Shown here in pieces: positions 1-64,000 of a stretch of 64,000 nucleotides of DNA (position 1 is the stretch's first letter; each line of letters begins with the position of its first letter). The notes below the pieces were generated by a model. That model was given only the letters and a program-made list of their open reading frames with translations, made no database searches and had not been told where the DNA came from. A program made the position numbers and the translations under genes. Source of the DNA: Paracoccaceae bacterium (GTDB lineage: Bacteria > Pseudomonadota > Alphaproteobacteria > Rhodobacterales > Rhodobacteraceae); NCBI GenBank assembly GCA_011620265.1, contig WOZM01000242.1, positions 16,174-80,173 of the forward strand, in the 5' to 3' direction.

Positions 1-318
1 CTTTCCGGCGGCGAGCGGCGGCGGGTGGAGATCGCGCGCTGCCTCGCGGCGGATCCGAAATACCTCCTGCTCGACGAACCCTTCGCCGGCGTCGATCCGA
101 TCTCGGTCGGCGATATCCGCCATCTGGTGCAGGACCTGAAGGGCCGGGGCATCGGCGTCCTCATCACCGATCACAATGTCCGCGAGACGCTGGAAATCGT
201 CGACCGGGCCTATATCCTGCATGACGGCGTCGTGCTGATGAGCGGCACCGCCGACGAGGTCGTGCGCGATGAGAATGTCCGCCGGGTCTATCTGGGCCAG
301 AACTTCCGCATCCTCTGA
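1..318 (+). CDS. lptB: LPS export ABC transporter ATP-binding protein LptB (5' truncated by window edge)
   Basis: Frame opens at base 1 with [33 protein letters not shown] (ABC signature, Walker B); followed by rpoN-hpf-ptsN, the usual neighbourhood. Confidence 0.95.
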
Positions 319-333
319 CGGGGCCCGACCGGA

Positions 334-1626
334 ATGGCGATGAAGTCCGGCATGAGGCTCGTCCAGCAGCAGGGCATCGCGCTGTCGCCGATGATGCGGC
401 AGTCGCTGACGATGCTCAGGATGCCGACCCATGCGCTGGCCGACGAGATCGCGCGCGAGGCCGAGGAAAACCCCTTTCTCGTCGTGGAGCCCCAGGACGG
501 CGCCATGCCGGCCTACGACTACGCGCTGACGACGACGGCGGCGCCCGAGAACCTTCTCGACAACCTCCACCGCCAGATCGCCCTGCAACGGCTCGACCCC
601 GCGACCGAGGCCGCCGCGCTCTACCTGATCGGCGAGTTGCGCGAGGACGGCTACCTCGACGTGCCGCTTGGCGATCTCGCGGGCGAAACCGGTGCCCCCC
701 TCGACGTGCTGGCGGCGGGGCTCATCGCCCTCCAGCGCTGCGAGCCGACGGGGATAGGCGCCCGCAGCCTTGCCGAATGCCTTGAGCTTCAGCTTGCCGA
801 GGCCGGGATCGAACGCGGCATTGCCAGCGCCGCGGCCCGCCACCTCGACGATTTCGCCGCGGAAAACTGGCCGAAGCTTGCCCGCAGCCTCGGCCAGCCG
901 CTCGACATGCTCGAACGGATCGCGACCCTTCTGCGCAGCTTCGGCTCGACCCCGATCCCCTGCGCCTCCGGTCCCGTCGATATCGCTGTGCCGGAGCTCG
1001 TGGTGGAAGAGGGTCCGCCGGGCCAGCTTTCGGTCAAGCTCCTCACCGGCATGCTGCCGCGCCTCTCCGCGATGGCGGTTGCCCGGCGCAGCCTTGAGAC
1101 CGACGAGCAGCGCGCGCTCTTCGACCGGGCGGGGCGCATGTCGGCGGGCCTCGCCGCCCGGCGCGAGACGCTGCTGCGAATCGGCACCTACATCGCCGCG
1201 ACCCAGTCCGCCTTCTTCCTCGGCCATCACGAGACGCTTTTGCCCGTCACCCGCGCCGATGCGGCGGCGGCCCTGGCCATGCATGCCTCGACACTCGGCC
1301 GGGCGCTGGCGGGAAAGGCGCTCCTTGCGGGCAACACGGTCTATCCGCTGTCGCTCTTCTTCTCGCACGCGCTGCCCGGCGCCGATGGCGGCATCTCGCC
1401 GTTCGACATCCAGCGCCGTATTCGCAGCCTGATCGCCGCGGAATCCGCCGACGCGCCGCTCGCCGACGACCGGATATGCGCGGAGCTTCAGAAGGAGGGC
1501 GTTGACATCGCCCGCCGAACTGTCGCCAAATATCGCAAATGCATGCGCATACCCTCATCGTTCGGGCGAAAGCGTCGGAAGGTTTCCGCAACGGACCGGC
1601 TGCAAGTGGCGCGGAGAGGGAAATGA
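334..1626 (+). CDS. rpoN: RNA polymerase sigma-54 factor
   Basis: 430 aa; N-terminal QSLTMLRMPTHALADEIAREAEENPFL and C-terminal RpoN box IARRTVAKYRK. Confidence 0.95.
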   Translation: MAMKSGMRLVQQQGIALSPMMRQSLTMLRMPTHALADEIAREAEENPFLVVEPQDGAMPAYDYALTTTAAPENLLDNLHRQIALQRLDPATEAAALYLIGELREDGYLDVPLGDLAGETGAPLDVLAAGLIALQRCEPTGIGARSLAECLELQLAEAGIERGIASAAARHLDDFAAENWPKLARSLGQPLDMLERIATLLRSFGSTPIPCASGPVDIAVPELVVEEGPPGQLSVKLLTGMLPRLSAMAVARRSLETDEQRALFDRAGRMSAGLAARRETLLRIGTYIAATQSAFFLGHHETLLPVTRADAAAALAMHASTLGRALAGKALLAGNTVYPLSLFFSHALPGADGGISPFDIQRRIRSLIAAESADAPLADDRICAELQKEGVDIARRTVAKYRKCMRIPSSFGRKRRKVSATDRLQVARRGK

Positions 1627-1705
1627 TCAATCCGGATCCGGAAATCCATTGCGCGAAGTCGTTTCGCGCGAGCGCGTATGAGAGCAATCAGCCCCAGGAG
1701 GTGTC

Positions 1706-2281
1706 ATGCTATACAAGATCAGTGGCAAGCAGATCGACGTGGGCGATGCCTTGCAGACCCATGTGAAATCGGAACTCGGCGGGACGGTCGAGAAGTATTC
1801 CCAGCGCCCGACCGACGCCGCCGTGATCTTTTCCCGTGACGCTTACGAGTTCATCTGCGAAGCGACCGTGCACCTTTCCACCGGCCTCACCGCCACCGCG
1901 AAGGGGCAGGCGACCGAGATCTACGCCGCGTTCGAAGCCTGCCGCGAAAAGATGGACAAGCAGCTCCGCCGCTACAAGCGCCGGCTGAAGGACCATCACC
2001 GCGACCGCACCGAACCGGTTGAATTCGCCGGAGCGGGCATGTATGTGCTCGCCGCGAACGGAGGATCGGCGGATTCGGAACCCGAGACGCTGCAACCGAT
2101 GATCATCGCCGAGATGGAGACGAAGATACCGTCCCTGTCGGTTGGCGAGGCGGTGATGCAGATGGAACTCGCCGGGGCACCGCTTCTGGTCTTCCGCAAC
2201 GAAAAGAACGGCGGGGTCAATGTGGTCCACCGCCGGGATGATGGTAACGTCGGCTGGATCGATCCGTCCGCTGGCAAATAG
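1706..2281 (+). CDS. hpf: Long-form ribosome hibernation promoting factor
   Basis: 191 aa with HPF/RaiA N-terminal domain and C-terminal dimerisation domain (VGEAVMQMELAGAPLLVFRNEKNGGVNVVHRRDDGNVGWIDP). Confidence 0.93.
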   Translation: MLYKISGKQIDVGDALQTHVKSELGGTVEKYSQRPTDAAVIFSRDAYEFICEATVHLSTGLTATAKGQATEIYAAFEACREKMDKQLRRYKRRLKDHHRDRTEPVEFAGAGMYVLAANGGSADSEPETLQPMIIAEMETKIPSLSVGEAVMQMELAGAPLLVFRNEKNGGVNVVHRRDDGNVGWIDPSAGK

Positions 2282-2315
2282 GGCGCCGGCAAAGCCGCGC
2301 GGAAAAGTAAGGCAT

Positions 2316-2780
2316 ATGGAACTTGCAAGCCTTCTCAAGCCGGCAGCCGTCCGGGTTCTCGGCCATGCGACCAGCAAGAAGCGGCTCTTTCAGGACCTCG
2401 GTGAGGTCGCGCACTCGGTCTACGGTCTCAACACGTCCGAGACCGTGGATGCGCTGCAGGAACGCGAGAGCCTCGGTCCGACGGGTGTCGGCCACGGGGT
2501 AGCCTTGCCGCATGCCCGTCTCGACGGGCTCGAGCGCGTGGTGGGCGTGTTCATCCGGCTGGAAAAGCCCCTGGACTTCGACGCGGTCGACCGCCAGCCG
2601 GTTGATCTGATCTTCGCGCTCTTCGCGCCGAAGGATTCCGGCGTGGACCACCTGAAGGCGCTGGCGCTCGTCTCGCGCACCATGCGCGATGCCGCGACCT
2701 GCGCCAAGCTCCGCGCCAACAGCGACCCGGCCGCACTCCATGCGGTCCTGACCGAGGCGCGCTCCACCCAGGCGGCCTGA
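2316..2780 (+). CDS. ptsN: PTS IIA-like nitrogen regulatory protein
   Basis: 154 aa from ATG 2316; GVGHGVALPHARLDGLERVVGVFIRL with the EIIA-Ntr active-site histidine. Confidence 0.93.
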   Translation: MELASLLKPAAVRVLGHATSKKRLFQDLGEVAHSVYGLNTSETVDALQERESLGPTGVGHGVALPHARLDGLERVVGVFIRLEKPLDFDAVDRQPVDLIFALFAPKDSGVDHLKALALVSRTMRDAATCAKLRANSDPAALHAVLTEARSTQAA

Positions 2781-2782
2781 GC

Positions 2783-4198
2783 TTATTTCGGCGCCTTCCA
2801 GGCGCCGAACCCGAAGGACATGTAGTCGCGGCGATAGATGTCGCGGACCAGCGCTTCCAGTTCCCGGTCATGGATATCGGCAACCGGAACCGGCGCGGCA
2901 CCGGTTGGTGCGCCGGCAAGGTCCGGCGCCTTGATCCGCGCCGATTTTGCCAGATAGGCCAGATCGGCGGCCAAGGTTTCTTCCCGGCAGAGAAGGTCGG
3001 GCGGGACGAAGCCCGCGAACCCGTTCACGACCGACCATTGCGTGCCCCAGAGCGCGTCCTGACGGAGCCCGGTCTGGCCGGCGAGATTGGCCTTCACGAA
3101 GCCGAGAAACCCGATCAGCGCCGCGCGCCACTCCGCCGCGCCCATCAGCGCGATTCCGTCGTCCGGCGGGATCGGCACGTTGTAGTGGCCGCGCAAGGTC
3201 GCCCGGATATCGGCATGTCCGTCGCCGGTCATCACGGCGGCGAAGGCGTCGTTGGCGCGCGTCAGCGGATGGCGGAGCATGGTGAAGCTCCGGTGTCCGG
3301 GCGCCTTGCGCTTCCACGCCCTGAGCGTCTTCTGGGTGAAGCTCTCCTCGATCCCGCCGTCCCCCAGCCGCGCCAGCCAGTCGCGGATATGGCTGTCGTC
3401 GCAGGGCTGAAGCGGCAGATAGAGAATCGGCGCCCCGCCGGCCGCGACGATGCGCGGCACGCCCGGCCCCCGGCGCGGCTCGAAATTCGGGGTCCGCGCC
3501 AGGTTCGACCAGTCGATCCGTGCCAGCGCCTCTTCCATCTCGGGGAAGTTGCGCACCTTGTCGGCCATCTCCTCGGGGTTCTGGCGGACCAGATCGTCGG
3601 AGATCCGGTCGAGCCGCGCCTCGAAACCGAGGAAACGCAGGAGCCCGTTGATCACCTCGACCCTGAGCGAATCCTCGTAGTCGAGGTAGAAGGCGGTCTG
3701 GCCCGTCACCTGCAGGGCATTCAGAAGCCGCAACTGGAAGGCCTGACGCTCGGCCAGAAACGCCTCGAACTCCGCCGGCTTGAAGGGCGGCTTCCAGACG
3801 ATCCGGTCCCGCACGTCGCTGAGCTGCCAGCGCTTGGTGTTGTAGGCGATCTTGAGGCTGATATAGCAGTCGACCGGATTGCGGGTGAGCACGATCTTGG
3901 CACAGCGCGGATCGTTCAGGATCTCGTCCAGCACCCGCGGCTCGTGATCGAAGAAGAACCGCAGCCCGTTGAACCCCGGCGCCGAGCGGATGCGGGACAG
4001 AAGCTCCGCCGGATCGGCGATCCGTTCCTTCATCGTGATGCCGAGAACCTCGTCCACGTTCGGCCCGCCCATGTGGTCGGGATTGAAGACCTCGCCGTGA
4101 CAGGTCAGCCCCTCGACCTGGCCCAGCGTCGCCTCGAGAAGGTTCGAGCCGGTGCGCATCTCGGCGAAGATCACGAAATAGTCGAAGGGACGGGTCAC
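2783..4198 (-). CDS. Sulfotransferase family protein (Stf0/NodH-like N-terminal half plus second sulfotransferase-like half)
   Basis: 471 aa; N-terminal FVIFAEMRTGSNLLEATL (5'-PSB-like) and VLTRNPVDCYISLKIAYNT (3'-PB-like); second half has FTMLRHPLTRANDAF and ends RDYMSFGFG. Confidence 0.8.
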   Translation of the reverse strand: MTRPFDYFVIFAEMRTGSNLLEATLGQVEGLTCHGEVFNPDHMGGPNVDEVLGITMKERIADPAELLSRIRSAPGFNGLRFFFDHEPRVLDEILNDPRCAKIVLTRNPVDCYISLKIAYNTKRWQLSDVRDRIVWKPPFKPAEFEAFLAERQAFQLRLLNALQVTGQTAFYLDYEDSLRVEVINGLLRFLGFEARLDRISDDLVRQNPEEMADKVRNFPEMEEALARIDWSNLARTPNFEPRRGPGVPRIVAAGGAPILYLPLQPCDDSHIRDWLARLGDGGIEESFTQKTLRAWKRKAPGHRSFTMLRHPLTRANDAFAAVMTGDGHADIRATLRGHYNVPIPPDDGIALMGAAEWRAALIGFLGFVKANLAGQTGLRQDALWGTQWSVVNGFAGFVPPDLLCREETLAADLAYLAKSARIKAPDLAGAPTGAAPVPVADIHDRELEALVRDIYRRDYMSFGFGAWKAPK

Positions 4199-4210
4199 GC
4201 CGGATTTCCC

Positions 4211-5914
4211 CTACCGCACCAGATAGGGCCGGCCGCGATCCTCCGCCGGCGGGCGCGGATCGTCGCCGACGGAGAAATCGCCCATCAGCGTCGGCTGCAT
4301 CCCCTGGTTCTTGAGGTTCTGCAGGAACTGGCCGAACCCGGTCAGGTCCACCATCTTCGGCGCCTCCGCGACCTGGCGGCGCGCGCGCGGGCGAATCTCG
4401 TCGACGATGCCTTGCAGCGATTCCATCGGGTTCTCGATGAACTCCGCCATGGTCCAGATCCGCACCCGCGCCTTCACGTACATCGTCCGCAGGATCGCCA
4501 GATGCTCGGTCTCGATCTTCTGCAGCCGCGCCGCCTCCTTGCGAATGTCCGAGAAGTTCAGGTTGGAGCGCAGGAGCGGCACCGCCCAGGTGCCCGAGAT
4601 GACCGAGATCTGTGCGTTCGGGTCGGTCGCCATGAACCAGTTGCAGGCCTGGTTGTCGCGCGGGCTGAACTGGAAGCACTGACGCTCGCCCCGTGTGTTC
4701 CAGATCAGGTTCGTCAGGAAGGAGCGCGGATTGTAGTCGCGCAAAGTCGCGCTGTCGCAGAGCGCGCCGTTGAAAATCGTCTCTCCACCGGCGAATTCCG
4801 CGCGTCCGGGACCGAAAAGGTGGCCATGCACCCGGCCGCCAACCGACTTCGACAGCCAGATGTCGAAATTCTCGAAAAGGTCGGAAAAGCCGTGAAAGAC
4901 CGAATAGGGCGCGCTGGTCTTGCCGTTCTCGTGGTCTTGCCTGGGATAGCGGCTTTGCATGTAAAGCCCGGCCCGGCCGCGCGTCCGCCGCTCCACCGCC
5001 TTGGCGAAAAGCCGGTCGATCTTGCCGGGATTGGGCTCCGCCCGCGCCGCCTGCTGCGAGGCGGGCGCAAGGAGGGTGCGGTAGAGCCGGTCGGCATGCG
5101 GCCAGATCTTGCGCGCGACGAAGCAGTCCGACCGGCGCAGAAGCTGCAGATGGTCGTCGTAGAACATGTGCGGCTTGCCCTGCACGTCGAACTTCGAGAG
5201 TGTCAGCGACCGGCTTTCGATTTGCGTGGAATAGAGCCTTGCGAGGGTCTGGAAATAGCTCTCGTCGGGGATCCAGACGAGCTTGAAGTAGCGTTCGTGC
5301 AGCTTCCTGTCGGGATCCTCGAGGATCGCCGACAGCGTCTGCCGGGTCAGGCACCACCACTGGCTGCCGAGATGCGGCACGATCCCCCTCGGCATCCGCC
5401 GCTTCACGCCCAGCCGGCGCTGGATCCTGACATAAGCATCGAAGAGCGGCCGCTGCCTGCGCCAGGAAAACGGGAACCGCAGCGTGAAGCGTTCGGAATC
5501 GAAACCGCCGATGGTCCAGCTCACATCCGAGGTGGTGACGCTTTCGATGAAGTCGGTGTTGGGCCGCTCGTCGAGATAGTCGATAAGTTCCTCCACCGGC
5601 CGCAGCGGCAGGCAGGAGCCGGAAGCGAGGAAGACGTGGCGCACGCGCGGATGACCGGCCAGCATCTGCGTCGCCGCCGCCTGGGTCGCCGCCACCAGCG
5701 ACCAGGTGCCCCATTCGCAGGCATAGCGGCGCGAGAAGCTCACGATCTCCAGATCGGCGAGCGCATCGACAAGGCCGTTGTAGTCGGCCGCGCTCACCCG
5801 CCGGTCGACATGGATCACCATCGGGCATCCCGCCTCTGCCCAGAACCGCGCCACCTGCGCGGCCCGGTCAAGCGCGGAATGGCACATCATGATGAAGCCG
5901 AGGGTCGAGGTCAC
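4211..5914 (-). CDS. Core-2/I-branching beta-1,6-N-acetylglucosaminyltransferase-like (GT14) protein with extra C-terminal domain
   Basis: GTG start at 5914; VTSTLGFIMMCHSALDRAAQVARFWAEAGCPMVIHVDRR...FLASGSCLPLRPVEELIDYLDERPNTDFIES is GT14/Branch-like; 4-nt GTGA overlap with upstream gene. Confidence 0.8.
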   Translation of the reverse strand: MTSTLGFIMMCHSALDRAAQVARFWAEAGCPMVIHVDRRVSAADYNGLVDALADLEIVSFSRRYACEWGTWSLVAATQAAATQMLAGHPRVRHVFLASGSCLPLRPVEELIDYLDERPNTDFIESVTTSDVSWTIGGFDSERFTLRFPFSWRRQRPLFDAYVRIQRRLGVKRRMPRGIVPHLGSQWWCLTRQTLSAILEDPDRKLHERYFKLVWIPDESYFQTLARLYSTQIESRSLTLSKFDVQGKPHMFYDDHLQLLRRSDCFVARKIWPHADRLYRTLLAPASQQAARAEPNPGKIDRLFAKAVERRTRGRAGLYMQSRYPRQDHENGKTSAPYSVFHGFSDLFENFDIWLSKSVGGRVHGHLFGPGRAEFAGGETIFNGALCDSATLRDYNPRSFLTNLIWNTRGERQCFQFSPRDNQACNWFMATDPNAQISVISGTWAVPLLRSNLNFSDIRKEAARLQKIETEHLAILRTMYVKARVRIWTMAEFIENPMESLQGIVDEIRPRARRQVAEAPKMVDLTGFGQFLQNLKNQGMQPTLMGDFSVGDDPRPPAEDRGRPYLVR

Positions 5915-6921
5915 GCCCAGTTCCCCTTCGACATCAGCCCGAGGATCTCGAGCTGGCGCCAGTTGATGTATTTCTCCGACCACTTGCACCAGAGGTCGGG
6001 ATCGTCCTTCAGCGTCTCGGCATAGGCGACATATTCGCGGCTGCCGGCGAAATGTTCGTGCCGCTCCAGCTCCTCGGCGACCTTGTCCTTGAGGGTCGAG
6101 AGGAACTTCGCATGCAGAAGGCAGCCGGAGGCCTTCTCTCCCCCCCATTCGTCATAGGTCAGGTTCAGCCCGCACGGTAGCAGCATATGGGTCGAGCTGG
6201 CGAAGCAATAGGACCAGTGCCATTTCACCAGCGGGATCTTGTTGAGCGACGGCGCCTGTTTCGGGGTGTCGGCGAACATCGTCCGCGCCCGGGGGCCGCC
6301 CTGGATCCACAGGTTCCTGAAGGTCGGGTTCCTGGTGATCGTGTAGTTGCCGCTGTCGAAATAGCCCGCGATCTCGAACGGGTTCTTGCCTTCGCGGTAG
6401 GGTTCGGCGTCGACCGGCCCCTTGGGATACATGTCGACGACCATCGCCGGGAAGGCGCGCACCGAATAGGTGTCGAGCCAGTCGGTCAGCGCCCGGATCG
6501 GCCGCGTGTCGCAGAACGGATAGATGAAGAACTCGTCGACATCGACCGCAAGGATCCAGCGCCCCCGACCGTGGCGCATCAAGAGCCAGTTGACCCAGTC
6601 CACCCCGTAGCGCGAGGCCTTGTAGCTCGCCTTCGCCGACCAGAGCGACACGTCCCGCTGCGCCGCGAGATACTCGCGCGATCCGTCGTCCGAGCCGTTG
6701 TCGACCATCAGGAAATGGTTGATGCCGAGATCGCGGTAGTAGCGCATGAAATAGGGCAGGCGGATCCGTTCGTTCCGAAGCACCGCCACGAGGAGGATAT
6801 CGTCCGCGCCAAGGCTCGCTGTCCGGTCGGTGACGGCCGACAGCTCCCGCCGCTTGCGGAACGCCCGGGCCCGAAGACGCTTGCGCCGAAGCCGCAGGCG
6901 GTATCTCTCCCAAAGGCCCAT
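5911..6921 (-). CDS. Glycosyltransferase family 2 / GT92-like
   Basis: ORF from MGLWERYRLRLRRKRL; DILLVAVLRNERIRLPYFMRYYRDLGINHFLMVDNGSDDGSREYL...ILAVDVDEFFIYP (DxD-type). Start position approximate to within 1-2 nt. Confidence 0.85.
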   Translation of the reverse strand: MGLWERYRLRLRRKRLRARAFRKRRELSAVTDRTASLGADDILLVAVLRNERIRLPYFMRYYRDLGINHFLMVDNGSDDGSREYLAAQRDVSLWSAKASYKASRYGVDWVNWLLMRHGRGRWILAVDVDEFFIYPFCDTRPIRALTDWLDTYSVRAFPAMVVDMYPKGPVDAEPYREGKNPFEIAGYFDSGNYTITRNPTFRNLWIQGGPRARTMFADTPKQAPSLNKIPLVKWHWSYCFASSTHMLLPCGLNLTYDEWGGEKASGCLLHAKFLSTLKDKVAEELERHEHFAGSREYVAYAETLKDDPDLWCKWSEKYINWRQLEILGLMSKGNWA

Positions 6922-7141
6922 TCGATCCCTTCGTTTCCGGCCCGCTCGGGACCAGTCCTGTCTGACGCGGTTTAAGACGAGGTTGCGCCGACCCTTCCGG
7001 AACGCGAGTGGACGCGTCCGAAGGGTCAGCTGCCCCGATCCCTCCTGACGCGGCAGGATACAGACCGGCCGGTTGCAGGTAAACCGCTTAGTCGGCCGGG
7101 GCGGGCCAAGGAAAACGCTGCGATTCCGGCGGGTTCCGCTG

Positions 7142-8128
7142 CTATTTCTCGAAGTGGCCCGACTGGTGCCAGCGCCAGGCATCGGCGATCATCGTCGCCA
7201 TGTCCGACCGCGCCGGCCGCCAGCCGAGATCGCGCCGCGCGCGTTCGCTGCCGGAGACGAGGCTCACCGCGTCGCCGGCCCGGCGCTCGCCGAAGATCAC
7301 CGGCACGTCGCGATTGGTCACGACACGTGACTGGTCAATGACCTCGCGGACGGAAAACCCCTGGCCGGTGCCAAGGCAGAAGATGCGGGAGCCTTGCCCC
7401 GCCTCCAGCCATTTCAGCCCGGCGACATGGGCATCGACAAGGTCCGTCACATGGACGTAGTCGCGGATGCAGGTGCCGTCGCGGGTCGGATAATCGGTGC
7501 CGAACACCGTCAGCGCCGGCCGCTTGCCGTCGATCGCGTCGAGCAGCAGCGGGATCAGGTGCGTCTCGGGCCGGTGGAACTCTCCCACCTCGCCCTCGGG
7601 ATCGGCGCCGGCGACGTTGAAGTAGCGGAAGATCACCGCGTTCAGCCCGTGGCTCGCGCCGAAATCGCCGAGCATCTGCTCGATCGCCATCTTGGACTTG
7701 CCATAGGCGTTGAGCGGGCGCTGCGCCGAGTCTTCGTCGAGCACCACACCATCCTGATCGCCATAGGTCGCGCAGGTCGAGGAAAAGACGAGATCCCTGC
7801 ACCCGGCCGCGACCGCGGCCTCGATCAGGTTCAGCGCTCCGAGGACGTTGACCCGCCAGTAGGTGCCCGGATCGCGCATCGCATCGCCAACGAGGCTGAT
7901 CGCGGCGAAATGCATGACCGCGACGGGCTGCCAGCGGGCAAAGACCGCGTCGAGCCGCGCCCGGTCGGCAAGATCGCCTTCCTCGAACGGACCGAACCGG
8001 ACGGCATCGCGCCATCCGGTCGCCAGATTGTCGAAGGTCACGGGAATGTAGCCGGCCGCTTTCAGCGCCTTGCACGCGTGCGAGCCGATATAGCCCGCGC
8101 CGCCCGTCACCAGAACATGTTGGGTCAT
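7142..8128 (-). CDS. galE: UDP-glucose 4-epimerase
   Basis: 328 aa; VTGGAGYIGSHACKALKAAGYIPVTFDNLATG; YGKSKMAIEQML (YxxxK). Confidence 0.95.
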   Translation of the reverse strand: MTQHVLVTGGAGYIGSHACKALKAAGYIPVTFDNLATGWRDAVRFGPFEEGDLADRARLDAVFARWQPVAVMHFAAISLVGDAMRDPGTYWRVNVLGALNLIEAAVAAGCRDLVFSSTCATYGDQDGVVLDEDSAQRPLNAYGKSKMAIEQMLGDFGASHGLNAVIFRYFNVAGADPEGEVGEFHRPETHLIPLLLDAIDGKRPALTVFGTDYPTRDGTCIRDYVHVTDLVDAHVAGLKWLEAGQGSRIFCLGTGQGFSVREVIDQSRVVTNRDVPVIFGERRAGDAVSLVSGSERARRDLGWRPARSDMATMIADAWRWHQSGHFEK

Positions 8129-8134
8129 GCGCCC

Positions 8135-9028
8135 TTACTCGGCCGCCTTCTGCATCGCCGTCATGCTGACGAGGAACTGCTTGAACTCGTCATGCAGCTC
8201 TGCGCGCGCGAGGCCGAAGGCCACGGTCGCCTGCAGGAACCCCGCCTTCGAGCCGCAGTCGAAGCGCTGGCCGCGGAAGCGGTAGCCGTAGACGTTGCCC
8301 GACTTCTTGATCTCTTCGGCGATCGCGTCGGTCAGCTGGATCTCGCCACCCGCACCGGACTTCATCCGGTTGAGGTTCTGCATGATCTTCGGCGTCAGGA
8401 TATAGCGCCCGATCACAGCGAGGTTCGACGGCGCCTCGTCCGCCTTCGGCTTCTCGACCATGCCCTTGACCGAGACAATCGAGCCCATGTCGTCCTTGAT
8501 GTCGAGCACACCGTAGGCCGAGGCCTTCTCGTGCGGGACTTCCATCGCGGCGACCATGTTGCCGCCGACCTCGGCATGGGCTTCGACCATCTGCTGGAGG
8601 CAGGGCTTCTCGGCGGCGATCACGTCGTCGGGCAGGATGACCGCGAACGGCTCGTTGCCGATCAGGCGGCGGGCGCACCAGACCGCATGGCCGAGGCCCA
8701 GCGCCTTGTGCTGGCGGATATAGGCGATGGCGCCCGATTCCATGTTGGTATCCTTGAGCGCCTCCAGCAGGTCTTCCTTGCCGGCCTTGCGCAGGGTCGC
8801 CTCAAGCTCGTGCGCGTGGTCGAAGTAATCCTCGAGCGCGCCCTTGCCGCGTGAGGTCACGAAGATGAATTCCTTGATGCCGGCGGCGCGCGCCTCGTCG
8901 ATCGCGTACTGGATGAGAGGGCGGTCCACCAGCGTCATGATCTCTTTCGGGATCGACTTCGTCGCCGGCAGGAATCGGGTCCCGAGGCCAGCAACCGGGA
9001 ATATCGCCTTCGTCACCTTACGCTTCAT
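8135..9028 (-). CDS. galU: UTP-glucose-1-phosphate uridylyltransferase
   Basis: From MKRKVTKAIFPVAGLGTRFLPATKSIPKEIMTLVDRPLIQYAIDEA. Confidence 0.95.
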   Translation of the reverse strand: MKRKVTKAIFPVAGLGTRFLPATKSIPKEIMTLVDRPLIQYAIDEARAAGIKEFIFVTSRGKGALEDYFDHAHELEATLRKAGKEDLLEALKDTNMESGAIAYIRQHKALGLGHAVWCARRLIGNEPFAVILPDDVIAAEKPCLQQMVEAHAEVGGNMVAAMEVPHEKASAYGVLDIKDDMGSIVSVKGMVEKPKADEAPSNLAVIGRYILTPKIMQNLNRMKSGAGGEIQLTDAIAEEIKKSGNVYGYRFRGQRFDCGSKAGFLQATVAFGLARAELHDEFKQFLVSMTAMQKAAE

Positions 9029-9272
9029 CACATCACCATCCGATTTCGTTCGGCCACCGTCTGCGCGTCTGCCCGTCCAGGCCACAACTTATGCAGCGCC
9101 CTCGACATAGAACAAGCATATGACAAATTAACGGCCTGTTAGGGGAGAAAAATGCCGAAAAATGAATCTGTTTGGCAACGATACGCCCAAGCCCCGACAT
9201 ATTGTAGTCAGGTTTTCCCGTAGCACTCGCGAATCTTCGCTGCCAGAGCGATTAGCGGGCGAGGCGCGCGGA

Positions 9273-10073
9273 TCAGGCCATCGACATTGTTGCCAGCATC
9301 GCCTCGATTCGCGGCACGTCCTCGGGATTGTTCAGCTCCCAGAACTGGCGGCCGCGCGCCTCGACCTCGACGCAGAGAACCGGACGCTCCCGCTCCAGGA
9401 ACCTGAGCTGCTCCAGCCCTTCCAGCCCTTCGAGCGGCCCCGCCTCCCAGCGCGGATAGGCGGCGAGTGCCGAGGGACGGTAGGCATAGACCCCGACATG
9501 ATGGAAGACCGGCGTCGCCTCGTCGTCCGCGTAACGGCGGCCGGTATAGGGGATGACCTCCTTCGAGAAATAGAGCGCCTTGTGATCGCGCCCGAACACC
9601 GCCGTCGTGCCGCCGACGCGGCCTTCACGGCGATCCTGCAGAAATCCGTTCAGCGCCGCGCCGTCGCAGCGCAGGACCGGCGTGGCGACCTCGGCCACCG
9701 GATCGGCGCTGAGCCCCTCGACAAGGGATTCGACGAACCAGTGCGGGGTCAGCGGCGCATCGCCTTGCAGGTTCACGACGATCTCGAACCCGCCGCCCAG
9801 CCGGTCGAAGGCCTCGGCGCAGCGCTCGGTTCCGTTGCGGCAGGTGTCGGAGGTCATCACGACCTCGGCCCCGAAGCCTTCCGACACGGCGCGGATGCGC
9901 GCGTCGTCGGTCGCCACCACCACGCGGCCGACGCCGCCGACCTGCATCGCCGCCTCCCAGCTGCGCTGGATCAGGGTGCGCGCCTGCCCGTCGGCGCCCC
10001 GCAGTTCCACCAGCGGCTTGCCGGGATAACGGGACGACGCGTAGCGCGCCGGTATGACGATGAGAACGCTCAA
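9273..10073 (-). CDS. kdsB: 3-deoxy-manno-octulosonate cytidylyltransferase
   Basis: 266 aa; MSVLIVIPARYASSRYPGKPLVELRG...RCAEAFDRLGGGFEIVVNLQGDAPL. Confidence 0.93.
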   Translation of the reverse strand: MSVLIVIPARYASSRYPGKPLVELRGADGQARTLIQRSWEAAMQVGGVGRVVVATDDARIRAVSEGFGAEVVMTSDTCRNGTERCAEAFDRLGGGFEIVVNLQGDAPLTPHWFVESLVEGLSADPVAEVATPVLRCDGAALNGFLQDRREGRVGGTTAVFGRDHKALYFSKEVIPYTGRRYADDEATPVFHHVGVYAYRPSALAAYPRWEAGPLEGLEGLEQLRFLERERPVLCVEVEARGRQFWELNNPEDVPRIEAMLATMSMA

Positions 10074-10867
10074 TCTTTCACCAGAAGCACGCCCGGCGCA
10101 TAGGCGATGAAGAAGGGATTGGCGAAGCCCGGCTTGCCATAGGTGAAGGGCGTGTGATCGTCGAAGTTCACGACCTCGCCGCCAGCGGCCCGCAGCACCG
10201 CGTCACCGGCCGCCGTGTCCCACTCCATCGTCCGGCCGAGGCGCGGGTAGAGGTCGGCCTCCCCGGTCGCGACGAGGCAGAATTTCAGGCTTGATCCCGC
10301 GCTCGTCATGTCGCGGACGGCATAGCGGGCGATATAGTCGTCGGTCGCCTGATCGCGGTGCGACTTCGACGCCACCACCATCAGCCCCCGGTTGTCGGGC
10401 ACCGAGACGCTGATCGGCTTCCAGGCGCCGGGGCGATCCTTCTCGAACGGCCCGTCCTCCTCGACCGCGCGGCCATCGGCGAGCGTGTAGAAGAGCCGCC
10501 CCTTCGCCGGCGCATAGACGACGCCCCGGAGCGGCACACCATCCTCGACATAGGCGATGTTCACGGTGAAATCGCCGCGCCGCTTGACGAATTCCTTGGT
10601 CCCGTCGAGCGGATCGACGATGAGGAAGGTGGAGACGACCTGGGCATGGCTCTCGGCCTGTTCCTCGGTCACCAGCGCGACCTGCGGGAACGCCTCGGCC
10701 AGGCCTTCCGAGATCAGCGCGTCCGCGGCCTCGTCGGCTTCGGTCACCGGGCTTTCGTCCGACTTCGTCCGCACCTCGAAATCGGGCGCGTTGTAGACCT
10801 CCATGATCCGGTCTCCGGCCTCGAGCGCCAGGCGGCGCATGACATGGGTCAGGTGATCGAAATCCAC
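10070..10867 (-). CDS. cysQ: 3'(2'),5'-bisphosphate (PAP) nucleotidase
   Basis: GTG start near 10867; SPVTEADEAADALISEGL...FLIVDPLDGTKEFVKRRGDFTVNIAYVEDG...EWDTAAGDAVLRAAGG; 4-nt overlap with kdsB. Confidence 0.92.
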   Translation of the reverse strand: MDFDHLTHVMRRLALEAGDRIMEVYNAPDFEVRTKSDESPVTEADEAADALISEGLAEAFPQVALVTEEQAESHAQVVSTFLIVDPLDGTKEFVKRRGDFTVNIAYVEDGVPLRGVVYAPAKGRLFYTLADGRAVEEDGPFEKDRPGAWKPISVSVPDNRGLMVVASKSHRDQATDDYIARYAVRDMTSAGSSLKFCLVATGEADLYPRLGRTMEWDTAAGDAVLRAAGGEVVNFDDHTPFTYGKPGFANPFFIAYAPGVLLVKD

Positions 10868-11000
10868 GGCAGGTCTCCTCGTCGGCCCGAGTTGATTGGC
10901 GGGGCGGTTAACCTTATGATCGCCCGCTAAGGGAACGGCAAGATTTCCCGGCCAGAAAAGGCCGGCGGAAACGGCAGCACGGGCGGAAACGGCAAAGATC

Positions 11001-11822
11001 ATGTTCAGGGTCCAGACGCGCGCGACCGGACTGAGTTCGGCTCTGGTGATTCTGGAGCTGGTCTACCACAGCACCGTGCGCTCGATCCGGCGCGGACACC
11101 GCAACGCGCTGATGGGGGTCATCAACAACATCCTGCAGACGGTCATCTTCGTCGGCGTCTTCTACGTGATGTTCACCGTCCTCGGCCTGCGCGGCAATGC
11201 GATCCGGGGCGACTTCATCGTCTACCTCATGTCGGGCATCTTCCTCTTCATGACCAATACCAAGACGATGGGCGCGGTGGTCGGCTCCGAAGGGCCGACC
11301 TCGGCGATGATGCTGCATGCGCCGATGAACACCGCGATCGCCATCGGCTCCTCGGCGCTCGCGGCGCTTTATACGCAGGTCCTGTCGATGGTCGTGGTGC
11401 TCGGCGTCTACCACATGGCGTTCGAGCCGGTTCATATCGACGATCCGATCGGCGCGATGGGCATGGTCATCCTCGCCTGGCTGAACGGCGTCAGCGTCGG
11501 CATGCTGGTGCTGGCGATCAAGCCCTGGTGGCCGGGTTTCGCGAGCATCGCGCAGACGATCTACTCGCGGGCCAACATGATCGCCTCGGGGAAGATGTTC
11601 GTCGCCAACACGTTGTCCGGCACGATGCTGGCGATGTTCGACTGGAACCCGCTCTTCCACATCATCGACCAGGCTCGCGGATACGCCTTCATCAACTACA
11701 ACCCGCGCAATTCGAGTCTTGAATATCCGATCTACGTCACCCTCGCGCTGATCATGGTCGGCCTTGTCGGCGAATTCCACGCCCGCAAGAACGCCTCGAT
11801 CAGCTGGACCGCGGGCCGCTAA
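11001..11822 (+). CDS. ABC-2 type transporter permease (polysaccharide/capsule export-like)
   Basis: 273 aa, multiple hydrophobic segments; N-terminal STVRSIRRGHRNALMGVINNILQTVIFVGVFYVMF; KpsM/Wzm-like by eye. Confidence 0.75.
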   Translation: MFRVQTRATGLSSALVILELVYHSTVRSIRRGHRNALMGVINNILQTVIFVGVFYVMFTVLGLRGNAIRGDFIVYLMSGIFLFMTNTKTMGAVVGSEGPTSAMMLHAPMNTAIAIGSSALAALYTQVLSMVVVLGVYHMAFEPVHIDDPIGAMGMVILAWLNGVSVGMLVLAIKPWWPGFASIAQTIYSRANMIASGKMFVANTLSGTMLAMFDWNPLFHIIDQARGYAFINYNPRNSSLEYPIYVTLALIMVGLVGEFHARKNASISWTAGR

Positions 11823-11823
11823 A

Positions 11824-11911
11824 GCGCTTCGGGTTTATACTGAGATGACAAGTATCGGAATTCGACCGAAAAGGGTTCGAATTCCGGTTCAAGGTAGACC
11901 CGAAACGCTAT
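11824..11911. repeat. Nested imperfect palindromic element (possible REP/MITE-like repeat or terminator)
   Basis: Outer arms AGCGCTTCGGGTTTA / TAGACCCGAAACGCT (13/15 complementary); inner arms CGGAATTCG / CGAATTCCG perfect. Confidence 0.7.
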
Positions 11912-11939
11912 GGGACGATCCGCATTCCCCGGATGCGGG

Positions 11940-12611
11940 CTAATCGACGACCCGCAGCGTCAGGTTGATCCGCCCGCTGCCCGGCAGGAGCATCGAGGTG
12001 CCCGGCGCGATCCGGTCGACCCCGTGATAGGCGAGCCGCGCGGCCCCGCCGAGGATCAGGACATCGCCCGACCGCAGCCAGACGCTTTCCGTTCTGCCGC
12101 CGCGCTCGGTGCCGCCGATGCGGAACCGCGCGTCGTCGCCGAGGCTGATGGACAGAACCGGCCAGCTGAAATCGGCCTCGTCCCGATCCTGGTGAAGCCC
12201 CATCCGCGCAGCCTCGCCGTAGACGTTCACGAGGCAGCAATCGGGATCGCGCGCCGTCCCGACGAGCCGGTGCCAGATCGCCAGCACCTGCGCCGGGATC
12301 GGCGGCCAGTCGCCCCCCTCCGGGTGCCGCTCGGCATAGCGATAGCCCTTGCGGTCGGAATACCAGCCGTACCTGCCGGCCGAGGTCATCCTGACCGACA
12401 TCGGCTTGCCCCAGGGCGTGAGCGGCGAGAAGAGCGGCGCGGCGGCAACGACGGTTCTGATATCCTCCACCATCGCCGCCTGCTCGCCCGGATCGAGATA
12501 CCCCGAAAAGAGCCTGGCTCCGCCGATCGTTGCCGATGGCAGCGGGATCGGATGCGGATCGGAACAATCTTTGCGGTTTTCCACGAATTCACCCTGTTTT
12601 TCGCCGGCCAA
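11940..12611 (-). CDS. alkB: Alpha-ketoglutarate-dependent dioxygenase AlkB
   Basis: 223 aa (start uncertain); LVNVYGEAARMGLHQDRDEADFSWPVLSISLGDDARFRIGG...GGAARLAYHGVDRI. Confidence 0.9.
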   Translation of the reverse strand: MAGEKQGEFVENRKDCSDPHPIPLPSATIGGARLFSGYLDPGEQAAMVEDIRTVVAAAPLFSPLTPWGKPMSVRMTSAGRYGWYSDRKGYRYAERHPEGGDWPPIPAQVLAIWHRLVGTARDPDCCLVNVYGEAARMGLHQDRDEADFSWPVLSISLGDDARFRIGGTERGGRTESVWLRSGDVLILGGAARLAYHGVDRIAPGTSMLLPGSGRINLTLRVVD

Positions 12612-12616
12612 GGACG

Positions 12617-12645
12617 CTTGCAGCGCTCATGACCGCTCCTTATAT
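12617..12645 (+). promoter_or_regulatory. Candidate RpoH (sigma-32) promoter for dnaKJ
   Basis: CTTG (12617-12620) - N18 - CTTATAT (12639-12645), matching alphaproteobacterial RpoH consensus CTTG-N17/18-CYTATNT. Confidence 0.65.
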
Positions 12646-12750
12646 ACCCCACGAAGCCGGTCGGGTATGCCCGGCCGAAATCTTGGGATCGGGGCCAGGG
12701 GCCGCAATCGGGTCTGACCCCAGAACATCGCCGAAGGAAAGGTTTAAAAA

Positions 12751-14667
<1,917 letters not shown>

Positions 14668-14738
14668 CGCGACCGGAACCACAGGGGCCGGCCCGATTTC
14701 GCTCGGGTCGGCCCACGTGTTCCCCGAAAGGGCGAAGA

Positions 14739-15893
14739 ATGGCGAAACGCGATTTTTACGAGGTTCTGGGCGTCTCGCGCGGCGCATCCGCCGATGAGAT
14801 CAAGAAGGCCTATCGCAGCAAGGCCAAGGAACTCCACCCCGACCGCAACAAGGACAAGCCCGAATCCGAGGCCCAGTTCAAGGAAGTGAACGAGGCCTAC
14901 GAGGTCCTGAAGGACGACACCAAGAAGGCGGCCTATGACCGCTTCGGCCATGCGGCATTCGAGGGCGGCATGGGCGGGGGCCCGCGCGGCGGGCCGCAGG
15001 GCGGCTACGGCCAGGGCGACTTCGCCTCGGCCTTCTCCGACGTGTTCGAGGATCTCTTCGGCGACTTCATGGGCGGACGCGGCGGCGGGGGCGGCCGGCA
15101 GCGTGCCCAGCGCGGCTCCGACCTGCGCTACAACATGCGCGTGACGCTCGAGGAAGCCTTCAAGGGCGCGCAGAAGTCGATCACCGTGCCGACCTCGGTC
15201 GCCTGCACCGCCTGCAACGGCACCGGCGCCGAAGGCGGCGCCGAGCCGGTGACCTGCCCGACCTGTTCGGGCATGGGCAAGGTCCGCGCCCAGCAGGGCT
15301 TCTTCACGGTCGAACGGACCTGCCCGACCTGCGGCGGCCTCGGCCAGACGATCAAGAATCCCTGCAAGTCCTGCCACGGCGCCGGCCGGATCGAGAAGGA
15401 GCGTCAGCTCTCCGTCAACATCCCTGCCGGGGTGGAGACCGGAACCCGCATCCGGCTGGCCGGCGAGGGCGAGGCCGGCATGCGCGGCGGCCCCTCGGGC
15501 GATCTCTACATCTTCATCGAGGTGCGCGAACACGCGCTCTTCCAGCGCGACGGGATGAACCTTTACTGCCGGGTGCCGGTGGCGATGACCACCGCGACGC
15601 TCGGCGGCGAGGTCGAGGTGCCGACGATCGACGGTGGCCGCAGCCGGGTGAAGATCCCGGCCGGCGCCCAGACCGGCAAGCAGATGCGGCTTCGCGGCAA
15701 GGGCATGCCGGCGCTCCGTGGCGGCGGCACCGGCGACATGCTGATCGAGATCGCCGTGGAGACCCCGGTGAACCTGACCGGCAAGCAGAAAGAACTCTTG
15801 CGTGAATTCGAGCGGCTGAGCGAGGACAACAACCCCGAAGGCTCGTCCTTCTTCTCCAAGGTGCGGAGTTTCTGGGACGGGATGAAGGGGTGA
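14739..15893 (+). CDS. dnaJ: Molecular chaperone DnaJ
   Basis: 384 aa; J domain with HPD, G-rich region, CxxCxGxG zinc repeats. Confidence 0.99.
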
Positions 15894-15902
15894 GAGCCGA
15901 CC

Positions 15903-15927
15903 GCGATCGCTCCAGTGGAGCGATCGC
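15903..15927. terminator. Perfect hairpin downstream of dnaJ (possible terminator, no T-run)
   Basis: GCGATCGCTCC-AGT-GGAGCGATCGC, 11-bp perfect arms. Confidence 0.5.
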
Positions 15928-15987
15928 AGGCTCGAACGCACGCCGCGCAAGCTGCGGGCCGGGGGATCTCAAGCGACCTGCCTATCG

Positions 15988-16013
15988 GTAAGGTGGGTTT
16001 AAACCCACCTTAC
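15988..16013. repeat. 26-bp perfect palindrome between dnaJ and radC
   Basis: GTAAGGTGGGTTTAAACCCACCTTAC. Confidence 0.9.
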
Positions 16014-16041
16014 GATCGGTCCCGTTAACCATTCTTTCACC

Positions 16042-16824
16042 ATGCCCGACGACTCTTGCCGCATGGGACCGACTCGCGCCTTTCACGAAGCTCCGCTGCC
16101 GCTCTTCACGGGCGACGAGGCGCCGGAACTCGCGCTGCCCCAGGGCCGCCTGCCTTCCTACATCAAGGATCACCGCCAGCGCCTCCGCGCCCGCTTCATG
16201 GACGGCGGCGCCACCGCGATGCCGGATTACGAGCTTCTGGAGCTTGTCCTCTTCCGCGCCATCCCGCGCCAGGACGTGAAACCCCTCGCCCGGCGGCTGC
16301 TCGACACATTCGGCGATTTCAACCGCGTCCTCTCCGCCCCCGCATCGCGGCTGACCGAGGTGCAGGGCGTCGGCGACGCCGTGGTGCAGGAGCTGAAGAT
16401 CGTCGAGGCCGCCGCCCACCGGCTCGCGCGGGCGAAGGTCATGCACCGCGCCGTCCTGTCATCGTGGGAGCAGCTTCTCGACTATTGCCGCACCTCGATG
16501 GCGCACCGCGAAACCGAACAGTTCCGCGTCCTCTATCTCGACCGCAAGAACGTGCTCGTCGCCGACGAGGAACAGGCGCGCGGCACCGTCGATCACGTGC
16601 CGGTCTATCCGCGCGAAGTGGTCAAGCGGGCGCTGGAACTGAACGCGAGCGCGCTCATCCTCGTCCACAACCACCCGTCAGGCGATCCGACCCCGTCGGA
16701 GGCCGACATCGCCGTGACCGGCCAGATCCAGGACGCCGCGAAGGTGATGGGGATCGTGCTCCACGACCACCTCATCATCGGCAAGTCGTGCGAGCTCAGC
16801 TTCCGCTCGGAAGGCTATCTCTAG
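16042..16824 (+). CDS. radC: RadC/MPN-domain DNA repair protein
   Basis: 260 aa; LNASALILVHNHPSGDPTPSEADIAVT (JAMM motif); start may be 16042 or 16063. Confidence 0.93.
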   Translation: MPDDSCRMGPTRAFHEAPLPLFTGDEAPELALPQGRLPSYIKDHRQRLRARFMDGGATAMPDYELLELVLFRAIPRQDVKPLARRLLDTFGDFNRVLSAPASRLTEVQGVGDAVVQELKIVEAAAHRLARAKVMHRAVLSSWEQLLDYCRTSMAHRETEQFRVLYLDRKNVLVADEEQARGTVDHVPVYPREVVKRALELNASALILVHNHPSGDPTPSEADIAVTGQIQDAAKVMGIVLHDHLIIGKSCELSFRSEGYL

Positions 16825-16828
16825 CCGG

Positions 16829-17980
16829 TCACTTTCCGCTCAGCGCCACCGCGACCGGCGCGACCGCGACCGGGCCGAGGCTCAGCATCAGGAAATCGCC
16901 GACCGCGTCGCAGCCGGGCATCGCGAAGCTGAGGGGTTCGCTCTCGACAGCCGCACCCGGCGCCATCCGCAGCGTCGCGCCGTCCAGCGCACGGCCGCAG
17001 GTCGCGGCGCTCACCTCGGCCTCGATCACCACCTCGTCGACCCGTGTCGCCGCCGGCGCGGTATAGACCTCGGCCAGCATCGGACGGTCGACGGCGGGAT
17101 CGCCGAGGACGGTCAGGAACCCGCCATCGGAGGTTGCGCGGTCGCGCGGCCGGGCGGCCGAGACATGGCCGGGCGCGCCGAACGCCGCCCCGTTCTCGAA
17201 GGCGCTGAGATGGAAGCCCTCGGCCCCCTCCCACTGCACCGCGATGCGGCTGAGCGCGTCGAGCCCGGTCACGTCATGCGTGGCGCTCATCACCTCTTCG
17301 GTGCCGATGCGGACATCGACCTTCGCCTCGGCGTCCAGCGCCGGCAGCATCAGGTCGAGATCGCCGGCCTTGTCGGTCGCGGTCGCGAAGGTCAGGCCGG
17401 AATGGCTGATCACCACCCTCTCGTTCGGGAAGCAGGGGGCGGAGAGCGTCACCCGCAGCATCGCCCGCGCGGTCGCGTCGAGCGTCAGCGCGCTGTCGGC
17501 GCAGGCGATCCCGAAGACGCTGTAGGTCACGTCGGCTGCGGTCTCCGGCCGGACATAGCCCTTGTCGAGCCCGTCCAGGCGGGCCGCCAGAGCCGCCAGA
17601 AGCGTGGCGGCGACGAGCGGCTTCGGCTCCGCCGCGGGAAGGTCGGGCAGGCCGGGAACCGAGCGCGACGCCGCCACGTCGACGATCGCCTCGAGCATGT
17701 CCGGCGCGGGCGCCACGATCGGAGCCGGCGCTGCCGCCGGGACCGTCGCTTCGGCGGCGGCAGGTTCCATCGTGGGCGTCGCTGCGGGCGCAGATGTGGC
17801 AGAAGAGGCGGAGGCCAGCACCCCGGCGGTCGTCTCGACGCTCGCGAGAACCGGCTGTTCCACAGCATTCGTACCGCGCAACCTGGCACTGATCGCATCG
17901 CCGTTCTGCATCACATGGCCGGTTGCGGCCGCCAGAAAGAAGGTTGTGCCGACAGTGATCGCCCTGCGCTTGATCTGCAT
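16829..17980 (-). CDS. Exported protein of unknown function (Ala/Pro-rich linker, four-cysteine C-terminal region)
   Basis: MQIKRRAITVGTTFFLAAATGHVMQNGD signal-like N-terminus; no family recognised by eye. Confidence 0.7.
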   Translation of the reverse strand: MQIKRRAITVGTTFFLAAATGHVMQNGDAISARLRGTNAVEQPVLASVETTAGVLASASSATSAPAATPTMEPAAAEATVPAAAPAPIVAPAPDMLEAIVDVAASRSVPGLPDLPAAEPKPLVAATLLAALAARLDGLDKGYVRPETAADVTYSVFGIACADSALTLDATARAMLRVTLSAPCFPNERVVISHSGLTFATATDKAGDLDLMLPALDAEAKVDVRIGTEEVMSATHDVTGLDALSRIAVQWEGAEGFHLSAFENGAAFGAPGHVSAARPRDRATSDGGFLTVLGDPAVDRPMLAEVYTAPAATRVDEVVIEAEVSAATCGRALDGATLRMAPGAAVESEPLSFAMPGCDAVGDFLMLSLGPVAVAPVAVALSGK

Positions 17981-18123
17981 GATCCACTCCACATTCGTCC
18001 AGCTTCACGGCTAAAGCCGGAACGCGGCATGGGCGTGGCCTGACTTTGACCATGGCCGGCCGCCCCGAGGCGCGGAACCGCACAGGATGTTGAGGGGCGG
18101 GGCCGACTCCGTGCCAGATCGTG

Positions 18124-18155
18124 AAAAAGGCGGGCGACCCATCGGTCCGCCCGCC
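18124..18155 (-). terminator. Intrinsic terminator of secA
   Basis: Minus strand GGCGGGCGGACC-GATG-GGTCGCCCGCC followed by TTTTT. Confidence 0.8.
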
Positions 18156-18202
18156 ACATTTTCGCCACATCCGCGCCGGAAGTGGTTAACCCGCCCGCCG
18201 AC

Positions 18203-20893
18203 TCAGGCGAGTTTTCCGTGACAATGCTTGAACTTGTCGCCCGATCCGCAGGGGCAGGGATCGTTGCGCCCCGGATTGCCCCAGGTCGACGGATCGGTTT
18301 CGTCGAACCCCTCGACCAGCGGCGTCACCGCCGCCGCGACGGATACGACCGGCGCATTCAGCGCCGCCCGGCGTTCTTCCATCTGCTTGAAGAGCGCCTG
18401 CTGCTCCTCCTCGGTCATCGGCCGGACCTGAGCGAGCTTCAGCGTCACATCCTCGCGCAAGCTGTCGAGCAGTTTCTCGAAAAGCTGGAAAGCCTCGGTC
18501 TTGTATTCCGACAGGGGATCGCGCTGGGCATAGCCGCGGAACCCGACGACGGAGCGCAGATGCTCCAGCGTCACCAGATGCTCGCGCCACTTCGCGTCGA
18601 TCGTTTGCAGAAGGAACTGCTTCTCGATCTGCCGCATCGTGTCGGGCCCGAACGCCGCGGCCTTCTTCGCCATGAACTCGTCGGAGGCGGCATAGAGCCG
18701 CTCGCGCATCTCGTCCTGGTCGACGCCGTCCTCCTTCGCCCAGGCGATCACCGGCAGGTCGAGCGCCAGCTTCTCCAGCATCGCGGCATAAAGCCCCTCG
18801 GCGTTCCACTGGTCGGCATAGCTCTTCGGCGGCAGGAATTCGTCGACCAGATCGTCGATGACCTGATGCCGCATGTCCTGCGTGATCTCTTCGAGATCCT
18901 CGGCTTCCATGATCTCCAGCCGCTGGCTGAAGATCACCTTGCGCTGGTCGTTCATCACGTCGTCGAACTTCAGAAGTTGCTTGCGCATGTCGAAGTTGCG
19001 GCCCTCGACCTTGGCCTGCGCGCGCTCGAGCGACTTGTTCACCCAGGGATGGATGATCGCCTCGCCCTCCTTCATGCCCAAGGACGACAGCACCTTTTCC
19101 AGTTTTTCCGACCCGAAGATCCGCATCAGGTCGTCTTCGAGGCTGAGGTAGAACGACGACCGCCCCGGGTCGCCCTGCCGGCCCGAGCGGCCACGGAGCT
19201 GGTTGTCGATGCGCCGGCTTTCATGGCGTTCGGAGGCGAGTACGAAGAGCCCGCCGGCCTCCAGCACCTTCGCCTTTTCCTCGGCATGTTCGGCCTCGAT
19301 CCGGGCGCGCAACTCGTCGGGATGCGCCTCGGGATCGGCGGCCAGCGCCTCCATCACCTTCATCTCGACATTGCCGCCAAGCTGGATGTCGGTGCCGCGG
19401 CCGGCCATGTTGGTCGCGATGGTGACGGCGCCCAGCTTGCCGGCATCGGCGACGATCTTCGCCTCCTGCTCGTGCTGGCGGGCGTTGAGGACGTTGTGCG
19501 GGATGCCTTCCTTCTTCAGCATCTCGCTCAGCATCTCGGACTTCTCGATGGAGGTCGTGCCGACGAGGATCGGCTGACCCTTCTCGTGCGCCTTCTGGAT
19601 CCGCTTCAGCACCGCCTCGTATTTCTCGCGCTGGGTGCGGTAGACCTGATCGTGGTCGTCCTTCCGCGCGATGGGCTTGTTGGTCGGCACCTCGACGACG
19701 CCGAGCTTGTAGATGTCCATGAATTCCTCGGCCTCGGTCGCGGCCGTGCCGGTCATGCCGGCGAGCTTGTCGTAGAGCCGGAAGTAGTTCTGGAACGTCA
19801 CCGACGCCAGCGTCACGTTCTCGGGCTGGATCGTCACGCCTTCCTTCGCCTCGATCGCCTGGTGAAGGCCGTCCGACAGCCTCCGGCCCGGCATCATCCG
19901 GCCGGTGAATTCGTCGATCAGCACGATCTCGCCGTTGCGGACGATATAGTGCTGGTCCTTATGGAAGAGCTTGTGCGCCCGGAGCGCCTGATTGACGTGA
20001 TGGACGATGGTCGTCGATTCCGGATCATAGAGCGTCTGCCCCTCGGGCAGCACGCCCGCCGCCCAGAGCCGCTGCTCCACGGCTTCGTTGCCGGCCTCGG
20101 TGAAGGTGGCGTTGCGCTGCTTTTCGTCGAGCTTGTAGTGCGCTTCCTCAAGTTCCGGGATGAACTTGTCGAGCGTGACGTAAAGCTCCGAGCGGTCCTG
20201 GCTCGGCCCTGAGATGATCAGCGGCGTCCGCGCCTCGTCGATCAGGATGCTGTCGACCTCGTCGACGATCGCGAAGGCGTGGTCGCGCTGCATCATGTCC
20301 TCGATCGTCGCGCGCATGTTGTCGCGCAGATAGTCGAAGCCCAGCTCGTTGTTCGTCGCATAGGTGATGTCGGACTTGTAGGCCGCGCGCTTTTCCTCGG
20401 CGTCCTGGAACGGATAGACCACCCCGGTCGTAAGACCGAGCGCGCCATAGACCTTGCTCATCCACTCCGCGTCGCGCTTGGCGAGGTAGTCGTTCACCGT
20501 GACGATATGGACGCCCTTGCCTGAGAGCGCGTTGAGATAGGCCGGGAAGGTCGCGACCAGCGTCTTGCCCTCGCCGGTCTTCATCTCGGCGATATTGCCC
20601 TGATGCAGGAAGATCCCGCCCATGAGCTGCACGTCGAAGGCTCGCAAGCCGAGCGCCCGCCGCGCGGCCTCGCGGCAATTGGCGAAGGCTTCCGGAAGCA
20701 CCGAGTCGAGGCTTTCGCCGTTCGCGACGCGCTCCCTGAGCGCGGCGGTCCGTTCCTTGATGCCTTCGTCGGTCAGGGCCTGGAACTCGGGTTCCAGCGC
20801 ATTGATCTTTTCCACCAGCGGGCGGACCGACTTGACCTTGCGGTCATTCGGCGTGCCGAAGACCTTCTTCGCGATTGTTCCGAGGCCCAGCAT
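18203..20893 (-). CDS. secA: Preprotein translocase subunit SecA
   Basis: From [37 protein letters not shown]-terminal [14 protein letters not shown] zinc motif. Confidence 0.98.
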
Positions 20894-21080
20894 TTTCTCT
20901 CCGCGCGGGTTCGACTGACGTGCCTGTGAAAAACGCGGCCTTGCCGCCACTCTCCGCTATGCCTAGAACGGCTGCGAAACAAGGCTCGGCTTAGCCCTCA
21001 CGGGACCCATCGCGATGTAAGGGGCTGCCGTCCGATAGTCAACGCCGCGCCCTGTCGCGGCCTCTACGGGAGTTGTCACG

Positions 21081-21923
21081 ATGCTGAAATCCGCCATTCT
21101 CGGCGCCGCGTTCCTGGCCCTTGCGGTCTCCGGCACCGCCCGCGCCGCCGATCCGACCGCCGATACCGTCGTGGCAACAGTGAACGGCACCGATATCACC
21201 CTCGGCCACATGATCGCGATGCGCGACAGCCTGCCGCCGCAATATCTCCAGCTCGACGACCAGACGCTTTTCGACGGGATTCTCGACCAGATCATCCAGC
21301 AGGTGGCCCTGTCGGCGGAGGCCGAGGGCAACCTGACCCGGCGCAACACGCTCACGCTCGACAATCAGCGGCGCGGCTATCTGGCCGGTGTCGTGCTTGA
21401 CGACACCGCGACGGCCGCCGTCACCGACGAGGCGGTCGAGGCGCTCTTCAAGGAGCGGTACTCTGCGACCGAGCCCGGCAAGGAATACAACGCCGCCCAT
21501 ATCCTCGTCGAAACCGAGGAAGAGGCGAAGGCGCTGAAGGCCGAGGTCGAGGGCGGCGCCGATTTCACGGCGCTCGCCAAGGAGAAGTCCACCGGCCCCT
21601 CTGGCCCCAACGGCGGCGATCTCGGCTGGTTCGGCGTCGGCATGATGGTCAAGCCCTTCGAGGACGCGGTGATCAAGATGGAGCCGGGCCAGGTCTCCGA
21701 TCCGGTCCAGACCCAGTTCGGCTGGCACATCATCAAGCTCAACGAAGTCCGCAACGCCTCCGCGCCGAAGATCGAGGATGTGCGCGACGAGCTTGCGGGC
21801 GAGTTGCAGGGCAGGGCGGTCGAGGCCAAGGTGACCGAACTGACCGAGGCCGCGAAGATCGAGAAGACGGTCGACGGGATCGACCCCGCGATCCTCAAGA
21901 ACTCCGCCCTGATCGACAACTGA
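21081..21923 (+). CDS. Periplasmic parvulin-type peptidylprolyl isomerase
   Basis: 280 aa; signal peptide, EYNAAHILVETEEEAKAL...GPNGGDLGWFGVGMMVKPFEDAV. Confidence 0.92.
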   Translation: MLKSAILGAAFLALAVSGTARAADPTADTVVATVNGTDITLGHMIAMRDSLPPQYLQLDDQTLFDGILDQIIQQVALSAEAEGNLTRRNTLTLDNQRRGYLAGVVLDDTATAAVTDEAVEALFKERYSATEPGKEYNAAHILVETEEEAKALKAEVEGGADFTALAKEKSTGPSGPNGGDLGWFGVGMMVKPFEDAVIKMEPGQVSDPVQTQFGWHIIKLNEVRNASAPKIEDVRDELAGELQGRAVEAKVTELTEAAKIEKTVDGIDPAILKNSALIDN

Positions 21924-21951
21924 TTTCCCCCACCCGAAGGAGGGACGACCG

Positions 21952-23373
21952 ATGGCAAAGCGCAAGACGGACTGGAAGGACGAGGCGAAGAAGCTGAAGG
22001 ACAAGGTCAAAAAGCTTCGCAAGAAGCTCGAGGACGACGTCCTGCCGGTGGTCGAGGAGCGGATGGAAGCCGTCGCGGATGCGGTGGGCGAGGCCGCCGG
22101 CAAGGTCACGGCCGGGGTGAAGAAAAAGCTCAACCCGGTCTCCCCGCTCGCGCCGAAGGGCGGATTTCCGGCGCTGCCGCGCATCGCCGGCGCGGAGTTC
22201 GCGGCGATCGAGGCCGGGGTCCGCTATGCCGGGCGCAAGGACGTGATGCTCGTCCGGCTCGCGCCCGGAACCGCTGTCGCCGGGGCGTTCACGACCTCCG
22301 CCACCCGCGCGGCCTGCGTGCTCGACTGCGAGGCGAAGCTGAAGGTTCAGCCCGGCCCGAAGGACGGCGCCGCCATCGTCGTCAATTCCGGCAACGCGAA
22401 CGCCTTTACCGGCAAGCTCGGTCAGGAGGCAGTCGATGCCGTGACAGGCAGCGTCGCCAAGGCGCTCGGGATCCCTGCCTCGCGGGTCTTCTCCTCCTCC
22501 ACCGGCGTCATCGGCGAACTTTTGCCGCATGAGAAGATCACCGCCCGGATCGACGACCTGAAAGCGGCGCTTTCCGAAGACGCGATCGAGATGGCTGCCC
22601 GCGCGATCATGACCACCGACACCTTCCCCAAGGGCGCCGCGGCCGAGGTCGCGGGCGAAGGCGGGACGATCCGCATCGCCGGCATCGCCAAGGGTTCGGG
22701 CATGATCGCGCCCGACATGGCGACGATGCTGGTCTACGTCTTCACCGACGCCTCCATCGCCTCGGCCGCCTTGCAGAAGATCGTCTCGCGCCAGGTCGGC
22801 GACACATTCAACGCGATCACCGTGGACAGCGACACCTCGACTTCCGACGCGCTGATCGTCGCCGCGACCGGAAAATCGGAGGCCGCCCCCATCGGCGACC
22901 TGCGCGGCAAGGTAGCCAAGGCGTTCGAGGCGGCGCTGCGCGGGGTGATGATGGACCTCGCCCACCAGGTCGTCCGCGACGGCGAGGGCGCGACGAAGTT
23001 CGTCGAGATTCGGGTCGAGGGCGCGACCGATGCCGCCGATGCCCGCCGCGCCGCGATGGCCATCGCCAATTCGCCGCTGGTCAAGACCGCCATCGCCGGC
23101 GAGGACCCGAACTGGGGCCGCATCGTCATGGCCGTCGGCAAGTCCGGCGCGAAGGCCGACCGCGACGCCATGTCGATCCGCTTCGGCGATCTCACGCTGG
23201 CCGAGGCCGGCTGGCGGAGCCCCTCCTACAGCGAGGAGGCGGCTGCGGCCTACATGAAGAACGACGAGTTGAAGATCACTGTCGATCTCGGCCTCGGCAA
23301 GGCGGCGACCAGTGTCTGGACCTGCGACCTTACGCACCGCTACATCGACATCAACGCCGACTACCGCTCTTGA
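21952..23373 (+). CDS. argJ: Bifunctional glutamate N-acetyltransferase/amino-acid acetyltransferase, with N-terminal extension
   Basis: 473 aa; PDMATMLVYVFTDA (Ala-Thr autocleavage context); strong SD AAGGAGGG 7 nt before ATG 21952. Confidence 0.95.
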   Translation: MAKRKTDWKDEAKKLKDKVKKLRKKLEDDVLPVVEERMEAVADAVGEAAGKVTAGVKKKLNPVSPLAPKGGFPALPRIAGAEFAAIEAGVRYAGRKDVMLVRLAPGTAVAGAFTTSATRAACVLDCEAKLKVQPGPKDGAAIVVNSGNANAFTGKLGQEAVDAVTGSVAKALGIPASRVFSSSTGVIGELLPHEKITARIDDLKAALSEDAIEMAARAIMTTDTFPKGAAAEVAGEGGTIRIAGIAKGSGMIAPDMATMLVYVFTDASIASAALQKIVSRQVGDTFNAITVDSDTSTSDALIVAATGKSEAAPIGDLRGKVAKAFEAALRGVMMDLAHQVVRDGEGATKFVEIRVEGATDAADARRAAMAIANSPLVKTAIAGEDPNWGRIVMAVGKSGAKADRDAMSIRFGDLTLAEAGWRSPSYSEEAAAAYMKNDELKITVDLGLGKAATSVWTCDLTHRYIDINADYRS

Positions 23374-23768
23374 AGACCGTCCTCGTTTCCGCCGTCGCCC
23401 TCATCGACGCCGACGGGCGCGTCCTGATCGCCCGCCGGCCCGAGGGCAAGTCGATGGCGGGCCTCTGGGAGTTTCCCGGCGGCAAGGTCGAACCCGGCGA
23501 GACGCCGGAAGCCGCGCTGATCCGCGAGCTGCACGAGGAACTGGGCATCGACACCTGGAAGAGCTGCCTCGCGCCGCTCACTTTTGCCAGCCACGCCTAT
23601 GCGGACTTCCACCTCCTGATGCCGCTTTTCGCCTGCCGCCGCTGGCAGGGCGTGCCGCAGGCGCGCGAAGGGCAGGAGCTGGCCTGGGTGCGGGCGAAGG
23701 ACCTGCGGGACTATCCGATGCCGCCGGCCGACCTGCCATTGATTCCCGTTATGCGCGACTGGTTGTGA
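23370..23768 (+). CDS. mutT: (Deoxy)nucleoside triphosphate pyrophosphohydrolase, MutT/NUDIX
   Basis: 132 aa; GGKVEPGETPEAALIRELHEELGI Nudix box; TTG start overlaps argJ stop (TTGA). Confidence 0.92.
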   Translation: MKTVLVSAVALIDADGRVLIARRPEGKSMAGLWEFPGGKVEPGETPEAALIRELHEELGIDTWKSCLAPLTFASHAYADFHLLMPLFACRRWQGVPQAREGQELAWVRAKDLRDYPMPPADLPLIPVMRDWL

Positions 23769-23945
23769 GTTTCTTGAATGAAATTCAACCCTGGATTGCA
23801 GCAGCTTATGGCCGGATTCTGACCCGCTTGTAATTATTGTTTCCAAATGGTTCCAACTATGGCAGAATTAAGGCAGTTTTGTTTGCCTTCGGTTAATGAT
23901 TGCCAGCTACAGTTCAAGCAGCCCGCCGTTGGGGGAGTTCAAGCG

Positions 23946-24083
23946 ATGCTGCGCACCATCACTCTTGGAAGTTGTGTCTCCGTTCAGGGCACGTTCGAAC
24001 GTCAGCTCGACAACGGAATGATACTTGTCCGCGTGGGAAAGCTCTTGTTCGAGGGTTATCCCATCGTGAAGAAGGCCGCCTGA
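23946..24083 (+). CDS. 45-aa small protein of unknown function
   Basis: ATG 23946 preceded by GGGGGAG; MLRTITLGSCVSVQGTFERQLDNGMILVRVGKLLFEGYPIVKKAA; followed by an intrinsic terminator. Confidence 0.65.
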   Translation: MLRTITLGSCVSVQGTFERQLDNGMILVRVGKLLFEGYPIVKKAA

Positions 24084-24100
24084 AATTCAGGCGGCCTTTT
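24073..24100 (+). terminator. Intrinsic terminator
   Basis: AGGCCGCCTGAA/TTCAGGCGGCCT arms followed by TTTT. Confidence 0.88.
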
Positions 24101-24118
24101 CAATTCCGGACACGAGGA

Positions 24119-24144
24119 ACGGGGCGCGGAAGCGCCCCGTTTTT
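24119..24144 (+). terminator. Second intrinsic terminator between the convergent small ORF and infB
   Basis: ACGGGGCGC-GGAA-GCGCCCCGT-TTTT. Confidence 0.75.
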
Positions 24145-26672
24145 CACGTCAGCTGACGCTCGACTTCCTCGCGCTCGAAGATCTCGATGACGTCGCCGGG
24201 GCGGATGTCCTCGTAGTTCTCGAACGCCATGCCGCATTCCTGGCCGGACTGCACTTCCTTGACTTCGTCCTTGAATCTCTTGAGGGTTTTCAGTGTCCCC
24301 TCGTGGATCACGACGTTGTCGCGCAGAAGCCGGACGCCGGCCGACCGGCGGGCGACACCTTCGGTGACGAGGCAGCCGGCAACCTTGCCGACGCCGGACA
24401 CCTTGAAGACTTCCTTGATCGAGGCGTAGCCGATGAACGTCTCGCGCACCTCGGCCTTCAGAAGGCCGGACGCCGCCGCCTTCACGTCGTCGACCAGATC
24501 GTAGATCACCGAGTAGTAGCGGATCTCCACGCCTTTCTGGTTCGCCGCGGCGCGCGCCGGCGCATTCGCCCGGACGTTGAAGCCGATGACCGGCGATCCG
24601 GAGGCCTCGGCAAGGCCGATATCCGATTCAGTGATCGCGCCGACACCGTAGTGCAAGACCCGGACGCGCACTTCTTCGTTCCCGATTTTTTCCATAGCCT
24701 GAACAATCGCCTCGGCGGAGCCCTGCACGTCGGCCTTCACCACGATCGGCAGTTCGGCGATGTCCTTGTCTTCCTTGGCCTTGGCCATGAGCTGTTCCAG
24801 CGTCGTCGCCGCGCCGGCGGCCGCGCGCTTGTCCTTCGCGGCCTTCTCGCGGTAGTCGGCGATCTCGCGGGCCTGCGCCTCGGTCTCGACGACGTTGAGG
24901 ACGTCACCCGCCTCGGGCGTACCGTTGAGGCCGAGGACCTCGACCGGAACCGACGGCCCGGCCTCGGCCACCCGCTCGCCCTGATCGTTGATCAGCGCGC
25001 GGACCTTGCCCCACTGCTCGCCGACGACGAAGATGTCGCCCTGACGGAGCGTGCCGTTCTGAACCAGGACCGTCGCGACCGGACCCCGGCCAACGTCGAG
25101 CTTGGCTTCGATCACGGCACCCAGCGCCGCGCGCTTCGGATTGGCCTTCAGCTCCAGAATCTCGGCCTGCAGCGCGATGGCTTCCAGGAGCGTGTCGAGC
25201 CCCTTGCCTGTCGTCGCCGAGACCTCGACATCCTGCACCTCGCCCGACATCGCCTCGACGACGACCTCGTGCTGCAGAAGATCGGTGCGGACCTTCTGCG
25301 GGTTGGCCGAGGGCTTGTCGCACTTGTTGATGGCAACGATCATCGGCACACCGGCGGCCTTGGCGTGATTGATCGCCTCGACCGTCTGCGGCATGACCGC
25401 GTCGTCGGCCGCGACGACGAGGACGACGATATCCGTCACCTGCGCGCCACGGGCCCGCATCGAGGTGAAGGCGGCGTGGCCCGGCGTGTCGAGGAAGGTC
25501 AGGACCGCCCCCGAATCCGTGGTCACCTGATAGGCGCCGATATGCTGGGTGATGCCGCCCGCTTCGCCCGAGACCACGTTGGTCTTGCGGATCGCGTCGA
25601 GAAGCGAGGTCTTGCCGTGGTCGACATGGCCCATGATCGTGATGATCGGCGGCCGCGACTGCAGGTCCTCGTCCTTGTCGTCCACCGTGTCGATCACCTG
25701 CTCCACGTCCGAATCCGACACGCGCACGACCTTGTGGCCGAATTCCTCGATGATGAGTTCGGCCGTATCGGCGTCGATGGCCTGGTTCATGTTGACCATC
25801 ATGCCCATCTTCATCAGGGCCTTGACCACGTCGGCGGCGCGTTCGGCCATGCGGTTGGCAAGTTCCTGGACGACGATCGTCTCGGGAAGCTGCACGTCGC
25901 GCACCTGCTTTTCGGGCCGGACATTGAGGCCGAGCGCCTTCTGCCGGGCGCGTTCCTGCTTGCGCTTCATCGCCGCCATCGAGCGCTGACGCCCGCCGCC
26001 GCCCGAAAGCGCCTCGCTCAGCGTCAGCTTGCCGGAGCGGCGACCCTCGTCGCGGCTGACCTTGCCGGCGCGGTCGCGATCGCCGCCGCCGCGGTCGTCG
26101 CGCTCGCGGTCGGTCTTGCGCGGGCCGGCGGTGGTCACGCCCTTGGTCTCGGCCCGGGACGCCGCGGCTTCGGCCGCGGCCGGATCGACGGTTGCGGCCG
26201 CAGCGGCCGGCTTCTTGAAATCTTCCTTGCGGGCGGCGCGGGCCTCGGCCTCTTCGGCGCGGCGCGCGTCTTCGTCGGCCTTGGCCTTCAGCGCTTCCTC
26301 GCGCTCGCGGTCCTCGCGCTCCTTGGCCTCGATCTCGGCGCGGCGACGCTCACGTTCTTCCTCGCGCTGGCGCTCGTCGGCGGCACGGGTCTGCGCCTCT
26401 TCGACTTCGCGGGCCTTGGCGGCCTGAAGCGCCCTCAGCCGGCGGTCCATCTCGGCATCGGAAATCCCGGCCGGCCGCCGCGACGGATCGCCCCGGCTCG
26501 CGGCCCCGCCGCCCGTGGCGGCAGGCGTCCCGCCCGCTTTCGGCACGACGACGCGCTTGCGTTTCGTCTCGACGACGACGCTTTTCGTGCGGCCATGGCT
26601 GAAGCTCTGCTTCACCTGGCCGGAACGCCCGCCACCGAGGCCGAGGGGTTTCTTACCGTCTGTATCGCTCAT
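24144..26672 (-). CDS. infB: Translation initiation factor IF-2
   Basis: 842 aa; [43 protein letters not shown]. Confidence 0.98.
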
Positions 26673-27298
26673 GCCGACTTCGCATCCTTCCCGGCGGTCG
26701 TCCCGCCGTCATCCTTCCGCAAGCTCGTAAGCTTTGCAGCTTCCTCTACAACACGCTTGGAGAGTCCACCAGCCGCAAGCGCGCCATGTACCACACTATC
26801 TCGTCCAAAGGCCAGACCGAGCTCGGACGCCGTGAGGCATCCGAACCAGCGCCCGCCTTCGGGGGTCCATAGCTTGCCCTTGCCGCGCTCCGATCCGTCG
26901 GAGGCCTGGAACAGGACCTTCGCCTTGCCGTCGGCGAGCCAGCCCTTGACCTTTTCGAATCCCGCGACGGCACGTCCCGCCTTGCGTGCCAGAGAGATAT
27001 GATCGACGACCCGCCGCGCCAACCCCGCCTCGACAATATCGCCGAGGTTCTCCGGCACCGTCACCGGCGCCTTCGCGGCCCGGGCAAAAAGCCCCTTCTT
27101 CGCTGCCTTCTCGATGGCGGCCCGGTCGGCCGTCACCCAGATGCCGCGACCGGGCAGCTTTTCGGCCAGATCGGGAACGAGCTGGCCCTCGGGGCCGACG
27201 ACGAAGCGGACGAGCCCGGCCTTCGGCTGCACGTCACCCGTGACGATGCAGCGCCGTTCCGGCTCATCCCTGTCCTTGTCGCGTCCCCCTCGGGTCAT
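26669..27298 (-). CDS. YlxR (DUF448) family RNA-binding protein with L7Ae-like C-terminal region
   Basis: 209 aa; [51 protein letters not shown]; between nusA and infB. Confidence 0.9.
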
Positions 27299-27321
27299 GT
27301 GCGTCCCTTCCGAGGCCCATT

Positions 27322-28932
27322 TCAGGCCTCGGCCTCCTCATCGGTATCGCCCTCTTCGGCATCCGTCTCAAGTTCCGCCGGATCGACCCAGCCAAGCTGG
27401 ATCCGCGCGGTCATCACGAGGTGCTGGGCCTCTTCAAGGCTCATGTCGAACTTCTCGAGCAGACCTTCGTCCTTCACCCGCTCGCCATTGACCGTGGTCC
27501 AGCCGCCGGCCAGTTCCCAGTCGGCGCAGGTGGCGAAGTCCTCGAGCGTCTTGACGCCGTCCTGCGCCAACGCCTCGAGCATCTGCGGCGTCAGCCCCTC
27601 GAACCCGACCAGGCTGTCCTCGACGCCGAGTGCGCGGGCGTTCTCCAGCGCCTTGCGGTTCTGCTCCTCGATCACGTCGCGGGCGCGGGCCTGAAGCTCC
27701 GACGCCGTCGCATCGTCGACGCCCTCGATGCTCAGCAGCTCGTCGAGGTCGACATAGGCCACCTCTTCGAGATTGGTGAAACCTTCGGCCACCAGAAGCT
27801 GCGCAAAGAATTCGTCGAGATCGAGATTGTCCATGAAGAGCTTGGTGCGCTCGGCGAACTCGGCCTGCCGGCGCTGGCTCTCTTCCTCTTCCGTCAGGAT
27901 GTCGATGTCGAGGCCGGTGAGCTGCGACGCAAGCCGCACGTTCTGGCCGCGCCGGCCGATGGCGAGGCTGAGTTGCTCGTCCGGCACCACGACCTCGATC
28001 TTGCCGGCTTCCTCGTCGATCACGACCTTGGAGACCTCGGCGGGCTGAAGCGCGTTGACGAGGAACGTCGCCTGATCCTCGTTCCACGGGATGATGTCGA
28101 TCTTCTCGCCCTGAAGCTCGTTCACCACGGCCTGCACACGGCTGCCGCGCATACCGACGCAGGCGCCCACGGGGTCGATCGAGTTGTCATAGGAAATGAC
28201 GCCGATCTTGGCGCGGCTGCCGGGATCGCGGGCCACGGCCTTGATCTCGATGATGCCGTCGTAGATCTCCGGCACTTCCATCTTGAAGAGCTCAGCCATG
28301 AACTGCGGATCGGTCCGCGACAGGAACACCTGCGGGCCCCGCGCCTCGCGCCGCACATCCTTGATGTAGCAGCGGATGCGGTCGTTCGGGCGATAGCTCT
28401 CGCGGCCGATCTTCTCGTTGCGGCGCAGGATCGCCTCGCCGCGACCGATATCGACGATGATGTTGCCGTATTCCTCGCGCTTGACCACGCCGTTGATGAT
28501 CGTGCCCTTGCGATCCTTGAATTCCTCGAACTGGCGGTCGCGCTCGGCCTCGCGGACCTTCTGCAGGATCACCTGCTTCGCGGACTGCGCGGCGATCCGG
28601 CCGAGATCGACCGGCGGCACCTCTTCCACGACCGTGTCGCCGACCTTCGGATCGTCGAGATACTGCCTGGCCTGCTCGACCGTCAGCTCCGCCTGGTAGT
28701 TCTCCAGCAGGTCATCCTCGACCACTGTGCGCACGCGCGTGAAGGTCGCCTTGCCGGTCTTGCGGTCGATGGCGACGCGGATATCCATCTCGGACCCGTA
28801 GCGCGACTTCGCGGCGCGGGCGAGGCTCTCCTCCATCGCCTCGATGACCAGCACGGGGTCGATCATCTTTTCCCGCGCGACGGCCTCGGCCGTTTGCAGA
28901 AGCTCCAGCTGGTTGGCAGAGGTAATCGCCAT
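27322..28932 (-). CDS. nusA: Transcription termination/antitermination protein NusA
   Basis: 536 aa; S1/KH domains ([32 protein letters not shown]) and helix-hairpin-helix C-terminal repeats. Confidence 0.98.
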
Positions 28933-29502
28933 TCATTCCTCCTCGGAAGTGTCTTCTTCAATGTCGTCGAACGCGGCTTCGTCGACCTTCTCGGTGGTCT
29001 TCTTCTGCCGCAGCATTTCGGTGATCAGCTCGTCGGTCAGCACAAGCTTGGCATCCGACAGCCAGTCGAACTTGAGGCCGATGGTGCCTTCCTCGATCTC
29101 GATCAGTACCTCGTCGCCCTCGGTCCCGGCCAGCTTGCCCTTGAAGCGCTTGCGGCCGTCCATCATCTCCGAGGTCTCGATCTTCGCCTCGTAGCCTTCC
29201 CAGACGTCGAAATCCTTCAGCCGGGTCAGCGGCCGGTCGATGCCGGGGGAGGAAACCTCGAGCGTGTACTGATCCTCGATCGGGTCCTCGACATCGAGAA
29301 CCGCCGAGACCGCGATCGAGATCTTGCCGCAATCCTCGACGTCGATCCCGCCCTCGGGCCGGTCGGCCATGATCTGCAGGGTCTTGTAGAGCCCGCCCAT
29401 CAGCCGGATGCGCACGAGTTCGAACCCCAGACCTTCGATGGTCGGGGTCACGATCTCGGCCAGGCGCCGGTCGATGGCGGTTTTGGCGATCAGTTCGGTC
29501 AT
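28933..29502 (-). CDS. rimP: Ribosome maturation factor RimP
   Basis: From [44 protein letters not shown]. Confidence 0.95.
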
Positions 29503-29515
29503 CGGTCCTTCAGAC

Positions 29516-29541
29516 AACAAAAAACGGGCCCAGCGGCCCGT
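29516..29541 (-). terminator. Intrinsic terminator immediately upstream of rimP (attenuator candidate)
   Basis: Minus strand ACGGGCC-GCTG-GGCCCGT-TTTTTGTTG; 3' end is about 14 nt from the rimP start codon. Confidence 0.8.
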
Positions 29542-29596
29542 CGCACTTTCCCGGTGGGCTGCGAGTTTGGACCCCGTAGCCGCGCTGTTGAACGGC

Positions 29597-29625
29597 ATAT
29601 AGGCGAAGGTGGGCGAGTCTGCAAG
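29597..29625 (-). promoter_or_regulatory. Candidate promoter of the rimP-nusA-infB leader (sigma-70 and/or RpoH-like)
   Basis: Minus strand CTTG-N18-CCTATAT, overlapping TTGCAG-N17-TATATG. Confidence 0.55.
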
Positions 29626-29711
29626 CGCAAGAGTGTCGGCACCCTGAATGTCAGGGGTTGGGCCAGCGCCCCAACCGCCGGGCGCGGGGTCGCTGCCGAC
29701 CCCAAATCTCT

Positions 29712-30170
29712 CTATGATCCATCGGGATTGTTCCGCCAAATCCAGAAATTCAGCGCGGTAGCAACCGACAGCCAAGCGAGATAGGGCAAAAGAAGCACGG
29801 CCGCGTATCCATCAAGTGCCCAGAACTGCGGGATCATCACGGCGACCGTCAGCCAAAGAAGGGTGATGACGACCAGGCCCGCGCGCTTGTGGTGACCGCC
29901 GAAGAAGACCGGCGTCCAGAGCGTGTTGAGAGTGATCTGCAACGACCAGAAGGCCAGTGCAGTCCCGCTCCCTGGAACCGACGCGACCCGCGCGGCGGCG
30001 ATCGCGATGACGATGTAAAGGATCGTCCAGACCACTGGAAAGGCCAGACGCGGCGGCGTCCAACTTGGTTTGTTCAACCGCTCGTACCAGCTGCCCGGCT
30101 GAAAGATCATGCCAGTCGCCGCAGCCGCGAGGCAGGCACTGAAAAAGGCGGCGAAGGCCGTAAGCTCCAA
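29712..30170 (-). CDS. tspO: TspO/MBR family tryptophan-rich sensory protein
   Basis: TTG start with [44 protein letters not shown]...[11 protein letters not shown]. Confidence 0.9.
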
Positions 30171-30243
30171 GATCAGTCCCCTCTCAGGCGTGTCGGGACG
30201 ATACGTCCGGGTGTGGCGCGGGTTCCCACGGCACTGACCGCGA

Positions 30244-30876
30244 TCAATCCCCGCTCTTCCATCCCTGATCCCGGTGCGTCCCGTCGCAATAGGGCTTGAT
30301 CCCCGATTTGCCGCAACGGCAGAGCACGTATTTGCGGGGTGTCGTCGCCTCCCCCGGATGCGGGGTCGCGATCTCTGCGTCGTGGACCATGTAGGGTCCA
30401 TCGCGCATCACCTCGATCCGGGCGCGTTCGGCGATTAGATGACCAACCCCGGCAGCGGATCGCAGACCCAATGCGCCCGAGGGGCAATGGGCGATAACCT
30501 CCTCGATCTCGGCGCGGCTGCCCTTGTCCGGCCGGACCCAGGGCTTTTCGGCGGAGTTGAAGACCTGCGGCGCGATCCGGGCGCATTCAGCGGCATGGGC
30601 GCAGACGAGGGGGTTGAACGTCACCGTGACCTTGGCCCCTTCATAGTCGACCACCCGGTTTCGCCCGGCGGGCGTGCCGGACGCGCTGTCGAAACCGTTG
30701 GTCTTGTGGCTGCCGTCGCAAAAGGGCTTGGTCTTGCTGCCACCACACCGGCAGAGCGCCATGACCGGCTTGACTTCCAGCGTCTGCCCACCGGGTCCCT
30801 TGAGCGTGTCGAGCCCCTTGACCACTAGCGGCCCGTTTTCCCGCGCCTCGATTGTGATCCTGGTGTCTTCGCTCAT
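30244..30876 (-). CDS. CDGSH iron-sulfur protein with two CDGSH motifs flanking a divergent ferredoxin-like (Fer4_19) segment
   Basis: CRCGGSKTKPFCDGSH and CRCGKSGIKPYCDGTH; middle NPLVCAHAAECARIAPQVF...HCPSGAL. Confidence 0.9.
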   Translation of the reverse strand: MSEDTRITIEARENGPLVVKGLDTLKGPGGQTLEVKPVMALCRCGGSKTKPFCDGSHKTNGFDSASGTPAGRNRVVDYEGAKVTVTFNPLVCAHAAECARIAPQVFNSAEKPWVRPDKGSRAEIEEVIAHCPSGALGLRSAAGVGHLIAERARIEVMRDGPYMVHDAEIATPHPGEATTPRKYVLCRCGKSGIKPYCDGTHRDQGWKSGD

Positions 30877-31012
30877 CGCGTCCTCCCGTACCTGCACGAG
30901 GGGAAGCATGGTGGGGCGGGCGGGGCCACGTCAATCGACAGATGCGTGAGAGCCCTTTAAATGAGGTTGCCGAAAATTCCGCTGTCTTTTTACATCAATG
31001 GTTTGGTGTTTC

Positions 31013-31026
31013 TTTCACGCGTGAAA
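31013..31026. promoter_or_regulatory. 14-bp perfect palindrome (operator-like)
   Basis: TTTCACGCGTGAAA in an AT-rich gap between pip and the CDGSH gene. Confidence 0.4.
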
Positions 31027-31027
31027 T

Positions 31028-31996
31028 TCATGCCCTGAGCCCGTCCATCACCCGGATCAGCTCGGCCGAGATCCCCGGCTCCGACAGCGCGTGGCCCGCG
31101 ACGGGAACCATCTTCAGGTCCGCCCGTTTCCAGTGCTGCGCCAGCGTCCAGGCCGAGACCGGCGGGCAGATCATGTCGTAGCGGCCCTGGACGATCGTCG
31201 CCGGCACGTCCTTGAGCTTCGGCAGGTCGCGCAGGATCTGGCCATCGACCTCCAGGAAACCCTTGTTGAGGAAGTAGTGGTTTTCGAGCCGCGCGAAGGC
31301 GCGGGCGTAATCGCCCGGCGCCTCGCCGACGATGCCGTCATGCTCGACGCTCGCCAGCGCGTTCTCCCAACCGGCCCAGACCCGGGCGAATCGGGTCTCG
31401 ACCGGGATTTCGCCGCAGAAGAGCCGCCGGTGATAGGCTGCGATCAGGTCGTCCTGCTCGGCCGCCGGGATCACCTTCGCGAAATCGTGCCAGCGGTCCG
31501 GCCAGAAAGCGCCGGCCCCGCCGCCGTAGAACCAGGCGAGTTCCCCCTCCGTCATCAGGAACACCCCCCGCAGCACCAGGTGGCGGGCACGTTCGGGATG
31601 GGTCTGGGCATAAAGGAGCGCGAGCGTCGCGCCCCAGCTGCCGCCGAAGACGATCCAGTCCTCGATGCCAAGTGCGGTGCGGATGCGCTCGATATCGGCG
31701 ACGAGATGCCAGGTCGTGTTCGCCTCGACGCTCGCATGCGGCCGCGACCGGCCGCAGCCGCGTTGGTCGAAGAGGATGATCCGGTAGACCGAAGGGTCGA
31801 AATAGCGCCGCATCGCCGGCGAACAGCCGCCGCCCGGCCCACCATGCAGTACGATGACCGGCTGCCCGGACGGATGGCCGCACTGCTCGACATAGATGCG
31901 GTGGCCGTCGCCGACATCCATCAGTCGCTGATCGAAGGGTTCGATCTGCGGATAAAGAGTGTTGCTTGCGCGCTTTTGCCCTGCGACCCGGTCCAT
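31028..31996 (-). CDS. pip: Proline iminopeptidase
   Basis: VLHGGPGGGCSPAMRRYFDPSVYRIILFDQRGCGRSRPHA; FGGSWGATLALLYAQTHP. Confidence 0.95.
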   Translation of the reverse strand: MDRVAGQKRASNTLYPQIEPFDQRLMDVGDGHRIYVEQCGHPSGQPVIVLHGGPGGGCSPAMRRYFDPSVYRIILFDQRGCGRSRPHASVEANTTWHLVADIERIRTALGIEDWIVFGGSWGATLALLYAQTHPERARHLVLRGVFLMTEGELAWFYGGGAGAFWPDRWHDFAKVIPAAEQDDLIAAYHRRLFCGEIPVETRFARVWAGWENALASVEHDGIVGEAPGDYARAFARLENHYFLNKGFLEVDGQILRDLPKLKDVPATIVQGRYDMICPPVSAWTLAQHWKRADLKMVPVAGHALSEPGISAELIRVMDGLRA

Positions 31997-32063
31997 GGAA
32001 TGAGTATATAACCCAAATCGACCGGGCCGCCACGGGTCCGAAAGACTTGGACGGAGAAAGACG

Positions 32064-32810
32064 ATGCAGGCCGCGACCAATACCGTCGATCCGGCGGAAG
32101 TGGCGAAATTCGAGGCGATGGCCGCCGAATGGTGGAACCCGCAGGGCAAGTTCAGGCCGCTGCACATGATGAACCCCGTGCGGCTCGACTACATCACCCG
32201 GCAGATCGCGGCGGAGTTCGGGCGCGACCTGACTGCGCCCCGACCGTTCGCGGGGCTGCGTCTTCTCGATATCGGCTGCGGCGGCGGGCTTCTCTCGGAA
32301 CCGATGGCGCGGCTCGGCGCGACGGTTGTCGGTGCCGACGCGGCGGAACGGAACATCCCCGTGGCCCGGCTTCATGCCGAGGAGCAGGGGCTCAAGATCG
32401 ACTACCGCCACACGACGGCCGAGGCGCTTGCCGTCGCGGGCGAGGCGTTCGACGTGGTGCTGGCGATGGAGATCGTCGAGCATGTCGCCGATCCGCAGGG
32501 CTTCCTGACCACCTGCCGGGAGCTTCTGAAGCCCGGCGGCCTAATCGTCGCCTCGACCATCAACCGCAACGCCAGGAGCTTCATGGCCGCCATCGTCGGT
32601 GCCGAATGGGTCATGCGCTGGCTGCCGAAAGGCACACATGACTGGGCGAAGTTCATCACCCCGGACGAGCTTGCCGCCCTTATCGCAGGGGCGGGGCTTG
32701 GCGCGCTGGACCGCAAGGGATTCGTCTTCAATCCGGTCAGCTGGCAATGGGCGATCTCGGACCGCGACCTTTCGGTGAACTACGTTATGGCGGCGACGAA
32801 GGGCGTCTAG
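32064..32810 (+). CDS. ubiG: Bifunctional 2-polyprenyl-6-hydroxyphenol methylase / 3-demethylubiquinol 3-O-methyltransferase
   Basis: 248 aa; [29 protein letters not shown]...[19 protein letters not shown]. Confidence 0.96.
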
Positions 32811-33253
32811 CCCTCGCCCAGCCGCAGCCGGATCTCGCGCAGGATCGGCAAGACGGCGCGCACTCTCCCGGATCCCACCGCGCGCACGACGTCACCCACG
32901 ATTGGCGTGATCGCCGCGAGGGCCGCATCCCGCGCCGCGCGTCCCGCCGGGCTGATCGAGACGAACTTCCGCCGCGCATCGTCCCAGTCGGGGCGGATAT
33001 GGACATGGCCCGCCCATTCGAGCTTGGCCAGCGTGTTGGTCATCGCCCCCCGCGTGACATGGAAGGCATCGGCCAGTTGCGCAGGCGACCGTTCGTCGTT
33101 CACATGCGCCAGGTGGTTCAGGACCGAGAAGTGGCTGAGCTCCATCCCCTTCGGCAGGGCCCGGCTGATGCGGTTCCGCGCCAGCTGGTCGGCCATGAAG
33201 ACCTCGGAAAAGAGCGCAACGGCAAGGGGGTCGTTCTGGTCCGACATGCTCAC
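32807..33253 (-). CDS. MarR family winged-helix transcriptional regulator
   Basis: 148 aa; [65 protein letters not shown]. Confidence 0.9.
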
Positions 33254-34080
33254 GGCCCCTCGTAGTCGCGGTCATGGGAGAGGGAGGGCACCCGGGCGCG
33301 CGCCTTTTCGACCTCCGCGCGCCGGAGGTCGACATATCCGATTCCGGTCTCGGTTCCGGCGTCGAGCAACACCTCGCCCCAGGGCGACACCGCCAGCGAA
33401 TGGCCATAGGTCCGGCGCGGGCGGCCGTTATGGGCGGCATGCGTCCCGGTCTGGGCCGGGGCGAGCACATAGGCGCCGGTCTCGATCGCCCGGGCGCGCA
33501 AGAGAACGTGCCAATGCGCGGCGCCGGTCGTGTCGTTGAAAGCGGCGGGCACGGTCAGGATCTCTGCCCCCGCCTTGGCGAGCGTCCGGTAGAGATGCGG
33601 GAAGCGGACGTCGTAGCAGACGCTCATCCCGATCCGCGCGAAGGGGGTTTCGGCAAGAACCGCCTTCCGCCCCGGCCGGTAGCCGGCCGATTCGCGGTAT
33701 TGCTCGGTCTCCGACACGTTCACGTCGAACATGTGGATCTTGTCGTAGCGGGCCGCGATGCTACCATCCGGAGCGATCAGGAACGAGCGGTTGGCAAACC
33801 GCCCGTCAGCGTCATCGGTCAGAAGCGCGAGCGAGCCGATCAGAAGCCAGATCCCCTGCTCCGCGGCCTCCGCCCGAAGTGCGGCAAGTGTCGGGTCGTC
33901 CCTCTCGTGCCGCAGGACCGCCCGCTGATGCGCCCGGTCGGAGGAGAGGCAGTTCGTCACCTCGGGCGTCAGCACCAACCCCGCGCCGCCCGCCGCCGCT
34001 TCGCGCACCAGCGACAGGGTCACAGGCAGGTTCTCCGCCGGATCGTCCGTCACCGAAAGCTGGAGAAGGGCTGCCCTCAT
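33250..34080 (-). CDS. Carbon-nitrogen hydrolase (nitrilase superfamily, Nit-like)
   Basis: 276 aa; ARYDKIHMFDVNV and GMSVCYDVRFPHLYRTLAKAGAEILTVPAAF (E-K-C triad context). Confidence 0.93.
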   Translation of the reverse strand: MRAALLQLSVTDDPAENLPVTLSLVREAAAGGAGLVLTPEVTNCLSSDRAHQRAVLRHERDDPTLAALRAEAAEQGIWLLIGSLALLTDDADGRFANRSFLIAPDGSIAARYDKIHMFDVNVSETEQYRESAGYRPGRKAVLAETPFARIGMSVCYDVRFPHLYRTLAKAGAEILTVPAAFNDTTGAAHWHVLLRARAIETGAYVLAPAQTGTHAAHNGRPRRTYGHSLAVSPWGEVLLDAGTETGIGYVDLRRAEVEKARARVPSLSHDRDYEGP

Positions 34081-34083
34081 CGC

Positions 34084-34341
34084 TCAGGCCGCGAGCAGCG
34101 GGTCGAGCTTGCCCGCCCGGTCCAGCGCATGGAGATCGTCGCAGCCGCCGACATGGCGACCGTCGATGAAGATCTGCGGAACGGTGTGGCGGCCCCGCGC
34201 GCGCTGCATCATCTCTGCCCGCAGCGCGGGATCGCCCGAAACGTCGGTTTCCTCGAAGGCGGCGCCCTTGGTTTCCAGGAGCCGTTTGGCGGCGATGCAG
34301 AACGGGCACCAGGGCGTAGTGTAGATCTCGATGCGTGGCAT
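34084..34341 (-). CDS. grxC: Glutaredoxin 3
   Basis: 85 aa; MPRIEIYTTPWCPFCIAAKRLLETKG...HTVPQIFIDGRHVGGCDDL. Confidence 0.95.
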   Translation of the reverse strand: MPRIEIYTTPWCPFCIAAKRLLETKGAAFEETDVSGDPALRAEMMQRARGRHTVPQIFIDGRHVGGCDDLHALDRAGKLDPLLAA

Positions 34342-34379
34342 GATGGTCCAAATCCGGAAGTCGAAGCGACTATAGGGAT

Positions 34380-35129
34380 TTAGGCATCCTTCGCAACGCG
34401 CGCCAGTGTCACGACCGCGACCGAGGCCGCGCCGGCGCCGAGACAGGCATCGGCGGCGCCGGCAAGCGTCGCCCCGGAGGTCATCACGTCGTCGACGAGA
34501 AGGATATCGCGCCCGGCGATTCGGTCGCGCCGGCGCGGGTGGGGCCGGATGGCGTCCGCGACGTTGCCGAACCGCCCGTCGCGGTCGCGGCCGTCCTGGC
34601 TTTCGGTGCGCCGGGCGCGCACCAGAAGGTCGGGACAATGGTCGAGCCCCGCGCAGCGCGCAAGCGCCCGGGACAGGATCGCGGACTGATTGAAACGCCG
34701 CCGGAAGAGCCGCGTCCAATGGAGCGGCACCGGCACCACCAGCATCTCGGGCTTGAGGATCGGCCGCGCCGCGCGCAAGAGCCAGTCGCCCGCCGGCCGC
34801 GCGAGTTCGAGCCTGTCGCCGTGCTTCAGCGCCAGCACCAGCTTGCGGCCGTTATCCTTGTAGAGAAGCGCCGAGCGCCCCCGCTCCCACGGCCGGGCCA
34901 GCACCATGCAGTCGTCGCAATATTCCGCCCGGCCTTCGTCCTCGCCCGGCAACGGTGTGCCGCAGCGGTCGCAGACAAGGCCGGAGATGAACGGCGTTTC
35001 CCGCCAGCAGGCACCGCAGAGGCCGAAATCGCTGGTCGTGGGGTCGCCGCAGGAAATGCATTGCGGCGGGAAGAGAAGCGCCAGCGCGCTTTGCATTCCC
35101 GCGCGAAGCACCCTAGTTTCACCCATCAT
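34380..35129 (-). CDS. ComF family protein (phosphoribosyltransferase-like)
   Basis: CISCGDPTTSDFGLCGACW zinc motif and ILLVDDVMTSGATLAGAADAC PRPP motif; start could be 35129, 35126 or 35096. Confidence 0.9.
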   Translation of the reverse strand: MMGETRVLRAGMQSALALLFPPQCISCGDPTTSDFGLCGACWRETPFISGLVCDRCGTPLPGEDEGRAEYCDDCMVLARPWERGRSALLYKDNGRKLVLALKHGDRLELARPAGDWLLRAARPILKPEMLVVPVPLHWTRLFRRRFNQSAILSRALARCAGLDHCPDLLVRARRTESQDGRDRDGRFGNVADAIRPHPRRRDRIAGRDILLVDDVMTSGATLAGAADACLGAGAASVAVVTLARVAKDA

Positions 35130-35970
35130 GTCCGCTCCGTCCCTCACCGACCGCGCCGCCTTGTCCCGCAACCGCGCCCGCGCCCTGAAACAGGGCGCGG
35201 AGCTCTTTCTGCACGACGAGGCCGCCGCCGAGATCGAGGAGAGACTGAGCGAGGTTAACAAAACGTTTATGGCGCCAGCGGTGGTGACGGGATTCCCCGG
35301 TCCCTGGGCCGAAATCCTGCCCGGCGCACGGATCGTCGCGGACGAGGAGGTACTGGCCCTCGACCCCGGCGCGCATGACCTTGTCATCCATGCGTTGGCG
35401 CTGCACTGGGCGAACGATCCCGTCGGCCAGCTCGTCCAGTGCCGGCGGGCGCTGCGGCCCGACGGGCTGTTCGTCGGCGTGCTCTTCGGCGGACGCACGC
35501 TTTCCGAGTTGCGCGCGGCGCTCGCGGAAGCGGAAAGCCGGCTCACCGGCGGCCTCTCTGCCCGGGTGCTGCCGATGGGCGAGATCCGCGACCTCGGCGC
35601 GCTGTTGCAGCGGGCGGGCTTCGCCCTGCCGGTCGCCGATGCGGCCAGGACCACCGTGACCTATGCGACCGCCTTCCACCTGATCGCCGATCTGCGCGCG
35701 ATGGGCGAGGGCAACGCCCTGACCCTCCGGCCGCGCCGCGCGGCCCCCCGCGCGCTCTTCCCCGAAGCCGCGCGTCTTTATGCCGAGACGTTCCCGGCCG
35801 GGGATGGACGGATCGCGGCGACGTTCGAGATGGTGTTCCTCACCGGCTGGGCACCCGACGACAGCCAGCAAAAACCGCTCCGCCCCGGATCGGCCACCGC
35901 GCGTCTGGCCGAGGCGCTCGGCGCGGCAGAAACGCCGCTCGGCGACCGGCCGATGCCCGGCGAACATTGA
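35128..35970 (+). CDS. SAM-dependent methyltransferase, BioC/NDUFAF5-like
   Basis: MSAPSLTDRAALSRNRARALKQGAELFLHDEAAAEIEERL...DLVIHALALHWANDPVGQLVQCRRALRPDGLFVGVLFGGRTL. Confidence 0.85.
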   Translation: MSAPSLTDRAALSRNRARALKQGAELFLHDEAAAEIEERLSEVNKTFMAPAVVTGFPGPWAEILPGARIVADEEVLALDPGAHDLVIHALALHWANDPVGQLVQCRRALRPDGLFVGVLFGGRTLSELRAALAEAESRLTGGLSARVLPMGEIRDLGALLQRAGFALPVADAARTTVTYATAFHLIADLRAMGEGNALTLRPRRAAPRALFPEAARLYAETFPAGDGRIAATFEMVFLTGWAPDDSQQKPLRPGSATARLAEALGAAETPLGDRPMPGEH

Positions 35971-36020
35971 CGCGCGTCGATTTCCGTCTATCTCGGTCCT
36001 TGCAGACGAAGGGACTAGCC

Positions 36021-37088
36021 ATGACAGCCAAGACCGATCGCCCCGGAGAGGGACGCCTGACCCATGCGCCCGCCGACCATCCGCCGGTCGCGCGCCCGCG
36101 GATCGGCATCCTCGTCGCCAATCTCGGCACCCCGGACGGCTACGACTACTGGCCCATGCGCCGCTATCTGGGCGAGTTTCTGTCCGACAAGCGGGTGATC
36201 GACTATCCGCGCTGGAAGTGGCAGCCGCTCCTTCAACTCATCATCCTGTCGAAGCGGCCCTTCAGTTCGGGCGCCAATTACAAGTCGATCTGGAATCACG
36301 AGCTGAACGAAAGCCCGCTGATGACGATCACCAGGCAGCAGGTAACGAAGCTGCGCGCGGCGGTCGCGGAGCGGTATGGCGACGGGGTGATGGTCGAGTT
36401 CTGCATGCGCTACGGCAATCCCTCGACCGAAAGCGTAGTGCGCCGGATGGTCGCGGCGGGATGCGAGAAGATCGTCTTCCTGCCGCTTTACCCGCACTAT
36501 GCGGGTGCGACCTCGGCGACGGCGAACGACCAGTTCTTCCGTGCCCTGATGAAGGAAAAGCGCCAGCCCGCGGCTAGGATCGTGCAGGAATATTTCGACC
36601 ATCCGCTCTATATCCAGGCGCTCGCCCGATCCGTCGAGCGCGCTTATGCCGCGATCGACCACAAGCCGGACGTTCTTGTCGCCTCCTATCACGGGATGCC
36701 GAAACGCTACCTGATGGAGGGCGACCCCTACCATTGCCAGTGCCAGAAGACCTCACGGCTGCTTCGCGAGGCGCTCGGCTGGGACAAGGGGGCGATCGAC
36801 ACCACGTTCCAGTCGGTCTTCGGACCGGAGGAGTGGCTCCGCCCCTACACGGTCGAGCGCGTCGCGGAGCTGGCGAAGGCCGGAAGGAAGCGGATCGCCG
36901 TCATCTCGCCGGCCTTCTCCGCTGACTGCATCGAGACGCTGGAGGAGATCCAGGGCGAGATCCGCGAGGCGTTCGAACATGCCGGCGGCGAGGAGTTCAC
37001 CTACATCCCCTGCCTCAACGACGACGACGCCCATATCGCGGCGCTGATGGCGGTTCTGAACGACAACCTCGCCGGCTGGGTCGGCTGA
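36021..37088 (+). CDS. hemH: Ferrochelatase
   Basis: 355 aa from ATG 36021; RIGILVANLGTPDGYDYWPMRRYLGEFLSD...VLVASYHGMPKRYLMEGDPYHCQCQKTSRLL. Confidence 0.96.
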   Translation: MTAKTDRPGEGRLTHAPADHPPVARPRIGILVANLGTPDGYDYWPMRRYLGEFLSDKRVIDYPRWKWQPLLQLIILSKRPFSSGANYKSIWNHELNESPLMTITRQQVTKLRAAVAERYGDGVMVEFCMRYGNPSTESVVRRMVAAGCEKIVFLPLYPHYAGATSATANDQFFRALMKEKRQPAARIVQEYFDHPLYIQALARSVERAYAAIDHKPDVLVASYHGMPKRYLMEGDPYHCQCQKTSRLLREALGWDKGAIDTTFQSVFGPEEWLRPYTVERVAELAKAGRKRIAVISPAFSADCIETLEEIQGEIREAFEHAGGEEFTYIPCLNDDDAHIAALMAVLNDNLAGWVG

Positions 37089-37104
37089 GTCCGGCGGAAA
37101 CGAA

Positions 37105-37130
37105 AAAGGCGGTGGACTTCCACCGCCTTT
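37105..37130. terminator. Intrinsic terminator (bidirectional) after hemH
   Basis: AAAGGCGGTGGA/TCCACCGCCTTT arms. Confidence 0.85.
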
Positions 37131-37154
37131 CCCGTAGTGAAATCGTCCGTCCGG

Positions 37155-37331
37155 TCAGCTGCTGGCAGCAGCAGCGACGAGAACGAGCACCAGCAGTGGA
37201 ACGATGAGTCCACCGGCCGAGGACGACGCGGCTTCCTCGACGGGGGCTGGTTCCATGACGGGTTCGATACCGCCGGCAAAAGCCGACGTGGCAGCGATCG
37301 AAAGTGCAGCGGCAAGCGCGAGCTTTTTCAT
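37155..37331 (-). CDS. 58-aa small exported/membrane protein of unknown function
   Basis: MKKLALAAALSIAATSAFAGGIEPVMEPAPVEEAASSSAGGLIVPLLVLVLVAAAASS: signal peptide, acidic/Pro spacer, C-terminal hydrophobic segment. Confidence 0.75.
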   Translation of the reverse strand: MKKLALAAALSIAATSAFAGGIEPVMEPAPVEEAASSSAGGLIVPLLVLVLVAAAASS

Positions 37332-37476
37332 TTGTCTCTCCATTTTTGCCGCGACAAATGGTATCGCAGAGGCTCATCGCGGCACCTAACCTTCACCTCT
37401 TGTACTCCAATATCGCCCACGGGCCCAAATAGGCAATCGGGCAGAGAAACACGGCTCCACCGAATTGGAGACGGCG

Positions 37477-38082
37477 TCAAATTAGCAACACTTGCGTCCC
37501 AGTCTGCGTGAGAGAAAACAGTTCCGCGATGTGCTCATTATACAACCCTATACACCCATTGGACGATCTGCGTCCGATCTTGCGCGTATCGTGTGTCCCG
37601 TGGATGCGGTAGAACTCCCACGAAAGGTAAAGCGCGTGGGTTCCGAGCGGGTTGTCGGGGCCGGGGCCGACATAGTCCGGCCATTCCGGATTGCGGACCT
37701 TCATCGCCGGCGTCGGCCGCCATTCGGGGCCGACGACCTTGCGCACGACCTCGGTCCGGCCGCGCCGGGTCAGGTCTTCGGTCAGCGGAACGCTGGTCGG
37801 ATAGAGCCGGTAGATCGTCTGATCCTCGGACCAGAAATGCAGCGCGCGCGACGTGGTATCGACAAGGACGGCGCCTTTCTTCGTATCACTGAAATACGGC
37901 TGCCACTGCAGCGCGCGGAAGCTCGAGATGTTGCGGCGGATGTTCGAGTTGAGATCGTTCTCGATCTCGGTCGTGTCCGCGCCGGTCTGGGCAAACGCAG
38001 GCAGCGCCAGCGTGGCGCCGAACCCGGCGGCGGAGGTCAGAACCGCGCGGCGGTTCAGTCTGACGAAATTATGAGAGCTCAT
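37477..38082 (-). CDS. L,D-transpeptidase (YkuD), twin-arginine-like signal
   Basis: LNRRAVLTSAAGFGATLALPAFA; IHGTHDTRKIGRRSSNGCIGLYN. Confidence 0.9.
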   Translation of the reverse strand: MSSHNFVRLNRRAVLTSAAGFGATLALPAFAQTGADTTEIENDLNSNIRRNISSFRALQWQPYFSDTKKGAVLVDTTSRALHFWSEDQTIYRLYPTSVPLTEDLTRRGRTEVVRKVVGPEWRPTPAMKVRNPEWPDYVGPGPDNPLGTHALYLSWEFYRIHGTHDTRKIGRRSSNGCIGLYNEHIAELFSLTQTGTQVLLI

Positions 38083-38268
38083 CCTCGGTGTACCTTGGTT
38101 CTTTTCGGCGCGGGATCGCGCTGTGGGAATAGCAGGGACAATAATCCGCGCGGCCGAATTTCTCAATTCACTCTCGTGTCAGAGCCGGCCGATTCCCGCA
38201 GATCGCGTTTGAACCGGGCCGGACGAGGCTGTAAAGGACGGGCCTGCGTAATCAGGGATGGTCGCCGC

Positions 38269-38778
38269 ATGACTCGTTTGCTTTCCTTTTGCCTCGTCGC
38301 GGTTCTGGCGCTTGCCGGATGTGAAACCACGCCTCCGCAGCTTGGCCCGGACGGCAGGCCATTGCCCAAGGCCTACATCATCAAGCCCGGCGACGAAGGC
38401 CGCGTGACCTATTCCATGGTGGATTCGATCAATTCCCTGCGCGCGGCCGCCGGCGCTGGTCCGTTGACGCCGAACCCGCTGCTGACCGCTGCGGCCGCCA
38501 CCCATTCGCGTGACATGGCGGTTCAGAACCGGCCCTGGCACTTCGGCTCCGACGGCTCTTCGCCGCTTCTCCGCGTCCAGCGCACCGGCTATCAGGGCCA
38601 GATGCTGGGCGAGAATATCTCGGAGACCTACGAGACGGAGCTGGAGACCCTGTCGGCGTGGATGGAGCTTCCCGATACCCGCGCCGTGATCCTCGATCCG
38701 GCTGCCCGCGACGTCGGGTTCGCCTGGTTCCAGGAGCCGGGCGGGAAGATCTGGTGGACGCTGGTTACTGGCGGCTAA
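38269..38778 (+). CDS. CAP (SCP/PR1) domain lipoprotein
   Basis: Lipobox VLALAGC; VDSINSLRAAAGAGPLTPNPLLTAAAATHSRDMAVQNRPWHFGSDG...GENISET. Confidence 0.88.
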   Translation: MTRLLSFCLVAVLALAGCETTPPQLGPDGRPLPKAYIIKPGDEGRVTYSMVDSINSLRAAAGAGPLTPNPLLTAAAATHSRDMAVQNRPWHFGSDGSSPLLRVQRTGYQGQMLGENISETYETELETLSAWMELPDTRAVILDPAARDVGFAWFQEPGGKIWWTLVTGG

Positions 38779-38820
38779 ATATCTGATTTGTAGTGGAAAG
38801 ACGGCGAAAATGCCGCCCTT

Positions 38821-39318
38821 TCACGGCAGGATGACGATCTCGGTTCCGGTGCGGACCATCGCGTAGATCTCTTCCATCTCGTCGTCCTTCACGGCAATGC
38901 AGCCGGCCGTCCAGTCCTTGCCGCGACCCTTGTTCTTGCGCGCCCGGCCGTGGATGAAGATGTCGCCGCCCGGCTCCTTGCCCAGCGCCTCGGCCTCCGC
39001 CACATCGATCTCGTTCGGATAGGAAATGCCGAGCGACAGGTGATAGGTGCTGTTCGGGTTGCGCCGGTCGATCTGGTAATACCCTTCCGGTGTCTTGCCG
39101 TCGCCTTCGGTCTTCTTGTCGCCGACCGGATCGCCGCCAAGCCCGATCTTGTAGGTCTTGAGCGCCTTTGTCCCGTTCACGAGGTGCAACTTGCGTTCAC
39201 CCTTGTAGACGACGACGCGTGTGACTTCGGGTCCGTCATAGCTGCGGAATTTAGGCCCGCCGCAGGCGGCCAGAAGCCCTGTTGCGGCCATCGCCACGAG
39301 TGATCTGCGGTTGTACAT
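38821..39318 (-). CDS. L,D-transpeptidase family lipoprotein (YkuD)
   Basis: Lipobox GLLAAC; HLVNGTKALKTYKIGLGGDPVGDK...DIFIHGRARKNKGRGKDWTAGCIAV. Confidence 0.9.
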   Translation of the reverse strand: MYNRRSLVAMAATGLLAACGGPKFRSYDGPEVTRVVVYKGERKLHLVNGTKALKTYKIGLGGDPVGDKKTEGDGKTPEGYYQIDRRNPNSTYHLSLGISYPNEIDVAEAEALGKEPGGDIFIHGRARKNKGRGKDWTAGCIAVKDDEMEEIYAMVRTGTEIVILP

Positions 39319-39415
39319 GGTCACTGCCCCGACCCGTTCGTTCCGGTTTTTCAGTCTTCTACACGCTTCGCGGGGCTGCCGGAAGTCGGCAAATTTCCGC
39401 TCACGCCAAGGTGAG

Positions 39416-40627
39416 TCAGCGGCTGAACCGGGCGACGAGCTCCACATGCGGCGACCAGCGGAACTGATCGACGACCTGGACCCAGTCGATAGCGAAGCCG
39501 GCATCGGACAGGATCCGGGCGTCGCGGGCGAAGGTGACGGGGTTGCACGAGACGGCGGCGATCACCGGCACACCCGCTCCGGCAAGCTCGCGCGCCTGCG
39601 CCTCGGCACCCGCGCGGGGCGGGTCGATGACGACGGCGTCGAAGCGCATCAGCTCGTCCCGGAGCAGCGGTCGGCGGAAGAGATCGCGCGCCTCGGTCGT
39701 CACGCGGTGGAGGCCGCTGGCCTGACGCCAACCGGCGTCGAGCGCCGCGAGCATCGACGCCTCGCCCTCGACCGCGTGGACCTCGGCCCGGTCGGCGAGG
39801 GGCAGGCTGAACGTGCCGGCGCCGGCAAAAAGGTCGGCGATCCGCTTCGCGGCGCCGACCGCCTCGCGCACCGCGCCGACAAGCGCCGCCTCGCCGGCCC
39901 CGGTGGCCTGGAGGAAGGCGCCGGAGGGCGGCACTACCCGCGCCGCGCCAAAGCGTTGCGCGGCCGGATGGCGGCTGACCACCTGCTCGCCGTTCCAGAC
40001 GATCCGGGCGAGGTCGGATCGCCCGGCCAGTGCCGCGAGCGCGGAAAACAGGCTCTGATCCAGCGGTTTTCCGTCCGAAACCGCGAGGTCGAGCCCGCCC
40101 TCCGTCACCGTGGCCGTCAGCGCCACCTCGCCCTTGCGCGAGGCGCCGAGCGCCGTGACCTCGGCCAGAAGCGGCAGCGCCGCCATCAGCGCCGGATCGA
40201 GAAGCCGGCAGCCCGGAATTTCGACGATCGTCCCCGAAGCGCGGCCGTGGAACCCGACCAGCGCGCCCTTCTTCGTCCGCCGCCCCGACAGCGTCGCCCG
40301 CCGGCGTGACTGTGGCGGCGAGGTGACGACCGGGCGGAACGGCGCCTCGAGCCCCTGCGCCGCAAGCGCCGTCCGCACGACATCGGCCTTCCATCCGGCG
40401 ACGAAGTCGTCCGAGGCATGCATCAGGCTGCACCCGCCACAGGCGCGGTAATGCGGGCAGGCCGGCCTCACCCGTGCGGTCGACGGCGTCACGATCTTCG
40501 GATCGGCCATCCGGTCGCCCGCGACATCACCCTCGACCACCTCGCCCGGCAGCACCATCGGCACGAAGACCGGCCCCGGCACGATACCGTCGCCGAGGTG
40601 GCCGAGGCGTTCGACCGTCAGCCTCAC
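39416..40627 (-). CDS. TrmA/RumA-family class I RNA methyltransferase
   Basis: 403 aa; TRAM-like N-terminus, CPHYRACGGCSLMHA Fe-S cysteines, VVIDPPRAGAEAQARELAGAGVPVIAAVSCNPVTFARDA. Confidence 0.93.
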   Translation of the reverse strand: MRLTVERLGHLGDGIVPGPVFVPMVLPGEVVEGDVAGDRMADPKIVTPSTARVRPACPHYRACGGCSLMHASDDFVAGWKADVVRTALAAQGLEAPFRPVVTSPPQSRRRATLSGRRTKKGALVGFHGRASGTIVEIPGCRLLDPALMAALPLLAEVTALGASRKGEVALTATVTEGGLDLAVSDGKPLDQSLFSALAALAGRSDLARIVWNGEQVVSRHPAAQRFGAARVVPPSGAFLQATGAGEAALVGAVREAVGAAKRIADLFAGAGTFSLPLADRAEVHAVEGEASMLAALDAGWRQASGLHRVTTEARDLFRRPLLRDELMRFDAVVIDPPRAGAEAQARELAGAGVPVIAAVSCNPVTFARDARILSDAGFAIDWVQVVDQFRWSPHVELVARFSR

Positions 40628-42456
40628 TCCGCCGCTTCCTCGGTGCCGATGAAGCCGCCCGACTGGCGGTCCCAGTAGCGCGCATAAAGCCCGCCCCTGG
40701 CGAGCAGCTCGGCATGCGACCCTTCCTCGACCAGCCGACCCTGATCGAGGACGACGATCCGGTCCATCTCGGCGATGGTCGACAGCCGGTGCGCGATGGC
40801 AAGCACGGTCTTGCCTTCCATCACCCGGCGCAAGGCGGCCTGAACCTGCGCCTCGACCTCGCTGTCGAGCGCCGAGGTCGCTTCGTCCAGCACCAGGATC
40901 GGCGCATCCTTGAGGAAGGCCCGCGCCAGCGCGATCCGCTGCCGCTGTCCGCCGGACAGCTTCACCCCGCGCTCGCCGAGATGCGCAGCATAGCCCTTGC
41001 GGCCCTTGTGGTCCTGCAGCCCGTGGATGAAATCGTCCGCCTCGGCAGCTTTTGCGGCGGCGATCAACTCCTCCTCGGTCGCGTCCGGGCGGCCATAGAG
41101 GATGTTGTCGTGCGCCGAGCGGTTGAACATCGCGGTTTCCTGCGTGACCATTGCGATCTGCCGCCGCAGGCTTTCCTGCGTCACCTCCCGCACATCATGG
41201 CCATCGACCAGAATCCGCCCGCTTTCGGCGTCATAGAGACGCAACAGCAACGCGACGAGCGTCGATTTCCCCGCGCCCGACGCGCCGACGATGCCGAGCT
41301 TCTCACCTGGCCGGATCGTCAGGTCGACATGATCGAGCCCGCCCGAGGTGCGGCCATAGGCGAAGCTCACATCCTCGAACCGGACCTCGCCCCGGATGCG
41401 GTCGAGCTGCTCGGCCCCCGGCGTATCGGTCAGCGTATGCGGCGGCGTCAGGGTGCGGATCCCGTCCTCCACCTCGCCGATCGAGGCGTAGATCGACATC
41501 AGCGTGAAACTGACCCAGCCGGTCATCTGCGCGATGCGGATGGAGATCGTCCCGGCGGCGGCAATGTCGCCGGTGGAGGCGGTGCCCCTCGTCCAGAGAA
41601 TGAGCGCCCCGCCGATCAGGATCAGCGGCAGAAGGCCGGCGATCGTCATCAGCGCCAGCCGGAACCAGGCCGAGAGCACACCGAAATCGAGCGCGGTGTC
41701 GCGAAAGCCCGACATCGCCCTCAGCGCCGCCTTGTCCTCGTGATCGGCGTGCGCGAAGAGCTTCACGGTCTTGATGTTGGTGATCGTGTCGACGACCTGC
41801 CCCGTCACCATCGCCCGCGCCCCTGCCCGCGCCGCCGACTTGCCCCGCACCTTCGGCAGAAAGGCGCGGATGAGGAGGAGATAGGCGACGATCCAGACGC
41901 CGAGCGCCAGCGCCATCCAGCCGTCGATGGTCAGGAGGAACACCACCGACCCGGCCAGCGACGCAAGCGCGAAGGCGATGGTGTTGATCGATTCGCTCGC
42001 CACGTCGGTCACCGCCCGCGCAGCCTGCATCTGCTTTTGCGCGATGCGACCGGCGAAATCGTTGTCGAAGAAGGTGACCGCCTGCCCCAGCGTCCAGCGG
42101 TGCAGCCGCGACAGGACGAGCGGCAGGACGTTCGGCTGGACGATGACCGAGTTCGAGGCGGCCGAAAGCCCGAAAGCCACGGGCCGCAGGACGACGAGGA
42201 AAACCGCGAACGCCGCGAGAAGCAGCCAATGGTCGGAGAAGATCGTCAGCGGGTTCCCGGTCTCGGCCGCATCGACGATGGCGCCGAGGAACCAGGCGGT
42301 CACGACCTCCATCGTGCCGGCAACGGCCGACAGGACCGCGGCGAAGATCAGCGGCCCCCAGGCACCCGAAAGGCACCAGAGGAAGAACGCGCCGAGGCTT
42401 CGCGGCGGCGGGCCCTCGGCGGGACGGAAGGCGTCGATCATGTCCCCTACCTTCAT
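40624..42456 (-). CDS. ABC transporter, fused permease/ATPase (half-transporter)
   Basis: 610 aa; GIVGASGAGKSTLVALLLRLYD, LSGGQRQRIALARAFLKDAPILVLDEATSALD. Confidence 0.95.
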   Translation of the reverse strand: MKVGDMIDAFRPAEGPPPRSLGAFFLWCLSGAWGPLIFAAVLSAVAGTMEVVTAWFLGAIVDAAETGNPLTIFSDHWLLLAAFAVFLVVLRPVAFGLSAASNSVIVQPNVLPLVLSRLHRWTLGQAVTFFDNDFAGRIAQKQMQAARAVTDVASESINTIAFALASLAGSVVFLLTIDGWMALALGVWIVAYLLLIRAFLPKVRGKSAARAGARAMVTGQVVDTITNIKTVKLFAHADHEDKAALRAMSGFRDTALDFGVLSAWFRLALMTIAGLLPLILIGGALILWTRGTASTGDIAAAGTISIRIAQMTGWVSFTLMSIYASIGEVEDGIRTLTPPHTLTDTPGAEQLDRIRGEVRFEDVSFAYGRTSGGLDHVDLTIRPGEKLGIVGASGAGKSTLVALLLRLYDAESGRILVDGHDVREVTQESLRRQIAMVTQETAMFNRSAHDNILYGRPDATEEELIAAAKAAEADDFIHGLQDHKGRKGYAAHLGERGVKLSGGQRQRIALARAFLKDAPILVLDEATSALDSEVEAQVQAALRRVMEGKTVLAIAHRLSTIAEMDRIVVLDQGRLVEEGSHAELLARGGLYARYWDRQSGGFIGTEEAAE

Positions 42457-44303
42457 TCCGCCGCCTCCGTCTCGTCCGTGCCGATGAATCCGCCCGATTG
42501 CCGGTCCCAGAACCGCGCGTAAAGGCCCTTCCGCTTCAGAAGCTGGGCATGGGTCCCGACCTCTGCAACCTTGCCATTGTCGAGAACCACGATGCGGTCC
42601 ATCCGCGCGATGGTCGAGAGCCTGTGGGCGATGGCGATGACGGTCTTGCCCTCCATCACCCCGTAGAGCGTGTCGAGGATCGCCGCCTCGACCTCGCTGT
42701 CGAGCGCCGATGTCGCCTCGTCGAGGACCAGGATCGGCGCATCCTTGAGGATCACCCGGGCGAGCGCGATCCGCTGGCGCTGGCCCCCCGACAGCTTCAC
42801 GCCGCGTTCGCCGACCTGGGCGTCATAGGCCTTGCGGCCCTCGGGGTCGCTCAGGTCGAGGATGAAGTCATGCGCCTCCGCCCGTTTTGCGGCGCGGACC
42901 ATCTCCGCCTCGGTCGCATCGGGCTGGCCGTAAAGGATGTTGTCGCGCACGGAGCGGTGCAGGAGCGAGCTGTCCTGCTGCACCATGCCGACGCGGCTTC
43001 GCAGGCTGTCCTGCGTCACCTCGGCGATATCCTGCCCGTCGATGCGGATATGCCCCGCCTCGGCGTCGTAGAACCGCAGCAGAAGCTTCACCAGCGTCGA
43101 CTTGCCCGAGCCGGAGCGGCCGACAAGCCCGATCTTCTCGCCCGGCCGGATCGTCAGGTCGACCCGGTCGAGCCCGCCGAAACCGCGGCCGTAATGGTGG
43201 CTGAGTCCGTCGATCTCGATCTCGCCGGCCTTGAAGTCCAAAGGCTTCGCCCCCGGCCGGTCGACGAGCGCGATCGGCTGCGCGATCGTCTCCATCCCCT
43301 CGACCACGACGCCGAGCGCCTGGACGAGGTTCGTGGTCGCCCACATGATCCAGTAGGTCATGTTGTTGAGCCGAAGCACCAGCGCCGTCGCCGCGGCGAC
43401 CAGCCCCACCGTCGCCTCGCCGTCGTACCAGAATTTCAGCGCGAGCCCGGTGACCGAGACGATCAGCATCCCGTTCAGCAGCGTCAGCGTGATGTCCATC
43501 CGGGTGACGATGCGCATCTCGTGCTGGAAGGTCTTGCGGGCCGTCTCGATCGCCTCGCCGGCATAGGCCATCTCGCGGTCGTGATGGGCGAACATCTTCA
43601 CCGAGTGGATGTTGGAATAGCTGTCGACAACCCGGCCGGTCACTTGCGACCGCGCATCCGACGCGGCGGTCGAGGCCGGCCCGGCGCGCCGGACGGTCCA
43701 ACGCAGCAGAGCGAGATAGAGGACGATCCAGACGAGCAGGGGAATGACCAGGCGCGGATCGGAATTCAGCAATAGTGCCACCGCCCCGACAAGCGTCGTG
43801 ACCGCGAAAGCCACCGCGTCGAAGGTCTGAAACACCGCGTCGCCCGCCGCCGGCGGGGTCTGCATGATCCGGTTGGCAATGCGGCCGGCGAAGTCGTTCT
43901 CGAACCACCCGACCGGTTGGCGCAGCACGTGCCGGTGCGACCGCCAGCGGATCAGCGTTCCGAAGTTCGGCAGGATCGCGTTGTGCAGAAGCGCCACGTC
44001 GGCGCCCGAGATGATCGGCCGGACCAGCAGAACCGCAAGTGCGGCGATCAGGAATTCGGTGCCGTGGGTGCGCATCACCTCGACCGGCGTCCCGGCGTTC
44101 AGGAGATCGACGATCCGCCCGACATACCAGATCAGCCCGACCTCCATCGCCGCGACCGCCGTCGTCAGCACCGCCGTCACCGCGAAGACGCGATGGAACG
44201 GCCGGGCATAGTCCATCAGGAAGGGAAGGAGACGCCGAGGCGGCGTATCCGTCTCCTGATAGGGAACATAGGGATCGACGAGGTTCTCGAAGAACCGGAA
44301 CAT
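42453..44303 (-). CDS. ABC transporter, fused permease/ATPase (half-transporter), paralogue of the downstream gene
   Basis: 616 aa; GLVGRSGSGKSTLVKLLLRFYD, LSGGQRQRIALARVILKDAPILVLDEATSALD; 4-nt overlap with next gene. Confidence 0.95.
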   Translation of the reverse strand: MFRFFENLVDPYVPYQETDTPPRRLLPFLMDYARPFHRVFAVTAVLTTAVAAMEVGLIWYVGRIVDLLNAGTPVEVMRTHGTEFLIAALAVLLVRPIISGADVALLHNAILPNFGTLIRWRSHRHVLRQPVGWFENDFAGRIANRIMQTPPAAGDAVFQTFDAVAFAVTTLVGAVALLLNSDPRLVIPLLVWIVLYLALLRWTVRRAGPASTAASDARSQVTGRVVDSYSNIHSVKMFAHHDREMAYAGEAIETARKTFQHEMRIVTRMDITLTLLNGMLIVSVTGLALKFWYDGEATVGLVAAATALVLRLNNMTYWIMWATTNLVQALGVVVEGMETIAQPIALVDRPGAKPLDFKAGEIEIDGLSHHYGRGFGGLDRVDLTIRPGEKIGLVGRSGSGKSTLVKLLLRFYDAEAGHIRIDGQDIAEVTQDSLRSRVGMVQQDSSLLHRSVRDNILYGQPDATEAEMVRAAKRAEAHDFILDLSDPEGRKAYDAQVGERGVKLSGGQRQRIALARVILKDAPILVLDEATSALDSEVEAAILDTLYGVMEGKTVIAIAHRLSTIARMDRIVVLDNGKVAEVGTHAQLLKRKGLYARFWDRQSGGFIGTDETEAAE

Positions 44304-44360
44304 CGGGGGCGCCTTTCGGGTTGCCGAAGGGATATAGCGCGGTCCGTCGGAAAGGGGAAC

Positions 44361-44957
44361 TCAGTGCCGGACCAGCCCCGCGATACTGAGCACGATCAGG
44401 CCGGCCATGATGAGGTTGAAAACCTTGAGCCGCCTCGCCGTGGTCAGCCAGCGGGCGATCGCCTGGCCCGCATAGGTCCAGGTCGCCGCCGAGCCGAGGC
44501 CGAGCGTGAGGAAGGTCACGGTCACGACCGCTGCCGTCGCCACCGGAGCCGAGGGCAGGATGAACTGCGATGTCGCGGCGACCGCCATCGACCAGGCCTT
44601 GGGGTTGATCCACTGGAATGCCACGGCTTGCAGGAACGTCATCGGATGCGCCCCGCTCGATTTGGACCCTATTCCGCCTGAAGTCGCGATCTTCCACGCG
44701 ATCCAAAGAAGCAGCAGCGCCCCGCCCCAGCGCAAGGTCTCCCGCAGGACAACGCTGGTCTGGAAGAGCCCGCCGAGCACGAGGCCGACAACGAGCAGCA
44801 TCAAGGGAAAGCCGGTCGCAACGCCGAACAGGTGCGCCATGGTGCGGCGGAAACCGAAATTCGCGCCCGATGCGGCCAGCATCGCGTTGTTCGGCCCCGG
44901 CGTGAAGAGCGTGGCGAGCGCGAGCGCGACAAGCGCGGGAAAGGTGTCGAAGGTCAT
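44361..44957 (-). CDS. LysE family translocator
   Basis: 198 aa; ALATLFTPGPNNAMLAASGANFGFRRTMAHLFGVATGF. Confidence 0.93.
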   Translation of the reverse strand: MTFDTFPALVALALATLFTPGPNNAMLAASGANFGFRRTMAHLFGVATGFPLMLLVVGLVLGGLFQTSVVLRETLRWGGALLLLWIAWKIATSGGIGSKSSGAHPMTFLQAVAFQWINPKAWSMAVAATSQFILPSAPVATAAVVTVTFLTLGLGSAATWTYAGQAIARWLTTARRLKVFNLIMAGLIVLSIAGLVRH

Positions 44958-45012
44958 CTTGGCCCCAAGGGTCGGAACGGCGGGCTATCCTGCCTTGCGG
45001 CATCGCCGGGTT

Positions 45013-46155
45013 TCAAGCGAGCAATTGTTCCCGAGACAATTCGAAGCCCGACGCGATCCAGCGCGCCTCAAGCTCCTTCAGCCGCGCGCCGAGCTCGGAC
45101 CCGGAAAGCCCCGGCATCAGATCGCCCGCCCTGAGCGGAAACTTCGCCCCCGCGCCCTGCGCGACCGCGGCCTCCCAGCCCCCGGGCAGCGGCGCTTCCA
45201 GAACGGCCGCCCGCAGCAGCAGCACATCGCGCGCCAGCGCTGCGCCGTGCCGATAGGCGAGCTCCGCCGGGCCGGCCATCCCGCCGATGCCGTCGGACAG
45301 CACGGCAAGCTTCCGCGCCTCGTCCCGCGACAGGCGCAGCGCCTCGGTCGGATCCGGACCGCCCAGCGCGGCAAGCCGGCGCAGCCAGTCCGGGGCGTAA
45401 GGCGGCTCCAGATGCACGAGCGGCGCCAGCGCGCGCGGATCCGTGCCCGGCAGGACGTGGCCGAGCACCCCTGTCGCCCACATCGCCGCCACCGCCGGCG
45501 CGGGGTCCGGCGCGGCGAGAAGCCGGCGCATCTCATGCCCGATGCGTTCGCGCGAAAGCGTCTCTGTTCCGCCGGAATTCGCCGCACAGGCGGCGAGCGC
45601 CGCGGCATCCATCCCGGCCTTCGGATCGCCGTACCAGGCGTGGAAACGGAAGAACCGCAGTATGCGGAGGTAGTCCTCGCGGATGCGCGCGCCGGCGTCT
45701 CCGACAAAGCGGACTCGCCGGGCCTCGAGATCGGGCAATCCGCCGAGCGGATCGACCACGTGGCCACCGGCATCGGCATAAAGCGCGTTCATGGTGAAGT
45801 CGCGCCGCGCCGCGTCCTCCTCGACCCGTGTCGCGAAGGCGACCGTGGCGTGGCGGCCATGGGTTTCGACGTCGCGGCGGAAGGTCGTGACCTCATGCGG
45901 CTCGCCCGCGACGACGATGGTGACGGTGCCGTGCTCGATCCCGGTCGGCACGACCTTCAGCCCGACGGCCTTCGCCAGCGCCATGACCCGCTCCGGCACC
46001 GCGTCGGTCGCGATGTCGATATCGGCGACCGGCTGATGCAGCAGCGCGTTGCGCACGCAACCACCGACGAGCAGCCCCTGATGACCGGCCTCCGTCAGCA
46101 GGTGGAGCACCCGCTGCACACCCTCCGCTTCGATCCATGCGCCTTCGATCTTCAT
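45013..46155 (-). CDS. CCA tRNA nucleotidyltransferase / poly(A) polymerase-like
   Basis: LLVGGCVRNALLHQPVADIDIATDAVPERVMALAKAVG...RRDFTMNALYADAGG. Confidence 0.93.
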   Translation of the reverse strand: MKIEGAWIEAEGVQRVLHLLTEAGHQGLLVGGCVRNALLHQPVADIDIATDAVPERVMALAKAVGLKVVPTGIEHGTVTIVVAGEPHEVTTFRRDVETHGRHATVAFATRVEEDAARRDFTMNALYADAGGHVVDPLGGLPDLEARRVRFVGDAGARIREDYLRILRFFRFHAWYGDPKAGMDAAALAACAANSGGTETLSRERIGHEMRRLLAAPDPAPAVAAMWATGVLGHVLPGTDPRALAPLVHLEPPYAPDWLRRLAALGGPDPTEALRLSRDEARKLAVLSDGIGGMAGPAELAYRHGAALARDVLLLRAAVLEAPLPGGWEAAVAQGAGAKFPLRAGDLMPGLSGSELGARLKELEARWIASGFELSREQLLA

Positions 46156-46754
46156 TCCGCCATCCGGTCCGCCAGCGCCTTCACGATACGCGCGGTCGCG
46201 CCCCAGATGTAATAGGGACCGTAGGGCACGACATAGTAGCGGCGGATCTGCCCCCGCCACAGTCGGCTCTCGATCCTGAAGTTCGCCGGGCTGGCGACAT
46301 GGGCGAGCGGAACAGAGAAGACCTCGTCCACCTCACCGGCTTCCGGAACCGGCGTGAATGCGTCTCTGATCCGGCCGAAAACCGGCGTGACGACGAAGCC
46401 CGTCACCGTTTCATGCGCGCCCATCGTCCCCAGAACCTCGACCGAGCGCCGGGGCAGGCCGATCTCTTCCTCCGCCTCGCGCAGCGCCGCCGCGACCGGG
46501 TCGGCATCGCCTTCGTCGACCTTGCCGCCGGGAAAGGCGATCTGGCCGGGATGGTGCTTCAGCCGCGACGACCGCTTGGTGAGGATCACCTCGACCCCGC
46601 GCCGGCCTTCCACGAGCGGCACGAGAACCCCGGCCGGCCGCAGCACCCGGCCTTCGGCCAGAACCGTGCCGGGGTTGAGGTCGTAGTCGGAGGTGTCCCG
46701 CCCGGGGCGGTTCAACGCCCGCAGGACCGGTGCGAGCGGATCAGCTGTCGGCAT
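46152..46754 (-). CDS. NUDIX CoA pyrophosphatase-like
   Basis: 200 aa; LKHHPGQIAFPGGKVDEGDADPVAAALREAEEEIGL. Confidence 0.9.
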   Translation of the reverse strand: MPTADPLAPVLRALNRPGRDTSDYDLNPGTVLAEGRVLRPAGVLVPLVEGRRGVEVILTKRSSRLKHHPGQIAFPGGKVDEGDADPVAAALREAEEEIGLPRRSVEVLGTMGAHETVTGFVVTPVFGRIRDAFTPVPEAGEVDEVFSVPLAHVASPANFRIESRLWRGQIRRYYVVPYGPYYIWGATARIVKALADRMAE

Positions 46755-47742
46755 CGGGGGATTTCGTCGCCTCGAAGCCGAGCGTCTCCGGATCGAACTT
46801 GTAGTGAGCGCCGCAGAACTGGCAGTCGGCGGTGACGATGCCGTTTTCCGTCGTCATGTGCGCGATGTCCTTGGCCGAGTAGATCGACAGGCTCTCGCGC
46901 ACCTTTTCCGGCGAACAGGAGCAGCCGAACTTGACCGCCTGGGCGTCGAAGACCCGCGGCCCCTCTTCGTGAAAGAGCCGGACCAGAAGGTCGGTCGGGG
47001 CGACCTGCGGGCCGATCAGCTCCAGCTCCTCCACCGTGTCGAGCAGAAGATTGGCGCGCGACCAGTTCTCGCCCGCGTCGCCGTCGAGCATGTCGCCCGC
47101 CGCCAGGAGCCCGCCCTCGCCGCTGCCGCCTTCGGAGGCGACGAAGGGCGAGGCCTTCGGCATGTGTTGCAGCATCACCCCGCCCGCGCGCCAGCGCTCC
47201 CCTTCCCCCGCGAGGCGGGAGCGGCCGAATGACAGCGCGAACCGGGTCGGGAGCTGTTCGGACTGGGCGAAATACGTCTCTGCACAGGCGGAAAGCGAGC
47301 CGCCGGAGAGGGGAGTGATCCCCTGATAGGGCGTGGTTCCGGCGCCCTGATCGAGCAGGAGCGCGAAATAGCCCTTTCCGATCTGGCCAAAGCCCGCCGC
47401 CGCCGGGTCCAAGCGCTCCGCGTCGTAAGAGGCCCAGCCGCGGATGCGCGCGGGCTCGCCGTCCTTCACGGGCGCGTAATAGTCGGTCGCGATGATCCGC
47501 ACCGGGCCGTCGCCTCGGATCTGCAGCGACAGCTTCCAGCGCAGCTTGATCGTCTGCCCGATCAGCGCCGTCAGCAGCGCGGCCTCGGCCACCAGCGCCT
47601 CGACCATGCCGGGATAGCTGTGCTGCAACAGGATCCTGTCGAGCACGCCGTCGAGCCGTGCCACCCGGCCGCGGATGTCCGAAAGGTCGAGCTGAAACGG
47701 AAGGACGGTATCGTCCCAGGCGATCTGCGACAATTGTGTCAT
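46741..47742 (-). CDS. hslO: Redox-regulated chaperone Hsp33
   Basis: From MTQLSQIAWDDTVLPFQLDLSDIRGR; C-terminal FGCSCSPEKV ... DCQFCGAHYKF zinc cysteines. Confidence 0.93.
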   Translation of the reverse strand: MTQLSQIAWDDTVLPFQLDLSDIRGRVARLDGVLDRILLQHSYPGMVEALVAEAALLTALIGQTIKLRWKLSLQIRGDGPVRIIATDYYAPVKDGEPARIRGWASYDAERLDPAAAGFGQIGKGYFALLLDQGAGTTPYQGITPLSGGSLSACAETYFAQSEQLPTRFALSFGRSRLAGEGERWRAGGVMLQHMPKASPFVASEGGSGEGGLLAAGDMLDGDAGENWSRANLLLDTVEELELIGPQVAPTDLLVRLFHEEGPRVFDAQAVKFGCSCSPEKVRESLSIYSAKDIAHMTTENGIVTADCQFCGAHYKFDPETLGFEATKSPDADS

Positions 47743-47817
47743 GGGGTTTCCTTGAGGCTTGAGCCCTGCCATACCGCGACAATATGGGAACGACAACCCG
47801 CAGGCCAAGGGACGGCG

Positions 47818-48261
47818 ATGATCAGACGGTTTGGCGAGCCGCTCGTGCGGGGGCAGCGATACGGCATCCGGCACGGTGTCTATGCCGTCCTTCTGCGCGA
47901 CCGCGATGTGCTCCTGACCCATCAGGCCGAGCCGGAGCCGGAGTTCCAGTTGCCCGGCGGCGGCATCGACCCTGGCGAATCGCCGCTGCGCGCGCTTCAC
48001 CGCGAGGTTGGCGAGGAAACCGGCTGGACCATCGCCACCCCGCGCCGCATCGGCGCGTTCCGGCGGTTCGTCTACATGCCGGAATACGACAAATGGGCCG
48101 AGAAGCTCTGCACGGTCTACCTCGCCCGGCCGACGCGGCGGCTCGGGCCGCCGTCGGAACCCGGCCATCGGGCCGTGTGGATGCCGATCGCGGCGGCGGC
48201 CCCGCTTCTTGGCAACGACGGCGATCGCCACTTCCTCGACCTGGTGCGGCGGGGTCTCTAG
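47818..48261 (+). CDS. NUDIX hydrolase
   Basis: 147 aa from ATG 47818; PGGGIDPGESPLRALHREVGEETGW. Confidence 0.92.
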   Translation: MIRRFGEPLVRGQRYGIRHGVYAVLLRDRDVLLTHQAEPEPEFQLPGGGIDPGESPLRALHREVGEETGWTIATPRRIGAFRRFVYMPEYDKWAEKLCTVYLARPTRRLGPPSEPGHRAVWMPIAAAAPLLGNDGDRHFLDLVRRGL

Positions 48262-49547
48262 TCCGCATTCTCCTTCGGGCCGTGAAACTCGAAGAAGACG
48301 CCCGACACGTCGTCGCCGAATTCACCGCCGGCATAGTCGCTGAGGTGCCAGACCAGGGCCTCCAGGAATCCGGTGCCGCGCAGATCGGCGCAGCGTCCGA
48401 GGATTCGGGTCAGGCCATCCTCGCCAAGCTGTGTGCCATCGGGATCCTCGGCCTCGGTGATGCCGTCCGACATCAGGAACAGCCTGTCGCCGGGCTTGAG
48501 CTGAACGTCGAAGCTTTCGTATGCCGCGCCGTCGATCAGCCCGATCGGCAACCCGCCGGAGCCGAGGTAGTCGACGGTTCCATCGGCGCGCTGGACCGCC
48601 GGATGCGGATGCCCGGCCTGCACCAGCGAGGCGCGGCCAGACACGAGATCGACGTCGGCATAGGCCAGCGTGAAGTAGTTCTCCGTCTGCATCTCCTTCA
48701 GCACGACCCGGTTCAGCTGTTCGGCCAGATCGCTGGGCTCGCGCGCGTCGTAGATGCCGAACTCCGTCAGCACGAGCGCCATGTTCTGCTCGGGCGAATT
48801 GCCCGAAAGATAGCCGGCCAGCCGCGCCGTCATCAGCGCCGAGGTGATGCCGTGCCCCGAGACGTCGATCGAGAAGAACCCCACGCGGCGGGCGTTGATC
48901 GGGAAGAACCCGACGAGATCGCCGCCGACATGCCCGGACGGCCGCAGGAGCAGGCTGACCTCGGCATTGCCGAAGTTGCGATGCCGTTCCCGCACGAGGC
49001 TTTGCTGGAGCTTCTTCGCCTCCATCAGGTCACGGTCGACCGAATCGTAGAGCCCCTGCAATTCGCCGAGTGTCGAGGACAAGAGCCGGTTCTTGTCCGT
49101 CAACTCCCGCTCCATCCTCAGGATGCGTTCGCCGGCGGTGATGCGGGCGCGCAACTCGTCCCCGCTGACCGGCTTGGTCAGGAAATCGTCGGCCCCGCCG
49201 TCCAGTCCGCGCGCGATCTCGGCCGATTCCGTCTTCGAGGTCAGAAGAATGAAGTAGACATAGCTTTCCTGCGCGCGCCCGCGGAGCGTCTGGCAGAACT
49301 CGATGCCGGTCATCCCCGGCATCATCCAGTCCGAGATCACGATATCGGGCGGCTGCCGGTCGAAGAGCCGCAACGCCTCTTCGGCGCTACCGGCCTCGGT
49401 CACGGCATAGCCGGAGCGGGCGAGTTGGGTGGACAGGATCTTGCGCTGCACCCGACTGTCGTCGACGACAAGAACACGGCGCGGCTCGGCGGCGGAATCG
49501 CCGGGCCGAGCGCCATGGTCCGAAATCGCAAGTGGCTGCACCATCAA
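48258..49547 (-). CDS. Response regulator with SpoIIE/PP2C-type phosphatase output (RsbU/RbaY-like)
   Basis: 429 aa; REC (RVLVVDDSRVQRKIL...DIVISDWMMPGMTG...LLTSKTE...DDFLTKP) and PP2C (VGGDLVGFFPINARRVGFFSIDVSGHGITSALM...LMSDGITEAEDPDG). Confidence 0.92.
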   Translation of the reverse strand: MMVQPLAISDHGARPGDSAAEPRRVLVVDDSRVQRKILSTQLARSGYAVTEAGSAEEALRLFDRQPPDIVISDWMMPGMTGIEFCQTLRGRAQESYVYFILLTSKTESAEIARGLDGGADDFLTKPVSGDELRARITAGERILRMERELTDKNRLLSSTLGELQGLYDSVDRDLMEAKKLQQSLVRERHRNFGNAEVSLLLRPSGHVGGDLVGFFPINARRVGFFSIDVSGHGITSALMTARLAGYLSGNSPEQNMALVLTEFGIYDAREPSDLAEQLNRVVLKEMQTENYFTLAYADVDLVSGRASLVQAGHPHPAVQRADGTVDYLGSGGLPIGLIDGAAYESFDVQLKPGDRLFLMSDGITEAEDPDGTQLGEDGLTRILGRCADLRGTGFLEALVWHLSDYAGGEFGDDVSGVFFEFHGPKENAD

Positions 49548-49694
49548 TACCTTCCGTCCGGTCTCATCCGGTCGCGCGGGACAGCTAATCGCAGCCGGGT
49601 TAACATGCCTTGAATCGCCACCCGCCGCTTCGGGCCGGAATTAACCGCTCCGCAAGGTCCGGATCGTAAGCTTGCCACCAGGAAAGGGTGGTCA

Positions 49695-50057
49695 GTGGTG
49701 GAGATGCAAATGATCGACTGGATGCGCGTGGGCGAATTGCGGTCCGAAATCGGAATCGATGGCTTCGCGGAGGTGGTGGAGCTGTTTCTCGACGAGGTCG
49801 AGGGTGTCGTCGTCCGGTTGAAGACCCGGCCTGATCCGGCAAAGTTCGAATCCGATCTCCATTTCCTCAAGGGCGGCGCCTGGAACCTCGGCTTCGCCGA
49901 GTTCGGCGCCCTCTGCCAGGACGGCGAGCGCAAGGCGGCGGACGGCCATCGCGACGATATCGACATCGCGCGGGTCGTCGATGTCTATTTCACGTCGCGG
50001 GATATCTTCCTTGCCGGGCTCACGGACCGGGGTCTGGCGGACGTCTCCGCGGCGTGA
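49695..50057 (+). CDS. Histidine phosphotransfer (Hpt) domain protein
   Basis: 120 aa; DLHFLKGGAWNLGFAEFGALCQDGE (HxLKG-type Hpt motif). Confidence 0.88.
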   Translation: MVEMQMIDWMRVGELRSEIGIDGFAEVVELFLDEVEGVVVRLKTRPDPAKFESDLHFLKGGAWNLGFAEFGALCQDGERKAADGHRDDIDIARVVDVYFTSRDIFLAGLTDRGLADVSAA

Positions 50058-50075
50058 CCGAAGGCGCCCCCGACG

Positions 50076-51323
50076 TCAGATCAGGAATTCGGCCAAAGCC
50101 TCGTCTTCAGTGATGTCGCGATAGGAAAAGGCCGCGTCGTCGAGCTTGCGGGTCAGATCGGCGAAGTTTTCCGCCGCCCTCGTCTCGATCCCGATCAGCA
50201 CCGATCCGAAATTGCGCGCGGATTTCTTCAGGTATTCGAACCGGGCGATATCGTCGTCGGGGCCGAGCATCGACAGGAACTCGCGCAAGGCGCCCGGTCT
50301 TTGCGGCATCCGCAGGATGAAGTATTTCTTCAGACCGGCATAGCGCTGGGCGCGCTCCTTCACCTCCGGCAAGCGCTCGAAGTCGAAATTGCCGCCGGAG
50401 GTCACGCAGACGACCGTCCTGCCGCGAATGGTTTCGGCCAGTTCCGGCAGCACATCAATCGCGAGCGCCCCGGCGGGCTCCAGAACGATGCCCTCGACAT
50501 TCAGCATCTCGAGCATGGTGATGCAGACGCGGTCCTCGGGGGCCGCGAGGATGTGACCGGGCTTCAGCCCGCGCAGCCGCGCGAAGGGTTCCGCGCCGAC
50601 CCGCGCCACGGCGGCGCCGTCGACGAAACTGTTCACCCGCTTCAGGGTGACGGGCTCCCCGGCGGCGACGGCGGCGGCAAGGCTCGCCCCTCCGGCGGGC
50701 TCGACGAAGCGGAATTCGGTTTCGGGCGCGGCTTCGGCGAGGTAGCCGGTCACGCCCGCCGCCAGGCCGCCGCCGCCCACCGGCAGGATCACCAGATCGG
50801 GGGCCCTATCGAGCTGCTCGAGGATCTCGACGCCGACGCTCGCCTGACCTTCGATCACGTCCGGATCGTCGAAGGGCGACAGGAAGTGGGCGGCGGCCTC
50901 GGCGCAGAAGCGCTGCGCGGCCGCAAGCGTCTGGTCGAAATAGTCCCCGACGAGGCGGATATCGACACTATCCCCGCCAAAAACGCGGGTTTTGTCGATC
51001 TTCTGCTGCGGCGTCGTGACCGGCATGAAGATCGTCCCCTTCACCCCGAAATGCCGGCACGCATAGGCCATGCCCTGCGCATGGTTGCCCGCGCTGGCGC
51101 AGACGAAGTGACCGTGGGCCGGATCGGTGGCCAGCACCTTTCGCATCGCCGTGACGGCGCCGCGCAGCTTGTAGCTGCGCACCGGGGTGAGGTCTTCGCG
51201 CTTCAGCCAGATTTCCGCGCCATAACGCGCCGAAAGATGATCGTTCCGCTGGAGCGGCGTCGGCGGGAACAAGGCGCGCAGCGCTTCGGTCGCCCGACGC
51301 GCCGATTCTGCAAATCCGTTCAT
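50076..51323 (-). CDS. ilvA: Threonine ammonia-lyase
   Basis: From MNGFAESARRATEALRALFPPTPLQRND; LKREDLTPVRSYKLRGAVTAM; GGGGLAAGVTGYLAE; C-terminal ACT-like domain. Confidence 0.95.
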   Translation of the reverse strand: MNGFAESARRATEALRALFPPTPLQRNDHLSARYGAEIWLKREDLTPVRSYKLRGAVTAMRKVLATDPAHGHFVCASAGNHAQGMAYACRHFGVKGTIFMPVTTPQQKIDKTRVFGGDSVDIRLVGDYFDQTLAAAQRFCAEAAAHFLSPFDDPDVIEGQASVGVEILEQLDRAPDLVILPVGGGGLAAGVTGYLAEAAPETEFRFVEPAGGASLAAAVAAGEPVTLKRVNSFVDGAAVARVGAEPFARLRGLKPGHILAAPEDRVCITMLEMLNVEGIVLEPAGALAIDVLPELAETIRGRTVVCVTSGGNFDFERLPEVKERAQRYAGLKKYFILRMPQRPGALREFLSMLGPDDDIARFEYLKKSARNFGSVLIGIETRAAENFADLTRKLDDAAFSYRDITEDEALAEFLI

Positions 51324-51503
51324 TCCGCACCCTCCCGCATCTATCCGCGTCCTTGCGCCACGAACCTGGCCCGCTGTCAAGGAACGCGTCCGGCTCTCGC
51401 AGGCCGGATGCCGGCGGTCGCCTTACTTATGCCATCAAAATGCGCACAGATTGCTCCCGGATTTCTCGGCGCCCGACGGTGCGCCGTTTCGGAGGGATTT
51501 GAC

Positions 51504-52349
51504 ATGATGCGGAAAAGTACACTCGTTGCGGCCCTGGGTCTTTCGGCCCTGATCCTCGGTCCGCTCGCCCCGGTCGTGCCCGACCTGGGCTCGACCCCTG
51601 CCTTTGCGAAGAACGGCAACGGCGGCGGCAACGGCGGCGGTAACGGCGGCGGCAACGGCGGAGGCAACAAGGGCGGCCAGAAGGGCGGCAACGGGGCCGG
51701 CGCGGGGAAATCCGGCAAGTCCACCGGCGCTGCGAACGCTTCGGCTTCGGCGAAGAAATCGGACCTGCCCGACACGACCACGCCGCCGCCAAACGCACAC
51801 GGCAAGCTCGCATCGGAACTGAAGGGGTTGAATGCGGTCCACGCGAGCGCGACCGCCCTCGAGAATGCCAGCCCGAACAGCCAGGTCGGCCGGATCGCGA
51901 CCTACCGCGATGCCGCGCTCGAAACCATTTCCGCGGCCGACGCCCTCGATGCGGCGAGCGAGACGCTCGGCGCGGCGACCGACACGCTCGCGGCGAAGGA
52001 AGCGGAGCTTCAGGCGCTAGACGAGGCCTATGCCGGCCGCACCGCGGCAGAGATCGACGCGGAGATCGCGGCCCTCGATCCGTCCGCCGCCGACTACCAG
52101 CAGCAGGTCGACGCCCTGACCGAGGAGCGGCTCGGCGCCGAAAGCTACGAGACGGAGCGCGCGGCGCTCGAGGCCGAGGTCGCCGATGCGTCGGACGCCG
52201 TCACGGAGGCCGAAACCGGCCTGACCGACGCGGAGACGGCACTGACCGAGGCCGAGACGCTCGAGGAAGAGGCGCTGATGAGCGCGTCGAACGGGCGCGT
52301 CCTTTCGGAGCCGGCGCTCGACTACCTGCGCGGCGAACTCGGCCTCTGA
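51504..52349 (+). CDS. Exported low-complexity/coiled-coil protein of unknown function
   Basis: Signal peptide, Gly-Asn repeat (NGGGNGGGNGGGNGGGNKGG), then long Ala/Glu-rich helical region; ends YLRGELGL. Confidence 0.8.
   Translation: MMRKSTLVAALGLSALILGPLAPVVPDLGSTPAFAKNGNGGGNGGGNGGGNGGGNKGGQKGGNGAGAGKSGKSTGAANASASAKKSDLPDTTTPPPNAHGKLASELKGLNAVHASATALENASPNSQVGRIATYRDAALETISAADALDAASETLGAATDTLAAKEAELQALDEAYAGRTAAEIDAEIAALDPSAADYQQQVDALTEERLGAESYETERAALEAEVADASDAVTEAETGLTDAETALTEAETLEEEALMSASNGRVLSEPALDYLRGELGL
51613..51668 (+). repeat. 12-bp in-frame tandem repeat (aacggcggcggc-type), about 4.5 units
   Basis: aacggc ggcggc aacggc ggcggt aacggc ggcggc aacggc ggaggc aac read directly. Confidence 0.9.
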
Positions 52350-52473
52350 CCGGCATCCGGCGCGCGGGACCGACGACCGCGCGCCGAACCTGCCCGTCCC
52401 GAGGGCGCTGCTTGCCCTTGCCCCGAAACTCCGTTAATCGCGGCGCGATTGCCTCAGGCCGATGGAGTTTCCC

Positions 52474-53700
52474 ATGTCCGCCCCGAAGAAAGTCGTCCTC
52501 GCCTATTCCGGCGGCCTCGATACCTCGATCATCCTGAAATGGCTGCAGACCGAATATGGCTGCGAGGTCGTGACCTTCACCGCCGATCTCGGCCAGGGCG
52601 AGGAGCTGGAGCCGGCGCGCAAGAAGGCCGAGCTTCTCGGCATCAAGCCGGAGAACATCCATATCGAGGACGTGCGCGAGGAATTCGTGCGCGATTTCGT
52701 CTTTCCGATGTTCCGCGCGAATGCGCTTTACGAAGGGCTCTACCTCCTCGGCACCTCGATCGCACGGCCGCTGATCTCCAAGCGGCTGGTCGAGATCGCG
52801 GCGATGACCGGCGCCGATGCGGTCGCGCACGGGGCCACCGGAAAGGGCAACGATCAGGTGCGGTTCGAGCTTTCCGCCTATGCGCTCAATCCGCATATCC
52901 GGGTCATCGCGCCCTGGCGGGAATGGGATTTGACCAGCCGCACGCGGCTTTTGCAGTTCGCCGAGGAAAACCAGATCCCGATCGCCAAGGACAAGCGTGG
53001 CGAGGCGCCGTTCTCTGTGGACGCGAACCTCCTGCACACCTCGTCCGAGGGCAAGGTGCTGGAAGACCCCGGCAAGGAAGCGCCCGACTACGTCTATCAG
53101 CGCACCGTCCATCCCGAAGCCGCGCCCGATCAGCCCGAAATGGTTGAGATCACCTTCGAGAAGGGCGACGCCGTCGCGATCGACGGCGAGGCGATGTCGC
53201 CGGCCACGATCCTCACCCGGCTCAACGAGCTTGGCGGCAAGCATGGCGTCGGGCGGCTCGACCTTGTCGAGAACCGCTTCGTGGGCATGAAATCCCGGGG
53301 CGTCTACGAGACGCCGGGCGGCACGATCCTGCTGGAGGCCCATCGCGGGATCGAGCAGATCACGCTCGATGCCGGGGCCGGCCACCTCAAGGACAGCATC
53401 ATGCCGCGTTACGCGGAGCTGATCTATAACGGGTTCTGGTTCTCCCCCGAGCGGGAGATGCTGCAGGCCCTGATCGACAAGAGCCAGGAGCATGTGTCCG
53501 GCACCGTCCGGGTGAAGCTCTACAAGGGCTCGGCCCGCACCGTCGCGCGCTGGTCGGATCAGTCGCTCTATTCGGAGGCCCATGTCACCTTCGAGGAGGA
53601 TGCCGGCGCCTACGACCAGAAGGACGCCGAGGGTTTCATCCGTCTGAACGCGCTCCGCCTGAAGCTGATCGCGACGCGGAATGCGAGGGTGAAATCGTAA
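52474..53700 (+). CDS. argG: Argininosuccinate synthase
   Basis: [45 protein letters not shown]. Confidence 0.98.
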
Positions 53701-53701
53701 C

Positions 53702-53986
53702 ATGCCGCTCGACAGCATTGCCGCCGATATCCGCCAGGTATTGGAAACGAAGCGCTTTTCCGGATCGCTCAAGTTCGATTGCGGCGATGCCGGGGTGATC
53801 GTGCTGGCCGACGGCACCGCCACGACCGAGGATCGGCCGACGGATTGCACGCTGACGATCTCTGAAGGGAATCTCGTGAAGCTGCTGAATGGCAAGCTGA
53901 ACCCGATGACCGGGGTGATGCTGGGCAAGCTGAAAGTCTCGGGCGATCTCGGCGTGGCGATGGGGCTTGCGAAACTCCTCGGCTGA
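53702..53986 (+). CDS. SCP2 sterol-binding domain protein
   Basis: 94 aa; SLKFDCGDAGVIVLADG...CTLTISEGNLVKLLNGKLNPMTGVMLGKLKVSGDLGVAMGLAKLL. Confidence 0.88.
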   Translation: MPLDSIAADIRQVLETKRFSGSLKFDCGDAGVIVLADGTATTEDRPTDCTLTISEGNLVKLLNGKLNPMTGVMLGKLKVSGDLGVAMGLAKLLG

Positions 53987-54075
53987 CACCTCACCCACGA
54001 TCGCGTGACATCACGACAAGATGAATTGCCCCCTGCGACGCTTCTCCGTTTGATCGCGCGAAACGGAGTGGAGCC

Positions 54076-54696
54076 ATGTTCAGACTTGTCCTTGCCTTCC
54101 TGATTCTTGCGGGCCCCGCGGCGGCGGCGACCAAAACCGCGATCCTTGCCGGCGGCTGTTTCTGGTGCGTGGAATCGGATTTCGAAATGGTGCCCGGCGT
54201 GAAATCGGTGATCTCGGGCTATACCGGCGGCAAGACCGAGAATCCGACCTACAAAGAGGTCAGCGCGGGCGGCACCGGGCATTACGAGGCGGTCAAGATC
54301 ACCTTCGACGACGCGAAAGTCAGCTATGACATGCTGCTCTATCTCTTCTTCCGCTCGGTCAATCCGACCGATGCGGGCGGGCAGTTCTGCGACCGGGGCG
54401 ACAGCTACCGCACCGCGATCTTCGTTGAGGACGCCGAACAGCAGCAGATCGCCGAGCAGGCGAAGAAAGAGGCGGCGCAGGCTTTGGGCAAGAAGATCGT
54501 GACGCCGATCCTGCCGGCTACCACCTTCTGGACGGCCGAGGACTATCATCAGGACTACTACAAGGGCAGCAGTATCGTCCTGACCCGCGCCGGACCCAAG
54601 AAGCAGTCGTCAGCCTACAAGTTCTACCGCAATGCCTGCGGCCGCGATCAGCGTGTGCGCGAATTGTGGGGCAATCAGGCCGCCTTCGCCCACTGA
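54076..54696 (+). CDS. msrA: Peptide-methionine (S)-S-oxide reductase, with signal peptide
   Basis: 206 aa; MFRLVLAFLILAGPAAAATKTAILAGGCFWCVESDFEMVPGVKSVISGYTGG. Confidence 0.94.
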   Translation: MFRLVLAFLILAGPAAAATKTAILAGGCFWCVESDFEMVPGVKSVISGYTGGKTENPTYKEVSAGGTGHYEAVKITFDDAKVSYDMLLYLFFRSVNPTDAGGQFCDRGDSYRTAIFVEDAEQQQIAEQAKKEAAQALGKKIVTPILPATTFWTAEDYHQDYYKGSSIVLTRAGPKKQSSAYKFYRNACGRDQRVRELWGNQAAFAH

Positions 54697-54709
54697 GGGC
54701 AGCCGGGCC

Positions 54710-56971
54710 TCATTGCCCGAGCCGGCAGGCTGCGATCACCGCCATGTTGAGGATGTCGTTGACGGTCGATCCGGTCGAGCAGATCTGGATCGGCCTGTCG
54801 ATGCCGGTGAGGATCGGCCCGATCACCGTGGCGCCAGCCATTTCCTGCATCAGCTTGACCGAGATCGAGGCCGAGTGCCGCGCCGGAACCACAAGGACGT
54901 TGGCCGGGCCGGTCAGCCGGCAGAACGGATAATGCGCCATCTGGGCGGGGTTGAGCGCCACGTCCACCGTCATCTCGCCGTCGTACTCGAAATCGACCCC
55001 GCGCGCATCGAGCACCTTCGGCGCCTGATGCATCTTGGTCGCGCGTTCCGACACCGGATAGCCGAAGGTCGAGAATGACAGGAACGCCACCCGCGGCTCG
55101 AGCCCGAGACCGCGCGCCACGCGGGCGCCGCTTTCGGCGATGTCGGCAAGATCCTCTTCATCCGGCCATTCATGCACCAGCGTGTCGCCGATGAAGACGA
55201 TCCGGCCCTTGTGCAGGACCGCGGTGATGCCGACCGCCCCATCCTCGGCCCGGGCGTCGAGGACATGGTTGATGAGGCGAAGCACATGCGCCGACTTCCG
55301 CGTCGCCCCGGTGACGAGCCCGTCGCCATGCCCATGCGCCAGCATCAGCGCCGAGAAGACATGCCGGTCGCGCGCCGCGAGCCGGTGGATGTCATGCGCG
55401 TCGAACCCCTGCCGCTGCAGCCGCGTATAGAGAAACTCCTTGTAGGCCGCGAGGTGCGGGGTCGTCGCGGCGTTGACGATCTCAAGCTCCTTCACCGCGT
55501 CGCCGAGCCCTTCGGTGGTGAGCTTTTCCTTCACGTCCTGTTCGCGCCCGACGACGAGCGCCTTGCCGAGCCCGGCGCGCTGGTAGGCGACGGCGGCGCG
55601 CAGCACGCGCGGGTCGTCGCCCTCGGCGAAGATCATCCGCGCCTGGGCCTGCCGCGCGCGGGCATGGATGCCCTGCAGGATCGAGGCGGTCGGGTCCATG
55701 CGGGACTTGAGGCTGAGCTCGTACGCCGTCATGTCGATGATCGGCCGGCGGGCAACGCCGGTCTTCATCCCCGCCTTCGCGACCGCGGGCGGGATCACGA
55801 AGATGAGCCGGGGATCGAACGGCGTCGGGATGATGTAGTCGCGCCCGAAAGAGAGCTTTCGCCCATAGGCCATCGCCACCTCGTCCGGCACATCCTCGCG
55901 CGCGAGCTTTGCCAGCGCCTCGGCGCAGGCGATCTTCATCTCGTCGTTGATCGCGCGGGCATGGATGTCGAGCGCCCCCCGGAAAAGATAGGGAAAGCCG
56001 AGGACGTTGTTGACCTGGTTCGGATAGTCCGAGCGGCCCGTCGCGACGATCGCGTCCTCACGCACCGCGTGCGCCTCTTCCGGCGTGATCTCGGGATCGG
56101 GATTCGCCATTGCGAAGATGACCGGGTTCTGCGCCATCGAAGCGACCATCTCCGGCGTTACCGCGCCCTTGGCCGAGACGCCGAGGAAGACATCGGCATC
56201 CTTCATCGCGTCGTCGAGGCTGCGGGCATCGGTCTTCACCGCATGGGCCGACTTCCACTGGTTCATGCCCTCGGTCCGGCCCTGCCAGATCACGCCCTTG
56301 GTGTCGCACATGATGCAGTTGTCGTGTCGCGCCCCCATCGCCTTCAGCAGTTCGAGACAGGCGATGCCGGCCGCGCCCGCCCCGTTGAGGACGATCTTGC
56401 AGTCGGCGAGCTTCTTGCCCGAAATCTCCAGCGCGTTGATGAGGCCGGCCGCGCAGATCACCGCCGTCCCATGCTGGTCGTCATGGAAGACCGGGATATC
56501 CATGATCTCCTTCAGCCGGCTTTCGATGATGAAGCACTCGGGCGCCTTGATGTCCTCGAGGTTGATGCCGCCGAAGGTCGGCCCCATCAGACTGACGGCC
56601 TTGATGATCTCGTCCGGGTCCTCGGTGTCGAGCTCGATGTCGATCGCGTTCACGTCGGCGAAGCGCTTGAAGAGGACGGCCTTCCCCTCCATCACCGGCT
56701 TCGACGCCAGCGCCCCGAGATTGCCCATGCCGAGGATCGCGGTGCCGTTCGAGATGACGGCGACCATGTTGCCCTTGGTCGTGTAGTCATAGGCGGTCTC
56801 GGGTGCGTCGGCGATGGCCTGGACCGGAACCGCAACGCCGGGGGAATAGGCCAGCGACAGGTCGCGCTGCGTCGCCATCGGTTTCGAGGCCACGATCTCG
56901 TACTTCCCCGGCACCGGGTTCAGGTGATAGGCGAGCGCCTCTTCCGGCGTGACGCGGTTCTTTGACGACAT
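54710..56971 (-). CDS. maeB: NADP-dependent malic enzyme with C-terminal phosphotransacetylase-like domain
   Basis: 753 aa; VFHDDQHGTAVICAAGLINAL; C-terminal PTA-like region. Confidence 0.95.
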   Translation of the reverse strand: MSSKNRVTPEEALAYHLNPVPGKYEIVASKPMATQRDLSLAYSPGVAVPVQAIADAPETAYDYTTKGNMVAVISNGTAILGMGNLGALASKPVMEGKAVLFKRFADVNAIDIELDTEDPDEIIKAVSLMGPTFGGINLEDIKAPECFIIESRLKEIMDIPVFHDDQHGTAVICAAGLINALEISGKKLADCKIVLNGAGAAGIACLELLKAMGARHDNCIMCDTKGVIWQGRTEGMNQWKSAHAVKTDARSLDDAMKDADVFLGVSAKGAVTPEMVASMAQNPVIFAMANPDPEITPEEAHAVREDAIVATGRSDYPNQVNNVLGFPYLFRGALDIHARAINDEMKIACAEALAKLAREDVPDEVAMAYGRKLSFGRDYIIPTPFDPRLIFVIPPAVAKAGMKTGVARRPIIDMTAYELSLKSRMDPTASILQGIHARARQAQARMIFAEGDDPRVLRAAVAYQRAGLGKALVVGREQDVKEKLTTEGLGDAVKELEIVNAATTPHLAAYKEFLYTRLQRQGFDAHDIHRLAARDRHVFSALMLAHGHGDGLVTGATRKSAHVLRLINHVLDARAEDGAVGITAVLHKGRIVFIGDTLVHEWPDEEDLADIAESGARVARGLGLEPRVAFLSFSTFGYPVSERATKMHQAPKVLDARGVDFEYDGEMTVDVALNPAQMAHYPFCRLTGPANVLVVPARHSASISVKLMQEMAGATVIGPILTGIDRPIQICSTGSTVNDILNMAVIAACRLGQ

Positions 56972-57087
56972 GGGGCCCTGGTCCTCCTCGAAGCCCCGCC
57001 GTCATAACGTCCCTTCGGGGTGGTCACAATCCAAAGGATTTGCCGCTTTTCCCCGGGGGGCCGGTTTTGTAGGGTCGCGCGGAAGTA

Positions 57088-59742
57088 TTGGGGGTGCCCG
57101 TGTCCGCCGACACCAACGTGACGCCGATGATGGCGCAGTATCTGGAGATCAAGGGGCGCTATCCGGACGCGCTCCTCTTCTACCGGATGGGCGATTTCTA
57201 CGAGATGTTCTTCGACGACGCCGAGGCGGCGGCTGCGGCGCTGGATATCGCGCTGACCAAACGCGGCCAGCATCTCGGCCAGGACATCCCGATGTGCGGT
57301 GTTCCGGTGCATTCGGCCGAGGGTTATCTCCTGGCGCTGATCCGAAAGGGGTTCCGCGTCGCCATCGCCGAACAGATGGAGGATCCCGCCGAGGCGAAGA
57401 AGCGCGGGTCGAAATCGGTCGTCGCACGGGACGTGGTGCGGCTGGTGACGCCGGGCACGCTGACCGAGGAATCGCTGCTTGAGGCGCGGCGGCACAACTT
57501 CCTCGCCGCCTGGGCCGAGGTCCGGGACGAAGCCGCGCTCGCCTGGGTCGATATCTCGACCGGCGAGTTCCGGGTGATCTCCTGCCCGCTGGTCCGGCTT
57601 GCCCCGGAACTCGCGCGGCTTTCCCCGCGCGAGGTGATCGTCAGCGAAGCGAAAGAGGCCGATTGCGCTGGAATCGTCTCTGATTCCGGTGCCGCGATGA
57701 CGCCCCTGTCGCGCGGCTCCTTCGACAGCGCGGGCGCTGAAAAGCGGCTCGCCGAGCTCTTCGACATTGCCACGCTCGACGGGTTCGGCGCCTTCGACCG
57801 GGCGGAACTGTCGGCGATGGGGGCGATCGTCGACTATCTCGACCTGACCCAGCGCGGCAAGCTGCCGCTCCTGCGTCCACCGGTGAAGGAAGCGCCCGGC
57901 GGGTCGATGCAGATCGACGCCTCGACGCGCCGCAATCTGGAGATCACCCAGGCGCTGTCCGGCGGGCGCGAGGGCTCGCTGATTGCGGCCATCGACCGGA
58001 CGGTGACGGCGGGCGGCGGGCGGCTTCTCGAACGTCGGCTCTCCGCACCGTCGCGCGATATCGGCGAGATCCGGTCGCGGCTGGAGGCGGTGCGCTTTCT
58101 CGCCGGCGAGGCGCGGTTGGCCGAGAACTTGCGCGCCGATCTGAGGAAGGCGCCCGACATGGACCGGGCCCTCTCGCGGCTTGCGCTCGACCGCGGCGGT
58201 CCGCGCGATCTCGCGGCGATCCGTGGCGGTCTGGCCGAGGCGGGCCGGATCGCGGAACGGCTCAAGGGCGACGTGCCCGCGCGGCTGGCCGATGCGGCGA
58301 CGGCGCTTGTCGGCCATGACGACCTCGTCGCCTATCTCGACGCCGCGCTCGTCGCCGAACCGCCGCTTCTCGCCCGCGACGGCGGCTTCATCGCGGCCGG
58401 ACACAACGCCGACCTCGACGAGGCGCGGCAATTGCGCGATGAGGGACGCAGCGTCATCGCCCGGATGCAGGCGGACTATGTCGCCAGGACCGGTGTCCAG
58501 AGCCTGAAGATCAAGCACAACAACGTCCTGGGATATTTCATCGAGACGACGGCGACCCATGCCGAAAGGATGCTCTCGGCGCCCCTTAACGAGACCTTCA
58601 TCCACCGCCAGACGACGGCCAGCCAGGTCCGCTTCACCACCGTGCCGCTCTCCGAGATGGAAACCAGGATCCTCAATGCCGGCAACCGGGCGCTCGAGAT
58701 CGAGAAGCGGCTCTATGATGGCCTGAAAGCGATGATTCTCGACGCCTCGGCGCTGATTTCCAATACCGCCCGGGCGCTTGCCGAGATCGACCTGACCGCC
58801 GCTTTCGCCGACCTCGCCCGAGGCGAGGACTGGTCGGAACCTCATGTCGACGACAGCCGCGCCTTCGAGATCGAGGGCGGCCGCCACCCCGTCGTCGAAC
58901 GCGCCCTGAAACGGACGGGCGAACCCTTCATCGCCAACGACTGCGCGCTGACTTCGGGCGATACGCCGGCGATCTGGCTGCTGACCGGTCCCAACATGGC
59001 CGGCAAGTCGACCTTCCTGCGCCAGAACGCGCTGATGGCACTTCTCGCGCAGTCGGGCAGCTTCGTGCCCGCGAAACGCGCCCATATCGGCCTCGTCAGC
59101 CAGCTCTTCAGCCGCGTGGGCGCGGCCGACGACCTCGCGCGCGGCCGCTCGACCTTCATGGTCGAGATGGTGGAAACCGCGGCGATCCTCAACCAGGCCG
59201 ATGACCGGGCGCTGGTGATTCTGGACGAGATCGGGCGCGGCACGGCGACCTATGACGGCCTCTCCATCGCCTGGGCGACGCTCGAACACCTGCACGACGT
59301 CAACCGGGCCCGCGCGCTCTTCGCCACGCATTACCACGAGATGACGGCACTGGCCGCGAAGCTCGACGGCGTCGAGAACGCGACCGTCGCGGTGAAGGAA
59401 TGGGAAGGCGAGGTGATCTTCCTGCACGAGGTGCGCAAGGGCGCCGCCGACCGCAGCTACGGGGTCCAGGTTGCCCGGCTCGCCGGCCTGCCCCCGGCCG
59501 TGGTCGAGCGGGCGAAGGTGGTTCTCGACGCGCTGGAAAAAGGCGAGCGCGAAGGCGGCACGCGCAAACATGCGCTGATTGACGACCTGCCACTCTTCAG
59601 CGCCGCTCCGGTCGCCCCGCCCCGACCCGCCAGAGGGCCGTCGCAGATCGAGGAACGGATCGCGGCCCTCCATCCCGACGAGATGACACCGCTCGAAGCC
59701 CTCGCGGCGCTCTACGACCTGAAGTCGATCTCCGCCGACTGA
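57088..59742 (+). CDS. mutS: DNA mismatch repair protein MutS
   Basis: 884 aa; [48 protein letters not shown]; start TTG 57088 or GTG 57100. Confidence 0.98.
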
Positions 59743-59783
59743 CGCCAGACCCTTTCATTGTGGTCCAAATACCTCACGGGGGT

Positions 59784-59804
59784 GCGGGGGTGTGAAACCC
59801 CCGC
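59784..59804. terminator. Hairpin between convergent mutS and grpE
   Basis: GCGGGGGT-GTGAA-ACCCCCGC, 8-bp arms. Confidence 0.6.
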
Positions 59805-59818
59805 TTCTAACGGTGAGG

Positions 59819-60367
59819 CTAAGATTTCGGCGTCGAACTCACGCCCACCTGCGCCGGCCGCAACAGCCGGTCGTGCAGCATGAAGCCCTCGGTCATCACC
59901 TGGATGATGTCGCCCGCCTTGGTACCGGGCAGCGGCGCTTCGAACATCGCCTGGTGAATCTGGGGGTCGAACGCCTCGCCCACTTCCGGCACGATCGGCT
60001 CCACCCCGTGTTTGCCAAGGACGGAGATCAGCTCCCGCATCGTCAGCTCGACGCCCTCGATCAGCGCCTTCGCGGCCTGGCGCTGCTCCTCGCCCGCCGC
60101 GTCGAGTGCGCGCTTGAGGTTGTCGTAGACCGGCAGCATGTCGCGGGCGAGCTTCGATCCGCCATATTGCTCCGCCTCGCGCCGGTCGCGCTCGCCGCGC
60201 TTGCGGATGTTTTCCGCATCCGCGAGGGCCCGCATGAAGCGGTCGCGAATCTCGTCCCGTTCGGCGCGGAGCGCCTCGATCTCGCTTGCCGTCGCGTCGG
60301 CCTCGAGCCCTTCGGGTCCGATCTGCGCCTGATCCTCGGCAATCTCGTCTTTCTTCATGTCACTCAT
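59819..60367 (-). CDS. grpE: Nucleotide exchange factor GrpE
   Basis: 182 aa; RFMRALADAENIRKRGERDRREAEQYGGSKLARDMLPVYDNLKRAL. Confidence 0.96.
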   Translation of the reverse strand: MSDMKKDEIAEDQAQIGPEGLEADATASEIEALRAERDEIRDRFMRALADAENIRKRGERDRREAEQYGGSKLARDMLPVYDNLKRALDAAGEEQRQAAKALIEGVELTMRELISVLGKHGVEPIVPEVGEAFDPQIHQAMFEAPLPGTKAGDIIQVMTEGFMLHDRLLRPAQVGVSSTPKS

Positions 60368-60372
60368 AGGTT

Positions 60373-61440
60373 CTATCCCTTGCGCTCTCCGGACAGCATC
60401 CGTCCGACGAGCTGCGCCGTGTAGTCGACGATCGGCACGATGCGCCCGTAATTCAGCCGCGTCGGACCGATCACGCCCACGGCGCCGATGATCTTGCGGT
60501 CAGCGTTCATATAGGGAGAGACCACCAGAGAGGAACCCGAAAGTGAGAATAACTTGTTCTCCGAGCCGATAAAAATGCGCACACCCTCGCCCGCCTCGGC
60601 AAGCTCGAGGAACTCGGCGATGTCGCGCTTGCGCTCGAGGTCGTCGAAGAGGCTGCGGATGCGGTCGAGGTCGGCCTCGTCGGTCTGGTCGATGAGGTTT
60701 GCGCGGCCCCGGACGATCAGCCGTTCATGGGATTCGCCGGGGTGTTCCCAGACTGCGAGGCCGCTTTCGACCAGCGCATTCGCGGCGCTGTCGAGCTCCT
60801 GCCGCCGGCGGGCGATCTCGTGGGTCATGTGGGCGCGCAGTTCGGAGAGCGTGCGCCCCTCGGCGAGCGCGTTGAGGAAGTTCGCCGCCTCGCGCATCGA
60901 CGACGACGTCTGGCCGGCGGGCGGCGTGAAGACCCGGTTCTCGACATGGCCGTCGCCGAAGACGAGAACGACGAGCGCGCGGTCCGGTGCCAGGCTGACG
61001 AATTCGATATGGCGGATCGGCGCCTCGTGTTTCGGGGTGAGCACGAGGCTCGCGCCGTGGGTGATCCCCGACAGCGCCTCGCCGATGCGGTCGAGCATCG
61101 TCGACAGGCCGGGCTCGTTGCCGCCGGCGGTGGCGTCGATCGCCTCGCGATCCCGCAGCGACAGGGTGGAGACCTCCATCAGCCCGTCGACGAACATCCG
61201 CAGGCCAAGCTGGGTCGGAATCCGCCCGGCAGAGGGATGCGGGCTGTCGAGAAGGCCGAGGAATTCGAGATCCTGCATGACGTTGCGGATCGTCGCGGCC
61301 GAGATCGTCTCGGTCATCGTCCGGGCGAGGGTCCGCGAGCCGACCGGCTCGCCGCTGTCGAGATAGCCTTCGACCACGCGGCGGAAAACCTCCCGCGAGC
61401 GGTCATTCATCTCGGACAGGATGTTGGTTCGATCGGCCAT
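60373..61440 (-). CDS. hrcA: Heat-inducible transcriptional repressor HrcA
   Basis: [41 protein letters not shown]...[31 protein letters not shown]. Confidence 0.96.
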
Positions 61441-61464
61441 GGCTCCATACATATGGTCGTTGCC

Positions 61465-61493
61465 AGTTAAAGAGCCAGTGCAGGCCGCGTCAA
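61465..61493 (-). promoter_or_regulatory. Candidate sigma-70 promoter of hrcA-grpE
   Basis: Minus strand TTGACG-N17-TTAACT, 25 nt upstream of the hrcA ATG. Confidence 0.45.
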
Positions 61494-61555
61494 TCGGGGT
61501 TGCGTCGACGCGCCGGGCGCCTGTAATTGGCGACGAATGCACGAAAGGACCGATC

Positions 61556-62266
61556 ATGCGACCCTCTGGCCGGAAGCTCGACGCGATGCGAGCGATCTCG
61601 ATTGAAACGGATGTGACGAAACACGCCGAAGGGTCCTGCCTGATCCGCTGCGGCGACACCCATGTCCTGTGCACCGCAACGGTGGAGGACAAGGCGCCTT
61701 CGTTTCTGAAAGGGACCGGGCTTGGATGGGTGACGGCGGAGTACGGGATGTTGCCGCGGGCGACGAATACCCGCAACAGGCGCGAGGCCGCGGCGGGCAA
61801 GCAGTCCGGAAGAACACAGGAAATTCAACGGCTTATCGGTCGCGCGCTGCGCGCCGGCGTCGACCGGGTCGCGTTGGGCGAGCGCCAGATCGTCGTCGAT
61901 TGCGATGTCATCCAGGCCGATGGCGGCACCCGCTGCGCCTCGATCACCGGGGGCTGGGTGGCGCTGCGGCTGGCCGTCAACAAGCTGATCAAGGCCGGCG
62001 CGGTGATCAGCGATCCGCTGGTCGATCATGTTGCCGCGGTGTCCTGTGGCATCTATGCCGGCCAGCCGGTTCTCGACCTCGACTATGCCGAAGACAGCGA
62101 GGCCGGGACCGACGGGAATTTCATCCTGACCGGACGCGGGCGGATCGTCGAGGTGCAGATGTCGGCCGAGGGCGCGACATTTTCGCGCGACGAGATGGGC
62201 AAGCTTCTCGACCTCGCCGAAAGCGGCATCGCGGCCCTTGTCGGGGCGCAGAAGGCCGCGATCTGA
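61556..62266 (+). CDS. rph: Ribonuclease PH
   Basis: [58 protein letters not shown]. Last base of stop near 62266-62268 overlaps rdgB start. Confidence 0.96.
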
Positions 62267-62877
62267 TGCGGACCTTCTCGGGCGAGCGGATTTTGGTGGC
62301 GACCCACAACAAGGGCAAGCTCGATGAAATCGCGGCGCTTCTGCAACCCTACGGCATCGCCTGCGCAAGCGCCGCCGAGATGGGGCTACCGGAACCAGAG
62401 GAGACCGAGGACAGCTTCGTCGGCAATGCGCGGATCAAGGCCCATGCCGCGGCGAAGGCGACCGGGCTGCCGGCCCTGGCCGACGACAGCGGGATCGAGG
62501 TCGACGGACTTGGCGGCGCACCGGGGGTCTACACCGCCGACTGGGCGATGACGCCGACGGGTCGGGATTTCGTCCAGGCGATGACGCGGACCTGGGCCGA
62601 GTTGGAGGCCGCGAACGCTCCCTTCCCCCGCACCGCGCGGTTCCGCGCGACGATGGTGCTTGCCTGGCCCGACGGCCATGACGAGGTCTTCGCCGGCAAG
62701 GTCGAGGGCCAGGTCGTCTGGCCGATGCGCGGCGCGCAAGGGCACGGCTACGATCCGATGTTCCAGCCCGAGGGCTACGACATCACCTTCGCCGAGATGG
62801 ACCCGGCGGAAAAGAACCGCATCAGCCACCGCGCGGATGCGTTCAGGAAGCTGGTTGTCTGTTTCGAAGGAGCGTAG
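62266..62877 (+). CDS. rdgB: XTP/dITP diphosphatase (RdgB/HAM1)
   Basis: [51 protein letters not shown]. Confidence 0.95.
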   Translation: MRTFSGERILVATHNKGKLDEIAALLQPYGIACASAAEMGLPEPEETEDSFVGNARIKAHAAAKATGLPALADDSGIEVDGLGGAPGVYTADWAMTPTGRDFVQAMTRTWAELEAANAPFPRTARFRATMVLAWPDGHDEVFAGKVEGQVVWPMRGAQGHGYDPMFQPEGYDITFAEMDPAEKNRISHRADAFRKLVVCFEGA

Positions 62878-62879
62878 GG

Positions 62880-63254
62880 ATGAAGCGCATATCGACGGGA
62901 TCGCCGTTCGAGGCGAAGATGGGCTACAGCCGGGCTATCGTGAAGGGCGACTGGTGTTTCGTCTCGGGCGTCACCGGATACGATTACAAGACCATGATCA
63001 TGCCGGACGGGATCGCCGATCAGGCGCGCAACTGCTTTGCGACCATCCGGGGCGTCCTAGCCGAGGCCGGCTTCGCGATGGAGGATATCGTGCGGGTGCA
63101 ATACACCGTGACCGACGCCGCCTTGGTCGATGAACTGATCCCCGCGTTGGGCGCGGCCTTCGCCGAGATCCGCCCCGCCGCGACGATGGTGATTGCGGGC
63201 CTGATCAAGCCGGAAATGAAAATCGAGATTGAAGTCACGGCGTTCAAGGGCTGA
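62880..63254 (+). CDS. RidA family (YjgF/YER057c/UK114) protein
   Basis: 124 aa; FEAKMGYSRAIVKGDWCFVSGVTGYDYKTMIMPDGIADQARNCFATIRGVLAEAGF. Confidence 0.92.
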   Translation: MKRISTGSPFEAKMGYSRAIVKGDWCFVSGVTGYDYKTMIMPDGIADQARNCFATIRGVLAEAGFAMEDIVRVQYTVTDAALVDELIPALGAAFAEIRPAATMVIAGLIKPEMKIEIEVTAFKG

Positions 63255-63256
63255 AT

Positions 63257-64000
63257 GTGGAGGACTGGCGGCATGGCGGGTTCGGGCTTTATCTGCACTG
63301 GCCGTTCTGTGCCGCCAAATGCCCCTATTGCGACTTCAACTCACATGTCGCGGCCGAGATCGACCAGCCCCGCTGGCGCCGCGCCTATCTGAGCGAGATC
63401 GAGCGGGTCGGCGCCGAAACTCAGGGCAGGATCCTGAACACAGTTTTCTTCGGCGGTGGCACACCGTCGCTGATGGACCCCGATCTTGTCGCCGCGATCA
63501 TCGAGAAGATCCGCGCAACCTGGCCAATGGCCAACGATGCCGAAGTGACGCTCGAGGCCAATCCGGGCAGCGTCGAGGCCGGACGGTTCCGGGGTTATGC
63601 CGAGGCCGGGGTCAACCGTGTCTCGATGGGGATCCAGGCACTGAACGACGCCGATCTGCGGCGGCTCGGGCGCCTGCATTCGGTGGCCGAGGCGCGGGCG
63701 GCCTTCGACGTGGCGCGGGGGGCCTTCGACCGGGTGAGCTTCGACCTGATCTATGCCCGGCAGGACCAGACCCTGGACAGTTGGCAGGCGGAACTGCGCG
63801 AGGCCCTGGCGATGGCGGTCGATCACCTGTCGCTTTACCAGTTGACGATCGAGGACGGCACCGCCTTTGGCGCGCGTCATTCCGCAGGCGGGCTGAAGGG
63901 CTTGCCGGAGGACGATCTGGCGGCAGATATGTATTTGACAACACAAGATATTCTGGATGATGCCGGGATGCCGGCCTATGAGGTGTCGAACCATGCCCGC
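63257..64000 (+). CDS. hemW: Radical SAM family heme chaperone HemW (3' truncated by window edge)
   Basis: GTG start; YLHWPFCAAKCPYCDFNSHV (CxxxCxxC), FGGGTPSLM, EANPGSVE, GVNRVSMGIQAL. Confidence 0.93.
   Translation, partial: MEDWRHGGFGLYLHWPFCAAKCPYCDFNSHVAAEIDQPRWRRAYLSEIERVGAETQGRILNTVFFGGGTPSLMDPDLVAAIIEKIRATWPMANDAEVTLEANPGSVEAGRFRGYAEAGVNRVSMGIQALNDADLRRLGRLHSVAEARAAFDVARGAFDRVSFDLIYARQDQTLDSWQAELREALAMAVDHLSLYQLTIEDGTAFGARHSAGGLKGLPEDDLAADMYLTTQDILDDAGMPAYEVSNHAR

Follow-up and report, generated by a model that had tools for sequence, protein, structure and literature searches.

This study suggests that the leader preceding rimP in a 64,000-nucleotide stretch of DNA from a Paracoccaceae bacterium (hereafter the window) attenuates transcription of the rimP-nusA-ylxR-infB operon by adopting one of two folds that exclude each other, a reading to which we give a probability of roughly 0.6. 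Computational support for it comes from the conservation of the element, a hairpin (P1), a terminator motif and the pairing of a 5' box with the terminator arm. Attenuation by the leader terminator as such appears well supported by the comparison of related leaders. A first-pass annotation of the same DNA had proposed a leader terminator before this operon, together with a particular antiterminator helix and a heat-shock input. The terminator is upheld by the Pfam assignments of the genes, by its conservation in the family and by its likeness to the known rimP-leader motif, but the helix named in that annotation is not supported and the RpoH input looks weak.

On the minus strand, the promoter TTGCAG-N17-TATATG is followed by CAACAGCGCGGCTACGGGGTCCAAACTCGCAGCCCACCGGGAAAGTGCGACGGGCCGCTGGGCCCGTTTTTT and, 16 nt beyond the T tract, by the start of rimP with its ATG at 29502 (Table 1). 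A direct read of this strand bears out the promoter, the leader and the terminator whose U6 tract adjoins the ribosome-binding region of rimP, all at the positions annotated before. The figures needed some correction: from the predicted start (about 29589) to the last T the leader, which begins with CAACAG at 29590, measures about 71 nt and ends in T6, in place of the approximately 88 nt from the promoter and the T5 given earlier. All four genes of the operon are confirmed by Pfam.

Table 1. Coordinates of the leader element, its operon and the upstream gene in the window.
Feature	Position	Strand	Basis
Promoter TTGCAG-N17-TATATG (-35 TTGCAG 29624-29619, 17-nt spacer, -10 TATATG 29601-29596)	29596..29624	-	direct read; -10 and spacing kept in family leaders
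5' box CAACAGCGCGGC (family consensus CAACAGCGGC), proposed antiterminator strand	29579..29590	-	at least 90% conserved columns in the 53-leader alignment; pairs with terminator 5' arm/loop
P1: 5' arm GGCTACGGG 29581-29573, loop GTCCAAA 29572-29566, 3' arm CTCGCAGCC 29565-29557	29557..29581	-	covariation
CCACCGG box	29551..29557	-	core invariant in alignment of 53 leaders; CCG can pair with CGG of terminator 5' arm (P2)
A-rich linker GAAAGTGCGA	29541..29550	-	10-11 nt in 154 of 170 leaders; last A is the first terminator-stem base
GCCGC in the 5' arm/loop of the terminator, partner of the 5' box GCGGC (29583-29579) in the predicted antiterminator P3	29533..29537	-	pairing and co-changes
Intrinsic terminator ACGGGCC-GCTG-GGCCCGT + T6 (stem 29541-29535 / 29530-29524, loop GCTG, T6 29524-29519)	29519..29541	-	direct read; GGGCC in all aligned leaders
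rimP, first gene of operon	28933..29502	-	Pfam RimP_N and RimP C-terminal domain
nusA, candidate feedback regulator	27322..28932	-	Pfam NusA_N, KH_5
ylxR	26669..27298	-	Pfam YlxR
infB (IF-2)	24144..26672	-	Pfam IF-2, GTP_EFTU
tspO, upstream gene	29712-30299	-	same strand as leader

By single-sequence statistics, neither the terminator nor the fold is out of the ordinary. Six terminator-like sites were found against 7.6 expected from composition, and the fold of the whole leader has a z of -0.42, so that the reality of the element rests on comparison within the family. We therefore rely on an alignment of 53 leaders from RimP loci of relatives and on a covariance model built from it. The model matches 111 of 121 Rhodobacteraceae genomes, with 120 genera sampled, and 105 of the 109 genomes of good quality; nearly all of the 111 carry one strong copy. 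The genome of the window, which RimP identity to named records places in the Defluviimonas/Albidovulum group of this family, also has one copy (E 8e-19), the next best match (E 0.04) being treated as chance. In a class-wide sample, strong matches occur only in the window genome and two other Rhodobacteraceae; outside the family there are weak matches in seven genomes (E 5.6e-5 to 7e-3), the best of which, in G098, does not lie at rimP. The element thus seems to be family-wide in Rhodobacteraceae and essentially absent elsewhere in the class. GGGC...GCCC-T stretches could be seen by eye before rimP in most other alphaproteobacterial families that were read, but the other parts of the element were missing there.

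Among the loci inspected, the leader immediately precedes rimP, with fewer than 100 nt between T tract and gene in each of the 170 leaders parsed. Within the terminator stem GGGCC hardly varies and is present in 53 of 53 aligned leaders. The family-wide layout consists of a 5' box AACAGCGGC at the predicted start, P1, an almost invariant CCACCGG, an A-rich linker of 10-11 nt and the terminator GGGCCGC..GGCCCG-U6; everything in it that precedes the terminator was missed by the first-pass annotation. As judged from this comparison, terminator, leader and promoter are conserved together across Rhodobacteraceae, and it is the comparison that establishes the element. The linkers pair with their own terminator arm more weakly than with swapped arms (z +4.3). 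Linker-terminator pairing therefore seems to be avoided, as if a competing pairing were selected against, and a functional helix between the two was rejected.

The promoter is, on the same comparison, part of the conserved unit. A -10 element is recognisable in 162 of the 170 distinct family leaders, and TTG stands exactly 17 nt upstream in all 162. The distance from the first T of the -10 to the 5' box is mostly 12-13 nt, which makes CAACAG the most likely start of the transcript, with a predicted start at 29589/29590. The heat-shock hint of the earlier annotation relied on a match to CTTG-N18-CCTATAT. Such a match is present, and CTTG-N17/18-CCTATAT has a single occurrence in the 64-kb window against none in 100 shuffles, which would agree with an RpoH promoter and with heat shock as the main input. 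However, the -10 reads TATATG/C, with G or C at -7 after TTG-N17-TATAT, in nearly all of the 162 leaders, and this is the look of a typical alphaproteobacterial sigma-70 promoter (PMC8407463). In addition, the main text of the paper on the RpoHI/RpoHII regulon of R. sphaeroides names none of nusA, rimP and infB. The promoter fits the ordinary sigma-70 type, TTG-N17-TATATG/C, as far as its sequence tells, and heat shock as the main input is quite improbable. A second promoter-like match, TTGC-N19-TATAT, lies at 12618-12645 on the plus strand of the window.

Among the structures of the leader, hairpin P1 is strongly supported by covariation. Two-sided changes occur at all eight tested pairs, the covariation score of the whole structure is 0.296 against 0.139 when shuffled and at most 0.078 when slid (0.292 against 0.130 on 98 rows), and the arms pair far better with their own partners than with swapped ones (z -17.7). 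P1 of the window genome contains an A-C mismatch (29577/29561). A likeness of its loop to the tRNA T-arm was dropped, because UCCA is missing from P1 in 39 of the 170 leaders, and small loops of other kinds occur in several.

The second conserved structure, and the one that carries the switching part of our reading, is the helix that the 5' box can form with the terminator arm. An unbiased scan of columns returned, besides P1, a link between these two segments (pair 7-56). In the helix GCGGC:GCCGC, 90.5% of cells are paired across the family against at most 65.5% when slid, and box and arm pair better with each other than when swapped, both for the 8-nt core (z -4.2) and for leaders outside the genus (z -3.6). 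AGAGG boxes always occur with CCTCTG terminators, in five loci comprising the Frigidibacter-type L075, L082, L084 and L104 together with L231, which lies far from them on the RimP tree; the matching changes have thus taken place in at least two separate lineages. By inspection, leaders with CCTGT terminators are still able to pair ACAG:CTGT. Predicted folds of the RNA up to GGGCCGC pair the box with the terminator arm in 159 of the 170 leaders, compared with 22% for shuffled leaders and 33% for shuffled boxes. Relative to the full-length minimum, this antiterminator state is higher in energy by a median of 4.9 kcal/mol, a gap that allows competition between the two folds. In several of the printed nascent folds the CCG of CCACCGG is additionally placed on the CGG of the terminator arm, which hides both halves of the arm. 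P2 is paired in 99.7% of cells, but its columns are nearly invariant and the figure carries no covariation signal. A conserved pairing exclusive with the terminator, as expected of an RNA-switch attenuator, is found in 5' box:GCCGC.

Support for the antiterminator consists of conservation and few independent co-changes. The independent changes of box and terminator amount to one pair on well-supported branches and five on the best tree, and the column covariation is weak in a fixed register, with 46 of 500 shuffles reaching it. Within the genus of the window, box and terminator show no sign of optimised pairing (z -0.5, n=12). The genus leaders (L001-L022) fall into two types, with box CAGCGCGGC mostly accompanying the loop GCTG and box CAGCGGCGC mostly the loop GCAG; since CAGCGGCGC would pair better with GCTG, pairing strength is not simply maximised. 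The 5' box of the window genome overlaps P1 by three bases, so that the predicted nascent fold breaks P1. Among other pairings considered, that of the 5' box with CCACCGG as an anti-antiterminator gave z -0.6 and no covariation signal, and an extension of P2 through the linker was weak, two different splits giving z -2.1 and -0.2. Divergent members of the family (L056, L057 and L059) keep the GGGCC terminator, and box-terminator pairing is apparently kept in L056 (ACGGC:GCCGT) and L059 (GAGCGGC:GCCGCTC), by inspection.

The idea of an antiterminator in this leader thus survives in principle, through the 5' box and not through the helix proposed in the first pass. That helix, GCCCACCGG (29559-29551) with CCGCTGGGC (29536-29528), does form eight of nine pairs in the window sequence. 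Over 53-170 leaders, however, the covariation check was negative: the cells are paired in 62.1% against 62.4% when shuffled, the covariation score falls below the shuffled mean, and in pairing energy the own partners have no advantage over swapped ones (z +0.16 overall, +1.33 outside the genus). It is very improbable that these segments form the antiterminator.

In the mechanism that we infer, from the start site through switching and actual termination to NusA as the signal, RNA polymerase would start at CAACAG and P1 would form first. As GGGCCGC emerges, the 5' box (GCGGC) would capture GCCGC, and the CCG of CCACCGG could take the CGG just 5' of it; the resulting three-way-junction antiterminator would conceal the terminator's 5' arm. 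Once made, the 3' arm GGCCCG would compete, and where the terminator wins, transcription would stop at the U6 tract and leave an RNA of about 70 nt. The balance would most likely be set by NusA, and perhaps by pausing, with excess NusA favouring termination of its own operon; another product of the operon or the speed of transcription might set it instead. Such autoregulation is plausible by analogy with B. subtilis, where NusA stimulates termination in its own nusA leader and autoregulation is established (PMC12288461). With a lower probability, and as a tentative extension, the hairpin P1, whose loop carries UCCA, might combine with the nearly invariant CCACCGG into a candidate binding site for a product of the operon (NusA, RimP or IF-2) or for another signal, which would make the leader a distinct family-wide protein- or ligand-sensing RNA switch with its 5'-terminal box as antiterminator.

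Other explanations of the element have to be weighed against this attenuator with two folds. The level of NusA might set termination without any RNA switching, P1 and CCACCGG then being a protein-binding or RNA-stabilising element. This would agree with the B. subtilis leader, in which NusA regulates itself through stimulated termination (PMC12288461), and with the work of Naville and Gautheret, who saw no general antiterminator and favoured recognition of the stem by NusA (PMC2965389). Nevertheless, it does not account for a 5' box that is conserved, lies at the predicted start and changes in step with the terminator loop, and we consider it rather unlikely. The terminated RNA of about 70 nt could instead be a trans-acting small RNA, with the terminator serving mainly to make it. 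In Rhodobacteraceae, termination in the leader of mraZ yields UpsM, an abundant sRNA (PMC5089854), and a list of attenuator-derived sRNAs associated with ProQ includes the RNA of the enterobacterial rimP leader (PMC5391140). The P1 stem and its loop, however, vary in sequence while the structure is kept, unlike a base-pairing seed, which leaves this explanation little likelihood.

The idea that the element only serves to terminate the upstream gene has next to no chance of being right, even though tspO lies on the same strand with the element downstream of it. The gene upstream of the leader varies (a TspO homologue in 18 of 123 loci, tRNA-His in L017), while promoter, leader and terminator stay together before rimP.

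The attenuator that we favour belongs to a group already recognised. Terminators with the motif GGGc...gCCC in rimP leaders were described by Naville and Gautheret in 2010, with the rimP-leader proposed as a NusA target and with no larger element and no general antiterminator reported (PMC2965389). The present leader resembles this attenuator (PMC2965389; RF01770) in that its terminator lies just before rimP-nusA-infB and combines a GGGc...gCCC stem (GGGCC..GGCCCG-T6) with a U tract next to the ribosome-binding site. It differs in its larger element (5' box, P1 and CCACCGG) and in the pairing that would compete with the terminator; the gammaproteobacterial rimP-leader, in contrast, uses a second, upstream tandem terminator (PMC2965389). 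A search of Rfam gave no match in the window leader, nor does RF01770 (rimP) match this part of the window at E<=10. Above its gathering cut-off (47 bits), RF01770 occurs in none of 31 genomes, with no match at all in G000, and in one of 14 control genomes.

Two other leaders are also comparable. That of the B. subtilis nusA operon (PMC12288461) is likened to ours by description and not by sequence: both have a leader terminator of a nusA operon, and the NusA-stimulated feedback shown in B. subtilis is what we propose for Rhodobacteraceae. The UpsM/mraZ leader of Rhodobacteraceae (PMC5089854) is likewise a 5' leader present throughout the family, has an internal terminator against which refolding is predicted, and yields a short RNA. 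It belongs to another operon, is 206 nt long and has another structure, and UpsM is demonstrated by RNA-seq whereas the rimP-leader RNA is predicted. Our literature search found no paper on the Rhodobacteraceae version of the rimP-leader and none on Rhodobacter or Ruegeria leaders or RNAs that mentions rimP. An attenuator before rimP is thus known and widespread, while the Rhodobacteraceae version with its 5' box, P1, CCACCGG and competing helix appears to be undescribed.

Of the attenuators predicted in bacteria, the rimP-leader is reported to be the most widespread, although neither an antiterminator nor a sensor was visible in it. Rhodobacteraceae keep a compact version of about 70 nt, in which a covarying hairpin and a competing helix can be tested directly by compensatory mutations. 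The long-standing question of how the rimP-leader sets the levels of NusA and IF-2 thereby becomes tractable in Rhodobacter-type strains, and a structured RNA outside the coverage of Rfam is provided.

The rimP frame is open upstream through the leader and the terminator (28933-29775 on the minus strand, with a TTG start at 29775). Relatives often have open frames that exceed RimP in length, and automatic annotation may wrongly extend RimP. Elsewhere in the window, Rfam RF02645 (Ruegeria Cis2 sRNA) matches at 11565-11716 on the minus strand with 81.3 bits (E 9e-15).
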